Shown: positions 1 to 64,000 of the stretch, piece by piece
How positions within the stretch are numbered: the stretch's first letter is position 1
Layout: every line of letters begins with the position of its first letter
Assembly (NCBI RefSeq): GCF_036880985.1
Contig: NZ_JBAJNO010000008.1
Coordinates: 2,667,500-2,731,499, forward strand
Source of the DNA: Limibacter armeniacum
GTDB taxonomy: Bacteria > Bacteroidota > Bacteroidia > Cytophagales > Flammeovirgaceae
Length of the DNA stretch: 64,000 nt
Direction: 5' to 3'
Position numbers and translations under genes: made by a program
Notes under the pieces: model-generated
Told to the model about the DNA's origin: nothing
Databases searched by the model: none
What the model saw: only the letters and a program-made list of their open reading frames with translations

Positions 1-2
1 CC

Positions 3-857
3 ATAATTGAAAATGAGTTTGGTGAAGTAGGTATCGACAATGAGTTAGTCGTAGATGTAGAAGATGGCATTTTTGAAATGTCTAATGGTTGCATCTGTTG
101 TACTCTGTCAAGTGAACTACTTGAAACACTAGAAAAACTACTAAAACAGCGTGAAAAATTTGATCATATTCTGATTGAAACAACTGGCATTGCTGAACCT
201 TCCAGTATTGCTATGCCATTCCTTACGACTCCTGTCATTCAAAACCACTTTAAGTTAGACGGAACAATATGTTTGGTTGACACGCAGTACATAGAGGATA
301 ACCTAAAGGATGATGAAAATGCCGCACATCAGTTATCATTTTCGGATCTAGTATTATTAAACAAATCCGACCTTGTTACTGAGGAATATGCTAATGAGGT
401 AAAATCTTTATTAAAAAACATCAACCCTTACGCTGAGTATGTAAAAACCATTAATTCAGATTTCAATGGAAAAAACCTACTGAACTTAAATGCTTTTGCA
501 CCAGAGAAAGTCGAGGAAAAGACTTCTTTTATTCATCACCACCATCACCACCATCACCACCATATCACATCTCACAGTGTGAGTATGGAAGGAATTGTCA
601 ACCCTCAACAACTTGAATATTGGCTTACAGTCTTGTTACAGCTGCAAGGTCATGCTTTTTACAGAATCAAAGGGATTTTCAACTTTCCTGATGAACAAAG
701 AAAAGTAATCTTCCAGTCAGTAAGGAACCAGTCAGCACTTACGCTTGGAAGTGAATGGCGTTCTGATGAACAAAGGGTTAACAGAATGGTCTTTATCGGA
801 AAAGAGCTCAACAAAGACATTCTTGAAAAAAGATTCAAACAATGTTTGTTGAAATAA
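3..857 (+). CDS. CobW/COG0523-family metal-handling GTPase, 5' truncated by window
   Basis: The reading frame is open from the window edge, so the P-loop and true start lie upstream. The visible 284 residues begin with the NEFGEVGID switch block, followed by the CICC metal motif, the Walker B block ETTGIAEP, the NKSD guanine-specificity motif and a C-terminal CobW_C domain ending about 10 residues before the stop. Between the GTPase and C-terminal domains is a tract of ten consecutive histidines (codons at 534-563). COG0523 GTPases deliver metals, often zinc or cobalt, to client enzymes, and His-rich linkers are typical of the metal-storing members. The client is unknown because the upstream genes are not visible. 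It converges on the next gene across a shared terminator. Confidence 0.93.
   Translation: MIENEFGEVGIDNELVVDVEDGIFEMSNGCICCTLSSELLETLEKLLKQREKFDHILIETTGIAEPSSIAMPFLTTPVIQNHFKLDGTICLVDTQYIEDNLKDDENAAHQLSFSDLVLLNKSDLVTEEYANEVKSLLKNINPYAEYVKTINSDFNGKNLLNLNAFAPEKVEEKTSFIHHHHHHHHHHITSHSVSMEGIVNPQQLEYWLTVLLQLQGHAFYRIKGIFNFPDEQRKVIFQSVRNQSALTLGSEWRSDEQRVNRMVFIGKELNKDILEKRFKQCLLK
534..563 (+). repeat. Codon-periodic His tract (CATCACCAC units)
   Basis: Three and a third copies of the 9-base unit CATCACCAC encode ten histidines in the CobW-like GTPase. The perfect 9-base periodicity suggests growth by slippage of three codons at a time. Confidence 0.9.
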
Positions 858-863
858 AAAAAC

Positions 864-898
864 AAAGCTGTTCGAGAAATTTGACTCGAACAGCTTTT
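864..898. terminator. Bidirectional hairpin terminator
   Basis: A perfect 13-base stem, AAAGCTGTTCGAG paired with CTCGAACAGCTTT, has an 8-base loop and A/T-rich flanks. It sits between the convergent GTPase (ends 857) and phosphatase (ends 897) genes and can serve both strands. Confidence 0.85.
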
Positions 899-2354
899 AT
901 ACTTGAAGCCCTACAACCAAAATATCATCAGTCTGCGGATACTCGCCTTTCCATTCTACAAGTGATTTTTGCAATTCACACTTTTGTTTACTGACAGGAA
1001 TATCACTTAACAAGCCTATTAACTCCTTAAATTTCTTACGATGAAACTTATCTCCAGACAAACCTCCAATTTGTTCCTCAAATCCATCTGTAGCTAAAAT
1101 CAGCCTATCACCCTTACATATCCCAACTTCTCTATGTGAAAAAGCTTTCTTATCATGAATAGCCCCCCCAATGGAAAAATGGTCTCCTTCCAAATCAAAA
1201 ACCTGACTCCCTCTGCCAATATAAAGCCTGTTTTTTGCTCCTGCATACTTCAATTTCCTATGCTCTTTATTATAAGCTATCAGCAACATATCTACCGTTT
1301 CATCTACACCTAATGCATTTTGGTGGTCTTCCACAGTTTTATGCATCATATAAGTGACCTTCCTGTCTAACTGGGACAATATCTCAGCAGGATCAATTAC
1401 CTTTTGAGTAATCACTGTCTCATTCAAAAAACTGTAACTCATCATTGACAACATAGCACCAGGAACGCCACACCTTTTACAATCTCCTATGGCGACAATA
1501 TCCCACCCATCTGAGGTACCATGCCAATAAAAATTACTGCTTACAATATCTTTTGGGATAAACAACACAAAACCATCCTCAAAGTTTTTTCTCACTTTCT
1601 GTTTGCTTCCAAAAACAGCTTTTTGAATATGTTTTGCATAATGATGCTCATAAATCATTTGCGTATTTTGATCCTGAATCAACTTACTTTGAATTTCCAG
1701 TTCATTTTTTTGCTCCATAAGTTCCAACCTCTGGGCAAAGGCTTCCCTGCTAGAATTGACTAAAAACCCTCTCCTATTTAACCGTTCAGTCTCAAAGAAA
1801 ATCGACATTAAGGATATGATCACTAAAAAGGCTATATAACTCCACACTTCTCCTATTGACTCCATTCCCATTTGACTACCGCCATTTATCATAAAAACCA
1901 CTATTGTCAAAATGGATATGACTAACCAAAAAACAGCAGAGAGTCTTGATGAAAAAAACAGGGAGAACATCACTAGAATAGAGAACCATGGCACAATTGC
2001 ATAGGGATTATCAATATTGTTAACCCGAACAAGCAACAGCAATAAATAAATATTGAAAATCAATAAGTTTCCATAAAACGAAACTGACTGTCTCTTCTTC
2101 TCTATTAGAATACCTCCTATTAGTCCAACTGCTGAAAGAAAACAGGTAAGCTGTAATAAAACTTCCGAATCAGAGAATGCCTTTTTTGAGTTGAGAAAAT
2201 AAATAAGTGATAGGGTATGTAAAAAGACTCCACATGCAGCGATCGCCTTTATATAATTCAGTTTTTTTTCTCTACTGCTATGATATGCCAAAAACCTATC
2301 ATACAGTCTTGTCATGAAGTTTGGATTCGAAGCAATCAATGGGTTTTTCCTCAT
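897..2354 (-). CDS. Membrane-anchored SpoIIE/RsbU-type serine phosphatase
   Basis: A 485-residue protein when started at the ATG at 2354; a longer frame would use a TTG at 2375. The N-terminal ~190 residues hold about six hydrophobic helices. A charged coiled coil follows (~195-240), then a PP2C-type SpoIIE domain to the C-terminus. Metal-binding and catalytic blocks of this family are visible: IGDCKRCGVPGAMLS, ATDGFEEQ and the terminal TDDILVV. Such proteins dephosphorylate anti-anti-sigma STAS proteins in response to a signal sensed by the N-terminal part. No STAS or anti-sigma partner is adjacent, so the target must be encoded elsewhere. The gene is a single transcription unit. Confidence 0.9.
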   Translation of the reverse strand: MRKNPLIASNPNFMTRLYDRFLAYHSSREKKLNYIKAIAACGVFLHTLSLIYFLNSKKAFSDSEVLLQLTCFLSAVGLIGGILIEKKRQSVSFYGNLLIFNIYLLLLLVRVNNIDNPYAIVPWFSILVMFSLFFSSRLSAVFWLVISILTIVVFMINGGSQMGMESIGEVWSYIAFLVIISLMSIFFETERLNRRGFLVNSSREAFAQRLELMEQKNELEIQSKLIQDQNTQMIYEHHYAKHIQKAVFGSKQKVRKNFEDGFVLFIPKDIVSSNFYWHGTSDGWDIVAIGDCKRCGVPGAMLSMMSYSFLNETVITQKVIDPAEILSQLDRKVTYMMHKTVEDHQNALGVDETVDMLLIAYNKEHRKLKYAGAKNRLYIGRGSQVFDLEGDHFSIGGAIHDKKAFSHREVGICKGDRLILATDGFEEQIGGLSGDKFHRKKFKELIGLLSDIPVSKQKCELQKSLVEWKGEYPQTDDILVVGLQV

Positions 2355-2539
2355 ATTAAAATTGGTGTTAACCAATTGTTAGTCAATTATGTGTTTTCAA
2401 GTGCTTCATACAAGATAAGTAAATATCTCAGCTGCATAGTCTTTATTTTATATAAAATAGGATTTATTTGACGTACTGCTATTTCACTTATCCAAAAACC
2501 TATTTCCAGATATATGTTCCCATATAATTTCAAATGGAA

Positions 2540-2570
2540 TTGGTCTTATAAGAAAAAGTTATTACTTTTG
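2540..2570 (+). promoter_or_regulatory. Bacteroidota-type promoter of the rpsF operon
   Basis: TACTTTTG at 2563-2570 is a perfect match to the TANNTTTG -7 consensus. TTGG at 2540-2543 lies 19 bases upstream, where the TTTG -33 box is expected. Transcription would start near 2577. The short leader contains a small inverted repeat (AATTGAA/TTCAATT) just before the start of rpsF. Confidence 0.68.
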
Positions 2571-2623
2571 CGGACTCTAAATTCAATGAATTTTAATAAT
2601 TGAAGTTTCAATTAGGTAGTATT

Positions 2624-2989
2624 ATGAGTATGAAACATTATGAGACAGTCTTCATCGTGACGCCAGTGCTGAACGATTCCGAGATCCAGGAGACTGTCAA
2701 GAAGTTCGAAGATGTCCTGAAAGAACTTGGTGCGGACATTTATCACTCAGAGAACTGGGGGCTGAAAAAATTGGCTTACCCTATCAACAAGAAGACTTCT
2801 GGTTTCTACCAGTTGTTCGAATACAAGGCTGACCCTGCTACATTGCAGCGCCTTGAAGTTGAATTCAAGCGTGATGAAAAAATCCTTCGTTTCTTGACTG
2901 TTGCTCTTGACAAACACGGCATTGAGTTTAACGACAGAAGAAGAAACGGAAAATTGATTAAAGATCAAGCACCTAAAACAGAAGCGTAA
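2624..2989 (+). CDS. rpsF: 30S ribosomal protein bS6
   Basis: A 121-residue bS6 starting [12 protein letters not shown] at the ATG at 2624; an in-frame ATG at 2600 would add eight unlikely residues, and the ATG at 2630 is also possible. The sequence follows the bS6 fold, with the conserved segment [11 protein letters not shown] and the basic tail usual for Bacteroidota. bS6 dimerises with bS18 on the platform of the 30S subunit. The gene is first in an rpsF-rpsR-rplI operon, with rpsR starting two bases after its stop. There is no ssb or priB gene in between. Confidence 0.98.
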
Positions 2990-2991
2990 TC

Positions 2992-3243
2992 ATGACATTA
3001 CAGAACGAACCAATCAACAGACAGGAGCAGACAAAAAAATACTGCCGCTTCAAGAAGTACGGTATCAAGTACGTTGATTACAAAGATGCTGACTTCCTAC
3101 TGAGATTCTTGAACGAGCAAGGTAAAATCCTTCCAAGAAGAATCACAGGTACCTCTTTGAAGTATCAGAAAAAAGTAGCTAAAGCTGTAAAAAGAGCGCG
3201 TCAGCTAGCTCTGCTTCCTTACGTAGCAGACGGTCTGAAGTAA
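2992..3243 (+). CDS. rpsR: 30S ribosomal protein bS18
   Basis: 83 residues, including the family block [22 protein letters not shown] cut here to its core [12 protein letters not shown], and the C-terminal [15 protein letters not shown]. bS18 pairs with bS6 in the small subunit. A single cysteine (KKYCRFKK) lies near the N-terminus at the usual place, so a four-cysteine zinc form is excluded. It is the second gene of the operon, two bases after rpsF. Confidence 0.98.
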
Positions 3244-3282
3244 TCACAGCTTTTTTTAAAACGCGAAAACTGATTTAAAGAA

Positions 3283-3729
3283 ATGGAAGTAATTCTGAAA
3301 ACAGACATCAAAGGTCTTGGATACAAAAATGACCTTGTTACCGTAAAACCGGGTTACGGCAGAAACTACCTGATCCCTCAAGGATTTGCTACATTGGCTA
3401 CTGAGGCGAACAAGAAGATGCAAGCTGAAACCCTGAAGCAAGTTGCTCACAAAGCAGAAAAAATTCAGAAAGATGCTGAGGCATTGTCTAACAACATTGG
3501 CGAACTTACACTGACTATCGAAGCGAAAGCTGGTGAGTCTGGTAAGATCTTCGGTGCGGTTACTCCACTGCAAATTTCTGAGGCGCTGAAAGCAAAAGGC
3601 TTTGACGTAGACAGAAAGAAGATTGGCTTTACTACAGAAGTGAAAATGTTGGGTTCTTACACTGCGGTTCTTGACCTGCACAAAGAAGTTCAGCACGAAA
3701 TTACTATCGACGTAGTAGCTGCTCACTAA
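3283..3729 (+). CDS. rplI: 50S ribosomal protein bL9
   Basis: 148 residues, typical length. The N-terminal RNA-binding domain shows DIKGLGYKNDLVTVKPGYG and the motif GRNYLIPQGFA. A long central helix (residues ~45-80) leads to the C-terminal domain with GKIFGAVTP. bL9 bridges ribosomes on the large subunit near the L1 stalk. It is the last gene of the rpsF operon, 39 bases after rpsR, and is followed by hairpins and a strong terminator. Confidence 0.98.
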   Translation: MEVILKTDIKGLGYKNDLVTVKPGYGRNYLIPQGFATLATEANKKMQAETLKQVAHKAEKIQKDAEALSNNIGELTLTIEAKAGESGKIFGAVTPLQISEALKAKGFDVDRKKIGFTTEVKMLGSYTAVLDLHKEVQHEITIDVVAAH

Positions 3730-3741
3730 TCTTCAATTACA

Positions 3742-3792
3742 CAACAGCAACTGTTGAATCTGCCGTGAGGCAGCATGTTTAACAACTGTTGA
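3742..3792 (+). other. Structured segment after rplI with a repeated CAACTGTTGA
   Basis: Two tight hairpins follow each other: CAACAG-CAA-CTGTTG (3742-3756) and CTGCC-GTGA-GGCAG (3760-3773). The 10-mer CAACTGTTGA occurs at 3748 and again at 3783. This may be part of the 3' untranslated region or a protein-binding site; I do not recognise it. Confidence 0.4.
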
Positions 3793-3809
3793 TACTTAAG
3801 TTTTTTCCG

Positions 3810-3847
3810 AAAAAGGCTGTTTTTCATCTAGAAAAACAGCCTTTTTT
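3810..3847 (+). terminator. Terminator of the rpsF-rpsR-rplI operon
   Basis: A 16-base stem (AAAAAGGCTGTTTTTC with GAAAAACAGCCTTTTT) has a 5-base loop and a T-rich tail. It lies 80 bases after rplI. Confidence 0.88.
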
Positions 3848-3939
3848 GGTTTCAAAACACTCTTATTTTAGCTGGGAAATACTAATTTACAACCTCAAAA
3901 TCTTACCACTCAATTATAGTAAGAGCCTATCAACTGATT

Positions 3940-4665
3940 ATGAGAAAATTACTATTTACAGTCTTTTTAGCCTTTCTTTCAACAGTTACTCATGCACAAG
4001 GAGTATTTGTGTTCGATGCTATTGAATACAACTTTGGAGAAATATTGGAAAGTGACACTGTCTCCTACTCTTTCAGGTTCACAAATCACGGAAATCAGCC
4101 TATCATAATCTCAGAGGTTGCTGCATCATGCGGTTGTACTACTCCATCTTGGAGCAAAGAGCCTGTATTACCTGGTGAAACAGGACAAATCACAACCGCT
4201 TTTACAAGTGAAGACAATGAAGGGCATTTTGTAAAGACTATTTCGATCTTTTCAAATGCATTGATTCCTAAACAGTATCTTAAAATTTCAGGGGATATTG
4301 TAGAAGAACATACAGATTCTACCAATGTTGCACACCAAATTGACAACGATCAGCCATTCCTGCAACTGAAAGAGCTATCTGCTAACTTTGGAACCATCAA
4401 TGTAGGAGAAACTGTAACTAAAGCCTTTACTGTAGTAAATGCAGGTAAAGAACCATTAAAAATCACCTCTGTATACAGCAAATGCCAATGCTTGACGTAC
4501 AGTATCAGTTCAGCAGAAATCAATTCTGGAGAATCCGCTAAACTTGAGATCTATTACACTCCTAAAAAAACAGGTTATATGCCTGAATATGTAAAAATTG
4601 ACAGCAATCACCGCTTTGGGATACAAATGATAAGACTCGATGCAGATATCGTCAATCCTAAATAA
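3940..4665 (+). CDS. Secreted protein with two DUF1573 domains
   Basis: 241 residues with a signal peptide (MRKLLFTVFLAFLSTVTHAQ). Two copies of the Ig-like DUF1573 fold follow, at about residues 22-115 and 130-235. Each starts with the family phrase in which F-G-(E/T)-I follows an aromatic-asparagine, and each carries the characteristic cysteine pair: SCGCTTP in the first repeat, KCQCLTY in the second. The function of the family is not established; it is exported and abundant in Bacteroidota. It probably belongs to its own transcription unit, after the ribosomal operon terminator and 43 bases before the hydrolase. Confidence 0.88.
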   Translation: MRKLLFTVFLAFLSTVTHAQGVFVFDAIEYNFGEILESDTVSYSFRFTNHGNQPIIISEVAASCGCTTPSWSKEPVLPGETGQITTAFTSEDNEGHFVKTISIFSNALIPKQYLKISGDIVEEHTDSTNVAHQIDNDQPFLQLKELSANFGTINVGETVTKAFTVVNAGKEPLKITSVYSKCQCLTYSISSAEINSGESAKLEIYYTPKKTGYMPEYVKIDSNHRFGIQMIRLDADIVNPK

Positions 4666-4708
4666 GCTTTAGCTCCTAAATACTTTACTAACGAATAAAA
4701 TTAGACAA

Positions 4709-5683
4709 ATGGCAATTATCCAACCAAAGCCTTTCAGACCACCTTTACACCACTTCAACGGACATATGCAGACCATTCTGCCATCTATGTTCCGAAAAGT
4801 TTCAGAGGTTACATATAATAGAGAAAGACTCGAACTTGAAGATGGTGACTTCCTTGACCTTGACTGGTCTGTAAAAGGAAGTGACAAGCTATTGATTATT
4901 TCTCATGGACTTGAAGGAAGTGCAGACAGGCACTACTGCCTCGGTATGGCAAAAATATTCAATCAGGCTGGTTGGGACGCTATGGCTTGGAACTTTAGAA
5001 GCTGTAGTGGCGAAATGAACAGGTTACCTCGTTTTTACCATAGTGGTGAAACTGAAGATATAAGAAGCATTGTCAAATACGTTCGCTCCCTAAAAAAGTA
5101 CAAGCAAATAGGTTTGGTCGGATTTAGTATGGGGGGCAGTATCACCCTTAACTACCTTTGTGAGGAAAGTGATAAGCTTGCTGACGAAATCATTGGTGCA
5201 GTTGCTATTTCGGTTCCTGTTGACATAGCAGGCTGTAGCATTGAACTTGAGAAAAAGGGGAAGTTTTTCTATAACAAGAATTTCTACAAGCAGCTTAACG
5301 AGAAAGTAAAACAGAAAGCCCAAATGATTCCTGAGCAATTTTCTGATGCGCCGTTAAGCCAATTTGACATCAACTCATTGAGAGCTTTTGACACACACTT
5401 CACAGCTCCACTACACGGGTTTGAAAGCGCTGAGTCTTACTATGAATTGGCAAGTTCTTTACATAAACTAAGTAGGATTGACCGAAAAGCGCTTATTCTA
5501 AATGCTACTAACGACCCGTTTTTACACCCTACCTGCTTCCCTGTAGAAGATGCAAAGCAAAACCGATTCATAGATTTGGAAGCGCCTAAATTAGGAGGAC
5601 ATGTTGGATTCTGTATTTCAGGTGAAGAAGCAACCTATGCTGAAATCAGGACACTGGAATACCTTAGCCAATTGACTCAATAA
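4709..5683 (+). CDS. Alpha/beta hydrolase, YheT (UPF0017) family
   Basis: 324 residues. The opening RPPLHHFNGHMQTILPS is the typical YheT start. The nucleophile elbow GFSMGGS places the catalytic Ser at residue 140. The Asp is in NATNDPFLHP and the His in GGHVGF near the C-terminus. No signal peptide is present, so the enzyme is cytoplasmic or peripheral. YheT-like enzymes are presumed esterases or lipases; the substrate is unknown. It may be co-transcribed with the DUF1573 gene, since the gap is only 43 bases and no hairpin lies between them. Confidence 0.9.
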   Translation: MAIIQPKPFRPPLHHFNGHMQTILPSMFRKVSEVTYNRERLELEDGDFLDLDWSVKGSDKLLIISHGLEGSADRHYCLGMAKIFNQAGWDAMAWNFRSCSGEMNRLPRFYHSGETEDIRSIVKYVRSLKKYKQIGLVGFSMGGSITLNYLCEESDKLADEIIGAVAISVPVDIAGCSIELEKKGKFFYNKNFYKQLNEKVKQKAQMIPEQFSDAPLSQFDINSLRAFDTHFTAPLHGFESAESYYELASSLHKLSRIDRKALILNATNDPFLHPTCFPVEDAKQNRFIDLEAPKLGGHVGFCISGEEATYAEIRTLEYLSQLTQ

Positions 5684-5690
5684 AAAAAAC

Positions 5691-5724
5691 AGCGGAGTAT
5701 TCTCTTAGAATATCTCCGCTTTTC
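5691..5724. terminator. Bidirectional terminator
   Basis: AGCGGAG(T)ATTCT pairs with AGAATATCTCCGCT, with one mismatch or bulge, followed by TTTT on the plus strand and by an A-run that gives T's on the minus strand. It separates the convergent hydrolase and YbjN-like genes. Confidence 0.78.
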
Positions 5725-5764
5725 ATTGTTATTTACTTTCGCTCTAAGTTGTAGTACTAATCTC

Positions 5765-6223
5765 TCATAACTGTGTTTCTATTTCTTCTATAATTTCTTT
5801 AGGATTTGCATCGCCGTACATGACCTTCATAGCTCCATGTAAATAGCGATCCATTGTGTTTAGGTTAACATGAATCAGTGAACTGACAATTTGCTGGTTA
5901 AGCATTTCACATGATGTAAAGGCTGTAGTACGGTACCTGACTTCTCCCGTATCATAATCCATCTCAAAACTTCCGTAATGCAATCCATAATTGGCTCGGT
6001 TGATGTACTCTGAGATGGCATGTAACCTATCAATAGGAACATTGAGAGGAATCAGGGAAAAAAACTGAAGGAGTTCCTGTTCAAGTTTTTCAATTAACAG
6101 GCATTCTACTTTTCCATTGTCAAGCTCCATTCCGAACCTGATAGCGTTGTGTGTTTGGTCTTCCTGATACTTCCACTCTAGTGAATCAAGGTATCCTCGA
6201 CTTAGTTCAAGTGCATAACTCAT
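5765..6223 (-). CDS. YbjN-like (T3SS chaperone fold) protein
   Basis: 152 residues, cytoplasmic. The layout (a central GMELDNGKVECLL strand pair, the helix RLHAISEYINRANYGLHYG, and a later strand YDTGEVRYRT followed by a long helix) fits the YbjN/DUF1790 family, which has the fold of type III secretion chaperones. No secretion genes are nearby. In enterobacteria YbjN has been linked to global regulation, but the molecular function in Bacteroidota is unknown. It is a single gene transcribed toward the hydrolase. Confidence 0.7.
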   Translation of the reverse strand: MSYALELSRGYLDSLEWKYQEDQTHNAIRFGMELDNGKVECLLIEKLEQELLQFFSLIPLNVPIDRLHAISEYINRANYGLHYGSFEMDYDTGEVRYRTTAFTSCEMLNQQIVSSLIHVNLNTMDRYLHGAMKVMYGDANPKEIIEEIETQL

Positions 6224-6502
6224 ATTAGATGTAGGCTTTCAATTGTAACAGTACTTGACTATTAGATAGATTTGTGAATTAAATTTTTCAAAGCTTTTAT
6301 TCGATTTAATATAATATACGCTTTGTTGCACAAAAGGCAATATGGGGCTGTACGCATGCAGAATGAAAGATTTGGTGAGTGTTCATAAGAATAGATGCTT
6401 TTGTACAAAACCAAGGATAAGCAGTTTTTGAAGAGATTTATTAACGAAATGACTTTATTGCAAATTGGGTAAAATCTCCCATCAGCATTAATCACCTATT
6501 CC
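6224..6502. other. Intergenic region without a supported gene
   Basis: AT-rich stretch upstream of the YbjN-like gene (minus) and the repeat protein (plus). A 77-codon minus-strand frame at 6262-6495 has no family-like features and is not called. I see nothing else except the promoter that begins at 6503. Confidence 0.6.
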
Positions 6503-6534
6503 TTTTCGTTCAAATGATACTTCCCGTAAATTTG
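6503..6534 (+). promoter_or_regulatory. Promoter of the YwqK-type repeat gene
   Basis: TAAATTTG at 6527-6534 matches TANNTTTG exactly. TTTT at 6503-6506 is at the -33 position with a spacing of 20. The predicted leader is about 85 bases long, which argues that translation starts at 6626 and not at the ATG at 6569. Confidence 0.6.
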
Positions 6535-6625
6535 TATGAGCTAAGTAAATTCATTCGAAAAACTGCATATGCTATCTGTTGATTGTCTATTTGATAAATG
6601 CAGATTAAAAACAATAAATCCATAC

Positions 6626-8185
6626 ATGAAACATACTTCACTTTTTATCACACTATCAACACTGCTTTGGCTAAGCTTCAATGCCAATGGTCAAAACCGC
6701 CAGGCTGTAGTGACGTTCCATGATGACAAACAAGAGATTATCAAAGAGGAATATACCATGGTAAATGGTGACTCTTCTTTGAAAGTAGGTGTTTACAAGA
6801 GGTATTTCCCAACTTCCAAGCAAGTTGAAATCAAAGGGTTTTACCAGAATGGTCAACTGCAAGGAGAGTACATGGAATATTATGAAAGTGGGATGCCGAA
6901 ACTGACCTACCAATATAAGAATGGTAAAAAGAATGGCCCTTATTTCCTGTACTACTTTGAAGGACCTAAAAAGGTAGAAGGCAATTATAAAGATGACCAA
7001 CTGGTAGGTGAACTAAAAAGCTTTCACCAAAATGGTACTTTGGCTGCTACAGTCAGTTTTAATGATGGAAAAAGAGAGGGGAAACTAACAGAATACTTCC
7101 CTTCAGGAAAAGTTCAGTCCATCTATCACTTCAGCAACGACTCCCTTGATGGCAAAGTACTTTCGTACTTGGAAAATGGCACCCTAATGCAAGAGGGAAA
7201 TTATGCAGATGGCAAAAAAGAAGGCATTTTCAAAAGCTATTTCCCTTCAGGTAAATTACGATCAGAAAGTGAGTTCAGAAACGGCCTCTTGGACGGGTTG
7301 ACAAAATCTTATTATGAGAGTGATACACTCAAATCTGTTATCCCTTATAAAGAAGGTAAAGAAGAAGGTACTACGAAACGTTACTACCCTAACGGTCAAC
7401 TTGAAGTAATCTCTGAACACAAGGGAGGTAAGCCTACCGGCAATATCACCAAATACTTTGAAAATGGCTCTACTCAAATGGAAATGGTCACCAAAGCTGA
7501 TGGACAAGGATACTACAAAGAGTACAGCCTAAATGGCAACCTGAAGAAAGAAGGTCAGATGCTAAATGGTCAGATGCATGGCAAAGCGACCTTATATTAT
7601 GGCACAGGCGAAAGAGAAGCAGAGATAAGCTACCTGAATGGAAAAGTAAGAGGAGACTCTAAATCTTTTCACAAAAATCAGGACTTGAAAGAAGTAGTAA
7701 CCTATGTCAACGAGCAGGAAAAGAAAATAAAGGAATACTATCAGGGTAATAAGGTTAAGCTTGAAGGGCAATTCAAAAATGAAAAAGAAGATGGCCTTTG
7801 GAAAGAGTACTACCCTGAAGGCAATTTAAAGTCAGAATATGCTTATAAAGCAGGCAGACTATTTGGTCCCAAAACGGAATACTATCCATCTGGTAGTAAA
7901 AAAGCGGTTACTGAATACAGAAATGATAAAATCACTGGCATAAAATACGAGTACTTTGACGAGAGCGAGCAAGCGAAAGCAATCACTCCTTATGATGATA
8001 ATAAGATTTATGGGGTGGTAAAGTACTTCTTCCCTAACGGACAGGTAAGTTCAGAAGGAAAACAATACCTCGACAGAAAGCGAGGCGATTGGAAATACTA
8101 CAAGGAAGATGGCTCCCTTGAGAAAATAGAGACTTACAAAGATGGTAAACTCATCAGTAGCAAGACTGGGGAAGAATTAAAATAA
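6626..8185 (+). CDS. Secreted YwqK/MORN-type tandem repeat protein
   Basis: 519 residues from the ATG at 6626, which gives a clear signal peptide (MKHTSLFITLSTLLWLSFNANGQ); the ATG at 6569 would bury it. The rest is about twenty repeats of roughly 23 residues with the core G-x-x-K-x-Y-(Y/F)-P-(S/N)-G-x-L-x-x-E, as in YFPSGKLRSESEFRNG. Such beta-hairpin repeats are annotated as MORN or YwqK antitoxin repeats, although in Bacteroidota these long exported versions are not known to be antitoxins. The protein is periplasmic or surface-located; a binding or scaffold role is only an inference. Confidence 0.88.
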   Translation: MKHTSLFITLSTLLWLSFNANGQNRQAVVTFHDDKQEIIKEEYTMVNGDSSLKVGVYKRYFPTSKQVEIKGFYQNGQLQGEYMEYYESGMPKLTYQYKNGKKNGPYFLYYFEGPKKVEGNYKDDQLVGELKSFHQNGTLAATVSFNDGKREGKLTEYFPSGKVQSIYHFSNDSLDGKVLSYLENGTLMQEGNYADGKKEGIFKSYFPSGKLRSESEFRNGLLDGLTKSYYESDTLKSVIPYKEGKEEGTTKRYYPNGQLEVISEHKGGKPTGNITKYFENGSTQMEMVTKADGQGYYKEYSLNGNLKKEGQMLNGQMHGKATLYYGTGEREAEISYLNGKVRGDSKSFHKNQDLKEVVTYVNEQEKKIKEYYQGNKVKLEGQFKNEKEDGLWKEYYPEGNLKSEYAYKAGRLFGPKTEYYPSGSKKAVTEYRNDKITGIKYEYFDESEQAKAITPYDDNKIYGVVKYFFPNGQVSSEGKQYLDRKRGDWKYYKEDGSLEKIETYKDGKLISSKTGEELK

Positions 8186-8228
8186 CCAGATAACGAAACA
8201 AGGTGATTACTTCCTTGGTTATTTATTT
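8180..8228 (+). terminator. Terminator overlapping the stop codon of the repeat gene
   Basis: AAATAACC (8180-8187) pairs with GGTTATTT (8217-8224), and inside it CAAGG pairs with CCTTG. A T-rich stretch follows. The 5' arm includes the TAA stop at 8183-8185. Confidence 0.6.
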
Positions 8229-8412
8229 TAATCTATAGAATAGTTATATTGTATAGAGACGTATGACATACTTTCCAATGTGTTAGGCTTATTTATTTTC
8301 AACTCCTAGAAATAAGGAGACTGGAAAAGATCATTAATCAATTATCTGTTTATGCCAGAAACAAGACTTCAGTATTTAGGTAATGAGCCAAATAGGCAGG
8401 AGTCATTAACTA

Positions 8413-8760
8413 ATGTCTCAAGTTCAATCTGGCTCACACTTAACTTACTCTATGCGAATTGATAAGTTCCTTTGGGCTGTCAGGCTTTACAAAACTAGAA
8501 GCATGGCAACCAATGCTATCAAAAGTGACAAAATTAAAGTAAACGGAGAATCAATAAAACCTTCCCGAAAAGTGGAGATGGGAGATGAAGTGGAGATTTT
8601 CAAGGCACCGATATGGAGAACTTACAGGGTGAAGGAAATCATAGAACAAAGAGTCTCGGCTGCCATTGCCCAACCATGTATTGAGGAAATCACCTCCGAG
8701 CAAGAATTGAATAAACTAGAAGAATATCTAGAAGAAAAGCGGTTTTACCTATCAAGGTAA
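8413..8760 (+). CDS. hslR: RNA-binding S4-domain protein, Hsp15 (HslR)-like
   Basis: 115 residues from the ATG at 8413; the ATG at 8452 (MRIDKFLW) would give the 102-residue form closer to the family start and is a real alternative. The S4 domain occupies residues ~14-65, with RIDKFLWAVRLYKTRSMA and KVNGESIKPSRKV. Hsp15 binds stalled 50S subunits carrying peptidyl-tRNA and helps recycle them. The last seven codons form the 5' arm of a strong terminator. Confidence 0.88.
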   Translation: MSQVQSGSHLTYSMRIDKFLWAVRLYKTRSMATNAIKSDKIKVNGESIKPSRKVEMGDEVEIFKAPIWRTYRVKEIIEQRVSAAIAQPCIEEITSEQELNKLEEYLEEKRFYLSR

Positions 8761-8771
8761 AACCGCTTTTT
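8735..8771. terminator. Bidirectional terminator built into the end of the S4-domain gene
   Basis: AAAAGCGGTTTTACCT (8735-8750) pairs perfectly with AGGTAAAACCGCTTTT (8755-8770), with a very short loop. The 5' arm encodes the final residues of the Hsp15-like protein, and the stop codon lies in the 3' arm. It ends three bases before the stop codon of the convergent WD40 gene. Confidence 0.88.
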
Positions 8772-8773
8772 GC

Positions 8774-9694
8774 TTATTCGGGCAGGTTATAGATTTTCCA
8801 AACTGAGATTGAACGGTCATCACTGCACGACACTAGTTCATCATCTGACAGCCATAAGAGCTTGTTAACTGATGTACCATGTCCAGCATGCCTTGCCTTA
8901 TCAATCACTTTCAGGAGCCTGAATGTTCGGGCATCCCAAACTTTTACGGACTTGTCTTTGCTACATGTCGCAAAAAACTTTCCGTCTTTCCTGTAGGCGA
9001 TATGGTTAATGGTATACATATGCGCTACGATATCTTCTTTCAATCCATAACCATCCTGAGCATCCCAAACTTTCATATGTGCATCACGGCTCCCCGAAAG
9101 AAGGTGATTGTACTTTGTATCATATGTAAGTGCAAAAACTGAATTGGTATGACCAGAAACCTTTTGTTTTAATGCTAGCGTATCCAAATCCAATAAGGTG
9201 ATCGAATTGTCACTACTTCCAACAGCTAAGGTATTTTCCTGTTCATTCACAGCCAATGCTCTCAGATGTTGATCTGAAATCTTTAACCTCTTCTCTATCA
9301 AGAGCTCAGGATAACTCACCTTAATCAACTCTCCTTCCCCTACCGCTATATACAGTTTCCCATTACTGAACTTAATATCAAAAATTGCCTTGTCTGTAAG
9401 CTTCAAAGAGGCTTTTTCCTTATTTACAGTCAGGTCTATAATATGGATTCCTTCAAAATTTTGCCCAACTACCAAAATCTCCTCTCCCGGAATACGTACC
9501 ATGGCATATACCGTATTCGGAATTTTCGCCACCAATGTTCCCTGATCAGGGTTGCTTAAGTTCCACTTTGCGACCAAACCGTCAGAACCACTTGTAAAAA
9601 AGCCATTCTCCTCCAAGTTCGGCTCTAAGCTATAAATACAATCTCTATGTCCTGTAAAAGTACCCAGTTTCTCTATTTCTATTCTTTTGATCAT
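8774..9694 (-). CDS. WD40-repeat protein
   Basis: 306 residues with about seven WD40 blades. Clear repeats are GHTNSVFALTYD, LLSGSRDAHMKVWDAQDG, FFATCSKDKSVKVWDARTF and the last blade LVSCSDDRSISVWKI. No signal peptide or membrane helix is visible, so it is a soluble cytoplasmic beta-propeller. No enzymatic domain is attached. Beta-propellers of this type act as interaction platforms; the partner cannot be read from the neighbours. It is divergently transcribed from the phosphopantetheinyl transferase gene. Confidence 0.92.
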   Translation of the reverse strand: MIKRIEIEKLGTFTGHRDCIYSLEPNLEENGFFTSGSDGLVAKWNLSNPDQGTLVAKIPNTVYAMVRIPGEEILVVGQNFEGIHIIDLTVNKEKASLKLTDKAIFDIKFSNGKLYIAVGEGELIKVSYPELLIEKRLKISDQHLRALAVNEQENTLAVGSSDNSITLLDLDTLALKQKVSGHTNSVFALTYDTKYNHLLSGSRDAHMKVWDAQDGYGLKEDIVAHMYTINHIAYRKDGKFFATCSKDKSVKVWDARTFRLLKVIDKARHAGHGTSVNKLLWLSDDELVSCSDDRSISVWKIYNLPE

Positions 9695-9825
9695 TCTCTC
9701 AAGTAATAAGTGCGCTTTGCTTCAGGGTACAAAATTGCCATTTATTTCCCCCAATTAAAAAATTGTCTTCACGATATTCCTAAACATGGATATGGCAACT
9801 TTGTTTTATATGTAGTAAGGCATGA

Positions 9826-9857
9826 TTCGGAATGAATTACATCCTTGACTATCTTTG
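9826..9857 (+). promoter_or_regulatory. Promoter of the phosphopantetheinyl transferase gene
   Basis: TATCTTTG at 9850-9857 is an exact TANNTTTG -7 element. The -33 region around 9826 (TTCG) is weak. The start codon is 27 bases downstream of the -7 element. Confidence 0.58.
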
Positions 9858-9883
9858 CAGCTTAGTTTAAAACATTGAATAAG

Positions 9884-10486
9884 ATGCCTTTTATCCATCA
9901 AGGAAAAGTAAAAAACACCTATTGGGGAATTTGGGAGATCACAGAATCAGAAACTCAACTGACTGATCAGCTTTCTTTCCATACAACTGAAGAGTTCAGT
10001 CACATCAAAAGTGAATTGCAAAGAAAACAGAGTATTTCAGGCAAACTGGCAATTCAAACACTGACCGAAAATATAGGAATGGAATATAATGGGATATTAA
10101 AAGCGGAAACAGGTAAGCCATTTCTGAAAGATACAAATGCCCGTATTTCAATATCTCACAGTAAACACTATGTAGCAGCTTGTTTGAATACAGAAAGAGA
10201 TACGGGCATTGACATTGAGCTTATTTCACCACGTATTCAGCGATTGTACAGTAAATATATGCATGATGAAGAGCTTTCACACTGTGACATGACAGACACA
10301 GCGCTAACATTTTACTGGTGCGCCAAGGAAGCGCTTTATAAAATGTACGGAGAGAGAGAGCTGATTTTCAAAGATGATATCAGAGTTACGGAGAGTAAAG
10401 GCTTAGTTGAAAAAAATGGAAGGAAAATAACAGCAGACCTCGAAGTGTATAAACATCATGACTTTATGGTCGTGTTAAGCTATTAG
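9884..10486 (+). CDS. 4'-phosphopantetheinyl transferase
   Basis: 200 residues from the ATG at 9884; a TTG at 9875 would add three residues. Family motifs are the substrate block ISISHSKHYVAACLN, the magnesium-binding GIDIELI and the helix FYWCAKEALYKMYGE. These match Sfp/AcpT-type enzymes that move the 4'-phosphopantetheine arm of CoA onto a serine of acyl or peptidyl carrier proteins. No carrier protein or synthase gene is adjacent, so it probably serves fatty acid synthesis or unlinked clusters. It is a single gene with its own promoter and terminator. Confidence 0.92.
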   Translation: MPFIHQGKVKNTYWGIWEITESETQLTDQLSFHTTEEFSHIKSELQRKQSISGKLAIQTLTENIGMEYNGILKAETGKPFLKDTNARISISHSKHYVAACLNTERDTGIDIELISPRIQRLYSKYMHDEELSHCDMTDTALTFYWCAKEALYKMYGERELIFKDDIRVTESKGLVEKNGRKITADLEVYKHHDFMVVLSY

Positions 10487-10506
10487 GTATACAAAATCTA
10501 AGACAT

Positions 10507-10540
10507 AAAAAAAAAGCGGAGGGTTAACCTCCGCTTTTTT
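10507..10540. terminator. Bidirectional terminator
   Basis: AAAAAAGCGGAGG-GTTAA-CCTCCGCTTTTTT is a perfect hairpin between the convergent transferase (ends 10486) and protease (ends 10554) genes. Confidence 0.92.
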
Positions 10541-10553
10541 AGTTTAATATAGA

Positions 10554-12683
10554 TCAGTTGGTTGATACCATATCATTAAGTACTTGTGATGCTTCCTTGA
10601 TGTACACATCCTTTTTCAATTGTTGTGTCCATCTGTTTGCAGTCTCCTGAATCACAGAATCAGGCTTTGATGTTGGGTAATGATCTGCCATCACCTTAAT
10701 GTCAAACTCATTATGTTCTTTTTCAAGATCATTGAATTTCTTTGACTCCTCATCCAGCTTCTTCTGCTCTTGTGCAAAAGCTTTCAGGTTAAGGCTTTGA
10801 AGCGTTTTGTCATTATTTGACTTCAGACGTTTAGCGTTTTCCTCTACAAGGTTGAATACATCATTTTTAGCAATTCTGTCTGAACTTCTCTTAGCCAATG
10901 CTTTCATGTTAGGCTTATGATCCCAATTCTTGAAATCTGCCTTTTCCACTTTATCCCAAGGCATTACGTAAGGAAGGTCTTCCTCTCCTACATCTAAGTA
11001 CGCATACATATCAGGTAAGTGTACATCTGGCTCAACACCTTTTACCTGAGTTGCTCCACCTGATACACGATAGAACTTCTGTACCGTCAACTTCAAAGCA
11101 CCAAATGGCTTATACTCGTCCATACGGCTAAGTCTATCCAAATCAATAAAACGCTGAACAGTACCTTTGCCAAAAGTTTTGGAGCCTACAATTACAGCCC
11201 TGCCATAATCCTGCATAGCAGCAGCCAAAATCTCTGATGCTGATGCACTGAAACGGTTTACCATAATTACAAGCGGTCCGTCATACTCAACTCCTGACTC
11301 TGTATCAGGAAGTGCTTGAGCTCTGTTGGTTTTGCTTTTCACTTGTACTACAGGACCTTTATCAATAAATGCTCCTGCCATCTTAACAGCATCGGATAAA
11401 GATCCTCCACCATTGTTTCTAAGGTCAAGCATCACACCTTCAACTTGCTCTTGCTTAAGCTTTTTCAGCTCTTCAATAACATCATCACCTGAGAAACGAC
11501 CATTGCGGTGCTGGAAGTCAGCATAGAAGCTAGGCAATTCGATAACACCCCACTTCTTACCTGTTTCCTTGTCAACTATCACTGCTGATTTGGCATATGA
11601 CTCTTCCAAAATCACTTCATCACGGATAATTGGAATCACAGTTAGTCTACCGTCAGGTTTTTTAACAGTCAAACGTACCTCAGTTCCCTTTGGGCCTTTA
11701 ATCAGTTTCACTGCATTCTTCAGTGACATATCTTCTACCGACACAGGCTCTGCTTCCTCCTGTGCCACTTTCAGGATAATATCTCCTTCCTTCAATTCCT
11801 TTTGTCTCCAAGAAGCACTACCTGGAATGATTTGAACTACTTTGATTTCACCTCCGGTCTGCTGAAGTCTTGCTCCAATTCCTTCAAATCTTCCTGACAT
11901 TTCAGCATCAAATTTCTCTTTGCTTTCTGGCGGGAAATATTCTGTATGAGGACCGTATACACTGATGATCGAATTCAGGTAAGTTGTAATCCTATCTTCC
12001 TCATCCATTTTGTCAAGCGCATCAAAAACATCATCATAGTTGCTTTTCACCTTGCTTCTAACGTCAGCCTCAAGCTCTTCAGGGTTCATTCTAGCAAACT
12101 CCTCTTTCTTCTCTTTGGCTTCTTTTTCCTTCTTGTCTTCAGCTTCCATCTTGTTGTGCATTCTAACAAGGGCTGAATATTTCAAGTACTTTCTCCAACG
12201 TTCCTTCAGTTCTTCTTTGCTAGACGCAAACTGAACCTTATCAGCATCGAGTTCTACATCTTCCTTCTTGTCAAAATCAAATGACTTTGACAGAATTTCC
12301 TCACAATACTGTTTTGCTTCAGCTCTACGTTGATCCAACAATTTCACTGACATCTCATAAAGCGGGTTGTCAGCTCCCATCATTTCATCATCAATCTGAT
12401 TCTTATAAGCTGACAGCATATCAATATCTTCCTTCAACAAAAAGCGCTTGTTTGGGTCAATATTCTTCAGGTACATATTATAAGCCTCCTCAGACATCTT
12501 GTCATCAAAGACCACATCCTTAAAATGTGCTTGTTGCAGGCTAATAAAAAGTAGGTTTTTCAAGACAGACTGCTTGTCCTGCCCTAAAGTTTCGCTTTTA
12601 GGCATAAAGCTATCCTGAAGGCTGATAAACCCAAATAGGGTAACAACCACCAAGGGAATGAAGATTAGTTTTCTTTTTGACAT
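10554..12683 (-). CDS. prc: Carboxy-terminal (tail-specific) protease Prc, S41A family
   Basis: 709 residues, close to the ~680 of E. coli Prc. An N-terminal signal or anchor segment (residues ~5-23) is followed by the helical N-terminal domain. The PDZ domain lies around residues 250-340 (GIGARLQQTGGEIKVVQIIPG). The S41 protease core follows, with VMLDLRNNGGGSLSDAV, the nucleophile region FSASASEILAAAM and the general-base lysine in KTFGKGTVQ. The C-terminal DUF3340 region ends the protein. Prc cleaves envelope proteins from their C-termini and regulates murein hydrolases in other bacteria. It is monocistronic, with a 108-base gap to the thioredoxin-like gene upstream. Confidence 0.95.
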   Translation of the reverse strand: MSKRKLIFIPLVVVTLFGFISLQDSFMPKSETLGQDKQSVLKNLLFISLQQAHFKDVVFDDKMSEEAYNMYLKNIDPNKRFLLKEDIDMLSAYKNQIDDEMMGADNPLYEMSVKLLDQRRAEAKQYCEEILSKSFDFDKKEDVELDADKVQFASSKEELKERWRKYLKYSALVRMHNKMEAEDKKEKEAKEKKEEFARMNPEELEADVRSKVKSNYDDVFDALDKMDEEDRITTYLNSIISVYGPHTEYFPPESKEKFDAEMSGRFEGIGARLQQTGGEIKVVQIIPGSASWRQKELKEGDIILKVAQEEAEPVSVEDMSLKNAVKLIKGPKGTEVRLTVKKPDGRLTVIPIIRDEVILEESYAKSAVIVDKETGKKWGVIELPSFYADFQHRNGRFSGDDVIEELKKLKQEQVEGVMLDLRNNGGGSLSDAVKMAGAFIDKGPVVQVKSKTNRAQALPDTESGVEYDGPLVIMVNRFSASASEILAAAMQDYGRAVIVGSKTFGKGTVQRFIDLDRLSRMDEYKPFGALKLTVQKFYRVSGGATQVKGVEPDVHLPDMYAYLDVGEEDLPYVMPWDKVEKADFKNWDHKPNMKALAKRSSDRIAKNDVFNLVEENAKRLKSNNDKTLQSLNLKAFAQEQKKLDEESKKFNDLEKEHNEFDIKVMADHYPTSKPDSVIQETANRWTQQLKKDVYIKEASQVLNDMVSTN

Positions 12684-12791
12684 GACAGTTATGTATGATT
12701 TATTGACTGACAGTATTTTACTGGTTGTGACTAAAACTACTGTCAGATATTACGCTTACTTACAAAACAATTTAAAAGGAGTAGTTATGAG

Positions 12792-13253
12792 TTACCTTCT
12801 GCGTTTTTTATACTCTTCCAGCATTTCTATAAAGTCTTCTGCTTCCTTGTATCCAATTTTAGCTTGTCCTGCTTTTTTAGCATCAAGCAACAAAATTGTC
12901 GGGTAACTATTCACTCCAAACTTACGGGCAAACTGCCTCTTGGTCATCTTTTCTTTCTTATAGGTAACGGTACCCTTTTCTTCAGGATTCAACCTTACTG
13001 CCAAATAGTTGTTGGCTACATATTCCATTACTCTAGGAGACTGAAAAGTATTCTTATCCATGTGTTTACACCAACCACACCAATCTGTCAGGACATCCAC
13101 AAAAACAGGCTTATGCTGTTCTTCAGACCGCTTCATTGCCTCTTCCAAGGTTAGCCATTCTATGGTTTCATAATTATTGGCTGGCATAAATGAAGACCCT
13201 GAAATGAAAATAATCAGTGATGTTATAAACACTTTAAAACTTGCTTTGCTCAT
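12792..13253 (-). CDS. Exported thioredoxin-fold protein (thioredoxin_7 / DsbD-gamma type)
   Basis: 153 residues from the ATG at 13253, which gives the signal peptide MSKASFKVFITSLIIFISGSS; the upstream ATG at 13301 would hide it. The mature part has the helix EEAMKRSEEQHKPVFVDVL, the active site DWCGWCKHMD and the cis-proline segment NSYPTILLLDA. The WCGWCK active site and fold match periplasmic thiol reductases of the DUF255/thioredoxin_7 group. It may follow the same direction as prc, but a 108-base gap separates them. Confidence 0.9.
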   Translation of the reverse strand: MSKASFKVFITSLIIFISGSSFMPANNYETIEWLTLEEAMKRSEEQHKPVFVDVLTDWCGWCKHMDKNTFQSPRVMEYVANNYLAVRLNPEEKGTVTYKKEKMTKRQFARKFGVNSYPTILLLDAKKAGQAKIGYKEAEDFIEMLEEYKKRRR

Positions 13254-13648
13254 ACTTGAAAAGTAATAGAAATAATTTGGGAACTGATAAGTTGTTTCCA
13301 ACTAACCCAAAGTGTGAAAAAATGTTCTTTGGTGTTTTCCCTTTAATCTAATAACAAATTACATTATTTCATTTTGCTGCAAAGCTAAAAGCTTCTCATT
13401 GCTAGTATGACAATACTAATAAACAAATGAAGCTAATTTCAAATATAGCTTTCTATACAGCTTAGGCTAAAGGGAAGGTTCGTTTTTTTACTTTGCTTAA
13501 ATTAATTTAACATTTATAGTGATAAATTAATCAAAAACAAAGTGTGCACTTAAAAACGTACAATTTTGAAAATTAGAAATAATATAATCTCACTGTTAAC
13601 TTCAACGAAAGCCCACCACCAAATGTTTAATCCACTCTTCAAAAAGTA
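13254..13648. other. Long intergenic region upstream of the thioredoxin-like gene
   Basis: About 390 bases without a plausible gene, AT-rich. The only recognisable signal is a -7 element on the minus strand at 13380-13387. No conserved RNA structure is apparent to me. Confidence 0.55.
13380..13387 (-). promoter_or_regulatory. -7 element for the thioredoxin-like gene
   Basis: The minus strand reads TAGCTTTG, an exact TANNTTTG. No good -33 box is visible. The leader would be about 120 bases. Confidence 0.4.
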
Positions 13649-13688
13649 ACAAAAAAAGCCCCTTTACTGGTCGTAAAAAGGGCTTTTA
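13649..13688 (-). terminator. Terminator after the DUF2064 gene
   Basis: AAAAAGCCCCTTTAC pairs with GTAAAAAGGGCTTTT, with one mismatch and a 5-base loop. On the minus strand it follows the DUF2064 stop at 13744 by about 55 bases and ends in T's. Confidence 0.8.
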
Positions 13689-13743
13689 CATGCATGTTAA
13701 ATTCTTTTATGAGATATGAATTTTCTTACAATAATCCATATAC

Positions 13744-14358
13744 TTACAAGGCTTCCACAACGTCTTTCAGCCAACTAAATCGCTGCAAGTCTGCTTCTTC
13801 ATCTATATCTGTGTACATATCCAGAAGTGTGACGGATAATTGTAACTTACCCGTATCCTTAAGGGTATCATTCAATACTGAAGATGTACTCCATTTTTTA
13901 CCTCTAAAAAGTTCAGGAGTAAATTTGTTCATACCCAACAGGTAATATCCTCCATCTTCAGCCGGTCCTATTACCACATCGTTTTTCAACAAACTGTCAA
14001 ATGCTTTTTCGATAGTTTCCTTATTAATCTCAGGACAGTCACTTCCGATTATGACCACTTCATCAGCCCCTTCCTCAAAGGCATGCTCAAAGGCATTACT
14101 CATTCTTTCACCTAATGAATCTCCCTCCTGAAGGGCTTTGTAATAGTCAACATTATCCCAAATATCCTCAACATTGATATAGTCTCCATAATACACCTTC
14201 TTAACTAGATTAAGAGAAGAGGTCACCTTTTCAGTATGGGCTAATAGCTCCCTGTAGATTGCTACAGCTTTCTCATTTCCTAAAGTAGCAGCCAAACGGG
14301 TCTTGACCTTTCCAGGTTCGGGGTTCTTGACAAAAATAATTAAGTGACGACTATTCAT
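13744..14358 (-). CDS. DUF2064 / TIGR04282-type glycosyltransferase-like protein
   Basis: 204 residues. The N-terminal FVKNPEPGKVKTRLA is the nucleotide-sugar signature of the family; IIGSDCPEI and VIGPAEDGGYYLLG are the other two conserved blocks. The family has a GT-A nucleotidyl/glycosyltransferase fold and is named transferase 1 of rSAM/selenodomain systems; some members act in arsenosugar synthesis. Neither radical SAM nor arsenic genes are adjacent here. The gene starts 17 bases after the stop of the hybrid kinase, so the two are probably co-transcribed, which is an unusual partner. Confidence 0.88.
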   Translation of the reverse strand: MNSRHLIIFVKNPEPGKVKTRLAATLGNEKAVAIYRELLAHTEKVTSSLNLVKKVYYGDYINVEDIWDNVDYYKALQEGDSLGERMSNAFEHAFEEGADEVVIIGSDCPEINKETIEKAFDSLLKNDVVIGPAEDGGYYLLGMNKFTPELFRGKKWSTSSVLNDTLKDTGKLQLSVTLLDMYTDIDEEADLQRFSWLKDVVEAL

Positions 14359-14375
14359 TAGACTGTGTTTTTGTG

Positions 14376-17300
14376 TTACTTTTTAAGATACTGCTGAAGA
14401 ACAGGAATAAGCTCTCCCATATCAATCGGCTTCGTTATATAATTGTTCATACCTGCCAAAATTGCATCATTCTGCTTTTCAACAAATACATCAGCTGAGA
14501 TTCCGATGACAGGCATTTGAGACAGTGCCGGTATCTTTCTGATAATCTTGGTTGCCTCTATCCCACTGATCTCAGGCATATGCATGTCCATCAAAATTAA
14601 GTCTGGTTTTATTTCCATTGCCCTTTCGACACCTTCTTTCCCATTGGAGGCTATCTTGATATCGATGTTCATTTCCTTAAAAAGTGCCTTCATCATAACC
14701 TGACTCATGGGGTTATCCTCTACAACCAAAACCTCATTTTCAGCACTGAACTTTACTTCTTCAGGAGTATTTGACACGGCAGTACCATACTGACGAATAT
14801 TCCATATGTTTTCATAAGGGATATTTACTACAAACTTAGATCCTTCTCCTTTTCTTGAGTCAACTGAAAGCGTACCGCCAAGCATCTGAATCAAGTTATT
14901 CACAATAGTCAAACCTAGCCCTGTACCTCCGTATTTCCTCGTGATTGAATTATCAGCTTGCTCAAACGGGTCAAAGATATGCTGTATTTTCTCTTCAGAA
15001 ATTCCAATACCATTGTCTTCAATTGAGAAAACCAATTCGTTATTAGAATGATCAACCTCAAATGTGACACTGCCATTTGTAGGTGTAAACTTAATGGCGT
15101 TAGATATCAAGTTGGAAAGAATTTGTGTCAACTTGACTTCATCAGACCAAACAACTTCGGGCACATCTTCTCTAATCCTTACACTTAGTTCTATATTCTT
15201 TTTCTCAGCATTGATTCTATGCATCTGGTAAACTTTGTCTACCATCCTACCTACCTCTACCTCTCCTTTAATCATAGGCATTTTGCCCGCCTCAATTTTG
15301 GAAAGGTCCAAAATATTGTTGATCAATTCAGAGAGGTTTTCACCACTAAGTTTAATATTCTCGAGGTATGCTGTAAAATCCGGATCCAAGTGCAATTTCT
15401 CAGCCTTGGTTTTCAATAAGTAACTGAACCCAACAATCGCATTGAGAGGTGTCCTCATCTCATGTGACATATTCGCCAAAAACACGGTCTTGGCTTTACT
15501 CGATGCCTCTGCCACTTCCTTGGCTTCTCTCAATTCCTGCTCAACCCTTCTGTTGTGTGAGTTATCCCAAATCAGCCCATATACAGCCAACTTACCATCT
15601 GTTTCCACCGTTTTGCCATAAATACTGATATACCTGTACTCTCCCCTTACATAGAAACGGTACTCATTGGATAGCACTTCCATTCTTCCCTTTTGACGTT
15701 CAGTACGGAATTTATCCATTTTCTTTCTATCATCAGGGTGCAGCAACCTGTAAAGCGACTTGAAATCAGAATTAAAGATTTCCTTATTTACTCCCAGAAT
15801 ATCTAGCAAGTAATCATCACACTCCAATGTCTCTCCAAAATCCCAACGCCATGTTCCGATCTTTGCAGACTGCAATGCCAAATCCAGCTTTCTTCTACTC
15901 TCTGAAAGTTCCTTGGTTCTTTCATTGACACGTTTCTCCAAATTGTTGTTTAGCTCTCGTATTTTCTGTTCATCTTCAACCCTGTCAGTGATATCATGTC
16001 CAAAGATGGCAACTCCCATCACTTCCCCTTTTTTATTGATAATAGGGTTACAGTTAAAATCGAAATACATCGTTTTTCCCTGACAGTTGTACTCCTCAAA
16101 CAAAGCCACACTTTCCCCATTCAACACCTTTTCAAAAACAGGCTTAAGGAATTTCACTGCATAAGGAGAGTTCAATTGGGTAAAAATATCCTCACCTTGT
16201 TTCACCTGCACCCCAAACTCATCCCCTAAAATGGACTTAAAGTTTTTATTGTAAGTCAGTACTTTGAAGTTTTTATCCAATGAACAAATAAGACTATTTG
16301 AGCTTTCAATCAATGAGTTTAATTGTGCATTCACATTGCTGATCTGCTCATTCAGCAACTCAGCTTCGGTTATATCCTGAAAAAAGAAAAGCTTCTGGAC
16401 TCGCCCATCTATATGGACTTGGGAAAAGAAGATCTGCAATGGAAATGTTCTTCCATCTTTTTTAATGCCAATCGATTTTGTGCTTTTAAAGCCTTCCAAA
16501 TAACCTTTTCTAAAACATTCACGCTCCTTCTCCTGAATTAACTGAAGCATGCTGTTACCAACCAGTTCACCTTCTGAATAGCCAAACATGGTTCTAAGTG
16601 TGGAATTCAGTTGAATCACTTTTTCATCTTCCATGACACAAACGCCTAAAACGCTCGCATCCAAAAGATTTTGATAAAGCAGCTTACTCTCTTCCAGTTT
16701 CAGCATTGTCCGCTCCCTATCAGTTACGTCACGTACAACTACAGTTGCACCTTCAATACCTGAATCACTGTATATAGGTGTATAGCTAGCCTCAAAGTAA
16801 CCTAACTCATACTTTTCACCATCTCCATAGATACGTTCAATTGTATAGGATTCTCCCCCAAAAGCCCTTTCAAAATCCTTTTTGGCAGTTTCATGGTCTC
16901 CATTGACTTTCATATAGCCCAACACATCACCACCAACTTCAATCTGACAACCATAAACACGTTTCATTGTCAGGGCGTGACTGCTGTTGAATGCTGTATA
17001 TTTAAAGTTACGATCCACTGAAAAAACAATATCATTGGATGACTCTATCAAAGTATGAAGCCTGTTGTAGGTGGACTGAAACTTTGCTTCCGATAGCTGC
17101 TGTTCTGTATTGTCTCTTCCCACACCTACAAAAAAGTACTCATGCCCTATTTCAGCAGGTATTCGGCTACCACTGCATAAATGGTATTGGATAGTCCCAT
17201 CTTTGGTCACAAAACGAAAGTTGCGTGTCTTTTCAGACTTGCCAGTATCAATCACCTTATTGAAATACTCTTGCCAATGCGGCCGGTCTTCCTCTACCAA

Positions 17301-18041
17301 AAAAGTGTAATATGGCTTTCCTATGGTTTCCGGAATAGTGTATCCTGTTAGTTCCTCCCAATAAGGCGACAGGTATAGTACTTCACCACTGTTAGAAAGC
17401 ATATACAAGATAGCGGCAGAGTGTTCCGCTATCTGTTTGATGATATTATCTTCATTGATTCTGATATAATCTGGAAGGGAATTTTGCTTGTATAGGTCTT
17501 TTCTTATACACCGGACAGCCAAGGAATAAACAATCGCATAAATCAGCAGATGCTCTACAATACCCCAAACCTGCTGACTCCTACCTACATTAGGGTAGTT
17601 TATCCAGTCTTGCGTCACTGGCTCTATAATGTACATAGAAAGTAAGGACAACAAACCTATTGTAAAGATATATGGCCACACTTTTCTATTGAAAACCGCC
17701 AACCCTAAAATACTGAGGAATAGCACCAGCAACGGCGCAGCACCTTGTGTTCCACTATACTGAAAAAAGTACAGAAACAGGTAAGTAAACTGTACTGCAA
17801 AATAGGCTACTTTAAAGTACAAGTTTACACCCTTGCTAAGTCTCAAGACTGCAAATGCCATACAGTAAAACAAGGCAAAACACAATGTTGAATGGCTAAA
17901 GCTCAGGTTGTCCGTAAAGCATGCCATCAGCAAAGTTGCTACAGAAGCAAAAAAATACAGTAGATTGTATTTCCTATGTTCGAATGATTTGAGTACTCCT
18001 GCCCCACTTACCCAAACCTTCAGATTATCAAATTTTCTCAT
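14376..18041 (-). CDS. Hybrid sensor histidine kinase with multiple PAS domains and a receiver
   Basis: 1221 residues. About six or seven N-terminal membrane helices (~25-180) precede five PAS-like domains at roughly 195-320, 325-445, 455-565, 570-695 and 725-835. A coiled coil lies before the last one. The HisKA dimerisation helix carries the phosphorylatable His860 in NMSHEMRTPLNAIVGFSYLL. The ATPase domain shows NLISNAIKFTP, DNGIGISEEKI and GGTGLGLTIV. The C-terminal receiver holds the acceptor Asp1152 in LILMDMHMPEIS. No separate output regulator is next to it. The DUF2064 gene follows after 17 bases. Confidence 0.95.
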   Translation of the reverse strand: MRKFDNLKVWVSGAGVLKSFEHRKYNLLYFFASVATLLMACFTDNLSFSHSTLCFALFYCMAFAVLRLSKGVNLYFKVAYFAVQFTYLFLYFFQYSGTQGAAPLLVLFLSILGLAVFNRKVWPYIFTIGLLSLLSMYIIEPVTQDWINYPNVGRSQQVWGIVEHLLIYAIVYSLAVRCIRKDLYKQNSLPDYIRINEDNIIKQIAEHSAAILYMLSNSGEVLYLSPYWEELTGYTIPETIGKPYYTFLVEEDRPHWQEYFNKVIDTGKSEKTRNFRFVTKDGTIQYHLCSGSRIPAEIGHEYFFVGVGRDNTEQQLSEAKFQSTYNRLHTLIESSNDIVFSVDRNFKYTAFNSSHALTMKRVYGCQIEVGGDVLGYMKVNGDHETAKKDFERAFGGESYTIERIYGDGEKYELGYFEASYTPIYSDSGIEGATVVVRDVTDRERTMLKLEESKLLYQNLLDASVLGVCVMEDEKVIQLNSTLRTMFGYSEGELVGNSMLQLIQEKERECFRKGYLEGFKSTKSIGIKKDGRTFPLQIFFSQVHIDGRVQKLFFFQDITEAELLNEQISNVNAQLNSLIESSNSLICSLDKNFKVLTYNKNFKSILGDEFGVQVKQGEDIFTQLNSPYAVKFLKPVFEKVLNGESVALFEEYNCQGKTMYFDFNCNPIINKKGEVMGVAIFGHDITDRVEDEQKIRELNNNLEKRVNERTKELSESRRKLDLALQSAKIGTWRWDFGETLECDDYLLDILGVNKEIFNSDFKSLYRLLHPDDRKKMDKFRTERQKGRMEVLSNEYRFYVRGEYRYISIYGKTVETDGKLAVYGLIWDNSHNRRVEQELREAKEVAEASSKAKTVFLANMSHEMRTPLNAIVGFSYLLKTKAEKLHLDPDFTAYLENIKLSGENLSELINNILDLSKIEAGKMPMIKGEVEVGRMVDKVYQMHRINAEKKNIELSVRIREDVPEVVWSDEVKLTQILSNLISNAIKFTPTNGSVTFEVDHSNNELVFSIEDNGIGISEEKIQHIFDPFEQADNSITRKYGGTGLGLTIVNNLIQMLGGTLSVDSRKGEGSKFVVNIPYENIWNIRQYGTAVSNTPEEVKFSAENEVLVVEDNPMSQVMMKALFKEMNIDIKIASNGKEGVERAMEIKPDLILMDMHMPEISGIEATKIIRKIPALSQMPVIGISADVFVEKQNDAILAGMNNYITKPIDMGELIPVLQQYLKK

Positions 18042-18123
18042 ACCCTACATTCGATTAACAAGAAGCAGCTTATAAAGCTGTTTTTGCAAAGCAATAGGTA
18101 ATAAATGGATTAATAGTAAAATG

Positions 18124-18166
18124 AAAAGCCTGTCCAATCATATTGAAAATGAGTGAACAGGCTTTT
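18124..18166 (-). terminator. Terminator of the nuo operon
   Basis: AAAAGCCTGT (18124-18133) pairs with ACAGGCTTTT (18157-18166). Read on the minus strand it lies about 25 bases after the nuoN stop, with a T-rich 3' side. Confidence 0.72.
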
Positions 18167-18191
18167 GTCTTTATATTTTATATCTATAAAA

Positions 18192-19658
18192 TCAGCCTGT
18201 TACGAGCCAAGGTGCAAAGAACAGAATCAAAAGTGGAAGTGCCAAAACAATGAAAAATGTTTTTCGAGCAATTGTCCATTTAATCGTTACTTCTCCCTTG
18301 CTCTCTCTGAAATACATCATATATGGCATTTTAAGATAGAAATACAATGCAATAGCAGTGTTGACTAACCCCAATACCAAAACTGCAATCATCCAGTTGT
18401 TGCCAGCCGTTTCAAAGCCATTCCAAAGCGCCACAAATATAAATAGCTTTCCTGTAAATCCAGCTGTAGGTGGAAGCCCTGTCAAAGAAATCATTACCAC
18501 AACAACCATTGCTCCCAGTATCGTTGACGACCTTCCCAAACCAGCAAAGCGATCAAATTTGTCAGAGCCACTGCTTTCTTCAACCATATCGATATAGAAG
18601 AAAATAGCATAGTTGGCAAACAGGTAAACCAGCAAGTAGTACATCAAGCTCAGCTCTCCCATTCCATTGACCACCGCTAATCCGACCATCAGAAAACCTG
18701 CATGGGCTATAGTTGAATAAGCCAGCATACGCTTGGAAGATGTTTGCCATAAGGCAGAAAGGTTTCCCCAAAAAATACTGACTGTAGCCAACAGTAAAAT
18801 GGCATTGGTTACGTATTCATTATTCAGTAATGGTACATTCGTCAATACTTGAGCCATAAACCCAACTGCGGCTACTTTTGGTGCGACTGAAATAAAAGCA
18901 ACCACTGATGTAGGAGCACCTTGGTAAACATCTGGTGCCCAAATATGGAAAGGTACTGCAGAGAGTTTGAAAAGGATACCAGCCAATAGCAACACCAATG
19001 CAATATGACCTGCCATTTGCATATTCCCTACTTCTAGCAATAATGGTAAATCATTTACTGATAACGATCCTGTCAAGCCGTAAGCCCATGATATTCCATA
19101 CAGCATTATACCAGTTGACAAAGCACCAAACAGTAAATATTTTGCAGCGGCTTCTGCTGCATCTTTACTCGCTCTGAATAGCGTCAAAAGATATGATGGC
19201 ATCGAAACCAATTCTATCGAAATAAACAGCATCAGCAGGTTTGAGGACATTACCAGAAACTGCATTCCTAATACCATTCCTGCAACCAAGGTGAAAAATT
19301 CCCCTTCTCCAGAAAGACTCAACCCCCTTTCAGCTTTTGCTGCTCCAACTTCATCTTTGCCTAACCACCTGAATGCAACTAGAACCAATGCAGCTAAAGT
19401 CACTAGTGCCTTGTAGTAGAAGGTAGTCTCTGTAATTCTTAAGGCCCCCAGAAAAAGATCATCAGCTACAGGTGCAGAAGCTATCAGGTAAAAATTGACC
19501 AATAGTCCCGCTCCAAAAAACAGGGAAAGTATTCTAAAATGATTTTTCTTAAGTATCAGATCTATCACCACAAGACCAATCAGCAGTACCAGTATCCACA
19601 CTTCAGATCCTGTGTATTGCACACTGTCTACAATGATATTCAGTTTATCCTTCAGCAT
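18192..19658 (-). CDS. nuoN: NADH-quinone oxidoreductase subunit N
   Basis: 488 residues from the ATG at 19658; a TTG start at 19679 is less likely because it would overlap the intergenic hairpin. About 14 membrane helices are present. The Mrp-antiporter-like core shows SIELVSMPSYLLTLFRAS, the lysine-bearing KAAAKYLLFGALSTGIMLYG-type helix (here EAAAKYLLFGA) and LSAVPFHIWAPDVYQGAP. NuoN is one of three antiporter-like proton-pumping subunits of complex I. It is the last gene of the cluster. Confidence 0.96.
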   Translation of the reverse strand: MLKDKLNIIVDSVQYTGSEVWILVLLIGLVVIDLILKKNHFRILSLFFGAGLLVNFYLIASAPVADDLFLGALRITETTFYYKALVTLAALVLVAFRWLGKDEVGAAKAERGLSLSGEGEFFTLVAGMVLGMQFLVMSSNLLMLFISIELVSMPSYLLTLFRASKDAAEAAAKYLLFGALSTGIMLYGISWAYGLTGSLSVNDLPLLLEVGNMQMAGHIALVLLLAGILFKLSAVPFHIWAPDVYQGAPTSVVAFISVAPKVAAVGFMAQVLTNVPLLNNEYVTNAILLLATVSIFWGNLSALWQTSSKRMLAYSTIAHAGFLMVGLAVVNGMGELSLMYYLLVYLFANYAIFFYIDMVEESSGSDKFDRFAGLGRSSTILGAMVVVVMISLTGLPPTAGFTGKLFIFVALWNGFETAGNNWMIAVLVLGLVNTAIALYFYLKMPYMMYFRESKGEVTIKWTIARKTFFIVLALPLLILFFAPWLVTG

Positions 19659-19719
19659 CTTGTTCCGATTATTATCCAAAGAGGAGACTTCTACAGACGC
19701 CTCTTTATCCCCAATTCTA

Positions 19720-21462
19720 TTATTTGGTCAATAGCGTCAGGTATTCCTTACCTGTATGGTTTACAAATTCAATAAATACTTCTACTGAATTACCCATCAG
19801 GTCAAGAAGCATTTGAGGGTAAATACCGAAAGCAAAAGTTGTGATTCCCAATGGTACCAACATGATCATTTCCCTTTTGGTCAGATCATAGAGCTTGCTT
19901 TCATCTTCTGGGAATTTCAGGTGGAATTTACCCAAGAACATTCTCTGCAAAGCCCATAGATAATAAGCCGCACTCAGGATCAAACCTAATGTAGCAGCGA
20001 TTGGCATCCATCTTGGAAGCAAGCCATTTACATTATAAGAGCTAAACGAACCAAGGAATACAAACAACTCAGCCATAAAACCTGAGAACCCTGGCAGACC
20101 TAAGGATGCAAAGAAACCAATGGTTGCCAAAATTGTGTATTTCGGCATATGCGTATAAATACCACTGTAGTCATTGATTTCAAGGTTCTTCGTTCTATAG
20201 TATAAAACACCTGCAATCAAGAATAGCATCGCTGAAATAATACCGTGTGAGAACATCTGGAATATCGCACCACTTATTCCTTCACCTGTCAAAGAAGCAA
20301 TACCTAATGCGACAAAACCCATATGAGATACTGAAGAATAAGCTATCAGACGTTTCAGGTTATGTGTTCCCAATGCTACAAAAGCACCATATATAATGGA
20401 TACAACACCGAATAGACCTACCCACCATGCAAAATGGTTAGCACCATCAGGGAAAATTCCATATACGATTCTGAGCATACCATAACCACCTACTTTCAGC
20501 AAGATGCCTGCTAATACTACGGAAATACTTGTAGGAGCCTCTACGTGAGCATCAGGAAGCCATGTATGTACAGGAACTACCGGTAACTTGATACCGAAAC
20601 CAATCATCAGCATCAGAAAGGCAATAAAACGCACTTTTGTTCCAAATAGCATATAACCAGAAGCTACATCCAGCAGTGATCCCGGAATATAGTTACTGGC
20701 ATCCATCATACGGAGAATATTAAAGGTTCTCACCATATGCGCTCGTTCCAATTCACCAGCAGATAACATTTGCTGAACTTTCTCAACCATACCTTGTGTC
20801 ACCAACTCTCTGCTTTGTGCCAAACCAACCTCAACAGCCGTAGCCATTGGGTCAATTACAGATACCGACAACCCAATCATGATAATCAGGATCAAGACAG
20901 AACCAAAGAGTGTATAGATAAAGAACTTGATCGAAGCATATTCACTGCGCTTGCCACCCCAAATACCGATAAGGAAATACATCGGCAGTAGCATAAACTC
21001 AAAGAATAGGTAGAAAAGGAACATGTCCAATGAAAGGAAACATCCCATAATTGTACCACTCAACAACAAGTAAAGGGTATAGAAACCTCTTTGCTTATCC
21101 TTGATTTCAAATGAGGATATCGCACCAATCAACATCACAATAGCCGTCAATACAACCATTGGCATGTTTACTCCATCAACGCCTAAATGAAAGTCTGCAG
21201 CTAGCTTACCAAAATCACCCAAGGACAACATTATCCAATTATGGTAAGTCAAAAACTGAAAATCGCCAGCCAGTACTCCAGATCCAGCACCATCTCCAGT
21301 TTGGTATTTGGACAATAAGAACAATGATGCCAACAGCTGTACAGTAGTAGCACCCAACGTTAGCATTCTGTATGCCTTATATGATTTCTTAGGCAGTACC
21401 AAGACTACTATTGCCGTTACAATCGGCAGGAAAACAAGCAGTGATAACAAAAAGTCACTCAT
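19720..21462 (-). CDS. nuoM: NADH-quinone oxidoreductase subunit M
   Basis: 580 residues from the ATG at 21462. Antiporter-like membrane protein with FFEFMLLPMYFLIGIWGG (the glutamate of helix 5), KFFIYTLFGS, LPVVPVHTWLPDAHVEAPTS and AYSSVSHMGFVALGI. An insertion of about 60 residues around positions 215-275 lengthens it compared with the ~500-residue E. coli protein. NuoM pumps protons in the distal membrane arm. It follows nuoL by 57 bases and precedes nuoN by about 60 bases, in which a weak hairpin (19678-19706) is visible. Confidence 0.97.
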   Translation of the reverse strand: MSDFLLSLLVFLPIVTAIVVLVLPKKSYKAYRMLTLGATTVQLLASLFLLSKYQTGDGAGSGVLAGDFQFLTYHNWIMLSLGDFGKLAADFHLGVDGVNMPMVVLTAIVMLIGAISSFEIKDKQRGFYTLYLLLSGTIMGCFLSLDMFLFYLFFEFMLLPMYFLIGIWGGKRSEYASIKFFIYTLFGSVLILIIMIGLSVSVIDPMATAVEVGLAQSRELVTQGMVEKVQQMLSAGELERAHMVRTFNILRMMDASNYIPGSLLDVASGYMLFGTKVRFIAFLMLMIGFGIKLPVVPVHTWLPDAHVEAPTSISVVLAGILLKVGGYGMLRIVYGIFPDGANHFAWWVGLFGVVSIIYGAFVALGTHNLKRLIAYSSVSHMGFVALGIASLTGEGISGAIFQMFSHGIISAMLFLIAGVLYYRTKNLEINDYSGIYTHMPKYTILATIGFFASLGLPGFSGFMAELFVFLGSFSSYNVNGLLPRWMPIAATLGLILSAAYYLWALQRMFLGKFHLKFPEDESKLYDLTKREMIMLVPLGITTFAFGIYPQMLLDLMGNSVEVFIEFVNHTGKEYLTLLTK

Positions 21463-21519
21463 CAATTCTCTACATTTATTTTCACACAGAGCAGAAAACC
21501 ACTCCTAATACAATACTTA

Positions 21520-23583
21520 TTAAATTATAATCCAGATCAGCAGTACCAACAAAAGAATTGCCCAAACCAAATAGACCTGAAGTTTCCCCCCTTGCACAGA
21601 ACGTGTTACTAGTCCCGCCCTACCTGTAAAGAAGACGATTCCATTAACGACTCCATCCACAAAGTAGCGATCGAAGAAAGCATACAAATGGGCAATTATC
21701 ACATTGGTAACGCCAAAGAAACGGACAAAGGCATCCACAATTCCATTATCGAAGTTCCTGACAAAGACCGAAAGCCAAAGCGTGCCTTTTACGATATTAC
21801 TCTCAGGTGTTGCCGTATTATTGAAAACCCTAGCAGTTCTAATAAATGAGGCGGCACCGATATTATAAATCTCATTCAGGTAAAAGAAATTGAACGACAA
21901 GCTTCTCATCCATGAGTTTCTGGGGAAAAGTGTATTTTTCAAAGGCTTTAAAGTACCTGTCACATACATCATATATGTTATCACTACGCCTGTAACTGCC
22001 AATAGAACTGAAATTACTTCCGCCATTAAGTGAACAGACGAAACATCCAAATGTGACAGACCTACAGAATCTGTTATCCAATTATGTCCACCGAAAGGAT
22101 TAATACTATACACTACCCAAAGCGATAATGCAGCCAATAGCAATATTGGATAAACCATCCTTTTACCTGTTTCCAAAGGCTCTATAAAACATGACGGACA
22201 TTTTTTGGCTATTCCTAAATCACCAAAGAATACTGTAAAAATCAATCTACCTGCATATATAGCTGTCAGCAAAGCGGTCAAAAAGCCCATCACAGGCACC
22301 AAATATGCTATTCCTCCATTAGCTTCTGCATATACCATGGTTCCCGCCAGTATGGCATCTTTTGACAAGAATCCCGAGAAAAATGGTAGACCAGCCAAGG
22401 CTGCAGCACATATTGTAAAGCCTACAAATGTCTTTGGCATGTACTTTCTCAGGTTACCCATAAATCGGATATCCTGAGCATCAAACCCTTTACAAATATC
22501 ACAACTGACTTGATGCATGCTGTGAATCACACTACCAGCACCCAAGAAAAGTCCTGCCTTGAAAAATGCATGAGTAATCAAGTGGAAAAATGAAGCATCT
22601 ACTGCACCTACACCTATTCCAACCATCATATAACCCAGTTGAGATATAGTCGAAAATGCCAAGATACGCTTGATATCATATTGAGTGAGAGCCGCAAATC
22701 CTGCCATAAATGCAGTCACTGTACCTGTCAGTGTGATGAGATGCTGAATTTCAGGAGTCAGCAAAAAGTTCATCCTGATAAGCAAGTAGATACCTGCCGC
22801 TACCATTGTTGCTGCGTGAATCAAGGCCGATACAGGTGTAGGGCCTTGCATTGCATCAGGCAGCCACACAGCCATCGGCACCTGTGCAGATTTGGCTATA
22901 GCTCCCAAGAACAATCCAAACCCTGCCAAAACCAACAACCAACTTTCTACCCCAATAGCTTCTCCCCCTTTCACAGCCTGATATAAACTATCTAGGTCTG
23001 TTGTGTGAAAAACAGCAAATATAATCATCAGAGAAAGCATAAAGCCTGCATCTCCAAAACGGTTGACCACAAATGCTTTTTTAGCAGCTCGCACAGCCGA
23101 TTCTTTTGTTCGCCAAAAACCAATCAGCAAATACGAAGAAAAGCCTACCAGCTCCCAGAATATATAAATCAGTAATAAGTTGTCTGTGATAATTACACCA
23201 AACATGGCGAAGGTAAAAAGTCCAAGCAACGAGAAATATCGCTTGAAGTTCGGGTCACCATGCATATAAGAAGAAGAGAATATATGCACAAGCAATGATA
23301 CCAATGATACCATAGCCAGCATAATATGGGATAGTGTATCCAATTTGACTCCAAATGCAACCGTATATCCTGCTACATGGAGCCACTCCTTTTTCAAATG
23401 CAGTGTCTCAGCACCTCCTATAAAGTGTTGAATAAGTAATGCAGAAGAAAGAATTGCCGAAATACTTAAAAAACCAATGCTTACGATATCTGCCCAACGG
23501 TTCTGCCTCCTGATACTCAGAAGCAAAAAGCTAAGCAGTGGTGCAAGCACTGACAGAAACAGTATCGTAATAAAAAGATTCAA
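21520..23583 (-). CDS. nuoL: NADH-quinone oxidoreductase subunit L
   Basis: 687 residues. The only sensible start is a TTG at 23583, which gives the usual NuoL opening MNLFITILFLSVLAPLLSF. Family blocks are FWELVGFSSYLLIGFW, KAFVVNRFGDAGFMLSL, AQVPMAVWLPDAMQGPTPVS, AFSTISQLGYMMVGIG and FFSGFLSKDAIL. The long C-terminal lateral helix and last membrane anchor are present. NuoL is the distal proton-pumping subunit of complex I. It lies 61 bases after nuoK. Confidence 0.97.
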   Translation of the reverse strand: MNLFITILFLSVLAPLLSFLLLSIRRQNRWADIVSIGFLSISAILSSALLIQHFIGGAETLHLKKEWLHVAGYTVAFGVKLDTLSHIMLAMVSLVSLLVHIFSSSYMHGDPNFKRYFSLLGLFTFAMFGVIITDNLLLIYIFWELVGFSSYLLIGFWRTKESAVRAAKKAFVVNRFGDAGFMLSLMIIFAVFHTTDLDSLYQAVKGGEAIGVESWLLVLAGFGLFLGAIAKSAQVPMAVWLPDAMQGPTPVSALIHAATMVAAGIYLLIRMNFLLTPEIQHLITLTGTVTAFMAGFAALTQYDIKRILAFSTISQLGYMMVGIGVGAVDASFFHLITHAFFKAGLFLGAGSVIHSMHQVSCDICKGFDAQDIRFMGNLRKYMPKTFVGFTICAAALAGLPFFSGFLSKDAILAGTMVYAEANGGIAYLVPVMGFLTALLTAIYAGRLIFTVFFGDLGIAKKCPSCFIEPLETGKRMVYPILLLAALSLWVVYSINPFGGHNWITDSVGLSHLDVSSVHLMAEVISVLLAVTGVVITYMMYVTGTLKPLKNTLFPRNSWMRSLSFNFFYLNEIYNIGAASFIRTARVFNNTATPESNIVKGTLWLSVFVRNFDNGIVDAFVRFFGVTNVIIAHLYAFFDRYFVDGVVNGIVFFTGRAGLVTRSVQGGKLQVYLVWAILLLVLLIWIII

Positions 23584-23644
23584 GTTTGTTGTGTTTTAGT
23601 TTTTCAGGACTGCTAATAGTCCAGTTGATAATCCAAATACCTTA

Positions 23645-23953
23645 TTACTTATCTCCCAAATGGCTTATTTTGTTTAATTCAACTGTCTTGAAATATTTAA
23701 ACAACTGAATTACAATTGAAAGCGCTACCACGGCTTCAGCCGCCGCTACCACAATTACAAATAAGGAATATAACTGCCCTTGTAGCAATGATGGATCATA
23801 TCGGCTAAAAGCTACCAAATTCACATTGGCTGCATTAAAAATAAGTTCTATCCCCATCAGCACTACTATGATATTCTTCTTGGTAATGGCAATTGCCAAG
23901 CCTATACAAAATAGTAATGCCCCTACAATCAGGTAATGCGTTAATGGTATCAT
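23645..23953 (-). CDS. nuoK: NADH-quinone oxidoreductase subunit K
   Basis: 102 residues, three membrane helices, typical length. The family motif GIELIFNAANVNLVAF carries the conserved glutamate of helix 2, and the second glutamate is in AAAEAVVALSIVIQLF. NuoK links the proton channel of the membrane arm. It is the first nuo gene of this cluster and starts only 29 bases after the cyclophilin gene; no nuoJ or other subunit precedes it. Confidence 0.97.
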   Translation of the reverse strand: MIPLTHYLIVGALLFCIGLAIAITKKNIIVVLMGIELIFNAANVNLVAFSRYDPSLLQGQLYSLFVIVVAAAEAVVALSIVIQLFKYFKTVELNKISHLGDK

Positions 23954-23982
23954 CCGTTACGAGATTTGATTATTTGGCTCTA

Positions 23983-24501
23983 TTATTCATATTCTTCCTC
24001 TTCATCCTCTTCGAGCTGTGCACGCTCCGTAAACTGGCGGAAAGCAGCCTCATCCCGATCCGAAGCACCCAGTATTTCAATCTTCTCTATTTTGTCTCCT
24101 TTCCTTAGAGATCTCAAAATATGGAAGTCTTCTCTATCTACAATTCCGAAACACGTACATAGTCTATCGAGATGGTAGGTTTCTTCCCTACTCATAGCAA
24201 TAAAAAACTGTGTACTCATCGTATTTGTTGTCGTACACGCCATAGAAAGAACACCTGTATCGTGTCTTTGTTTCTTTGCAGATGCTTCTCCTCTGAGAAA
24301 ATATCCTCCCCATCCTTCAGGTTTGCCATTTGGACTTCCTGCTTGAATTAGTACATCTTCCACATATTTATGGAAATGAGATGCATCATATACCCCCTGT
24401 TCAGCTAATCTACTGAAGTTTTCGACCGTAACAGGGACTTCATTTTCAAACAAACGAGCATTCAAAATGCCCTTATTTGTAATAATTCTAGCAAATTTCA
24501 T
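23983..24501 (-). CDS. Cyclophilin-type peptidyl-prolyl isomerase, divergent active site
   Basis: 172 residues, no signal peptide. The cyclophilin scaffold is recognisable from ITNKGILNARLFENEVPVTVENF, IQAGSPNGKPEGWGGY, GVLSMACTTTNTMSTQFFI and CTCFGIVDRED. The canonical FHR in which the arginine is catalytic reads FHK here (SHFHKYVED), and the canonical SMAR is SMAC. The tail is very acidic (EEDEEEEYE). The gene precedes nuoK by 29 bases and is probably the first gene of the nuo operon. Activity may be altered; the fold assignment is firm. Confidence 0.88.
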   Translation of the reverse strand: MKFARIITNKGILNARLFENEVPVTVENFSRLAEQGVYDASHFHKYVEDVLIQAGSPNGKPEGWGGYFLRGEASAKKQRHDTGVLSMACTTTNTMSTQFFIAMSREETYHLDRLCTCFGIVDREDFHILRSLRKGDKIEKIEILGASDRDEAAFRQFTERAQLEEDEEEEYE

Positions 24502-24520
24502 ATTTCCCCCTTAAAAAACA

Positions 24521-24554
24521 ACACCTGATAGCGCATAAAATCGCTATCAGGTGT
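24521..24554 (-). terminator. Hairpin between the response regulator and the cyclophilin-nuo operon
   Basis: ACACCTGATAGCG pairs perfectly with CGCTATCAGGTGT around an 8-base loop, and the minus strand continues TGTTTTTT. It should terminate the regulator transcript. It ends about 12 bases before the cyclophilin ATG, so it may also form the 5' end of the nuo transcript. Confidence 0.85.
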
Positions 24555-24612
24555 GAATATAATGAGGGAAATGTCCTATTCATAACAGGACACGATAATC
24601 TGAATGGCAAAA

Positions 24613-25329
24613 TTATACCTTTTCCGCTACCAAGAATTTGAATCCGATACCGTGAACGTTCAGGATTTCAATAGTAGGATCTTCTTTCAGGTATTTACGC
24701 AAACGCGACATGAATACATCAAGGCTTCTACCTTTGTAGTAATCATCATCACCCCAAACTTCCTGAAGGATGTATTCTCTTTTAATCAGATTATTTCTAT
24801 GTCTGAACAGGAAACGAAGTAATTCAGCTTCGCGGGTAGTCAATTTACGTACATCATCCCCATACATCAGTTTCTGGTAAGGGAAATCCAGTACGTATTT
24901 ACCTATATGGATTTCTTGAGGATCTTCCTCCTTCAGTTGGTCAACCTTTGGCTGGTTGTTTTGTCTTTTGAGGATAACCTCAATACGCAACAGCAACTCT
25001 TCTACATTGACCGGCTTTGTAACATAATCATCCGCTCCGATACGGAACGCTTTGATCTTGTCTTTAGGCAAGTTGTTCGATGACATGAAAAGAATCGGAA
25101 TATAAGGATCTTTAGCTCTAATCTCTTCTGCCAACGTATAACCATCCTTGTGAGGCATCATAACGTCCAGAATGATCAGGTCGAAGTCAAACTTTTCAAA
25201 TTCCTTCAGTCCGTTCACGCCGTCTTCAGCGTGGTGAACTACATAACCCCGGATGTCCAAATACTTCTTTACTAATGAAGCAATAATACGATCATCCTCG
25301 ACTAATAAGATTTTTACAGCGTCACTCAT
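24613..25329 (-). CDS. OmpR-family response regulator (orphan)
   Basis: 238 residues. The receiver domain (1-120) has the acidic pair EDD at 11-13, the phospho-acceptor Asp55 in LIILDVMMPHKDGY, and the lysine in VTKPVNVEEL. The winged-helix Trans_reg_C DNA-binding domain covers residues ~140-235 (KLTTREAELLRFLFRHRNNL and SLDVFMSRLRKYL). It resembles the RprY-like essential or housekeeping regulators of Bacteroidota. No histidine kinase is adjacent. It is monocistronic, with a terminator downstream. Confidence 0.94.
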   Translation of the reverse strand: MSDAVKILLVEDDRIIASLVKKYLDIRGYVVHHAEDGVNGLKEFEKFDFDLIILDVMMPHKDGYTLAEEIRAKDPYIPILFMSSNNLPKDKIKAFRIGADDYVTKPVNVEELLLRIEVILKRQNNQPKVDQLKEEDPQEIHIGKYVLDFPYQKLMYGDDVRKLTTREAELLRFLFRHRNNLIKREYILQEVWGDDDYYKGRSLDVFMSRLRKYLKEDPTIEILNVHGIGFKFLVAEKV

Positions 25330-25665
25330 TGTATTAATAGTTATTTGGTTCTATCAATGTTTAGCTAAAATGTTTTGTCCAGAAATTTTCCGGCAATGCC
25401 GATCAGGGCTTAAAATATCATCAACAAATGATATGGTTAGCTGGTTATAATAAAGCTGCCTGACAGGATTGTTGTTCGCATAACATAAATCTACTAAACA
25501 TTTACTAAGTAAATTTAACAATAATCCTTAACAGCCGTTAATGAATTAGAATAGATTTCGCACTTTTTTGTCATTTTAAAAATTAAAAAAGTCACTTCAG
25601 CCCTATTTTTATATTATTTATCTTTTAAATTTAAATAAACCAACACACCTTAAAACCCAACATCC
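25330..25665. other. Intergenic region with two short inverted repeats
   Basis: Divergent regulatory space between the response regulator and the metallopeptidase-like gene. ATATCAT-CAACAA-ATGATAT (about 25408-25429) and the near-palindrome ATTTACTAAGTAAAT (about 25500) are visible. No exact TANNTTTG element is found on either strand, and no gene is present. Confidence 0.5.
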
Positions 25666-26454
25666 TTGAAAAGGTTTGCCTTCAAATCCATATTCCTTAT
25701 ATCGGTAATGTCAACTTCCGTTATAACGCTGATCTTCATCGCTACCTTCAGACACCAATTACGCTGTATGTTTGTAGGTTTTTCAGAACTCAAACGCCCT
25801 CACAACAACTTATATATTTCTGATGATGTCGATTCATCAATGGAAAATAGTTTGCTTGAAAAAATATATTCTGCCGAGCAGAATATTGCACTTTTCTTTG
25901 GTGACAAATCTTCAAGTCCCATAATTCTTGCAGGCAACAATCAAGAATTTATCCATTATTTCGGAGCACAACGCAACGTCCCTGGCGTATGCCATAACGC
26001 ACTGAACAACACTTATATAGTATTAGGCCCTAACGGTCTGAATATCGATGTTATAAGTCATGAAATGACCCATGCTGAGCTGATCCATCGTGTAGGTTGG
26101 TTCAACCGTGAATACGAAATCCCTACCTGGTTTGATGAAGGACTTGCCATGATGCTTGACCACCGCTATGATACCATTGGTGATATCATGTGGGAAAGAC
26201 TAACCTTGAACGGTGAGTTCGCTCCCCGCCTTCACCAAATGGAAAACATGAAAGGCTTCCTTGAAGTATCAGAAATCAGTCCCTACATATCTTATATGAC
26301 TTCCAAAAGAGAAGTACAAAGATGGTGGGACATCGTAGGTCTCCAAGGGTTTAACGAATTTACTGGGCTAATTCGTGCTGGAACACCTTTTAAAAAAGCC
26401 TATTCAAGTATTGAGAACAAATACAGCAAATCAAATAGACTAGCTCCCAACTAG
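25666..26454 (+). CDS. Membrane-anchored gluzincin-type metallopeptidase-like protein
   Basis: 262 residues from a TTG at 25666; the first ATG is at 25708 and would cut into the membrane helix (FLISVMSTSVITLIFIATF), so TTG is preferred. The zinc motif HEMTH is at residues 132-136, and WFDEGLAMM about 30 residues later supplies the third ligand glutamate, the pattern of peptidase_MA-like gluzincins. The catalytic domain is predicted outside the cytoplasm, held by the single N-terminal helix. Substrate unknown. It is a single gene convergent with the DUF72 gene, whose stop overlaps its end by four bases. Confidence 0.75.
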   Translation: MKRFAFKSIFLISVMSTSVITLIFIATFRHQLRCMFVGFSELKRPHNNLYISDDVDSSMENSLLEKIYSAEQNIALFFGDKSSSPIILAGNNQEFIHYFGAQRNVPGVCHNALNNTYIVLGPNGLNIDVISHEMTHAELIHRVGWFNREYEIPTWFDEGLAMMLDHRYDTIGDIMWERLTLNGEFAPRLHQMENMKGFLEVSEISPYISYMTSKREVQRWWDIVGLQGFNEFTGLIRAGTPFKKAYSSIENKYSKSNRLAPN

Positions 26455-27359
26455 AATAATGATTTCTGGACACCCGTATTTAGCATTTTTGGCACCTCAA
26501 GATTCAACCCTAATGCTTTATTCACCTCATTCACAAAATAAATAACCGCTTCAGGACATAATACATCTGATGGCTGGTGCAAAAAGAAGTAGACTTCCTT
26601 CAATCCTTGGCTGATCCAATCTTTTAAGCGAACGACCCAATCATCCAAACGGCGATAATCTGTAATATCAAGACGGTTACCTACAAACCTTATAACTGCT
26701 ATTGGTGTCGTTAACCGCTGATGCAACACATCTCTTCTTCCAGCCACATCTGTAATAACGGTCGATATCCCTCTGCTTTCCATCCTTTCAGTTATTTCCT
26801 GAAAAATGGCATCGTTCAAGAACCACTCCTCGTGCCTAAACTCAATCGACAAAGGGATTTCCGTTGGAAAGTTTTCAATAAAGTGTGCCAACTTTCCAAA
26901 CTCATTAGGTGTGAAATTCGGCGGTAACTGCATAAAACTTACACCTAGTTTATCTCCTAAAAGCCCCATAGCCCTACAAAAGTCCTCCGTCTCAACAGCC
27001 ACCCTTTCTAACCGATTCCAATGACTTATTTTTTGAGGGACTTTGGGACAGAACTGAAAACCATCAGGTACACTCTCCTTCCATCTCAAAATTGTCTCGT
27101 CCTTGGGTATACCATAATGGGTTGAGTTTAATTCAATATTTGAGAAATGACGAGCATAATGCTCAAGGAAGTCCTTAGGCTTCAGACCAGGTGGATAAAT
27201 TTTACCTTGCCACTCCTTACAAGACCATGCAGGGCAACCAACCGTAAATTTGACTCCTTGTTCCTGCTTATTACGGCTAAGCACAACAGAGGTCAGAGGG
27301 TGATCTTCAGGCATCGTGAAGTCCACACCATTAATATCATGCAGCTTTCCGAATTCCAT
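26451..27359 (-). CDS. DUF72 (YecE-like) TIM-barrel protein
   Basis: 302 residues. Family blocks are VGCPAWSCKEWQGKIYPPG, FLEHYARHFSNIELNSTHYG, PDGFQFCPKVPQKISHW, MQLPPNFTPNE and SIEFRHEEWF. DUF72 proteins have a TIM-barrel fold resembling xylose isomerase; the function is not established. It follows hisS on the same strand, but a terminator-like hairpin lies between them. The gene's stop overlaps the end of the convergent peptidase-like gene by four bases, so the two transcripts overlap. Confidence 0.92.
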   Translation of the reverse strand: MEFGKLHDINGVDFTMPEDHPLTSVVLSRNKQEQGVKFTVGCPAWSCKEWQGKIYPPGLKPKDFLEHYARHFSNIELNSTHYGIPKDETILRWKESVPDGFQFCPKVPQKISHWNRLERVAVETEDFCRAMGLLGDKLGVSFMQLPPNFTPNEFGKLAHFIENFPTEIPLSIEFRHEEWFLNDAIFQEITERMESRGISTVITDVAGRRDVLHQRLTTPIAVIRFVGNRLDITDYRRLDDWVVRLKDWISQGLKEVYFFLHQPSDVLCPEAVIYFVNEVNKALGLNLEVPKMLNTGVQKSLF

Positions 27360-27372
27360 AATCTTAAAAGAA

Positions 27373-27400
27373 AAGGGCTCAAAGTTACCCCTGAGCCCTT
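27373..27400 (-). terminator. Hairpin between hisS and the DUF72 gene
   Basis: AAGGGCTCA (27373-27381) pairs with TGAGCCCTT (27392-27400). On the minus strand a T-rich run follows directly and runs up to the DUF72 start at 27359. Confidence 0.7.
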
Positions 27401-27418
27401 ACCATATATTTCTTTACC

Positions 27419-28795
27419 TTAGAGGCCTTTTACTTTTGCAATCAATTCATCAGCAGAAATGACTGACTGTTCACCGCTCTCCATATTCTTTAAGGTATAT
27501 TTCTGAGCCTCAATCTCATTGCTACCTGCCAAAACAACAAATGGTATTGCCTTATTGTTGGCATAAGTCATCTGCTTCTTCATTTTAACAGACTGAGGAT
27601 AAATTTCAGCACTTACACCTTCATTTCTCAACCTTTGAAGCAACGGCAGACAATAATTTTGGCTTTGCTCATCAAAGTTCACGAACATCACAGCCGTAGA
27701 CTGGGTTGTTCCTACAGGCCATAACTCCAACTCTTCCATCACATCATAGATTCGGTCAACTCCAAATGAAAAACCAACACCTGACATGCCTTCCATCCCG
27801 AATACACCTGTAAGGTTATCATAACGACCACCTCCACTGATGCTACCGATCTGAACGTTATTGACTTTTACTTCAAAGATTGCTCCTGTATAATAAGAAA
27901 GTCCTCTAGCCAATGTCACATCCAACTCTACCCTAGGGTTTGCCAAACCGAACAAGTCTACATATTTCAGAACCTCTTCAAGTTCTTCAACTCCTTTCAA
28001 TCCCACTTCAGAGCCTTTCAGGATTTCTTTCAATACTGACAGCTTCTCAGCATTGCTTCCTGAAACCTCAAAGATAGGCTGCAAAGCAGCTACACTCTCT
28101 TGAGAGAAACCACGCTGCTGCATCAACTCTTCCTGCACTTTTTCCAGTCCAATCTTGTCAAGCTTATCAATCGCCACACAAAGCTCAGCCTCTTTACCTT
28201 CCTGACCAACAGCTTCCGCAATACCTGTAAGGATTTTACGGTTGTTGATCTTGATTGTAAAGTCTGAAACCTTCAGGTTATCCAAAACCTCATTCATCAT
28301 TGAAACAATCTCTGCTTCACAAATGAGTGAATCAGTACCTACTACATCCGCATCACACTGATAAAACTCTCTGTAACGCCCTTTTTGAGGTCTGTCAGCT
28401 CTCCAAACAGGTTGAATCTGAAAACGCTTGAATGGGAAAGTCAGCGTACCACGGTTCATCACCACGTATCTCGCAAAAGGAACAGTCAGGTCGTAGCGCA
28501 GTCCTTTTTCAGAAACCTTCTTCAGCATATGTTTCGAACCCTGATGGAAATCATCCTCTTTAGAGCTTTTCAGATAATCTCCAGAGTTCAATACTTTAAA
28601 CAACAACTGGTCTCCTTCATCGCCATACTTCCCCATCAATACAGATAGGTTTTCCATTGTAGGCGTTTCCAATTGCTGAAAGCCGAATTTTCTGAATGTC
28701 GCTTTAATGGTATCGAGCAGGAAGTTTCTTTTCTCCATTTGCTCAGGACCAAAATCCCTTGTTCCTCTCGGAATACTTGGTTTTTGTGCCGCCAT
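27419..28795 (-). CDS. hisS: Histidyl-tRNA synthetase
   Basis: 458 residues. Class II core with motif 1 around KATFRKFGFQQLETP, motif 2 in QPVWRADRPQKGRYREFYQC, the histidine loops (LARGLSYYTGAIFEV) and motif 3 in GVGFSFGVDRIYDVM. The C-terminal anticodon-binding domain covers residues ~355-455. It charges tRNA-His in the cytoplasm. The length is longer than the ~424 of E. coli and fits Bacteroidota versions. No T-box or other leader control is visible upstream. Confidence 0.97.
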   Translation of the reverse strand: MAAQKPSIPRGTRDFGPEQMEKRNFLLDTIKATFRKFGFQQLETPTMENLSVLMGKYGDEGDQLLFKVLNSGDYLKSSKEDDFHQGSKHMLKKVSEKGLRYDLTVPFARYVVMNRGTLTFPFKRFQIQPVWRADRPQKGRYREFYQCDADVVGTDSLICEAEIVSMMNEVLDNLKVSDFTIKINNRKILTGIAEAVGQEGKEAELCVAIDKLDKIGLEKVQEELMQQRGFSQESVAALQPIFEVSGSNAEKLSVLKEILKGSEVGLKGVEELEEVLKYVDLFGLANPRVELDVTLARGLSYYTGAIFEVKVNNVQIGSISGGGRYDNLTGVFGMEGMSGVGFSFGVDRIYDVMEELELWPVGTTQSTAVMFVNFDEQSQNYCLPLLQRLRNEGVSAEIYPQSVKMKKQMTYANNKAIPFVVLAGSNEIEAQKYTLKNMESGEQSVISADELIAKVKGL

Positions 28796-29101
28796 GAATC
28801 CTTCTTTTGAAAATTATATATTTGAAATTATGCTTCTACCTAAAAATTCAATTTTTCTACGCTGAGGAAAAATCAAGCCACAAAATTATAAAAAAATAAT
28901 ACAATCTTTCCCCCTCTTCATACATCAATCTATAGATTAGGGTGATTATTTCATCCATAAATCCCTCAATTGCACTTTTTGACTAATTTTCTTTCCATTC
29001 TACATAACAATTGTTAATTGATTTACGTAAAATCCTTACATTACAACCAAAATTATCAGAGCAGCTAAAGCTCAAGTGTCAAATTTAACGATCAACTTAA
29101 A
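28796..29101. other. Intergenic region between divergent hisS and the acidic secreted protein
   Basis: AT-rich, no gene. The only clear signal is the hisS -7 element at 28881-28888. A possible weak -7 (TAATTTTC, 28984) may serve the plus-strand gene. Confidence 0.5.
28881..28888 (-). promoter_or_regulatory. -7 element for hisS
   Basis: The minus strand reads TAATTTTG, an exact TANNTTTG, about 86 bases before the hisS ATG. The -33 box is not convincing. Confidence 0.42.
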
Positions 29102-29638
29102 ATGAAAACTATCAAAAAATTATCAGCCCTGTTGGCTGTAGCTTTTCTAATGGTATCTGTACCTCTCTTTGCTCAAGAAGAAAACAGTAACGAAGACAGT
29201 AACATCAAGATCACTATCAATGAGGAAGAAATAGAGAAGTGGGCAGAGGAGTTTGGAAAGAAAATGGAAGCTTTTGGCACTTCATTGGAAAGCCTTAAAT
29301 GTCTTGAGAACTTGGAAGGACTTGCTGGGTTAAGTGCTTTGAGTGAACTTGAAAACCTTGACATCGATGTTGACTTGGAAGGCTTGAACATTGCCAACCT
29401 GATGGATGGCACGCACATGCATATAGACTTTGATGAGGATGACCATGTTGACCTTGATAATGAAACAGTCAGAGAAATAGAAAAACAATATGGCTCAAAA
29501 ATTAAGCGCTTTTACACAGCTGACATAAACATCAAGGATGGATACATCACTGTTGTGATGGATGCTGAGTTGGAAAACGGCGAGCGGATCAAACACACCC
29601 GCAAAGAAAGATTTGAAGATGGAAGACCTAAAGAGTAA
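29102..29638 (+). CDS. Acidic secreted protein of unknown function
   Basis: 178 residues with a clear signal peptide (MKTIKKLSALLAVAFLMVSV to FAQ). The mature protein is strongly acidic (EEENSNEDSN, HIDFDEDDHVDLDNE) and contains a Leu/Glu/Asp-rich stretch with the pattern L-E-x-L at residues ~65-100. I do not recognise a family. The acidic composition might bind divalent cations, but that is inference. It has its own terminator and precedes the Cys/Gly-tailed membrane protein by about 100 bases. Confidence 0.75.
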   Translation: MKTIKKLSALLAVAFLMVSVPLFAQEENSNEDSNIKITINEEEIEKWAEEFGKKMEAFGTSLESLKCLENLEGLAGLSALSELENLDIDVDLEGLNIANLMDGTHMHIDFDEDDHVDLDNETVREIEKQYGSKIKRFYTADINIKDGYITVVMDAELENGERIKHTRKERFEDGRPKE

Positions 29639-29665
29639 TTTCTTCCAACAGATTTAAGTTATATA

Positions 29666-29699
29666 AAAGGCTATGGTTGAATGTACTTCCATAGCCTTT
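29666..29699 (+). terminator. Terminator after the acidic secreted protein gene
   Basis: AAAGGCTATGG pairs with CCATAGCCTTT around a 12-base loop; a short T-run follows. Confidence 0.75.
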
Positions 29700-29742
29700 C
29701 TCGTATTTAGAAAATAGATTTTTTCATTTTACCATTCAAATT

Positions 29743-31140
29743 ATGATAAATCAGGATCTATGGAAAAAAGTAGAAATGTTTTCATTTGACTCACCTTCTG
29801 ATGAATATGGATTTTCTACACGACTAGCTAAAGAAAACAACTGGACTATCAACTTTACACAAAAAGCGATTCTTGAATACAAGAAGTTCATGTACATTGC
29901 AGCTACCAGCAATGAAATGGTTTCTCCTTCCCCAATTGTCGATATCGTTTGGCATCAGCACCTAATTTTCACACAATCCTATACTGAATTTTGTAAGCTT
30001 TTAGGTAAGAGAATTGAGCACATTCCTTCCACTCATAAAAAAGAAGAGCAAGTAAAGTTTGAAAATGCATTAGAGAAGACTAAAACCACTTATCAGCAGT
30101 ACTTTGGAGAGCAACCAAATGATATTTGGAATCATAGAGAAGTTGTTAACTTAACAAGTCAACCTGATATTATTAAAAAAGTAAACATCATTGCTGGTAT
30201 GGTTACTGTTGTTGCAGCAATGCCATTTTATATTTATATAAAGCCACACCTACTTTCAATCGGCAATCCTGACTTTTTATACCTTTATGGTCTTATAATT
30301 ATTAGCCTTCTATTTATTGCTCATCAAATCGTTTCCACCAGTTCAAACAAACTGATGAAACAACTCACGGAGCAACATACATTTAAACTATTGCACCCCT
30401 TCGAACTACTTTACTTGAAATACAACAGAATTGAATATACCATTCATGCTGTAGTCAACCAATTGATCACAGAAGAGAAAATCAGTATTATTAACAGGGA
30501 GCAAATCATCTTAAATGATGACACTTATACAGGTAATCTTTTACAAGACAAAGTAATCGAACTGCTCAAAGAAAATGATGAAATCTATTATAGCAGGTTA
30601 GTTTCAGAACTCAAGTACAAACCAGCTTTTCAACAGATTGAAAATGAGGTTCAGAATATCAAAAATCACTTCTTGTCTTCTTACCCTTTCCTAAAGCAAT
30701 ATATTTGTTCACTAGCTGTCGTAATATTTCTGCTCGGCATTGGTTTATCTCGTCTTTATTTAGGGATTTCAAATGGAAAACCTGTCATCTTTCTTTTAAT
30801 CATACTAGCTGTTTTTCTGGTTTTGAGTTATATGTTACTCACAAAAAGTAAAACATACTTTTTCAATAAGACGATTCCTAATTATTATAAATCTACAATA
30901 AGTTTAGAGGTTCAAAGTGAAGAATGGGAATGGGGCTTCTACTTTCTTGGAGCTCAATTACTGGCACCTGACTTTGTTGAATTGTTTAGACAGGAAGAAG
31001 TGAAATACATGGCTGCGTCTAACAGTGGTTCTGGCTTTTTCGGTGATAGTTCCTGTGGAAGCAGTGACAGTGGCAGCTCTTGTGGGAGTAGCTGTGGAAG
31101 CAGTTGCGGTGGAGGCTGTGGAGGTTGCGGCGGCGACTAA
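29743..31140 (+). CDS. DUF1399 (GRDP-like) plus TIGR04222-like membrane protein with Cys/Gly-rich tail
   Basis: 465 residues. The N-terminal ~140 residues match the glycine-rich-domain-protein-like family, with the hallmark DIVWHQHL (residues 67-74; His71 and His73). Two membrane helices follow (~145-195). A middle region with a charged segment and two further helices (~325-365) resembles TIGR04222 membrane proteins. From residue ~427 the protein is almost only Gly, Ser and Cys, with six cysteines spaced as CGSSCGSSCGGGCGGC. The tail may bind metal or be cross-linked or modified; the function is unknown. It is monocistronic, with a terminator after it. Confidence 0.75.
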   Translation: MINQDLWKKVEMFSFDSPSDEYGFSTRLAKENNWTINFTQKAILEYKKFMYIAATSNEMVSPSPIVDIVWHQHLIFTQSYTEFCKLLGKRIEHIPSTHKKEEQVKFENALEKTKTTYQQYFGEQPNDIWNHREVVNLTSQPDIIKKVNIIAGMVTVVAAMPFYIYIKPHLLSIGNPDFLYLYGLIIISLLFIAHQIVSTSSNKLMKQLTEQHTFKLLHPFELLYLKYNRIEYTIHAVVNQLITEEKISIINREQIILNDDTYTGNLLQDKVIELLKENDEIYYSRLVSELKYKPAFQQIENEVQNIKNHFLSSYPFLKQYICSLAVVIFLLGIGLSRLYLGISNGKPVIFLLIILAVFLVLSYMLLTKSKTYFFNKTIPNYYKSTISLEVQSEEWEWGFYFLGAQLLAPDFVELFRQEEVKYMAASNSGSGFFGDSSCGSSDSGSSCGSSCGSSCGGGCGGCGGD

Positions 31141-31165
31141 CAAAAACAACCTATTGATAACAAAC

Positions 31166-31192
31166 AATGACCAAGTCCACAGCTTGGTCATT
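31166..31192 (+). terminator. Terminator after the Cys/Gly-tailed protein gene
   Basis: AATGACCAAG pairs with CTTGGTCATT around a 7-base loop, followed by TATTTTTA. Confidence 0.8.
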
Positions 31193-31266
31193 TATTTTTA
31201 TAGCACTATCTTATACTAGATCATCTTATATAGCCTCACACCTAAATCCAACCTAACCCAAACATA

Positions 31267-32304
31267 ATGAAAGAAGAAAACACCAAAAGTGTCACACCTG
31301 AAAGAATCCTTCAAGTGGGAATGGGGTTTTGGGCTTCTAAAACCCTGCTTACAGCAATCAAATTAGAGTTATTTACGCATCTTGGAGACCAAAAATTATC
31401 AAGTCAGGAAATCAAACAAAAGCTTGGCTTACATGGCAGGGGCTTCTATGACTTTATGGATGCGTTAGTGGCTTTAGGGTTTCTTGAAAGAGATGGCATA
31501 GAATCAAGTGCTACATATGGCAACACGACTGAAACATCCTTATTTCTAGACAAAAACAAGGAGAGTTATATTGGTGGTATTCTTGAAATGGCAAATAACC
31601 GATTGTACCGCTTTTGGGGTTTTCTTGAAGAAGCATTGATAACAGGAGAAGCACAAAGTGAGGTAACAAGGGGTGAAAAACCATTTTTTGAGGAACTCTA
31701 TGCTGATGAAGAAAGGCTTAATGAGTTTGTTTCTGCTATGGCAGGCATTCAAATGGGAAACTTTGTTTCATTTGCCAAGAAGTTTGATTTTTCTCACTAT
31801 AAAACCTTATGTGACATTGGGGGTGCAGGTGGATTTCTTTGTGCACAGGTTGCCATGTTAAACCCTCATATGCAATGCATGTCTTTTGATATGCCTGTGG
31901 TTTGCAAAATAGCAGAGAAAAATATCAAGCATATGCACCTGAATGAGCAAGTCAAAATAATTGAAGGTGATTTCTTTAAAGACTCTTTCCCAAAAGCGGA
32001 TATTATTACAATGGGCAACATCTTACATGATTGGGGATTGAAAGATAAAAAATTGCTTATCAACAAGGCCTACGAAGCTTTACCTGAAGGAGGTGCTTTT
32101 ATTGTAATTGAAAACATCATTGACAATGACAGAAGGCATAATGCTTTTGGCATGATGATGTCCCTCAACATGCTAATAGAAACACCTGAAGGCTTTGACT
32201 ATTCCTTTAACCGACTCAAAGAATGGACAGAAGAAGCTGGATTTAAACAAATCTCCTCCATTCCATTAACTGGTGCTACAAGTGCCGCCATTGCCATCAA
32301 ATAA
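31267..32304 (+). CDS. SAM-dependent O-methyltransferase (COMT/CrtF-like, family 2)
   Basis: 345 residues. An N-terminal winged-helix dimerisation domain (~15-95: GMGFWASKTLLTAIKLELF) precedes the methyltransferase domain. SAM-binding motif I is CDIGGAGGFLCAQ; the acidic end of strand 2 is SFDMPVV. The catalytic histidine motif is ILHDWGLKDKKLL, followed by EGGAFIVIENII. Related enzymes methylate hydroxyl groups of small aromatics or carotenoid intermediates. No pigment or secondary-metabolite genes are adjacent, so the substrate is unknown. Confidence 0.88.
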   Translation: MKEENTKSVTPERILQVGMGFWASKTLLTAIKLELFTHLGDQKLSSQEIKQKLGLHGRGFYDFMDALVALGFLERDGIESSATYGNTTETSLFLDKNKESYIGGILEMANNRLYRFWGFLEEALITGEAQSEVTRGEKPFFEELYADEERLNEFVSAMAGIQMGNFVSFAKKFDFSHYKTLCDIGGAGGFLCAQVAMLNPHMQCMSFDMPVVCKIAEKNIKHMHLNEQVKIIEGDFFKDSFPKADIITMGNILHDWGLKDKKLLINKAYEALPEGGAFIVIENIIDNDRRHNAFGMMMSLNMLIETPEGFDYSFNRLKEWTEEAGFKQISSIPLTGATSAAIAIK

Positions 32305-32329
32305 ATATTGACAAAGTGTTTCACTACTC

Positions 32330-32370
32330 AAAAGCCCCATCAAACTATGCTATACCTTGATGGGGCTTTT
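32330..32370. terminator. Bidirectional terminator
   Basis: AAAAGCCCCATCAA pairs perfectly with TTGATGGGGCTTTT around a 13-base loop, between the convergent methyltransferase and outer-membrane protein genes. Confidence 0.88.
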
Positions 32371-32374
32371 CCTA

Positions 32375-32893
32375 TTAAAAAGCAAAAACCAAATCCAGTG
32401 TCATCCCCATATTTGGTTTGTGATCAATAATGTCATAACCCGGATATACCGTAAAACCTGTACTCCAATGGCTATCCAAAGCATACGCCAACCCTGATTC
32501 CAACATCAGGTTTGTATGCCACTCACTCCCATGCTCGTGTTCATTATCAATTACCTGATGATTCAGCTTATTTTCAAGAAGCTTCTCATCATAATCAAAC
32601 CCTGCCCCAAACCCCAGAAAAGTACCTAACCTCGACTTATGAAAATGCAGTTCTCTAACTAGCATTGCGGCAAAACAATGACCTGTTGTTTCGACCATTC
32701 CTTGTAGTTTCAGGTTCTGGTCAAAAAAATAGGCTCCTTTAATCTCAAAGTGTTCAGTAGTAGTGTAGGAAAGTTCAACTTCATAATGGTGTGACATTTT
32801 TTTAGTGTGGCTACGACTTTTAGGATCTCCCTCTATAGCGAAGGACTGAAGTGGAATTAATAAATAAAGCAGTAGTAAAATTGGTTTGTCCAT
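32375..32893 (-). CDS. Small outer-membrane beta-barrel-like protein
   Basis: 172 residues with a signal peptide (MDKPILLLLYLLIPLQSFA). The remainder alternates short hydrophobic strands such as YEVELSYTT, LGTFLGFGAGFDY, LMLESGLAYAL and STGFTVYPGYD, and ends in phenylalanine (LDLVFAF), the usual terminus of outer-membrane barrels. It would form about eight strands. I do not recognise the family and assign no function. It is a single gene, set apart from the nap genes by about 190 bases. Confidence 0.7.
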   Translation of the reverse strand: MDKPILLLLYLLIPLQSFAIEGDPKSRSHTKKMSHHYEVELSYTTTEHFEIKGAYFFDQNLKLQGMVETTGHCFAAMLVRELHFHKSRLGTFLGFGAGFDYDEKLLENKLNHQVIDNEHEHGSEWHTNLMLESGLAYALDSHWSTGFTVYPGYDIIDHKPNMGMTLDLVFAF

Positions 32894-33038
32894 AGATCAT
32901 TCATTGTTAGTTAGACATTCAAAACATCCAAAAATACCTCACTACTCTTCAATTCAGCATGATGTAAATCAACCCTTTACAACGATACAATTCACCAACA
33001 TCACCTTACAAAAGTCTTTTCAAGTATGCATAAAAAAA

Positions 33039-33063
33039 GGTACTTCAGAACAACTGAAGTACC
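33039..33063 (-). terminator. Terminator of the nap module
   Basis: GGTACTTCAG pairs with CTGAAGTACC around a 5-base loop. On the minus strand it is followed by TTTTTTTA and lies about 25 bases after the stop of the 62-residue protein, which supports that small gene as the operon's last. Confidence 0.85.
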
Positions 33064-33087
33064 CATAGAAGGTGATCAACTTATACA

Positions 33088-33276
33088 TCAAATCACTTTT
33101 TTCTTTCTCAAGTCCCTGAAAATCTCGATCAGTGCACTAACGATTGCGAACAGAAAACATGGTTGTGCCACAAATACAAACAAAAACATCAGGAAGGGTG
33201 TAGGCCAAATCATGTAAGGAATTGTAATTACCATTCCTACAATAACAAACAAGCTTTCAATAAATACCTTTCTCAT
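33088..33276 (-). CDS. Small membrane protein at the end of the nap operon
   Basis: 62 residues with two hydrophobic helices (VFIESLFVIVGMVITIPYMI and FLMFLFVFVAQPCFLFAIVS) and a basic C-terminus (RDLRKKK). Its start overlaps the cytochrome gene's stop by four bases (ATGA), and the operon terminator follows it, so it is very likely translated. It may be an accessory or NapE-like small subunit of the quinol-oxidising complex, but the sequence does not prove this. Confidence 0.68.
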   Translation of the reverse strand: MRKVFIESLFVIVGMVITIPYMIWPTPFLMFLFVFVAQPCFLFAIVSALIEIFRDLRKKKVI

Positions 33277-33971
33277 TTTTTTAGTGATGCTTTTTCAATG
33301 TCTTTAATATACTTTTCTATAACAACCACCTGTTCAGCTGCCTCATTCAGTTTTTTATAATCAGGATGGTCTGGCGTCCTTCTGGACCGCTCTGGGTGTG
33401 CTCTCCCGTGACAGTTCAAACAACTCAGTGTTGGGTTAGCACTAGTAAGGTTAGAAAGCACTGGTTCGTGCTCAGCCACTCTAGTAAAACGGTAATCATT
33501 TTCATGGCAACTCAAACAGTTACCATAATTGAACTCACCTCTATATGCAATTGGCTCTTCATAGGTATTGGTCACATATCGCATTAAATGCCTGTAACCA
33601 TCCATTTTAGCCTTAAACGTACCTTGAAAACCATAATCCTTATGACAGGCATAACACTCATGCTCTCCTAACCACCCATTCCGGTAATGTCGAGCTGCAA
33701 GTGTCATGCTGTTTTCCTTTGTCAAGTCCATCATATCAGCTCCTATTGGCGCCATCACATGACAACCCATACAGGTTTCAGAGTTTTTTGTACCTTCAAA
33801 TACATGGTAATTGGCAAATACCATAGTCGCTATTGGCACAAGTATAATCCCAAATAACACCAGCCACTTTACCTTTGTAGTCAAACTATCCCGGTTTTTA
33901 CGTAGCAGATAAAGAAGTATTACCTCAATTATCAGCAACATAATCGCCAAGGGTATCAATATAGTTTCCAT
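33273..33971 (-). CDS. Tetraheme cytochrome c of the NapC/NirT/NrfH type
   Basis: 232 residues. Two N-terminal membrane helices (~5-22 and ~35-55) anchor a periplasmic domain with four heme-binding CxxCH motifs: CMGCH, CYACH, CLSCH and CLNCH. Such proteins oxidise menaquinol in the membrane and pass electrons to periplasmic reductases. It begins three bases after napA, so it is the obvious electron donor. NapB, the usual diheme intermediate, is missing, and this cytochrome presumably donates directly to NapA. Confidence 0.92.
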   Translation of the reverse strand: METILIPLAIMLLIIEVILLYLLRKNRDSLTTKVKWLVLFGIILVPIATMVFANYHVFEGTKNSETCMGCHVMAPIGADMMDLTKENSMTLAARHYRNGWLGEHECYACHKDYGFQGTFKAKMDGYRHLMRYVTNTYEEPIAYRGEFNYGNCLSCHENDYRFTRVAEHEPVLSNLTSANPTLSCLNCHGRAHPERSRRTPDHPDYKKLNEAAEQVVVIEKYIKDIEKASLKK

Positions 33972-33974
33972 CAG

Positions 33975-36269
33975 CTATCTGTTTTGGAGTGGTAACGACT
34001 TGGATACACTTACAGCTGTTACCTTATATGCAGGCTCTTTTGATACAGGATCATAATCGTCTGAAACCACTTTATTGACCAAGAAATTAGGGTCATAAAA
34101 TGCGGCAAAAACAACACCTGGTGTCTCATTTTCAGAAATCTTGACTTTACCCATCATTTCACCTCTACTGCTATCAATCTTCGCCATATCCCCCTCTTTC
34201 AGACCGAGCTTCAGGGCATCTTCTGGATGCAATACCAAACATGCATCTCCACTAGAGTTTTTCAGTTCATCCACCAAACGTGTCATCGTACCTGTATGCC
34301 ATTGGGAGATAACCCTACCTGTTGTCAGGAACAATGGTCGTTGTTCAGAGAGTTGCTCTTTCGTTTTGATATAGGGTCTCAAAAAAACGACAGCCTTCCC
34401 ATCAGGCTTTCCATAGAAATAGTGTTTCTTTCCTTTTGGCACAAATGGATCACCTTCTGTATACCTCCTGACCGTACCGGGATGGTCTTCACTTGGACAA
34501 GGCCACTGAATACCTCTCTCCTCTTTGAGCCTTTCGTATGTAATTCCCTTAAAGTTGTATTTACTGTGCGAAGAAAGCTCTCTGTATTCTTCCCAAACAT
34601 CATGAGGTGTTCTTGCCTTGATCAACCCTCCATAACCCATCCTTTCAGCAAACTCTCCCAAAATTTCCAAGTCACTTCTTGCTTCACCTGGCGGGTCAAT
34701 GAGTTTCTCAATCAGCTGATACCTTCTTTCTGTCTGACCATATACGCCCTCCTTCTCTATATACAAAGCTGCTGGTAACACGACATCTGCCAATTTGGTA
34801 GTCTCCGTTTCAAATACATCTGCCACCACCAAGAAGCATTTCTCCATTCCCTCTCGATAGTAATCTGCATTGGGAACTGACTGTGCTGGATTGGTACACA
34901 TTACCAAACAGCATTTGAGTTTATCTTCCACCATGGCTTTAAACATATTGATCGCATCATACCCTGGTTTAGGATTTATGGTACCCTTTTTCACACCCCA
35001 TAGTTCTTCCATCTCATTACGGTGCTGTTCCTTGGCAATCAGCCTGCCATTTGGAAGCATATGTGATAACGACCCTGTATCCCTTACTCCTCCACAGGCA
35101 TTACATTGTCCAGTAAGTGAAAGTGGTGTAGCGCCAGGTCTATTGATATGCCCTGTTACAAGGTGCATGCTGTTCAAGGTATTATTAAGGAAAACACCTT
35201 GAATTCGTTGGTTAATCCCCATTGTCCACAAAGACATCGTCGCCTTTGAATTGCCAAACATATAAGCAGCCCTTCTGATTTCCCTTGCAGAAACACCCAA
35301 TTCCTCAGCTATGTCTTCAGGTTTGTAATCCGCCAAAAACTTTTTGTAATCCTCAAAACTGACATTCTGTTTACCATCATTGAAATTGATATGTTCATTG
35401 ACAAACTCATTGTCATAAAGTCCCATCTCGATCAATGTGTAAAGCATTGAGTTCAGAAGAAGTAAATCAGTACCGGGAATTACAGCCAAATGCAGGTCAG
35501 CATGTTCTGCAGTCTTGGTTCTTCGAGGGTCAATGACTATGATCTTGACTTTTGGGTTGGATTTTTTGCGGATCATTATCCGTTCAAACAATGGCGGGTG
35601 ACATTCATATGTATTGGAACCAATCAGGAAGAAACATTCTGCATGGTCAATATCTTCATAAGCGCCAGGTGGCTCGTCCTTACCAAAAGTCTGTGTATAC
35701 CCTACTGCGGCAGAAGCCATGCATAGCCTTGGATTTCCATCTACATTATTGGACTGGATACCTGCCTTGAATAGTTTATTGGCGGTGTAAGATTCCTCTG
35801 CATACAACTGACCTGAACCATAATAACCAACACTTTCGGGGCCACTTGCAGCTATAGCTTCCTTAAACTTGTTAGTGATCAAGGTCATAGCATCATCCCA
35901 AGAAGCTTCAACCAGTTTACCTTCCTTTCGGATCATTGGCTTGGTTAAACGTTGCTCCCTGTTAGCCATCATTTTATCAAGAGTAGAACCCTTGATACAA
36001 ATCACACCTTTGTTATGTGCTTCCTGATCTCCCCTAATTCTAACAAGTTTCTTATCCTTGTTCATACCTAACATCACACCACATCCCGTTCCACAATACC
36101 GGCAAACGGACTTATGCCATTTAGCCACAGGGCCTTCATCCACAATAAACTCTGTAAAAGCCCAACCTCCAGCCGCCAAACCACCTACAGCAATCACGCC
36201 ACCAGCAAGCTTGACAAAGTCCCTTCTTCCGATATCATGTATTTCTTTATCCGATTCTTTTTTATCCAT
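33975..36269 (-). CDS. napA: Periplasmic nitrate reductase catalytic subunit (NapA-type molybdoenzyme)
   Basis: 764 residues. A twin-arginine signal (GRRDFVKL, Arg15-Arg16) leads into the [4Fe-4S] motif with Cys56, Cys59, Cys63 and a fourth Cys near 91 (GVICIKG). The molybdenum ligand is Cys183 in NPRLCMASA. Conserved MGD-binding blocks are LIGSNTYECHPPL, IDPRRTKTA, WTMGINQRIQG and the C-terminal LTTGRVISQWHTGTM. Subgroup assignment to NapA rather than assimilatory NasA rests on the Tat signal, the CxxCxxxC spacing and the neighbouring quinol-linked cytochrome. NapD, NapB and NapG/H are absent from the window. Confidence 0.9.
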   Translation of the reverse strand: MDKKESDKEIHDIGRRDFVKLAGGVIAVGGLAAGGWAFTEFIVDEGPVAKWHKSVCRYCGTGCGVMLGMNKDKKLVRIRGDQEAHNKGVICIKGSTLDKMMANREQRLTKPMIRKEGKLVEASWDDAMTLITNKFKEAIAASGPESVGYYGSGQLYAEESYTANKLFKAGIQSNNVDGNPRLCMASAAVGYTQTFGKDEPPGAYEDIDHAECFFLIGSNTYECHPPLFERIMIRKKSNPKVKIIVIDPRRTKTAEHADLHLAVIPGTDLLLLNSMLYTLIEMGLYDNEFVNEHINFNDGKQNVSFEDYKKFLADYKPEDIAEELGVSAREIRRAAYMFGNSKATMSLWTMGINQRIQGVFLNNTLNSMHLVTGHINRPGATPLSLTGQCNACGGVRDTGSLSHMLPNGRLIAKEQHRNEMEELWGVKKGTINPKPGYDAINMFKAMVEDKLKCCLVMCTNPAQSVPNADYYREGMEKCFLVVADVFETETTKLADVVLPAALYIEKEGVYGQTERRYQLIEKLIDPPGEARSDLEILGEFAERMGYGGLIKARTPHDVWEEYRELSSHSKYNFKGITYERLKEERGIQWPCPSEDHPGTVRRYTEGDPFVPKGKKHYFYGKPDGKAVVFLRPYIKTKEQLSEQRPLFLTTGRVISQWHTGTMTRLVDELKNSSGDACLVLHPEDALKLGLKEGDMAKIDSSRGEMMGKVKISENETPGVVFAAFYDPNFLVNKVVSDDYDPVSKEPAYKVTAVSVSKSLPLQNR

Positions 36270-36367
36270 AATAAAAATGTATTAAAGTCAGCATAAGAAA
36301 AGCGGAAAGCAGATATGACCTAGAGAAAAAACAACCATATCTATCTGATTATATGCATTTTAAATTA

Positions 36368-36437
36368 CAACCTCAGATTTCATAGGACAATGACTTTCAA
36401 CATGTTTTGAAGATCTCCTCCAACAATCAACCTCAGA
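36368..36437. promoter_or_regulatory. Direct repeat CAACCTCAGA in the nap-moaA divergent region
   Basis: CAACCTCAGA occurs at 36368-36377 and again at 36428-36437, exactly 60 bases apart, within the 216-base gap between divergent napA and DUF7009. It could be a paired regulator site. No FNR-like TTGATNNNNATCAA palindrome is present. Confidence 0.35.
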
Positions 36438-36485
36438 AGAAATTTTTGCTTAATTTTAAGTTCATAAACCCAAAACTGCTTATAT

Positions 36486-36860
36486 ATGAAATTACGCATT
36501 AAAGATGCATCAGTAAGGTTAAGACTGGATAAGGTTGACCTTGATACCTTGAATGAGAAAGGAAAAGTGGAAACAGTTACGCCTTTTTGGAATAGAATGC
36601 TAAAATATGCGGTCAGAACGACAACCTCAGTTTCTCACCTATCGGCAACTTTCGAAAATGAACGCATTATGCTGTACATTCCTGAAAGCTATCTGGCAGA
36701 AATGATCGAGACTGACAAGGTCGGCTTTGACCATGTTCAGAAAAATGAGGATGGAACTCAACTAAGTATTTTAATTGAAAAAGACTTTAAGTGTCTGACA
36801 CCTAGAAATGAAGATGAAAGTAACGCCTTTCCGAATCCACAAGAGGGGCATTCATGCTAA
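36486..36860 (+). CDS. DUF7009 protein
   Basis: 124 residues, small and soluble, beginning MKLRIKDASVRLRLDKVDL. The pattern of a short N-terminal strand with R-x-R, a middle LYIPESYLAEM and a C-terminal Cys in HPRNEDESNAF-type tail (FKCLTPRNEDES) matches the DUF7009 family as I remember it, which is found beside molybdopterin genes in Bacteroidota. It ends 13 bases before moaA and is divergent from napA, so a role in molybdenum-enzyme maturation is an inference from position. Confidence 0.78.
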   Translation: MKLRIKDASVRLRLDKVDLDTLNEKGKVETVTPFWNRMLKYAVRTTTSVSHLSATFENERIMLYIPESYLAEMIETDKVGFDHVQKNEDGTQLSILIEKDFKCLTPRNEDESNAFPNPQEGHSC

Positions 36861-36873
36861 CAAATAGATTTAT

Positions 36874-37854
36874 ATGCTGCAAGATAAATATGGAAGACCA
36901 ATCAGCTATGTAAGATTAGCTGTGACAGACAGGTGCAACCTCAGGTGTACATACTGTATGCCTGAACACATTCAGTTTGTTGAAAGAAAAGCGCTGCTCA
37001 CTTTTGAAGAAATGGAAAGGCTACTGATGATCCTTACCCAAATGGGTGTCAACAAGGTAAGAATCACTGGAGGTGAGCCATTTATGAGAAAAGGCCTTAT
37101 GGATTTTTTAGACAACCTATCTTCCATAGAATTGCTCAAAAAGATCACCTTGACTACCAATGGTGTATTTACACAACAATACCTCTCAAAGCTGAAAGCG
37201 CTTGGCATCAACAGTATCAACCTAAGTCTTGATACACTGGACGCTCAAAAGTTTTTTCAGCTGACTAGGCGAAATGAGTTCCAGACAGTATGGGCTACTT
37301 TTGAGCAAATGGTAGCGATGGGCTTTGCGGTAAAAATCAATATGGTAGTGATGGAAGACCAAAATACAGAAGACATTCTTCCAATGGCTACTTTGGCTGA
37401 GCAATACCCTGTTGATGTACGGTTTATTGAAGAGATGCCTTTCAATGGAGAAGAAAACAGACACCCTGTGCTGAAATGGGATTATGTCCGAATACTGGAG
37501 GAATTAAAAAGTGTTTACCCTGACTTGAAACTGATGGTGGCAGAACCTCATTCCACTTCACTCAACTACTCTGCTCCAAGGTTAAAAGGAAAACTGGGAG
37601 TGATTCCCGCCTACAGTCGTACCTTCTGTGGGAGCTGCAATAGAATCAGAATCACATCTCAAGGATTTTTGCATACTTGCCTTTACAGCAAGTCTAGCCT
37701 GAACCTAAGATCTTTACTTCGATCTGGTGCTTCAGATCAGGAGATCCAACTTGCCATTCAGCAGGCTGTTAGTGGAAAAGCTAAAAACGGATTTGAGGCT
37801 GCCCGTCTCAACAAGGACAGCCTATCCGCCTCTATGTCAACAATTGGAGGATAA
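36874..37854 (+). CDS. moaA: GTP 3',8-cyclase MoaA
   Basis: 326 residues. The radical-SAM motif is DRCNLRCTYCMPE (C-x3-C-x2-C) near residue 20. The second [4Fe-4S] cluster is bound by FCGSCNRIRITSQGFLHTC. The C-terminal double glycine required for activity is kept (SMSTIGG). MoaA converts GTP to cyclic 8-GTP, the first step of molybdenum-cofactor synthesis. The divergent neighbour NapA needs this cofactor. No moaC, moaE or moeA is in the window. It ends only four bases before the convergent queE. Confidence 0.96.
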   Translation: MLQDKYGRPISYVRLAVTDRCNLRCTYCMPEHIQFVERKALLTFEEMERLLMILTQMGVNKVRITGGEPFMRKGLMDFLDNLSSIELLKKITLTTNGVFTQQYLSKLKALGINSINLSLDTLDAQKFFQLTRRNEFQTVWATFEQMVAMGFAVKINMVVMEDQNTEDILPMATLAEQYPVDVRFIEEMPFNGEENRHPVLKWDYVRILEELKSVYPDLKLMVAEPHSTSLNYSAPRLKGKLGVIPAYSRTFCGSCNRIRITSQGFLHTCLYSKSSLNLRSLLRSGASDQEIQLAIQQAVSGKAKNGFEAARLNKDSLSASMSTIGG

Positions 37855-37858
37855 AACC

Positions 37859-38497
37859 TTAAGGGATTTGCATAAACTTGTGTGTCTGAAGCGAAATATG
37901 CCACTTAGGGTTTTCCTTGACATAGTCCACGATCAGCGGCATCATCTTTTCGTGCTTGCTCCACTCAGGTTGCAAGTACAGTTTACAATCAGGTGCCATT
38001 TTTTCGGCAAATTCCTCTGCAAAAGCAAAATCACTCTTATTGAAGACAACCACCTTCAGTTCATGAGCTTTCTCATAGATTTCCGGAAGGGGTTGCTTGA
38101 ATTTTTTAGGAGAGAAAGTGATCCAATCCAAATCACCTGATAGTGGATGTGCTCCTGAAGTCTCAATATTGACTTGGAATCCCGCCTCTTTCAGTTTTTG
38201 AGTAAGGTAAGAAATGTCATGCATCAGTGGTTCACCACCCGTAATCACTGCCAACCTGCCAGGCATAGCCGCAGCCTTACTCACAATATCTTCTACCTTA
38301 ACGGTTGGGTGTGCTTCTTCATCCCATGACTCTTTCACATCACACCAAACACAACCTACATCACAGCCAGCCAAACGAATAAAATAAGCTGCATGTCCTG
38401 TGTAAACGCCTTCGCCTTGGACAGTATAAAAATCTTCCATCAATGGAAGTGCTGTCTTGGTTACAGCTTTACCTTGCTCAATAACGCTCTTTACCAT
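37859..38497 (-). CDS. queE: 7-carboxy-7-deazaguanine synthase
   Basis: 212 residues. The radical-SAM cluster is bound by CDVGCVWCD (C-x3-C-x2-C), preceded by MEDFYTVQGEGVYTGHAAYF, the family start. TGGEPLMHD and the terminal SLQTHKFMQIP are also typical. QueE makes 7-carboxy-7-deazaguanine from carboxytetrahydropterin in queuosine synthesis. No other que genes are adjacent. It converges on moaA with only four bases between the stops and no hairpin, so their transcripts must overlap. Confidence 0.96.
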   Translation of the reverse strand: MVKSVIEQGKAVTKTALPLMEDFYTVQGEGVYTGHAAYFIRLAGCDVGCVWCDVKESWDEEAHPTVKVEDIVSKAAAMPGRLAVITGGEPLMHDISYLTQKLKEAGFQVNIETSGAHPLSGDLDWITFSPKKFKQPLPEIYEKAHELKVVVFNKSDFAFAEEFAEKMAPDCKLYLQPEWSKHEKMMPLIVDYVKENPKWHISLQTHKFMQIP

Positions 38498-38639
38498 TAT
38501 TCCTTTTTTTTCTATTTAAAAATGAAAAACACAAGGGGTGAGGGAACCCTTGAAACTTTTTAGATTTAAGGTTGGAGTCCTGTACATCAAACCCCTTACC
38601 CTATACCTATAACAAGATTATCTGAGTTTCAGAACAAAG

Positions 38640-38702
38640 ACTTGAGTATGAAAGAAAAGAAATCTTTCACATCAAGTCCTCTATCTAAAATCGTATACGA
38701 TT
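38640..38702 (-). terminator. Inverted repeat and palindrome downstream of folD
   Basis: GACTTGAGTATGAAAGA and TCTTTCACATCAAGTC form an imperfect 16-base stem (38640-38679), a likely folD terminator without a strong T-run. AATCGTATACGATT, a perfect 14-base palindrome (38689-38702), lies two bases after the folD stop. Confidence 0.5.
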
Positions 38703-38704
38703 AA

Positions 38705-39577
38705 TTATCTATTCTTCGCTGCCAGCAATGTATTACGCATCAGCGTTACCACAGTCATTGGACCAACACCTCCAGGAACTGGTGTAATAAAGCTACACTT
38801 AGGAGATACCTCATCAAACTTCACGTCACCTTTCAAGCTGAAACCTGACTTCTTAGAGTCGTCCTTCACACGAGATGTTCCTACGTCAATCACTACAGCA
38901 CCTTCTTTCACCATATCAGCCGTCACAAACTCAGGTTTACCCAAAGCTGCAATCAGAATATCTGCTTCACGTGTTTCAGCAGCAAGATCAGCTGTACGGC
39001 TATGCGTCAAAGTAACAGTACAGTTACCTACTTTAGCATTTCTAGACATCAGCAAGCTCATAGGCGTACCTACGATGTTGCTTCTACCCACAACCACACA
39101 TTTCTTACCTGAAGTTTCTATACCGTAACGCTCCAACAATTGGACTATTCCGTAAGGAGTCGCTGGCAAGAAACCAGGAAGACCAATCATCATACGTCCC
39201 AGGTTTTCAGGGTGGAAACCATCCACATCTTTGGCAGGGTCAATTGCCAAAGTGACTTTTGTCTCATCTATATGTTTCGGAAGCGGCAACTGAACAATAA
39301 AGCCATCGATATCCTCATCCTTGTTCAGTTTGTCAACCACAGCAAGCAGTTCTTCTTCTGTGATTGTCTCTTCAAACTCCAGCAATGTCGACTTGAATCC
39401 GCATTGCTCACAAGCTTTGACCTTGTGGTTCACATACGTACGGCTACCACCGTCATTCCCCACTAGTACTGCTGCCAAATGTGGTTGCTTACCACCATTT
39501 GCCAAAATCTCTTTTACTTCAATTGCAATCTCGCCCTTGATTGCCTCAGCTGTCGCTTTTCCGTCTATCAGTTGCAT
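38705..39577 (-). CDS. folD: Methylenetetrahydrofolate dehydrogenase / cyclohydrolase
   Basis: 290 residues. Signatures are [45 protein letters not shown] and [19 protein letters not shown]. The active-site lysine of the YVNHK segment is present. FolD oxidises 5,10-methylene-THF to methenyl-THF and then hydrolyses it to 10-formyl-THF in the cytoplasm. It is a monocistronic gene upstream of queE on the same strand, about 200 bases away. Confidence 0.97.
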
Positions 39578-39746
39578 TATAGAAAGGTTTTAGTGTTGAG
39601 GGTGGCAAAATTAGTCTTTATTTCTCAAAGTGAAAATGAAATATTTAATCAATTAACCTCAAAATAAAGGTGTTAAAATGACGATTAATCACTACTTAAT
39701 TCATTACAAAGATCAATTTGTGTCAATTACATCAAACTTGGCAAGA

Positions 39747-39754
39747 TAATTTTG
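39747..39754 (+). promoter_or_regulatory. -7 element for the alpha-2-macroglobulin gene
   Basis: TAATTTTG matches TANNTTTG. TTTG at 39717-39720 is present but 26 bases upstream, longer than the usual 19-21 spacing. Confidence 0.45.
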
Positions 39755-39859
39755 TATCAAATAATGAAATGAGCACTTGCCTTTGTTTAATTTCATTAAC
39801 AAATTATACTGTAACCCCAATATCATTCCCCATTAGACCTAATAAAAGCCAGTCTAGAT

Positions 39860-42800
39860 ATGAAACGACTACTGCTATTGCCATTGCTGCTCTTGACAAG
39901 CATAGTCTTGCTGAGTTTTGTCTTTTTCCAAAGTGACCCCTTCGATAAGATGATTGCCAAATTAGCTGCCTACACCGAGGCTCTGCCTCAGGAAAAAATC
40001 TATGTCCAAATGGACAAACCCTTTTATAAGCCAGGTGACAATATTTGGCTTAGTGTCTTTCTTGTAAATGAGATGGACCACCTTCCCTCCACTCAAAGCC
40101 AAATAGCAAACATTGAGTTGGTAGACCCCAAAGGTGAAACCAAAAACTTAAGGTTAATCTGTAATAATGGTAGAGGAAAAGCTGACTTCAAGCTCCCATC
40201 AAATGCCCCTGGTGGACTGTATAAAATCAAGGCTCATACCCAATGGATGAAAAACTTCCCGGATGAATACTTCTTTGAAAAGTCATTTCAGGTACAGGCT
40301 ATCACCAAACCGAATGTATTGCTAAGCCTTGATTTCGAAAGAAAAGCTTATGGTCCTTCTGAAAAGGTTGTTGCCAATTTTGCAGCCCAATCACTCACCA
40401 AAAAGCCACTGGCTAATCAGAGTTTTATGGTAGCCATCAAATTGGAAAATAAGCTATTCAAATCTCTAAAACTGACAACTGACCAAAATGGGAAAGCAGC
40501 GATCCAATTTGACCTACCTGAAAACCTAAAAAATAACGATGCTCTCTTAAACATTACAATTGAAAACAATGGTAGCATTGAATCAATATCCAGAGCAATT
40601 CCTATCATGCTACAGGATATAACGCTGCAGTTTTTCCCAGAAAGCGGTCACTTGGTAGAAAATGTCAATTCAAAGGTTGCTTTCAAGGCTACTGATGCGT
40701 TTGGAAAACCAGTAGACATAGAGGGTGTAGTATTGAATAAGCATAAGGAAGAAGTTACTAAATTCAGAAGCTTTCATGATGGTATGGGCGCTTTTGAGAT
40801 ACTTCTTGAAAGTAATGAAGCCTACACTGCATATATCACACACCCTGTCAAGACCGACACCCCTATCCCCCTACCTGAAGCTTTGTCATTTGGGTTTAGT
40901 ATGTCTACAGGACTAGCTGAAAATGGCACACTGCCTGTTTCTATTCATGCCCCAGACCAAGAAATAGTCACACTTATTCTTCAGGTTAGAAATAAGCCCT
41001 ATTACTATCAGACATTCCCACTTCATCCCGGTGTCAATTCCTTGAACATTCCTCTAAAGGATATACCTGCAGGTATTGCGCACTTGACTTTGTTTGACAA
41101 TCATCAGCGACCTTGTTGTGAAAGGCTCAATTTTATCAATTCAGACAAGCAAATGAAGGTCAGTATAGAAACAGACAAGGAAAAATACCTTCCGTATGAA
41201 GAAGTGAAAATGATGGTAAAAACGACTGATGAAACAGGACAACCTATTTCTGCTTCATTGGCATTGTCAGTTGTGGACGACAAGGTTCTCAGCTTTGCTG
41301 ATGACAAACAAGATCACCTTTTATCCTACTTACTTCTGAGCAGTGATTTGAAAGGAGAAATTCATGAACCTATTTTCTATTTTGATACAGGAGAAACAAA
41401 AGCGGCTCAGGCTTTGGATTACCTACTGATGACACAAGGTTGGCGAAAGTTTAACTGGCGGGAAGTGATGGATAAAAGTTACCCTGAATGGAAAAATACT
41501 ATAGAATTTCAGGCTGAGCAAACTAAGGTAAAAGGTCAACTTTTAGATAATAACAGCCATCCACTTCCTGATGTGGACCTCAAACTGGATGGTTGGTCTA
41601 CCAAGACAGACAAAAACGGGAACTTCTCATTTTCTACCATAGACCTTTCAACACCAAAAGACCTTGAAGTTTTTTACCCCAACAACAATCCTTTTAAACA
41701 AGCCATATATAAATACAAAGACGATTACAGTATCATCCCTACAATCAAAGGTAAAGTAACAGACGATGATGGCAACCCTATTCCCAATGTCTCCATATAT
41801 ATTCCAGAATCTGGTGAAAGATGTGTAAGTAACCAATATGGTCAGTTCTCAATTTCGGCACTGATATCACAGAGTCTAGCAGTGAACAAACCCGGCTTCC
41901 AACCGCTAAACATTAAGATTAAAAATTCCGATTCTCTTTCCATCACACTTCAGAAGAGGAAGGTAGTGTTAATGAGAAATAAGTTATACGAAGAAGAAGT
42001 CATAGATGAGATGGTGATGGCAGCACCAGTAGTATGGGGAGCAGAAGAACCTGATTTTGCGGCAGGAAATGAAGTGTTTTTAGAGCAAGCTTTCACAGAA
42101 AATGACCAGCCTGTCGTACCTCCGGTTGCTGATGAGGTTGCTATAGAAGAGCTTAAAGTGGAATTTGATGAAGATGATGAATGGGTTGAATTATTCAATG
42201 GAACAGATGGATTTGTTGACATACCATTTGAGGAAATCAACGAGTTCTATGAAGCTCGTACCTTTTATATACCTGACTACAAAACCAATCCTCCACAATC
42301 AAGAACTGACTTCAGAGAAACAATCTACTGGAACCCTGTGGTTGAAACAGGAAGTGATGGTACAGCCCAAATTTCCTTTTACACCAATGCTGCCTTAACC
42401 TCCTTTTCAGCCACTGCACAAGGAATTTCAGCTACAGGAAAAGTCGGCAGAAGCAACCATCAGTTTTACAGCCAAATGCCAGTAAGTATTGAAAGTAAAG
42501 CTCCTGAGTTCCTCACTTATGAAGATCAGTGTATCATTCCTATCACGCTTAAAAACAATACGGAAAGTCCCATTTTAGCGAAAGTAAAAATTCAGACCTC
42601 AAATAACCTGAAGTCCGTTTTACCTAACCTTCAAACAATAGAACTTCAAGCGTATGAAGCGATCAGCATTCCACTCCAAATAGAGGTTCAGTCCAGTGGA
42701 AACGAAGCTATGGTTTCAGCTAGTGTAGCAGCTTCAGATTACAAGGACAGCTTTTCCAAAACTTTCAAGGTTGTGCCTAAAGGATTTCCGGTAAGCCAAT

Positions 42801-44371
42801 CCTTTTCTGGAAATACCATGCAACAGCAATATTCCCTTCATATCACGGACATGATGCCCAACACACTTACAGCAAGTGCTGTTGCCTACCCTGATATGCT
42901 AACAGAACTAATGGCGGGTGTTGAATCCATTTTACAGGAGCCTTATGGCTGTTTTGAGCAAACCTCATCCAGTACTTACCCAAATATCTTGGCTTTACAG
43001 TTTATGAGGCAAAGTGGTCAGGTAAATCCTGAAATTGAGAAAAAAGCACTAGCCTTGATTGACAAGGGGTATAAAAAGTTGATTTCATTTGAGACGAAAG
43101 AGAATGGCTACGAATGGTTTGGCGGCCTACCTGCACACGAAGGCTTAACGGCTTATGGGTTATTGGAATTCAGTGATATGGAAGAAGTGTACGCTTCTGT
43201 TGACAATAAAATGGTAGCCAGAACCCGAACCTATCTTATGGACAAAAGAGATGGCAAGGGAGGCTATATCACCAATAAAAATGGACTGGATAGTTTCGGG
43301 AATATCAATAAGGAAGTGTACAATGCCTATGTTACCTACGCATTGGTCGAAACTGGTCACAAAGGGTTAGAAAAGGAAATTGATGCCATTTATGATCAGA
43401 ATATCGATCAGCAAGATGTCTATAAGCTTTCACTTCTGTTGAATATCCTGCTTGAAGCCAAGGATACCAGGTCACATAAAGTATTCTCCAAAATCAAGAA
43501 ACTAACTGATTCAAATGGTTTTGGAAAGCTCCCTGCCACTTATTCAGTGACTATGTCTGGGGGAAAATCACTTCAGGTTGAAACCACCTCTTTTTTAGTG
43601 TTAGGCATCCTAAAAATGCAGACACCTGACAACAAACTATTGCAGGAAGCTGCTAACTATTTGGTAAATGCCAGAGAAAGTTACGGAGGATTTGGCTCCA
43701 CTCAAGCAACCATTATGGCTCTAAAGGCTCTGACCGAATTCGCTCGATACTCAAAAGTTACCAAAAGTGATGGGGACATTATCCTAAGTATCAACAACCA
43801 AAAAAACACCATACATTTTGAAAAGGGATCTCGTGACCCAATTCAGCTATCCAACTTGAATGACCTATTCAAAGAAGGTAACAATACCCTCAATTGGCAA
43901 TATAAAAATACAAAACAGGCACTACCCTACTCCATCACCGCCAACTGGTACACCTACACGCCGCCATCCAGTGATAAGTGTGATGTATCATTGGATGTAC
44001 GAACGCCTGAATCAAAAATAAGGATTGGAGATACTTTCAGGGCTGAAATAGAAGTCCGCAATAAATCCAAGCAACCATTACCAATGGTACTTGCTAAAAT
44101 TGGCATTCTTTCGGGAGTTAGTGTACAGCCTTGGCAAATCAAAGCCCTGCAAGAGAAACACCTCTTCGATTACTATGAAATTACGGACAACTACTTGATT
44201 CTGTATTTCAGAGGCATGAAAGCTTCAGAAAAAAAAGTGATCCAACTGGACCTCAAATCAGAGTTTGAAGGCAAATATTTTGCACCAGCTAGCTGTGCCT
44301 ATCTATACTATACTGCCGAGTACAAGCATTGGATCAAAGGGATAAGTTGTGAGATTACACAGGGGCATTGA
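39860..44371 (+). CDS. Alpha-2-macroglobulin family protein with thioester motif
   Basis: 1503 residues. A signal peptide or membrane anchor (MKRLLLLPLLLLTSIVLLSFVFF) is followed by macroglobulin domains; KIYVQMDKPFYKPGDNIWL opens the MG2 region. Two CarboxypepD_reg-like domains are inserted around residues 555-700 (TKVKGQLLDNNSHPLPDV and IKGKVTDDDGNPIPNVSI). The A2M core begins near 820 (YWNPVVETGSDGTAQISF). The thioester motif is GCFEQT with Cys1031 and Gln1034, followed by an alpha-alpha toroid. In bacteria these proteins trap proteases in the periplasm. The usual neighbour pbpC is absent. It is monocistronic. Confidence 0.92.
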   Translation: MKRLLLLPLLLLTSIVLLSFVFFQSDPFDKMIAKLAAYTEALPQEKIYVQMDKPFYKPGDNIWLSVFLVNEMDHLPSTQSQIANIELVDPKGETKNLRLICNNGRGKADFKLPSNAPGGLYKIKAHTQWMKNFPDEYFFEKSFQVQAITKPNVLLSLDFERKAYGPSEKVVANFAAQSLTKKPLANQSFMVAIKLENKLFKSLKLTTDQNGKAAIQFDLPENLKNNDALLNITIENNGSIESISRAIPIMLQDITLQFFPESGHLVENVNSKVAFKATDAFGKPVDIEGVVLNKHKEEVTKFRSFHDGMGAFEILLESNEAYTAYITHPVKTDTPIPLPEALSFGFSMSTGLAENGTLPVSIHAPDQEIVTLILQVRNKPYYYQTFPLHPGVNSLNIPLKDIPAGIAHLTLFDNHQRPCCERLNFINSDKQMKVSIETDKEKYLPYEEVKMMVKTTDETGQPISASLALSVVDDKVLSFADDKQDHLLSYLLLSSDLKGEIHEPIFYFDTGETKAAQALDYLLMTQGWRKFNWREVMDKSYPEWKNTIEFQAEQTKVKGQLLDNNSHPLPDVDLKLDGWSTKTDKNGNFSFSTIDLSTPKDLEVFYPNNNPFKQAIYKYKDDYSIIPTIKGKVTDDDGNPIPNVSIYIPESGERCVSNQYGQFSISALISQSLAVNKPGFQPLNIKIKNSDSLSITLQKRKVVLMRNKLYEEEVIDEMVMAAPVVWGAEEPDFAAGNEVFLEQAFTENDQPVVPPVADEVAIEELKVEFDEDDEWVELFNGTDGFVDIPFEEINEFYEARTFYIPDYKTNPPQSRTDFRETIYWNPVVETGSDGTAQISFYTNAALTSFSATAQGISATGKVGRSNHQFYSQMPVSIESKAPEFLTYEDQCIIPITLKNNTESPILAKVKIQTSNNLKSVLPNLQTIELQAYEAISIPLQIEVQSSGNEAMVSASVAASDYKDSFSKTFKVVPKGFPVSQSFSGNTMQQQYSLHITDMMPNTLTASAVAYPDMLTELMAGVESILQEPYGCFEQTSSSTYPNILALQFMRQSGQVNPEIEKKALALIDKGYKKLISFETKENGYEWFGGLPAHEGLTAYGLLEFSDMEEVYASVDNKMVARTRTYLMDKRDGKGGYITNKNGLDSFGNINKEVYNAYVTYALVETGHKGLEKEIDAIYDQNIDQQDVYKLSLLLNILLEAKDTRSHKVFSKIKKLTDSNGFGKLPATYSVTMSGGKSLQVETTSFLVLGILKMQTPDNKLLQEAANYLVNARESYGGFGSTQATIMALKALTEFARYSKVTKSDGDIILSINNQKNTIHFEKGSRDPIQLSNLNDLFKEGNNTLNWQYKNTKQALPYSITANWYTYTPPSSDKCDVSLDVRTPESKIRIGDTFRAEIEVRNKSKQPLPMVLAKIGILSGVSVQPWQIKALQEKHLFDYYEITDNYLILYFRGMKASEKKVIQLDLKSEFEGKYFAPASCAYLYYTAEYKHWIKGISCEITQGH

Positions 44372-44398
44372 TTTATCACCCATACAAGTTAACTTTGC

Positions 44399-44432
44399 CT
44401 CCTGATCCCGTTGGGTCAGGAGGTTTATTTTT
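44399..44432 (+). terminator. Terminator of the alpha-2-macroglobulin gene, overlapping an apparent pnuC start
   Basis: CCTCCTGA(T)CCC pairs with GGGTCAGGAGG, one bulged T, followed by TTTATTTTTT. It lies 28 bases after the stop at 44371. A longer pnuC frame beginning with a TTG at 44411 would lie inside it. Confidence 0.8.
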
Positions 44433-44452
44433 TCAATTTAATTGCAAACATC

Positions 44453-45070
44453 TTGGAACTGCTAACGCAAACCATCAGCTACTTCAGCGAAAACCAGATA
44501 GAACTGTGGGGCACAATCTTCGGTATCATCTGCGTATGGTTCAATACCAAAGAAAATATTTGGGGTTGGCCCACAGGTCTGATCAGTGTCGGTTTATATA
44601 TCTATATATTTCTGAATGCGGGCTTGTATGGTGACTTTTTGCTCCATATCATCTACGTCATCTTGGGTATCTACGGCTGGTACCATTGGCTTTATGGTGG
44701 AAAATCAACAGATGCCTTACCTGTATCCTACTCCTCTACCAAGGAATTATCCATATTGGTGGTAATAGGCACTTTAGGCACTTTGGTGATGGGCTATATT
44801 TTTGAAAATTACTTTGGCTCTGATGTACCATACTGGGATGCTTTTACCACTTCATTTAGTTTGATAGCACAATGGCAACTCGCCAAGAAACGTATCGAAA
44901 ACTGGGTGATCTGGATAATCGTAGACGTTGCCTGTGTAGGTATTTACTTCTACAAAGGATTGATGTTTACCACATTCCTGTACTTTGTTTACCTGTTTTT
45001 GGCGTCATGGGGCTTTATACAATGGAGAAAATCATATCAGCAACACAAAACTGAAAAGGTAATCGCCTAA
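44453..45070 (+). CDS. pnuC: Nicotinamide riboside transporter PnuC
   Basis: 205 residues from a TTG at 44453, which gives MELLTQTISYF and is chosen because an earlier TTG at 44411 sits inside the terminator of the preceding gene; no ATG is available. About seven membrane helices, with the family features ENIWGWPTGLISVGLYIYIF, IYVILGIYGWYHWLYGG and LFLASWGFIQWRKSY. PnuC imports nicotinamide riboside for NAD synthesis. No nadR or thiamine kinase is adjacent. Confidence 0.88.
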   Translation: MELLTQTISYFSENQIELWGTIFGIICVWFNTKENIWGWPTGLISVGLYIYIFLNAGLYGDFLLHIIYVILGIYGWYHWLYGGKSTDALPVSYSSTKELSILVVIGTLGTLVMGYIFENYFGSDVPYWDAFTTSFSLIAQWQLAKKRIENWVIWIIVDVACVGIYFYKGLMFTTFLYFVYLFLASWGFIQWRKSYQQHKTEKVIA

Positions 45071-45096
45071 ATGTGTGAGGATAATGATAAAATAAG

Positions 45097-45131
45097 AAAG
45101 GCTTCAGAAACCATCTATTTCTGAAGCCTTT
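45097..45131. terminator. Bidirectional terminator
   Basis: AAAGGCTTCAGAAA pairs perfectly with TTTCTGAAGCCTTT around a 7-base loop, between convergent pnuC and the acyltransferase gene. Confidence 0.88.
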
Positions 45132-45153
45132 ATGGATTTTAACCTATTATTCA

Positions 45154-46908
45154 CTAGTTCTTAGCAATCTCACTTTTCAGTTTTTCCATTGTTTGTTCTG
45201 GCACTTCTTTGAGGTCCAAAAGTATCAGTCCATCCAAGGAATTATTGAACTTGGGGTCCATATTAAAACTGATAATCTTGGCATTCAGCTTAATATATTG
45301 CTTCAGCAATGGTGGAATATGGAAACGGTTTGGTTCAATCTCAGTGATCAACTTATCAAAGCTCAGGATATCCTTGGCTTTCTCCAATAGAATTTCATAA
45401 TCCGAATGCCTGAAATCCACCTTATAACCTGTCCTTGGCTTCACCAGTTTTGCCAGTTCATTATTGTAAAAGTACTTCATGATAAAGGCTATGATATAGC
45501 TCTTCGAAACCGTTGAGTAGTCATTGCTGATACTGACAGGTCCCACCAAGTATTTGTACTCAGGGTTTTTCAAAAGGAAGATCAAAATACCTCTCCACAA
45601 TAAAAACAAAGGCATTGGGTGCTGCTGGTACTCCTTGATTACAAAGGAACGCCCAAGCTCCACTGACTGCTCAAGTATTGGCAGCAACTTCTTGTTCATC
45701 TCAAAAAGGGTATTGGTATAAAACCCTTTTACGCCTTTCTTTTCTGACAATACCTTTCCCCTGCCAAGCCTATAGGCTCCAATCACTTTCTGCTCCTTAT
45801 TATGCCAAAGGAAAAGGTGTTCATACTTTGTATCATACCTATCCAAGTCCACTGCAAGGTTGGTACCCTCTCCTACCTCTCGGAAGGTAATCTCCCTAAG
45901 TCTACCGATTTCCGTTATCAGGTTAGGAATATTGGCATATGGTGCGACATAAATCTCAATATCCTGATGTTTATGGTAACACATCCCTAGCTCCCTCAAC
46001 TTATCAACTTCCTGCTTCAGGATTGCTTTTGGAATAGGTGCTATAATGGTCTTAGCACGCTTCAACACAGCAAGGTTTGGTCTTATATGTTGTTGCTTTT
46101 TACGAAGGGCACTACCTTGAACATATACCCTTGCACGCAGATAACGACCAAACTTATACACATCTCCCAACTCCAGTTGCTCTTTGACAGAAATAGGCGA
46201 TCCAATTCTAACCTTTATCTTCTTATTCTTCTTTCCCAAAAACTCCGCCGGCAATCGAGCTGTCCTCAAGGAAGGGTGTAACTTCCCTAGCAAGTGGAAG
46301 AGTAAACTGTTTTTCCCATCAAAATAAACTGGTACTACAGGCACTTCGGCATGCTTGATCAGCTTTATGGCTGGTATTTCCCAAGCCTTGTCCTGTACAC
46401 CGCCTTTCATACTTTGATAGGTAGAAACTTCTCCGGCAGGGAAAATTCCCAACGGATATCCATCCTTCAAATGCTGTAAGGCATCACGAATGCCCTTCTT
46501 GCTTACTACACTTCCTTTCTGTGCAAATGGATTGACCGGTATAAAGAACTCTTTTAAAGGTTCAACCCTATGCAAAAGGAAATTAGCCATTACTTTAAAG
46601 TCAGGTCTAACCTTCCTGATCAGATGGAGCAGTATAATTCCATCAAGTAAGCCAAATGGATGGTTTGCTACGACAATAAAAGGTCCTGACTTGGGAATAT
46701 GCTTCAGGTCTTCATCCCTGAAATCGCATTTCACATTCATTTCCTTCAAAATACTTTCAATAAGTTCTACTCCCTGCTCAGCAGTCAGTTTATCGTATAG
46801 TTTGTTGAACTTTCGCAGTTTTAGCAGTCTCATGACAAGCTCTGCTGTTACGTTGTTCATCCTGTTGCCGGTGGCTGCCTGCAAGTCAGGTTTGTTGATT
46901 ATTGCCAT
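45154..46908 (-). CDS. Bifunctional acyltransferase, OlsF-like (PlsC domain plus GNAT-like hemolysin domain)
   Basis: 584 residues. The N-terminal half (to ~290) is a PlsC-type acyltransferase with VVANHPFGLLDG (His83) and FPAGEVSTY. The C-terminal half (~290-580) matches the hemolysin/OlsB GNAT family (IGRLREITFREVGEG, IKEYQQHPMPLFLLWRGI). The combination is that of OlsF, which makes ornithine lipids by both N- and O-acylation, known from Bacteroidota and some proteobacteria. Which half does which step is not decided here. A membrane-surface enzyme. It is alone in its transcription unit. Confidence 0.87.
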   Translation of the reverse strand: MAIINKPDLQAATGNRMNNVTAELVMRLLKLRKFNKLYDKLTAEQGVELIESILKEMNVKCDFRDEDLKHIPKSGPFIVVANHPFGLLDGIILLHLIRKVRPDFKVMANFLLHRVEPLKEFFIPVNPFAQKGSVVSKKGIRDALQHLKDGYPLGIFPAGEVSTYQSMKGGVQDKAWEIPAIKLIKHAEVPVVPVYFDGKNSLLFHLLGKLHPSLRTARLPAEFLGKKNKKIKVRIGSPISVKEQLELGDVYKFGRYLRARVYVQGSALRKKQQHIRPNLAVLKRAKTIIAPIPKAILKQEVDKLRELGMCYHKHQDIEIYVAPYANIPNLITEIGRLREITFREVGEGTNLAVDLDRYDTKYEHLFLWHNKEQKVIGAYRLGRGKVLSEKKGVKGFYTNTLFEMNKKLLPILEQSVELGRSFVIKEYQQHPMPLFLLWRGILIFLLKNPEYKYLVGPVSISNDYSTVSKSYIIAFIMKYFYNNELAKLVKPRTGYKVDFRHSDYEILLEKAKDILSFDKLITEIEPNRFHIPPLLKQYIKLNAKIISFNMDPKFNNSLDGLILLDLKEVPEQTMEKLKSEIAKN

Positions 46909-47396
46909 AATTTCAATTCAAATTCTGTGATAAGTACAGCCATATCGGTTTTTGTATAAATAGGTCATGGTATAGTTCGGCTGTTTCAGTCACAATAATT
47001 GACTTTTTTTTGATGGCTTCTGATAAGGAAATTTGAATAGAATATGAATAAATTATTTCCAGTATGGCGGTACGGTAAACAGCATTTCGTTTCTGATTTG
47101 TAATCAGCAATTTCCGTGAACTTACATTCACTCAACAGGAGTTTCATCTACACTAGATCGCTGCATCAAAACAACTTTACGACCAACTGAATCTATATAA
47201 AATATTATTATGCAAGCATAACTTTAATTATATTGAGCCTGTATTGAATAACCCATTCAAATTTGCCTGTAACCAGATGCTGTTTTTAAGACAGGTAAAA
47301 CATAAGGCAAAGGAGATAATTCTAATTTCAAATCCATTGCAACAACTATTGTGTTGCTAGCAGATTCTATTAAACTCAACACCCAATTAAAGAACC
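46909..47396. other. Intergenic region of 488 bases
   Basis: Divergent space between the OlsF-like gene and the DUF2147 gene. A 72-codon minus-strand frame at 46913-47131 ends five bases before the acyltransferase start but has no family-like features. A short inverted repeat CCTGT/ACAGG (about 47269-47298) is visible. No exact -7 element is found. Confidence 0.5.
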
Positions 47397-47792
47397 ATGA
47401 ACGACGACAAAAAAGAACTGATCGAAGGACTTTGGCTGACAGGAGCAAAAGACGCACATGTACATGTCTGGATTGGCGAAGATGACAGAGCTTACGGTAA
47501 AGTAGCTTGGATGGAAAGAGATGCCAACAAGGACGGTTCAAAACCAAGAGTGGACGAACTTAACCCTAAAAAAGACTTGAGAAGCCGTACACTGGAAGGT
47601 CTGGTCATTTTGGATGGATTCCAATACAAAGGTGATGGAGAATGGGAAGAGGGAAAAGTGTATGATCCGGACACAGGCAATACATACAGTGGAACAATCA
47701 AGAATAATGGCCCCAACGTCCTGAAGATGCACGGTTATGTAGGTATCAAATTATTTGGAAGGTCAGAAAACTGGATTCGTATTGATGATTAA
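47397..47792 (+). CDS. DUF2147-type small beta protein
   Basis: 131 residues, no signal peptide although many relatives have one. The order of blocks, EGLWLTGAKDAHVHVWIGED near the start, DLRSRTLEGLVILDGFQY, then GKVYDPDTGNTYSGTI and YVGIKLFGRSENWIR at the end, is that of DUF2147, a lipocalin-like fold. Its function is unestablished. It is followed by a hairpin and then the acyl-CoA-binding protein, perhaps on the same transcript. Confidence 0.82.
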   Translation: MNDDKKELIEGLWLTGAKDAHVHVWIGEDDRAYGKVAWMERDANKDGSKPRVDELNPKKDLRSRTLEGLVILDGFQYKGDGEWEEGKVYDPDTGNTYSGTIKNNGPNVLKMHGYVGIKLFGRSENWIRIDD

Positions 47793-47819
47793 CCTTGTGA
47801 AAGGTGACCAAAAATAAAT

Positions 47820-47847
47820 GGGAGTAAAATCAATAGGTTTTGCTCCC
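47820..47847 (+). terminator. Hairpin between DUF2147 and acyl-CoA-binding protein genes
   Basis: GGGAGTAAAA pairs with TTTTGCTCCC around an 8-base loop. Only a short T-stretch follows, so it may be a weak terminator or mRNA-end hairpin. Confidence 0.5.
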
Positions 47848-47887
47848 GATCTTTGAATATTAATAAACAACTAAAACTAACGGAGAA

Positions 47888-48145
47888 ATGGCTTCAGAAG
47901 CATTTGTGAACGCACAGAAAAAAGTCAACACCCTTGACAGCAAACCATCAAACGAGGCATTGCTTAAACTTTATGCTCTTTATAAGCAAGCAACAGAAGG
48001 TAATGTAAATACGGAACGCCCTGGTGGTTTTGACTTCAAAGGAAACGCCAAATGGGATGCATGGAAAAAAATGGAAGGAATCAGCCAAGAAGATGCTGAA
48101 GCAAAATACATTGCTTTTGTAGATGAATTGGTAGACAACCAATAA
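47888..48145 (+). CDS. Acyl-CoA-binding protein
   Basis: 85 residues, full length for the family. The ligand-binding segment LYALYKQATEGNVNT and the block KWDAWKKMEGIS carry the conserved Tyr, Lys and Trp residues that hold the CoA and acyl chain. ACBPs carry long-chain acyl-CoA esters in the cytosol; they are common in eukaryotes and present in a subset of bacteria. A long-chain acyl-CoA ligase and an OlsF-like acyltransferase are within 6 kb, so acyl-CoA handling may be the shared theme. Confidence 0.95.
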   Translation: MASEAFVNAQKKVNTLDSKPSNEALLKLYALYKQATEGNVNTERPGGFDFKGNAKWDAWKKMEGISQEDAEAKYIAFVDELVDNQ

Positions 48146-48206
48146 GCTAGGCAAAAGATGCTAGACGCTAGGTTTCCTCTAGGTGCTAGCATCTTTCTTC
48201 TAGTCA
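48146..48206. repeat. CTAG-rich inverted repeat between the ACBP gene and nspC
   Basis: Six CTAG tetramers lie in 60 bases. AAAGATGCTAG (48154-48164) pairs with CTAGCATCTTT (48186-48196), with further partial pairing inside (CTAGG/CTAGG). It can act as a bidirectional terminator between the convergent genes. A related CTAG-rich element lies on the other side of nspC. Confidence 0.8.
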
Positions 48207-49334
48207 TTATAACCTGCTTTTATACTCCTCGTACCCGAAAGTCTTCAGCACCTCAAAAGTACCGTCTTCCTTCATAATACCGATATTAGGCAAGTTTACT
48301 CCATTAAAGGTGGTAGTCTTTACCATCGTATAGTGGATCATATCCTCAAATATGATTTTTTGTCCAACTTCAAGCGGTTTATCAAAAGCATAACCTGCCA
48401 TAAAGTCTCCAGCCAGACATGTAGTTCCACCCATATTATACTTGAACTCACCTCCTTCTATGGCTTCTCTGATTCTTGGCTTATAAGGCATCTCCAGTGT
48501 ATCAGGCATATGTGCCGCAAAAGATGTATCCAACATGGCAGTGGTTGTGCCTTGGTTTTCTACAACGTCCAATACAGTAGCAACCAATGGACCTGTCTCC
48601 CAACCTACAGCACTTCCTGGCTCAAGAATGATGTCCAAGTTGTAATTATCTTTCAGGTTGCTGATTAGAGAAATCAATAGCTCGATATCATAGCCTTTTC
48701 GGGTAATGGCATGACCACCTCCCATATTCAACCATTTTGCCTGATGCAGCAAGTGACCGAATTTCTCTTCTACAGCTTGAAGCGTTCGCTCCAAAGTGTC
48801 AGCACCATTTTCACATAATGTATGGAAATGCAAACCGACAATTCCCTCAGGAAGCTCATCTCCGATCTGCTCAGCCCTTACGCCAAGTCTTGAACCAATT
48901 ACACAAGGGTTGTACAAATCCGTTTCTACTTCAGAGTACTCTGGGTTGATACGCAATGCAGCCTCTACGCCTTTCGCCATGGTTTTCTCCTTGTGGCGTT
49001 CCCACTCATTCAATGAGTTGAAAGTGATATGGCTTGCGATATCCAGCATTTCGTCAATCTCATTCGGCAGGTAAACAGGGCTGTAAGCGTGTACCTCTCC
49101 TCCAAACTCATACTTGCCAAGTTTGGCCTCGTTCAGTGAGCTTGACGTAACACCAGGCAAATATTTCTTGACAAGATCAAATGTATGGTAAGTGGCAAAA
49201 CCTTTCAGTGCCAAGATGATCTTCGCTCCGGTTGCCTTCTGTACCATGTCCAATGTTCTTAGGTTGTTGTGGAGTAATTGCTCCTCCACTACATAACATG
49301 GACTAGGAATTTGGTCTATAACTTTTTCTATCAT
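48207..49334 (-). CDS. nspC: Carboxynorspermidine decarboxylase
   Basis: 375 residues from the ATG at 49334 (MIEKVIDQIPSPCYVVEE), the family start; an upstream ATG at 49391 lies in the CTAG repeat. A fold-III PLP decarboxylase with the lysine in IILALKGFATYHTF, the phosphate-binding GGGHAITRKG and the cysteine-loop region FAAHMPDTLEMPY. It decarboxylates carboxyspermidine or carboxynorspermidine, the last step of the alternative spermidine pathway. The preceding gene encodes the matching synthase. Confidence 0.95.
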   Translation of the reverse strand: MIEKVIDQIPSPCYVVEEQLLHNNLRTLDMVQKATGAKIILALKGFATYHTFDLVKKYLPGVTSSSLNEAKLGKYEFGGEVHAYSPVYLPNEIDEMLDIASHITFNSLNEWERHKEKTMAKGVEAALRINPEYSEVETDLYNPCVIGSRLGVRAEQIGDELPEGIVGLHFHTLCENGADTLERTLQAVEEKFGHLLHQAKWLNMGGGHAITRKGYDIELLISLISNLKDNYNLDIILEPGSAVGWETGPLVATVLDVVENQGTTTAMLDTSFAAHMPDTLEMPYKPRIREAIEGGEFKYNMGGTTCLAGDFMAGYAFDKPLEVGQKIIFEDMIHYTMVKTTTFNGVNLPNIGIMKEDGTFEVLKTFGYEEYKSRL

Positions 49335-49346
49335 AGTCTTAAAGAA

Positions 49347-49437
49347 GTTAGAGGCTAGAAGAAAGAAACATGACGAAAAATCAAGCTTCAACTTCTAGCC
49401 TCTAGTCTAGTATCTAATCTCTAGAATAGTGTCTAGA
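49347..49437. repeat. CTAG-rich inverted repeat between the synthase and nspC
   Basis: TAGAGGCTAGAAG (49349-49361) and CTTCTAGCCTCTA (49392-49404) form a perfect 13-base inverted repeat with a 30-base loop. Six CTAG tetramers lie in about 90 bases, the last four in a decaying tandem of TCTAGT-like units (49401-49435). The function is unknown. Confidence 0.8.
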
Positions 49438-50649
49438 TTAATATTCATGAGGGAATTCTACGTTCTCTGTCTCTTCCCAAGGCAGACCGTACTTGCCGAT
49501 CTCTTCCATAAATGGATCTGGGTTGAATTGCTCTACGTTGAATACACCTGCACCATTATCCCATTTGCCTTCCAGGAACATTTTTGCACCTAGCATAGCA
49601 GGAACACCAGTAGTATAGGCAACACCTTGACCACCTACTTCATCCCAAGCGTGTTGGTGCTTGCAGTTGTTCCATACGTAGTAAGTTTTCTCCTTACCGT
49701 CTTTGATACCTTTGATCTGACAGCCAATAGAAGTCTCCCCTACGTAGTTTTCACCCAATGAAGATGGCTCAGGAAGCAATGCCTTCAGGAATTCCAAAGG
49801 AACGATGTCCTGACCTTGGAACTTGATAGGCTCGATGCTTGTCATGCCTACGTTCTGAAGTACTGTTAGGTGCTTGATATACTCCTGTCCAAACGTCATC
49901 CAGAAACGGGCACGCTTGATCGTTGGGTAATTTTTCACCAATGACTCCAACTCTTCATGGTAAAGCAAGTAAGACTCTCTCTCACCAATATTAGGATAGT
50001 CGATTGGCTTATGAATTGACATAGCGTCAATTTCTACCCATTTACCATCTTCCCAATACTTACCCTTCTGTGTGATCTCACGGATATTGATCTCAGGGTT
50101 GAAGTTGGTTGCAAATGCTTTTCCGTGATCACCAGCATTACAGTCCACGATATCCAAGTAATGGATCTCATCAAAATGGTGCTTGGCTGCATATGACGTA
50201 TATACGCCAGTTACGCCCGGATCAAATCCACAACCAAGAATAGCTGTGATACCTGCCTCCTTGAATTTATCCTGATAAGCCCACTGCCAGCTGTACTCAA
50301 ACTTCGCCTCATCTTTAGGCTCGTAATTGGCAGTGTCCAAATAATGTACTTTCGTTTCCAGACATGCGTCCATGATCGGCAAATCCTGGTAAGGAAGTGC
50401 TACGTTGATCACCAAGTCTGGTTTAACGTTATTAATCAGGGCTACCAGTTCAGGCACATTGTCCGCATCCACTTGATGTGTTGCAATGTCACGACCTGTT
50501 CTTTTTTTGACTTCGGCTGCAATCGCTTCGCACTTTGAAACAGTACGGCTCGCCAATGTGATCTCCTCGAACACTTCAGGGACCATCGCACATTTGTGTG
50601 CCACGACGTTTCCGACGCCACCAGCCCCGATGATTAAAACTTTTGCCAT
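49438..50649 (-). CDS. Carboxynorspermidine/carboxyspermidine synthase (saccharopine dehydrogenase family)
   Basis: 403 residues. The N-terminal Rossmann motif is VLIIGAGGVGNVVAHKCA. LGCGFDPGVTGVYTSYAAKH and the C-terminal GVAYTTGVPAMLGAKMFL are conserved in this branch. The enzyme condenses aspartate semialdehyde with a diamine (putrescine or diaminopropane) using NADPH, giving the substrate of nspC. The pair forms the aspartate-semialdehyde route to spermidine used by most Bacteroidota. It is the upstream gene of the pair. Confidence 0.94.
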   Translation of the reverse strand: MAKVLIIGAGGVGNVVAHKCAMVPEVFEEITLASRTVSKCEAIAAEVKKRTGRDIATHQVDADNVPELVALINNVKPDLVINVALPYQDLPIMDACLETKVHYLDTANYEPKDEAKFEYSWQWAYQDKFKEAGITAILGCGFDPGVTGVYTSYAAKHHFDEIHYLDIVDCNAGDHGKAFATNFNPEINIREITQKGKYWEDGKWVEIDAMSIHKPIDYPNIGERESYLLYHEELESLVKNYPTIKRARFWMTFGQEYIKHLTVLQNVGMTSIEPIKFQGQDIVPLEFLKALLPEPSSLGENYVGETSIGCQIKGIKDGKEKTYYVWNNCKHQHAWDEVGGQGVAYTTGVPAMLGAKMFLEGKWDNGAGVFNVEQFNPDPFMEEIGKYGLPWEETENVEFPHEY

Positions 50650-50770
50650 TTAATAATTCTGTTTAATTGGCTAAAAATATGATAAGCTTTAATAATCAAC
50701 ACTTTGCAGAAATAAAGCGTTGCAACAAGCAATCTACCTCCTACAAAGTTGCGCAAAAGTATATAGTCTC

Positions 50771-50778
50771 CAAATATA
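50771..50778 (-). promoter_or_regulatory. -7 element for the polyamine operon
   Basis: The minus strand reads TATATTTG, an exact TANNTTTG, giving a leader of about 115 bases. The -33 box is weak. Confidence 0.5.
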
Positions 50779-50937
50779 ATCCTATGGATATATCAGGAAA
50801 TAATCAGTCTTAAAATTAGATTCCTGATTACGAGACAAAAACATACTTCAAACCTTGAAAAAATAAAGTATGCGTGAAAAAAACATAAATAATTCATTCG
50901 TCATTCGATTCAGTTATCACTTATCCTTTAGAATGAT

Positions 50938-50945
50938 TATTTTTG
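50938..50945 (+). promoter_or_regulatory. -7 element for the LEA14-like lipoprotein gene
   Basis: TATTTTTG matches TANNTTTG and lies 40 bases before the ATG at 50985. No clear -33 box. Confidence 0.52.
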
Positions 50946-50984
50946 TATTTATCCAAGTGAATATTTGATTTAAAATAACAAACT

Positions 50985-51449
50985 ATGAAGCGTAACTTCA
51001 CCTTTTTCCTTATTTTCGCAACCCTGATGCTATCAATGACATCATGTGGTGTAAAAGAACCTGAATTCAGATCTATCAGAAATGTTGAAATGATTTCATT
51101 GGAAGATGGCAACATTCTCCTGAAAGCAGATGCTGATATCTACAACCCAAATGGTGTTTCATTGACGATCAAAGAAATTCATGTTGACGTGATGGTTAAC
51201 GACGAACTGATCGGAACAGTTGATCAATTCCTTGAGCGAGAAATGCCCAAAAAAGATGAAGTGGCTCTCCCATTGGAAGTAAAGTTCCCACCTAAGTTAC
51301 TATTCAGCAATTTCCTGACAGGACTGATGAATATGGCTACAGGACAGGACTTCGAAATCAACTATGTAGGCTATGTAAAAACTAAAGCGATGGGTATCAG
51401 CTTTACGGTACCTGTTAAGTCGAAACAAAAAATAAAACTGAACTCTTAA
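50985..51449 (+). CDS. LEA14-type (water stress/hypersensitive-like) lipoprotein
   Basis: 154 residues. A lipoprotein signal with lipobox MTSC (Cys21) starts the protein. The remainder is a single LEA2-type beta-sandwich with the family pattern ILLKADADIYNPNGVSLTIKEI and KKDEVALPLEVKFPPKLLF. It should be tethered to the membrane facing the periplasm. The function in bacteria is unknown. The acyl-CoA ligase starts seven bases after it, so the two are one operon. Confidence 0.85.
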   Translation: MKRNFTFFLIFATLMLSMTSCGVKEPEFRSIRNVEMISLEDGNILLKADADIYNPNGVSLTIKEIHVDVMVNDELIGTVDQFLEREMPKKDEVALPLEVKFPPKLLFSNFLTGLMNMATGQDFEINYVGYVKTKAMGISFTVPVKSKQKIKLNS

Positions 51450-51456
51450 GCAAATT

Positions 51457-53259
51457 ATGCGACAAGTAGTGACCAAGCACTTTGCTCAGGCATTAAGAGA
51501 TAAAGCTGCACAATACGGACAAAGAGCTGCCTTGAAATTCAAGGAGTATGGTGAAGGAGAATGGATTTCCATGTCATGGGATGAAATGCTAGATAAGGTT
51601 AACAGGGTTTCTAAAGCCCTACTTGACTTTGGCATTGAGACACAGCAAAAAGTTGGGATATTCTCACAGAACATGCCGGAATGGTCACTTGTCGACTTTG
51701 CTACTTTAAGTATCAGAGGCGTAGTAGTACCTATCTACGCAACAAGTACAGCTCCTCAAGCAGACTATATCATCAACGATGCAGAGATCAATATCCTGTT
51801 TGTTGGAGATCAGGAGCAGTACGACATTGCTCATTCATTACTCTCTACAAATGAGCATCTGAAAAAGGTGATCGTATTTGATGACCGTACAGACCTGAAG
51901 TCATGTCCTGACGCTGAGTACTTCAAGGACTTTATCAAAAAAGGAGACAGTCCTGAGCATGACACTGTACTTCAGTCAAAGTTGTCAGCCATCCAAGAAG
52001 ATGACATGGTAACGTTGATTTACACTTCTGGCACCACTGGTGAACCTAAAGGTGTTATGTTGGACAATGCCAATTTCAATGCTTGTATTGAAATGCATGA
52101 AGACCGTCTCAACGTGAATGACACAGATACCTCTATCGCATTTCTACCACTTAGCCATATCTTTGAGCGTGCATGGACATACTACATGTTCTACAAAGGT
52201 GTAATCAATCACTATAACCTCTTCCCTACCAATATTAAGGAGACACTAGAGGAAATCCGCCCTACTTTGATATGTTCTGTACCAAGGCTGTATGAAAAAA
52301 TCTACGGCACGGTATACGCTAAACTGGAAACAGCTTCGCCTGTAAAGAAAGCATTATTCAATTGGGCTGTCAATACAGGTAAAAAGGTAGTTGCTACTAA
52401 GCAAAAAGGGCAAACACCTTCCGGCTTCCTGAATATGCAATACAACTTGGCTGATAAGTTGGTATTGAGTAAAATCAGAATTGCAACAGGCTTGGAGAAC
52501 GCCAAATTCCTGCCATGTGCCGGTTCAAAACTTTCAGAAGAAATTAACTATTTCCTTCATGCGATTGGCTTCAACCTGAAGTACGGATATGGCTTGAGCG
52601 AAACTTGTGCTACTGTATCTTGCTTTGATGACCACAACTACCGCCTAGGTACTGTTGGTATGCCATTGAAAGGTATTGAGATCAAGTTGGGTGAGAACAA
52701 TGAGATTCTTGTCAAGTCCCCTACCATTATGCGTGGTTATTACAACAAGCCTGAAGCTACTGCTGAAGTTTTTGAAGGGGAATGGTTCCGTACAGGTGAT
52801 GCTGGAGAAATTGATGAAAAAGGAAACCTGATTTTTATAGAACGCCTTAAAGACTTGATGAAAACAGCAGGTGGTAAATACATTGCTCCACAAGTAGTAG
52901 AAACAACGATTGGTAGCGACCAGTATGTGGAACAGATAGCCATCATTGGTGATGAAAGAAAGTTTGTTTCAGCCTTGATCGTCCCTGCCTTTGAAACATT
53001 GGAATCTTACGCTAAAGAAGCTGGCATTGCATTCAAAGACAGGGTTGAGTTAATCAGAAATGCGGAAGTCATCAAGCTATTTGAGAACCGTATCAATGAT
53101 CTACAGAAAAACCTTGCAAGGTTCGAACAGGTAAAGAAATTCACACTTCTACCAAAAGAGTTTACCATCGAGAATGGTGAAATTACTCCTACGCTAAAGA
53201 TTAGACGTAAGACAATCTTACAGAATTTTTCTTCAGAAATTGAAGCGATGTATATCTAA
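51457..53259 (+). CDS. Long-chain fatty acid-CoA ligase (AMP-binding)
   Basis: 600 residues. The P-loop-like signature is LIYTSGTTGEPKGVML, followed by GYGLSETCATVS, the ATP-binding aspartate in WFRTGDAGEIDEKGNL and the hinge-lysine block RLKDLMKTAGGKYIAP. The C-terminal LKIRRKTIL has the catalytic lysine region. It activates long-chain fatty acids as acyl-AMP and then acyl-CoA at the cytoplasmic membrane. It resembles the FadD15-like class. It is co-transcribed with the LEA14-like lipoprotein. Confidence 0.94.
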   Translation: MRQVVTKHFAQALRDKAAQYGQRAALKFKEYGEGEWISMSWDEMLDKVNRVSKALLDFGIETQQKVGIFSQNMPEWSLVDFATLSIRGVVVPIYATSTAPQADYIINDAEINILFVGDQEQYDIAHSLLSTNEHLKKVIVFDDRTDLKSCPDAEYFKDFIKKGDSPEHDTVLQSKLSAIQEDDMVTLIYTSGTTGEPKGVMLDNANFNACIEMHEDRLNVNDTDTSIAFLPLSHIFERAWTYYMFYKGVINHYNLFPTNIKETLEEIRPTLICSVPRLYEKIYGTVYAKLETASPVKKALFNWAVNTGKKVVATKQKGQTPSGFLNMQYNLADKLVLSKIRIATGLENAKFLPCAGSKLSEEINYFLHAIGFNLKYGYGLSETCATVSCFDDHNYRLGTVGMPLKGIEIKLGENNEILVKSPTIMRGYYNKPEATAEVFEGEWFRTGDAGEIDEKGNLIFIERLKDLMKTAGGKYIAPQVVETTIGSDQYVEQIAIIGDERKFVSALIVPAFETLESYAKEAGIAFKDRVELIRNAEVIKLFENRINDLQKNLARFEQVKKFTLLPKEFTIENGEITPTLKIRRKTILQNFSSEIEAMYI

Positions 53260-53270
53260 GCCCTTAAATA

Positions 53271-53309
53271 AAAAAGGCGGACAGTTTATATAAACTGTCC
53301 GCCTTTTTT
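53271..53309. terminator. Strong bidirectional terminator
   Basis: AAAAAGGCGGACAGTTTA and TAAACTGTCCGCCTTTTT form a near-perfect palindrome (18-base stem) between convergent genes. Confidence 0.95.
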
Positions 53310-53324
53310 GAAAAATCTCCCAAA

Positions 53325-54521
53325 TTACATTGACTGTTTTGCTGCATTTACTGTAGCTTTTTTCTCATCATGCTTATCAAATGAGAACTTGCCTTTCAAT
53401 TTCAGGAACTGGTCTTCAAAATATGTTTTAGACAGATAGGATACCGAAATAACTGATACGATAACCATTAAGTGATAAAGTATAAACCCAACTGCTGTAG
53501 GCAATCCTGCCAGAAAATCTCCCAATACAAATACGATCGCAAAAACAATCGTCAGGTGGTACATATAAATACCATAGGAAATATCTCCCAACTTATTCAT
53601 AATTGGATGCTCAAGTCTGAACAGTGTTTTCACATTCAAAGAAACATTGATGATCATCCATAAGAAAAGGAAATAGGTAAACAGAGATGAAAAGACAGGG
53701 GTAGCAAAGAACACTTGATAGATAAAACCACCTACAGAAGTATCATTCATCAGGAAGTTGTGACATGTACATCGCACTACAATTACGGCAAACAATATCA
53801 ACTGCCACTTCTTAGTAAATAGCTGCATCGAAGAAATGCTCTTCTGGGTATGATAGATAAAATAGGCTCCCAATCCACCAAAAGCCATCGCATCGATCTG
53901 AAGTTGCCTTACCAAAGAGGCTACAAATGGGTGAGTCGGATCTATAAAAGTAAAATAGTAATCCAGTGAAAGCCTGATAATGATGATTCCTATAAAAATA
54001 TTGATCAGGTATTTTGAAAAGAACTTAACGATTGGCGCCCATGTGATATAAAAGACTTCTTCAACTCCTATTGACCACAAAGGGTATAGTATCGTATGTC
54101 CAAAAAGAGCATTCACAGCAAATGGCAAGAACAAAACATACATCCATGCCACCTCGCCAGGGTCATAAGGCAATTGGTAATCGGCACCCAACATGGTCAA
54201 AGCAGTCGGGACTATCACCAAACCAGTCAGTACCATCAGAAAGTATAGAGGCCAGATTCGTAATACCCTCCTCATATAAAACTTCCGTACCGATACATCA
54301 TTTTTCTTTTCAAGCTCTTTGAACAGTAGATAGGAAATCAGAAACCCGCTTAGGACAAAGAAAAAAGTAACGGAAAGACCTCCAAGGCTGAAAAGTGTAT
54401 AATCATGCAGGTGAAAGAAGCCTCTACCTAGTTTCACACTTTCAGCGTGATGCAAAACCACCAGGTAGGCAGCAATAAACCTGAGCGCATTGAGGCCAGG
54501 GAAGTATTGAATGTGTTTCAT
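53325..54521 (-). CDS. Acyltransferase-3 (OafA/YrhL-type) membrane protein
   Basis: 398 residues with about ten membrane helices. The family motifs are LNALRFIAAYLVVLHHAESV with the conserved histidine and RRVLRIWPLYFLMVL; GDISYGIYMYHLTIV is near the C-terminus. These integral enzymes O-acylate surface sugars or other envelope molecules. No glycan cluster is adjacent, so the target is unknown. The C-terminal tail is basic and cytoplasmic. It is a single gene. Confidence 0.92.
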   Translation of the reverse strand: MKHIQYFPGLNALRFIAAYLVVLHHAESVKLGRGFFHLHDYTLFSLGGLSVTFFFVLSGFLISYLLFKELEKKNDVSVRKFYMRRVLRIWPLYFLMVLTGLVIVPTALTMLGADYQLPYDPGEVAWMYVLFLPFAVNALFGHTILYPLWSIGVEEVFYITWAPIVKFFSKYLINIFIGIIIIRLSLDYYFTFIDPTHPFVASLVRQLQIDAMAFGGLGAYFIYHTQKSISSMQLFTKKWQLILFAVIVVRCTCHNFLMNDTSVGGFIYQVFFATPVFSSLFTYFLFLWMIINVSLNVKTLFRLEHPIMNKLGDISYGIYMYHLTIVFAIVFVLGDFLAGLPTAVGFILYHLMVIVSVISVSYLSKTYFEDQFLKLKGKFSFDKHDEKKATVNAAKQSM

Positions 54522-54873
54522 ATAGACAATGATTGGAGCTAATGCGGTTCAAGGCTGAAGCGCAGTTCAATGCAAAAACAGAAATTTTCAGAAAGGAAAT
54601 GAACCGAGTATGAAATGTTTGATATAGTTGGCTTATAAAATAAAAGAAGTGCAATAATGTAATGTGAAAGCCTGAAAAGATTCCTTTCGAGTTGTTAATT
54701 TGATAAATAACATGACAGTTTAAAAAATGATTTCCTTAATATCTGTTTAGCTGAAATTTCTTCTAAAAATATTTATAACATAGTGTATTACTATTATTAT
54801 CTATTATTTATCCATATCTATTTTTCCTCCTTCAATATTGAAAATGTTATAATTTATGCATCAAGGCAAAAAG
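54522..54873. other. AT-rich intergenic region
   Basis: About 350 bases upstream of the acyltransferase-3 gene and downstream of the repeat lipoprotein. Apart from the terminator at its end I see no gene, promoter match or structured RNA. Confidence 0.5.
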
Positions 54874-54908
54874 AAAGGGATACATCTTTTTTCAGAATGT
54901 ATCCCTTT
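54874..54908 (-). terminator. Terminator of the repeat lipoprotein gene
   Basis: AAAGGGATACAT pairs with ATGTATCCCTTT around an 11-base loop. On the minus strand it lies about 45 bases after the stop at 54952 and continues into T-rich sequence. Confidence 0.82.
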
Positions 54909-54951
54909 CCAAAGCACTTTAAATATTTATGTTTTCAAAGTAGCATCAAAC

Positions 54952-56406
54952 TTATTCTACTTCAATCAAGGTTACAATATCCTGATAAAGGTCATCAACG
55001 ACTCTCTTGTAGATAATGTTAAGTGCATCTTCTTTCATATCATCAGTCTTCGAAAATGAAGGTCTTCCTTCAAACATTCTTTTCCATGAAGACGATGGTC
55101 TAATCTTATCACTCGTCTTATTGATTTTTCTATCAGAAAGACTGTTAAGTGACAAGTCTCCAGTATAGGTATAACAGTCAAGAGACTCTTCGCTAACCCC
55201 TTCAAATTCCTGATAAATATTCGTTCCTCTTACTGCGTAAGATACTTTACATCTCACCTCTTTGGTTCCGTAGAAGTGCATGTATGTAACAGGTCTTACT
55301 GCTTTATAGTAAGTCTTCTCAACCGTCTTGTAAGTACTGTCTGATTGCATTACCCTGTGCTTTTCTACCCAGTGATCAATCTTGTATGCTTCTCGCTTCT
55401 TAATGATTGGTCTTGCGCCATCCACATGGTAGTCCAAAGAAACAATCACGCTGTAGTCAGCTTTGGCTTCAGCATTTTCAAACCTGATAAATGGATTATC
55501 AATGTCACTTACAAGATCACTGTAAACCCTGTTAGTCAAGGCAGGGTATGCAGATGAAATATAAACACCAACACTACCTCTATCAATACACTGCTGCATC
55601 AATGAATCCAGTCTTGGGTATTTTTCATTTCTTTCTCTACTTTTCACCCAACTGAACAATGGGTAAGCTTTTCTGTAGCTTTGAGCATCGAAGTAGCCCA
55701 TTGCTGCATCGTATCTGTTTTGTGTTACTTGATCGTAGCTAAACACATACAGTTCCTGTGCATCTCTATAAGATGGGTCTCTACCAGTTACTACAGCAAA
55801 TGCTTCTTCAGCATCTTCGTATTTCTTTGCATCAAAGTAATACATAGCCTGCTCGTAATGCTTTGCTGTGACATTATCATAACTGGTGTTTTTATACTTG
55901 ACAGCTTCCTTGTAAGAAGGTTCACGTGCAATTACATCTTCAAAGGCTTCGTAAGCTTGCTGATAAGCTCCTTGCTTATAGTAGCTCATTGCTCTTTGAT
56001 AATAATCTTCTGTAATACGAGCATACAAGTCATCAATATGCTTTTGGTCTACAGCTTTCCACTTCAAAGATACACCAAACTGTCTGTTGATATTCTCAAG
56101 TCTGCTTTTGGCTCTTTCGGCAATCGCATATGCCTGCTCCAGAGACTCAATAGAAGCACCTGCATTGCTGTACTCCCTACTTTGCTCCAAATAAGACTCA
56201 ACACAAACGTAACCAATTTTGTATAATGCACGATCTCGTTCAGCACTAGGCTTATCAGCCAGTTTGTATAAATATTGGTCAATCGCTTGACAAGCACTTC
56301 CTGCTCTTTCCAGCTCATTGGCTTTCTTGATCATCTTCGAGCTGCTGACACATCCTTGCAGTGCAACAAAGCCAATGATTAAAATCAGTCGTATAGTTTC
56401 CTTCAT
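54952..56406 (-). CDS. TPR-like repeat lipoprotein
   Basis: 484 residues. The lipobox is LQGC (Cys19) after a hydrophobic signal. The first ~260 residues contain at least three TPR-like helix pairs (YYQRAMSYYKQGAYQQAYEAF, HYEQAMYYFDAKKYEDAEEAF, RYDAAMGYFDAQSYRKAYPLF, each about 20 residues as quoted). The C-terminal half is a beta-rich region without repeats (e.g. YSVIVSLDYHVDG). The protein should be anchored to the outer membrane or inner leaflet as a scaffold. I do not recognise a named family for the C-terminal half. It is monocistronic. Confidence 0.8.
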   Translation of the reverse strand: MKETIRLILIIGFVALQGCVSSSKMIKKANELERAGSACQAIDQYLYKLADKPSAERDRALYKIGYVCVESYLEQSREYSNAGASIESLEQAYAIAERAKSRLENINRQFGVSLKWKAVDQKHIDDLYARITEDYYQRAMSYYKQGAYQQAYEAFEDVIAREPSYKEAVKYKNTSYDNVTAKHYEQAMYYFDAKKYEDAEEAFAVVTGRDPSYRDAQELYVFSYDQVTQNRYDAAMGYFDAQSYRKAYPLFSWVKSRERNEKYPRLDSLMQQCIDRGSVGVYISSAYPALTNRVYSDLVSDIDNPFIRFENAEAKADYSVIVSLDYHVDGARPIIKKREAYKIDHWVEKHRVMQSDSTYKTVEKTYYKAVRPVTYMHFYGTKEVRCKVSYAVRGTNIYQEFEGVSEESLDCYTYTGDLSLNSLSDRKINKTSDKIRPSSSWKRMFEGRPSFSKTDDMKEDALNIIYKRVVDDLYQDIVTLIEVE

Positions 56407-56654
56407 AATCAGTGTTAATAATTTCGCCTACAGGCGTACCTGATAGCGGATAAAAAATTAGTCTTTCAGAAATCATCTGACACCTAAACGTCAGAATCAA
56501 AATATTATGACAGCTTTTAGCTATGAATTATACAATCTCAGTCTTGCATAAATGCCTTACTTGAATTGCCATCCAAAAATAGGACAATCAAACAATATAC
56601 ACATGTCACCAATCGGTTAATAAATTTTCTTGATATGTTAACTTTGTGTTATTT

Positions 56655-57494
56655 CTAGATAGATTTTAGCAACAGCAAATACTTCATGCTTCCGGTATTC
56701 CACACTTTATAGTATCCATGCTGTGCCATAAGCCTTTCCTCATCACCTTCGTTCGGGATACTGACCGGCAAAAGATGCGGATAATAACGGGTATTGGATT
56801 CAGGGTCAACCCAAAAGTAAATAGGTGGTAATACATCTTCGAGTTCAAACCCCAACTGTTCGTATGCATTTCCGTCTGACCAGTCTCGATCGGCATAACT
56901 CATCACATCGTCAGGGTTCACTTCTTTTACAAAATGCTTCAACAGTTTACTCATCCCTCCTACAACTGTACAACCTAACTTATTGCAATACCTCACCATT
57001 TCATAAGACTGAAACGGAACACCATCTCTTGGTATTTGTCGCCCTCTACTGAATGACATCACAGCAATAAGTTCACCTTCTAACGTCAAACCATATTTAT
57101 ACTTTCCATTCAAAGGAACTTGCAGGTGGTTTTCATCTAGAAAAGAGAGAAGTGTTGGCTTGTCCAATTTACAAACTTTGGTTTTCCGACCATGTATTCT
57201 TTTCGTTACCCCAAATATGGATAGAATCCTTGACTGTAACACTTTAGGTTTTGAATACCATTGGTCTTCCCAAATAATAATCAGTTTGGTTCCGCTGCTG
57301 GCTGCCTTTTCTGTCAAGTCCAACAACTGCTTACCATCCAAAAGTTTGGTCTTGGTACAGATCAAAAATCCAACATTCAAATTTGGAAAAAAATAATCCA
57401 ACACTATGTCATCAATACTTTTATTTGTTTCGATAACATTATTGTAACGTTTTCGGATAAAGTCATCCAGACCTGCCAATTCCTTACTACTCAA
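56655..57494 (-). CDS. GNAT-like protein related to phage Mom-type domains
   Basis: 279 residues from a TTG at 57494; no ATG occurs between this and the upstream stop. The C-terminal part, with ELIAVMSFSRGRQ, YEMVRYCNKLGCTVVGGMSK, DVMSYADRDWSDGNAYEQLG and LPPIYFWVDP, resembles the acetyltransferase-like domain seen in phage proteins and in Mom-type DNA modification enzymes. The N-terminal part has a restriction-fold-like stretch (VGFLICTKTKLLDG) that I cannot assign. No phage genes or restriction partners are next to it. The function is unknown. Confidence 0.62.
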   Translation of the reverse strand: MSSKELAGLDDFIRKRYNNVIETNKSIDDIVLDYFFPNLNVGFLICTKTKLLDGKQLLDLTEKAASSGTKLIIIWEDQWYSKPKVLQSRILSIFGVTKRIHGRKTKVCKLDKPTLLSFLDENHLQVPLNGKYKYGLTLEGELIAVMSFSRGRQIPRDGVPFQSYEMVRYCNKLGCTVVGGMSKLLKHFVKEVNPDDVMSYADRDWSDGNAYEQLGFELEDVLPPIYFWVDPESNTRYYPHLLPVSIPNEGDEERLMAQHGYYKVWNTGSMKYLLLLKSI

Positions 57495-57621
57495 TTTTAC
57501 GACGATTAAAATTCCACCAATTCCCTGACAAATTTAAGGGATAAGTGCACTCTATTCCTATTTTTGAGAAGCATGTGTATCTTCGCAAACAATATTTGAG
57601 TTTGAAGCAATCGTTACAGCC

Positions 57622-57843
57622 ATGAAACCTAAAGAAATATATGAAGTGCTGCTGGAAGAAAAAGGCAAAAGCACAGACTATTCGGAATTTAAACAACTAT
57701 CTGACTATCAGAAAAAAAGACTTTACAATGTTAATTACTGGAGGGTGCAAGCAGGTGAAAAAACCATTCCTATTCCAGAAGAATTCACTAGCTACTGGGA
57801 GGAATTAAAGAACAACTACGAAGCTTGTCTGGATGAAGAATAG
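57622..57843 (+). CDS. Small conserved-looking protein of unknown function
   Basis: 73 residues, charged (Lys/Glu-rich), beginning MKPKEIYEVLLEEKGKS with helical character. No signal peptide, membrane helix or known motif. The clear -7-like elements upstream (TATTTTTG near 57559, TATCTTCG near 57578) and the terminator overlapping its end support that it is a real gene. Function not assigned. Confidence 0.62.
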   Translation: MKPKEIYEVLLEEKGKSTDYSEFKQLSDYQKKRLYNVNYWRVQAGEKTIPIPEEFTSYWEELKNNYEACLDEE

Positions 57844-57868
57844 TTTCATTTTAACAAATGAAACTTTT
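57842..57868 (+). terminator. Terminator of the 73-residue protein gene
   Basis: AGTTTCATTT pairs with AAATGAAACT around a short loop, followed by TTTTTT. It begins inside the stop codon at 57841-57843. Confidence 0.78.
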
Positions 57869-57937
57869 TTAATATTTATATAACTACTTATATTCGCCTC
57901 AGTTTTTTCTACACGAATCAAGATTGTTGCTATACAT

Positions 57938-59413
57938 ATGACGCTTCAGGACTATTTCAATAAATACAGAGAGCAGATCATAGGAGTTGATCAGACTTTC
58001 GAGACACCATACGGAACTCAGAAAATCTTATATGCAGACTGGACTGCCAGTGGTCGTCAGTTCAAATCAATTGAGGACAGACTGGTTAAAAACCTCGCTG
58101 CTTTTGTAGGTAATACACACACTGAGACAACCGTCACTGGTTCAAGTATGACACAGGCATACCATAAAGCATTACAGGTCATCAAAAAGCACGTAAATGC
58201 TTCTTCAGATGACGTGATCATTGCCTATGGAACAGGTATGACCGGAGTTGTCAATAAGTTTCAGCGAATATTGGGACTTAAGATCAATGAGAAACACAAA
58301 AAGCAGATAACCATTACGCCTGAAGATAAACCTGTAGTGTTTATCACACATATGGAGCACCACTCCAACCAAACTTCATGGCTGGAAACAATTGCTGACG
58401 TGGAAATCATTCCTGCAGATGACAATGGCTTGGTAAAACCGAGCAATCTTTTGCCTTTACTGGAGAAATATCAGGACAGAAGGCTGAAAATTGCTTCCGT
58501 AACAGCTTGCTCAAATGTGACAGGAATTGAAACCCCATATCACGAAGTTGCTGAAATCATGCACCAGCACAACGGACTTTGTTTCGTGGACTTTGCTTGT
58601 TCGGCTCCTTATGTTGATATCGACATGCACCCAAAGAACCCAATGCAAAAGCTGGATGCAATTTTCTTCTCTCCACATAAGTTTTTGGGAGGTCCTGCTA
58701 CTCCAGGTATTATTGTCTTCGACAAGAGCCTTTACTCTAACGCAGTTCCTGACAACCCAGGTGGTGGCACAGTTGACTGGACTAACCCTTGGATGGAACA
58801 CAAATATGTGGACAATATTGAAGCAAGAGAAGATGGGGGAACTCCTGGCTTTATGCAGGCAATAAAAGCGGCATTCTGTGCTAAGCTTAAGGATGAAATG
58901 GGAACAGAAAATATTCTTAAGCGTGAGAAAGAGCTTATGAATATCTTATGGGATGGCATGATCAAAACTGATGGCTTGCATATTCTCGCAGACCACATCA
59001 AAGAAAGACTGGGTATTATTTCATTCTATATCGAAGGACTTCACCACAACTTGGCTGTAAAACTTCTGAACGACAAGTTTGGAATTCAGGTAAGAGGTGG
59101 GTGCTCTTGTGCCGGTACTTACGGTCACTACTTACTGCAAGTATCTCAAGAGAAATCAAAATACATTACAGACCTGATTAACAGTGGAGATTTGTCTCTC
59201 AAACCAGGTTGGGTCCGTATGTCTATTCACCCTACCATGACTGATGAGGAAGCTCATTACTTGGTAGATGCAGTATCTCAATTGGCTCAGAATCATACAG
59301 AGTGGATCAAAGATTACAACTACAGTAATAAGACCAACGAGTATACCCATATCTCGGATGATTCCTTTGAAAAGGAGCTTGCTGAGAGCTGGTTTAATGA
59401 GCCTTTTGCTTAA
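57938..59413 (+). CDS. Class V aminotransferase, cysteine desulfurase (SufS/CsdA)-like
   Basis: 491 residues. The PLP-binding lysine is Lys248 in FFSPHKFLGGPATPG. VFITHMEHHSNQTSWLE and the substrate-binding segment VRGGCSCAGTYGHYLL near the C-terminus also match. The cysteine-loop GCSCAG region contains cysteines at the place of the catalytic Cys of desulfurases, but the protein is longer than SufS (~405) and lacks suf neighbours. A PLP enzyme removing sulfur from cysteine, or a related selenocysteine lyase, is likely. A -7-like TATATTCG lies at 57889-57896. Confidence 0.86.
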   Translation: MTLQDYFNKYREQIIGVDQTFETPYGTQKILYADWTASGRQFKSIEDRLVKNLAAFVGNTHTETTVTGSSMTQAYHKALQVIKKHVNASSDDVIIAYGTGMTGVVNKFQRILGLKINEKHKKQITITPEDKPVVFITHMEHHSNQTSWLETIADVEIIPADDNGLVKPSNLLPLLEKYQDRRLKIASVTACSNVTGIETPYHEVAEIMHQHNGLCFVDFACSAPYVDIDMHPKNPMQKLDAIFFSPHKFLGGPATPGIIVFDKSLYSNAVPDNPGGGTVDWTNPWMEHKYVDNIEAREDGGTPGFMQAIKAAFCAKLKDEMGTENILKREKELMNILWDGMIKTDGLHILADHIKERLGIISFYIEGLHHNLAVKLLNDKFGIQVRGGCSCAGTYGHYLLQVSQEKSKYITDLINSGDLSLKPGWVRMSIHPTMTDEEAHYLVDAVSQLAQNHTEWIKDYNYSNKTNEYTHISDDSFEKELAESWFNEPFA

Positions 59414-59448
59414 TTCTTGGAATTAGTTCATTGGATAAATAAATGACC

Positions 59449-59485
59449 GACCCGCCTACTTTTTATAAGTGGCGGGTTATTTTTT
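59449..59485 (+). terminator. Terminator of the class V aminotransferase gene
   Basis: ACCCGCC(T)ACTT pairs with AAGTGGCGGGTT, one bulged base, followed by ATTTTTTT. Confidence 0.85.
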
Positions 59486-59595
59486 TCCTATAATTGCTAC
59501 GTTCTGTTATATTCACATCTAGATAAAATCCAACAATTAATTAGCATAAGTGTTGGATAAGGCTATTCAAAACCAATTGCTTAACTATCAGAATT

Positions 59596-60099
59596 ATGAC
59601 GCTGTTCAACTACCTATTACCTATTCTCCTATGTATTTTGATAATTCTGTTGCTACAAAAAAGGAGAAAACTGAATAAGGTTCGCAAACAAAAAGCCACA
59701 GAAGAGGCTCTATACCAGAATTATATAAAGAAATTCCACAAGGTCACTGCCGAACAAAAATTACCATTAGAGTACACCAACATCGTGGGTACACGGTATA
59801 AAAATGAGGATGGTACTGAAAGGCAAGATCTAATCAAAAAAGCAAAAATTGGTGACAGGCTTTTATTACTTCCTGATGAATTGAATCCACATGACAAAGA
59901 TGCCGTCAAAGTCATCAGGCTTAATGGAGATCAGTTAGGTTTTATAGATATGGACCAGTCACTTGAATTAAAATCAAGAATGCTTTCCGGTTCTAGAGTA
60001 GATGCTCGTATTGAAGAAATCAAGCAAGTTAAAGGAACACTGAACGTCAAGATTTCATTGCAGAAATACAGTAGGAAACAACAAGTTAAAAGTAAATAA
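59596..60099 (+). CDS. Membrane-anchored HIRAN-domain protein
   Basis: 167 residues. An N-terminal membrane helix (MTLFNYLLPILLCILIILLLQ) and a basic stretch precede a HIRAN domain (~50-155) with TNIVGTRYKNED, LLPDELNPHDKDAVKV, NGDQLGFIDMDQS. HIRAN modules bind damaged or 3'-ended DNA, usually as parts of SNF2-type helicases; here it stands alone with a membrane anchor. It is not possible to say what it binds. No helicase or nuclease gene is adjacent. Confidence 0.82.
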   Translation: MTLFNYLLPILLCILIILLLQKRRKLNKVRKQKATEEALYQNYIKKFHKVTAEQKLPLEYTNIVGTRYKNEDGTERQDLIKKAKIGDRLLLLPDELNPHDKDAVKVIRLNGDQLGFIDMDQSLELKSRMLSGSRVDARIEEIKQVKGTLNVKISLQKYSRKQQVKSK

Positions 60100-60224
60100 A
60101 ATTTTAAAAATCTAATTAAAAATTAGACTCTGCTAATTTCTGGTTTGGCTTAAACTTTGGATAAAGAAAAGCTTGTTTCTATTTTAGCAAAAGAATAATC
60201 AAATTATTACTTCAGATAGTGATA

Positions 60225-60232
60225 TAATTTTG
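60225..60232 (+). promoter_or_regulatory. -7 element for the YceI gene
   Basis: TAATTTTG matches TANNTTTG exactly and lies 48 bases before the ATG at 60280. The -33 box is weak. Confidence 0.55.
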
Positions 60233-60279
60233 CTTATTCACACCTGAAAATCAGAAAACTATAAAAACCAGAATCTGTA

Positions 60280-60963
60280 ATGAAAAAACAATTAATGACC
60301 ATCACTGCTGCTGCTTTAGTAGCATTTGGAGCAATAAGCTGCAACAAAGCAACACAACAAGAAAATACTTCATCTGTTGAAGTTGCTGAAACAAAAACCG
60401 AAAAGCAGGTTTTCACATTTGACAAAGCCAATACAAGTGTTTTGTGGACTGCTTTCAAATTTACTGAAAAAGCAGGTGTGGGTGGAAAATTTGACGAGTT
60501 TGAAGTAACACCTAAAGTGACAAGTGCTGAGTCTCCAATGGCTATCATGAACGCTCTGACTTTTAGCATTCCTGTAAGCAGCGTTAACTCTAGCAACCCT
60601 GACAGAGATGGTAAATTGCGTGAGCACTTCTTCGGTAAAATGGCCAATACTGAAGCGATTACAGGAACAATTAAAGCAGTAGAAGGCGACGACAAAGCAG
60701 GTACTGCTACTGTTACAGTAAAACTGAATGACGTAGAGAAAGACCTGTCAATGAAGTATACAGTTAGTGAAAAAGAAGATGACGCTCCTGGCACTATCAG
60801 ACTAACAGGCACAATCGACGTAGCTGAATTTGGTGCAACTCCTGCACTGGAAGCATTGAACGGTGTTTGTGAAGATCTTCACAAAGGATCTGACGGCAAG
60901 AGCGTACTTTGGCCAACTGTTGACGTAGTAGTGAAATCAGTACTTTCAACTACTGCTCTGTAA
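60280..60963 (+). CDS. YceI-like lipid-binding lipoprotein
   Basis: 227 residues. The lipobox is ISC (Cys15) after MKKQLMTITAAALVAFGA. The YceI lipocalin-like domain covers residues ~45-225, with VLWTAFKFTEKAGVGGKFDEF near its start, MNALTFSIPVSSVN and a C-terminal VDVVVKSVLS strand. YceI proteins bind long-chain isoprenoids or lipids in the periplasm. Being lipidated, it should sit on a membrane facing the periplasm. It is a single gene with its own promoter and terminator. Confidence 0.92.
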   Translation: MKKQLMTITAAALVAFGAISCNKATQQENTSSVEVAETKTEKQVFTFDKANTSVLWTAFKFTEKAGVGGKFDEFEVTPKVTSAESPMAIMNALTFSIPVSSVNSSNPDRDGKLREHFFGKMANTEAITGTIKAVEGDDKAGTATVTVKLNDVEKDLSMKYTVSEKEDDAPGTIRLTGTIDVAEFGATPALEALNGVCEDLHKGSDGKSVLWPTVDVVVKSVLSTTAL

Positions 60964-60988
60964 TAAATAGTCAGGCTTTATAATATTT

Positions 60989-61022
60989 AAGCGGTATTCT
61001 TTCAGTGAATACCGCTTTTTTT
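60989..61022 (+). terminator. Terminator of the YceI gene
   Basis: AAGCGGTATTC pairs with GAATACCGCTT around a 7-base loop, followed by TTTTTT. Confidence 0.9.
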
Positions 61023-61079
61023 GTTTCTTCATGAATATCAGAATATCCGTTATTATATAGCCCCAAAAGACAACACAAC

Positions 61080-62003
61080 ATGCATAAAACCCTTCATATT
61101 CTAAATGGAGATGGCCTCCTTCATTCTTTTAAGGAATCACAAATCAAAGGTGATATTGCCATTTTCAGAGAAACACTATGTACTGGCCCAGTCCATCCGG
61201 ATGTTGCTTCTGAAGACTTCTGGAAAATTCGTGCTGCTTATTTCGAAGCTGATTATGAAATTGACAATCCGAACTACCAAGAAAAGACCATCAATGAGTT
61301 TGAGGAAAAAATAAGCAGCTTATGTCAATATGATCAAGTAGTTTTTTGGTTTGAACATGACCTGTTCTGCCAGATCAATCAACTGGCACTGATCTCATAT
61401 GCTCATCTACAACAATGCTCAAACACTCAGTTTTTTCAAGTTCCTTTCTCCAAGTTATTTTCTACAGCCAAATATAAAGGTCTAGCGGAATTACCTCCCC
61501 AGAGCCTGGTACAGTTATATAAAAACAAAACCTTACTTACAGAGGAAATGATGGAAAAAAATCATCTTTTCTGGAAAATGTACTGTGATCCTGACCCAAG
61601 AAAACTGCACGAATTAATAAAGGAAAATCACCCTGATAGCACCGATCTTTATGATGCATTCCTCGCACATTTCAGACGATTCCCCCACCCTATCAGTGGT
61701 ATCGGTTCCCCTGAAAGACTGATTCTCAATGTCATTAATGAGTCGCCAAAACCTAGAAGAAAAGTGTTGGGAAGTATACTTATGGCGGATAGTATTTATG
61801 GTTATGGTGATTTGATATTTGAAAAAATACTCGATTATCTATCACCTTTATATGATAATCATGAAATGCTAACCCTCAATGAAACGGGCTTAAAAGTGTT
61901 AAATAATGAAAAAAACTTTTTAGAGCTTGCAGATGATAAATTTTATATGGGTGGAAGTACACAGCAAGACTTCTATTGGGATGGCTTGTTAATCAAACGA
62001 TAA
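61080..62003 (+). CDS. DUF1835 protein
   Basis: 307 residues, soluble. The opening KTLHILNGDGLLHSFKES and the block QVVFWFEHDLFCQINQLAL with its Asp-Leu-Phe-Cys core are the DUF1835 signature. A C-terminal winged-helix-like region is suggested by SPKPRRKVLGSILMADSIYG and the second half (LTLNETGLKVL). The family is described only from sequence. It is a single gene without visible operon partners; the gapA promoter lies downstream. Confidence 0.85.
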   Translation: MHKTLHILNGDGLLHSFKESQIKGDIAIFRETLCTGPVHPDVASEDFWKIRAAYFEADYEIDNPNYQEKTINEFEEKISSLCQYDQVVFWFEHDLFCQINQLALISYAHLQQCSNTQFFQVPFSKLFSTAKYKGLAELPPQSLVQLYKNKTLLTEEMMEKNHLFWKMYCDPDPRKLHELIKENHPDSTDLYDAFLAHFRRFPHPISGIGSPERLILNVINESPKPRRKVLGSILMADSIYGYGDLIFEKILDYLSPLYDNHEMLTLNETGLKVLNNEKNFLELADDKFYMGGSTQQDFYWDGLLIKR

Positions 62004-62095
62004 GCGATTTATAGTGTGTAGAGGACACTTGATTTTCTTACAAAATTACCTCGAAATAATGATAAAGGTCATTCTTAATGGCTTTAAGATTTGAT

Positions 62096-62103
62096 TAAGT
62101 TTG
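62096..62103 (+). promoter_or_regulatory. -7 element for gapA, with a structured leader
   Basis: TAAGTTTG matches TANNTTTG. The predicted leader of about 120 bases contains the hairpin GTTCGA-ACAAACCA-TCGAAC (62115-62134). Confidence 0.52.
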
Positions 62104-62211
62104 TGTAGCGCACGGTTCGAACAAACCATCGAACTGAGCAGTTATGTAACCATAATATCCTTGGATTCTTTTACTACAGGACCCAAAGCGCATTTTACTT
62201 ATTTATCATAA

Positions 62212-63249
<1,038 letters not shown>

Positions 63250-63275
63250 TCCAAGTCGGTACATTAACATACCTC

Positions 63276-63317
63276 AAAAGCCTTTTGCCCAATATATGGT
63301 GCAAAAGGCTTTTTTTG
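63276..63317 (+). terminator. Terminator of gapA
   Basis: AAAAGCCTTTTGC pairs with GCAAAAGGCTTTT around an 11- to 12-base loop, followed by a T-run. Confidence 0.9.
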
Positions 63318-63347
63318 TATCTCATCATCCTTAACCAAAAGTAGCTT

Positions 63348-64000
63348 ATGAAAAAGTCAGTATTTGTAATCATTGGGGCTTTAATCGTATTAGGCTGTGG
63401 AAGCAATCAATCCAACCCTCATGAAGCACAAGATTCTGCACCTGAGGCAGCTCAGGAAGCTGTCAAAGAAGTACAGACTCCCGCACTGATTGAGCACCTT
63501 GAGACTGCTCATAACCGTAGTGATTTTTATAAGCAACCAGCCATTTCCTTTGACCTAACGCTCTATTTTGGTGATAAGAAAAGGCTTGAAGGAAAGGTAA
63601 AAATGCTTACCAATTCTACCAAAATAAGAATTGACAAGACTGACAGTACTTCATTGGTTTATGATGGGGACAAAGTTTACATCACTCCAGCTTCAGCGAA
63701 ATATGACGGCGCCCGATTTGATATATTCACATGGGCGTACTTCTTCGCAGCTCCATTCAAGTTTAGCGACCCGGGTACCCATTGGGAAATGCTCGAAAAT
63801 GAGGAATTAAATGAGAAAGCATATTCGGTTGGCTTGCTTACTTTTGGTGACAATGTAGGAGACACTCCTGATGACTGGTATCGGGTCTATATTGACACAG
63901 CCGACAATACGCTATTCGGCATGGCCTATATCGTGACCTACGGCAAAGATGAAACGAAAGCCAATGAAGATCCGCATGCGATCACATATGAGAATTATGA
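63348..64000 (+). CDS. DUF6503-like lipoprotein, 3' truncated by window
   Basis: The frame starts at the ATG at 63348 and runs open to the window edge (217 codons). The lipobox VLGC (Cys17) follows a hydrophobic signal MKKSVFVIIGALIVLGC. The mature part has the DUF6503 pattern: ALIEHLETAHNRSDFYKQP near residue 50, YDGDKVYITPAS, and FTWAYFFAAPFKFSDPGTHWE after it. These proteins resemble outer-membrane lipoprotein carriers in fold (strand-rich with a long helix); the role is unknown. The C-terminus is outside the window. Confidence 0.82.
   Translation, partial: MKKSVFVIIGALIVLGCGSNQSNPHEAQDSAPEAAQEAVKEVQTPALIEHLETAHNRSDFYKQPAISFDLTLYFGDKKRLEGKVKMLTNSTKIRIDKTDSTSLVYDGDKVYITPASAKYDGARFDIFTWAYFFAAPFKFSDPGTHWEMLENEELNEKAYSVGLLTFGDNVGDTPDDWYRVYIDTADNTLFGMAYIVTYGKDETKANEDPHAITYENY

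Follow-up and report, generated by a model that had tools for sequence, protein, structure and literature searches.

The 64,000-nucleotide stretch of Limibacter armeniacum DNA analysed here (the window) encodes a periplasmic nitrate reductase catalytic subunit, NapA, together with a NapC/NirT/NrfH-like cytochrome (CYT) and a small membrane protein (P62). The preliminary description of the window found neither NapB nor NapD in it. The question is how a nitrate reductase encoded by these three genes (the trio) could receive electrons and mature, and whether it belongs to a known type of Nap.

The three genes lie on the minus strand in the order NapA, CYT, P62 (Table 1). NapA and CYT are separated by 3 bases, and CYT and P62 overlap by 4 bases; the ORF coordinates agree exactly with the frames, strand and spacing first described. 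The terminator proposed right after the operon was also found: a stem-loop of 11 pairs, followed by a T tract, lies directly behind the P62 stop codon. Two terminator-like sites were found in the scan vs 2.5 in shuffles; the terminator is credible because of its position and stem, not because of the site count. The operon consists of NapA, CYT and P62 alone: examination of its gene content found no further cytochrome gene, no napM and no napGH. The divergent MoaA gene is kept apart from the enzyme, and membership in the nitrate reductase is not claimed for it.

Table 1. Features of the trio locus and its neighbour, in coordinates of the window.
Feature	Position	Strand	Description
NapA, 764 aa	33975..36269	-	Predicted Mo-bisPGD periplasmic nitrate reductase catalytic subunit; short, NapB-independent group
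NapA Tat signal segment, residues 15-55	36105..36227	-	Proposed membrane anchor; no lipobox, no clear AxA cleavage site
CYT, 232 aa	33273..33971	-	NapC/NirT/NrfH-like cytochrome; four CXXCH, two N-terminal helices (predicted)
P62, 62 aa	33088..33276	-	Predicted two-helix membrane hairpin, conserved; proposed CYT partner
Intrinsic terminator 3' of P62	33038..33064	-	11-pair stem, then T run
MoaA (molybdenum cofactor synthesis)	36874..37854	+	Divergent neighbour; TIGR02666 346 bits vs cut-off 284

NapA matches Pfam molybdopterin domains above cut-off. Its two best NCBIfam models are both NapA models, and both score under cut-off (636 vs 904 and 612 vs 931 bits); each model has 830 positions, and NapA here has 764 residues. 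Among solved relatives, the enzyme of D. desulfuricans is nearest at 776 bits; E. coli NapA scores 540 bits. The protein carries a twin-arginine signal, the [4Fe-4S] cysteines, the Mo-ligand cysteine and the neighbouring active-site residues. The active-site positions that matter in NapA, Cys140, Met141, Asp155, Glu156, Gln346 and Arg354 (D. desulfuricans numbering), do not vary among the trio sequences aligned.

In a 54-row tree (25 trio NapAs, 27 other Nap and two Nas as outgroup; LG+G4, quick method, without bootstrap), the trio NapAs form one clade inside Nap with an SH-aLRT of 100. This clade adjoins the monomeric NapA of D. desulfuricans and two NapAs from Acidobacteriota; the branching order among these is not fixed. 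The tree omits locus L130 (no ORF by the motif used), locus L106 (broken NapA frame), several near-identical Flammeovirga loci and the phylum-sample loci L141-L149, in which NapA was partly seen. NapA falls away from Nas; a grouping with non-nitrate molybdoenzymes, which the preliminary description had named as contrary to its reading, was not found. It is filed as Nap because of this placement, with the reservation about the cut-offs, and is predicted from its sequence to be an active nitrate reductase of the short, monomeric Nap group.

Profile searches found neither NapB nor NapD in the whole 8.04 Mb genome (nine contigs, completeness 100), and an E. coli control was positive in both searches; the absence noted in the window extends to the whole genome, where a napB/napD pair had been suggested as something to look for. 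Among 40 whole genomes, NapD scores above cut-off in two of the 27 trio genomes vs 12 of the 13 non-trio genomes, with matches under cut-off in four more (three trio, one non-trio). In both NapD-positive trio genomes, NapD lies beside a second NapA. The second cluster of F. kamogawensis, located on a plasmid, contains napD, a molybdoenzyme, a cytochrome c3, a hypothetical protein, a 4Fe-4S protein and an NrfD-like protein; the same organism thus has NapD beside its other NapA and lacks it beside the trio. NapB is weakly above cut-off in 3/27 trio genomes (two in the second Nap cluster, the third in genome G676) and clearly above it in 1/13 non-trio genomes and in both control gammaproteobacteria. 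Single absences of NapD or NapB outside Bacteroidota are weak because all trio genomes found there by the species scan described below are metagenome-assembled. No TorD/NarJ-type chaperone was found in the Limibacter genome, and it is absent from all nine trio genomes searched.

The preliminary observation is confirmed and its reading is largely supported, but absence of NapB is not new. In the available text of the respective papers, a Nap that lacks NapB and has a tetraheme donor is described for Caldithrix, as part of the known Desulfovibrio/Caldithrix type (PMC5317091), and for Sporomusa (PMC12780646). Like the trio, the D. desulfuricans (napCMADGH) and Caldithrix abyssi systems combine a short NapA lacking NapB with a tetraheme cytochrome in the cluster. 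In contrast to the trio operon, napM and napGH are part of the described clusters, as is napD in the D. desulfuricans type; the trio adds P62, and its NapA signal is often without a clear cleavage site. In Sporomusa ovata (napGHCAD, as described in the accessible text of PMC12780646) and in the similar cluster of Selenomonas ruminantium (napD-napGH-napC-napA), a NapB-free NapA also adjoins a tetraheme NapC, but these clusters have NapD and NapGH-like genes, and the Selenomonas locus has no P62. Since NapB-free Nap is already known, what is unusual about the trio is that it lacks NapD and constantly includes P62. NapD is described, in the part of the source available, as binding the NapA signal peptide and as essential for E. 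coli Nap (PMC4159696).

The trio is found well beyond Limibacter. NapA at least 69% identical is present in 12 of 291 genomes of the order (Limibacter included), all of one family, and is followed by CYT and P62 in 12/12. Because 11 same-family relatives also have the trio, the idea that the operon is misplaced or a contaminant was rejected; MoaA lies behind P62 in nine of these relatives. In a scan of species genomes, CYT and P62 follow NapA in 19 of the best 80 of 565 relatives. These are labelled Bacteroidota, Acidobacteria, Planctomycetota, Cystobacterineae (Myxococcota), Poribacteria, Oscillochloris (Chloroflexota), Nitrospirota, Latescibacterota and, in one case, Proteobacteria; the "Proteobacteria"-labelled NapA groups with Cystobacterineae in the tree. 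Four of the 19 belong to genomes already counted and were not added twice; other additions were two Persicobacter plasmids, genomes G491 and G315, and nine loci from a 395-genome phylum sample.

Together, 40 distinct NapA-CYT loci were found, in Bacteroidota and seven other phyla by label. P62 is present in all 40, frameshifted in one (locus L145), and gene order is always kept; intergenic gaps, measured in 20 loci, are -4 to 106 and -20 to 48 bases. P62 is present in none of 66 comparison loci (61 of the best 80, two plasmid loci and three other Limibacter loci; 63 with another NapA), where the best match has E 0.53. The trio is one lineage across phyla, so the 40 loci are not independent events. 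A class-wide search with P62 alone gave matches in nine of 395 genomes, of which Limibacter, G491 and G315 are convincing and six are at chance level. P62 matches poorly in the loci furthest removed (E 0.054 in L064, 0.001 in L069, with the narrow profile); the P62 calls there rest on position and alignment. In two phylum-sample loci, where the stretch read contains no NapA, a distant CYT is directly followed by a weak P62-like ORF (E 3e-4 and 0.011).

CYT scores 27.7 bits against the Pfam NapC/NirT model (cut-off 24.1); among NCBIfam models it matches NrfH best (E 1.6e-12, under cut-off). It shares with its homologues NapC and NrfH four CXXCH heme motifs, which are invariant across 22 aligned rows. 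NapC and NrfH have a single N-terminal anchor helix, which runs up to heme 1. CYT is instead predicted to have two, at residues 2-25 and 32-60 (structure model, pLDDT 70.3), in agreement with two hydrophobic stretches, and so departs from the single-helix pattern of NapC/NirT/NrfH. The second helix extends to heme 1; because it matches the single anchor in position, the first is taken to be the extra one. One helix is also reported for Sporomusa NapC and for NrfH in the available text (PMC12780646). CYT further differs from NapC/NrfH in its proposed direct partner, NapA, and in having P62 beside it. A profile search of solved structures matched part of NrfB (E 0.017) and two reaction-centre cytochromes (0.24-0.49). 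The fold search gave one Foldseek match at E 6 and no VIA match among six chains; it says little, as the model has a pLDDT of 70 and lacks hemes.

The reading somewhat favoured here is that the trio is a self-contained module for periplasmic nitrate respiration, of a distinct type, in which CYT and P62 would form a quinol-oxidising membrane unit that feeds a membrane-held NapA. The P62 hairpin and the two N-terminal helices of CYT itself would keep CYT in the membrane, where it would oxidise quinol. From the quinol pool, electrons would cross the four c-hemes of CYT, enter the [4Fe-4S] cluster of NapA directly and reach the Mo site, where the short, NapB-independent NapA would reduce nitrate to nitrite. 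NapA would be tethered by an uncleaved Tat signal in Limibacter, while some relatives would use a lipid anchor; since it would be membrane-held, a NapB- or NapM-type shuttle would not be needed. NapA would mature without NapD, and P62 would stabilise or multimerise CYT in the way that TorE/NapE act on TorC/NapC.

Attachment of NapA to the membrane is the weakest step of this model. Among 29 trio NapA signals, 15 have neither AxA nor lipobox, five have a lipobox and nine an AxA-like site. Of 39 non-trio signals, none lacks both; 32 have an AxA-like cleavage site and seven a lipobox. Two of the NapAs with a lipobox have an AxA site as well and are unlikely to be lipoproteins. The hydrophobicity of the Limibacter signal stretch is borderline (1.66). 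A W..TE motif lies behind the hydrophobic stretch in all 18 trio rows of Cytophagales-type genomes and related MAGs (the window, L005, L006, L008, L010, L012, L047, L136, L139 and L052-L060). For most of the trio clade, the signals fit anchoring by an uncleaved signal or by a lipid; the nine with an AxA-like site may be cleaved. Those nine would suit an ordinary monomeric Nap, with a soluble NapA that receives electrons from CYT via another periplasmic cytochrome encoded elsewhere, as proposed for NapM, and with P62 as a minor accessory; the sister D. desulfuricans type is described, in the available text, with a separate tetraheme NapM (PMC5317091). This arrangement is unlikely, however, given that the operon has no further cytochrome gene and that the trio is a unit conserved across phyla.

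P62 has no family match in Pfam or NCBIfam; six relatives searched against Pfam up to E 10 gave a single chance match (0.026, from one relative), and a profile search of solved structures gave chance-level matches (best 0.17). Twelve copies align without gaps over 62 columns, with the 11 relatives 37-74% identical to the Limibacter protein. Compared with four relatives over 63 codons, P62 shows 34-42 differences at third positions vs 9-26 at first or second positions. This concentration at third positions and the gap-free alignment indicate a real gene. The structure model is a two-helix hairpin (helices 2-23 and 27-58, pLDDT 90.6) that would be entirely membrane-embedded. P62 is encoded directly behind CYT at every one of the 40 NapA-CYT loci identified, and thus next to both a molybdoenzyme and a NapC/NirT-type cytochrome, which strengthens the initial guess that it is an unrecognised subunit.

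TorE and NapE are likewise small hydrophobic proteins whose genes adjoin those of a molybdoenzyme and a NapC/NirT-type cytochrome. According to the available part of the source, TorE/NapE bind TorC/NapC in 4:4 complexes and TorE, which is predicted to have one helix, reinforces the anchoring of TorC; NapE accompanies 68% of NapC (PMC6134056). By analogy, P62 may stabilise or anchor CYT; this is a likeness to TorE/NapE, not membership. P62 does not match the NapE model, has one helix more and is present in 40/40 loci, vs the 68% given for NapE. Identity with NapE was rejected: the NapE model is above cut-off in none of 15 genomes, the weak matches listed lie elsewhere than P62, and six P62 proteins gave no NapE match up to E 10. 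Membership in TorE/NapE was also rejected on helix count, as a hairpin is predicted for P62 vs a single membrane helix.

Around NapA, P62 and NapD almost never occur together, and P62 might be thought to replace NapD as an assembly or insertion factor for NapA instead of being a CYT partner. This is improbable: P62 is predicted to be wholly intramembrane, whereas NapD is described in the accessible text as a cytoplasmic signal-peptide binder (PMC4159696), and P62 is found directly behind CYT, as are the weak P62-like ORFs in the two loci with a distant CYT. A role for P62 beside CYT is preferred.

Limibacter has TatC and NrfA; NrfA is encoded elsewhere in the genome and is preceded by a 202 aa ORF, read as NrfH-like. 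NrfA would take nitrite to ammonium, and the pathway is likely to be nitrate to nitrite to ammonium. Besides NapA, the genome encodes two further molybdopterin enzymes. One of them, a Nas-like frame of about 1190 aa with 42% identity to NapA, lies in an apparent nitrogen-assimilation cluster. It is very improbable that the trio enzyme reduces another oxyanion, and nitrate at most incidentally: the NapA equivalog matches below curated cut-offs, the additional Nas-like nitrate reductase and the failure to find a nitrate phenotype of Flammeovirga in the literature searched would fit this, but in the tree Nap includes the trio and excludes Nas, six active-site residues are invariant and NrfA is present for nitrite.

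A 2026 review describes, in the part available, four structures for nap operons, and napD is part of each (PMC13223375). None of the four corresponds to the trio operon, which has P62 but no napD. As far as searches show, it is an undescribed nap type within the open-access literature searched. A 2025 NapA phylogeny, as described in its available text, retained only homologues with other known subunits in the operon (PMC12769810); this filter could have excluded the trio. It is proposed tentatively that the trio is a fifth nap operon type, with a two-helix CYT and P62 as a new quinol dehydrogenase unit, a tethered, NapD-free NapA, a spread over some eight phyla, and reuse of the CYT/P62 pair outside nitrate reduction.

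A NapA lineage seemingly without NapD is a natural test of the purpose of NapD. P62 would be an unnamed respiratory subunit, of a kind easily missed or annotated as hypothetical. With three genes, the system is small enough for full reconstitution. The trio also points to a way in which Flammeovirga and other marine Bacteroidota could perform nitrate ammonification.

Two Flammeovirga-type genomes carry an additional Nap cluster, unlike the trio of napA, the tetraheme cytochrome gene (CYT) and the gene for the 62-residue membrane protein (P62). It has its own NapD, together with a cytochrome c3-type protein, an FeS protein and an NrfD-like protein; P62 is absent from this cluster in both genomes. 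Two Nap types coexist in one organism. The Limibacter armeniacum genome itself has a Nas-like nitrate reductase frame, compared with which NapA is much shorter; the neighbours of this Nas-like frame read as NirB/NirD, a transporter and siroheme genes. In the window, a DUF7009 gene lies immediately upstream of the molybdenum cofactor gene moaA, in the opposite orientation to napA.

Features of the trio and related loci (L, loci in compared genomes; L049, own genome; G, genomes)
Feature	Location	Strand	Remarks
P62, frame broken	L145 2034-2264
NapA, frame broken	L106 1-1702
CYT	L065 5496-6176		Cystobacterineae MAG
Distant CYT + P62-like ORF	L152 9823-10790	-
Distant CYT + P62-like ORF	L153 9773-10870	+
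DUF7009 protein	window 36486-36860	+	Pfam E 5e-40
Second Nap cluster	L138 4646-10825		F. kamogawensis plasmid NZ_CP076130.1
Second Nap cluster	G034:C1:4223440-4226362
Barrel-like frame	L045 13315-14643
Barrel-like frame	L047 9915-11264
Barrel-like frame	L147 2-937
Barrel-like frame	L149 2719-3592
Nas-like nitrate reductase frame	L049 9121-12684 (G000:C6)		~1190 aa

The frame breaks in one P62 and one NapA may reflect either decay or assembly error. The CYT of the one Cystobacterineae MAG at L065 has a charged insert of ~50 residues after heme 1 and apparently lacks the first helix. In four genomes, outer-membrane barrel-like frames (judged by eye) are found near the trio; these are possibly nitrate or nitrite pores.

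At L152 and L153, from the phylum sample of 395 genomes, a P62-like ORF immediately follows a distant CYT (weak matches, E 3e-4 and 0.011). NapA was not found within the 15-20 kb read around these pairs; further cytochrome c genes are nearby. The CYT/P62-like pair may have a role in a different respiratory chain.
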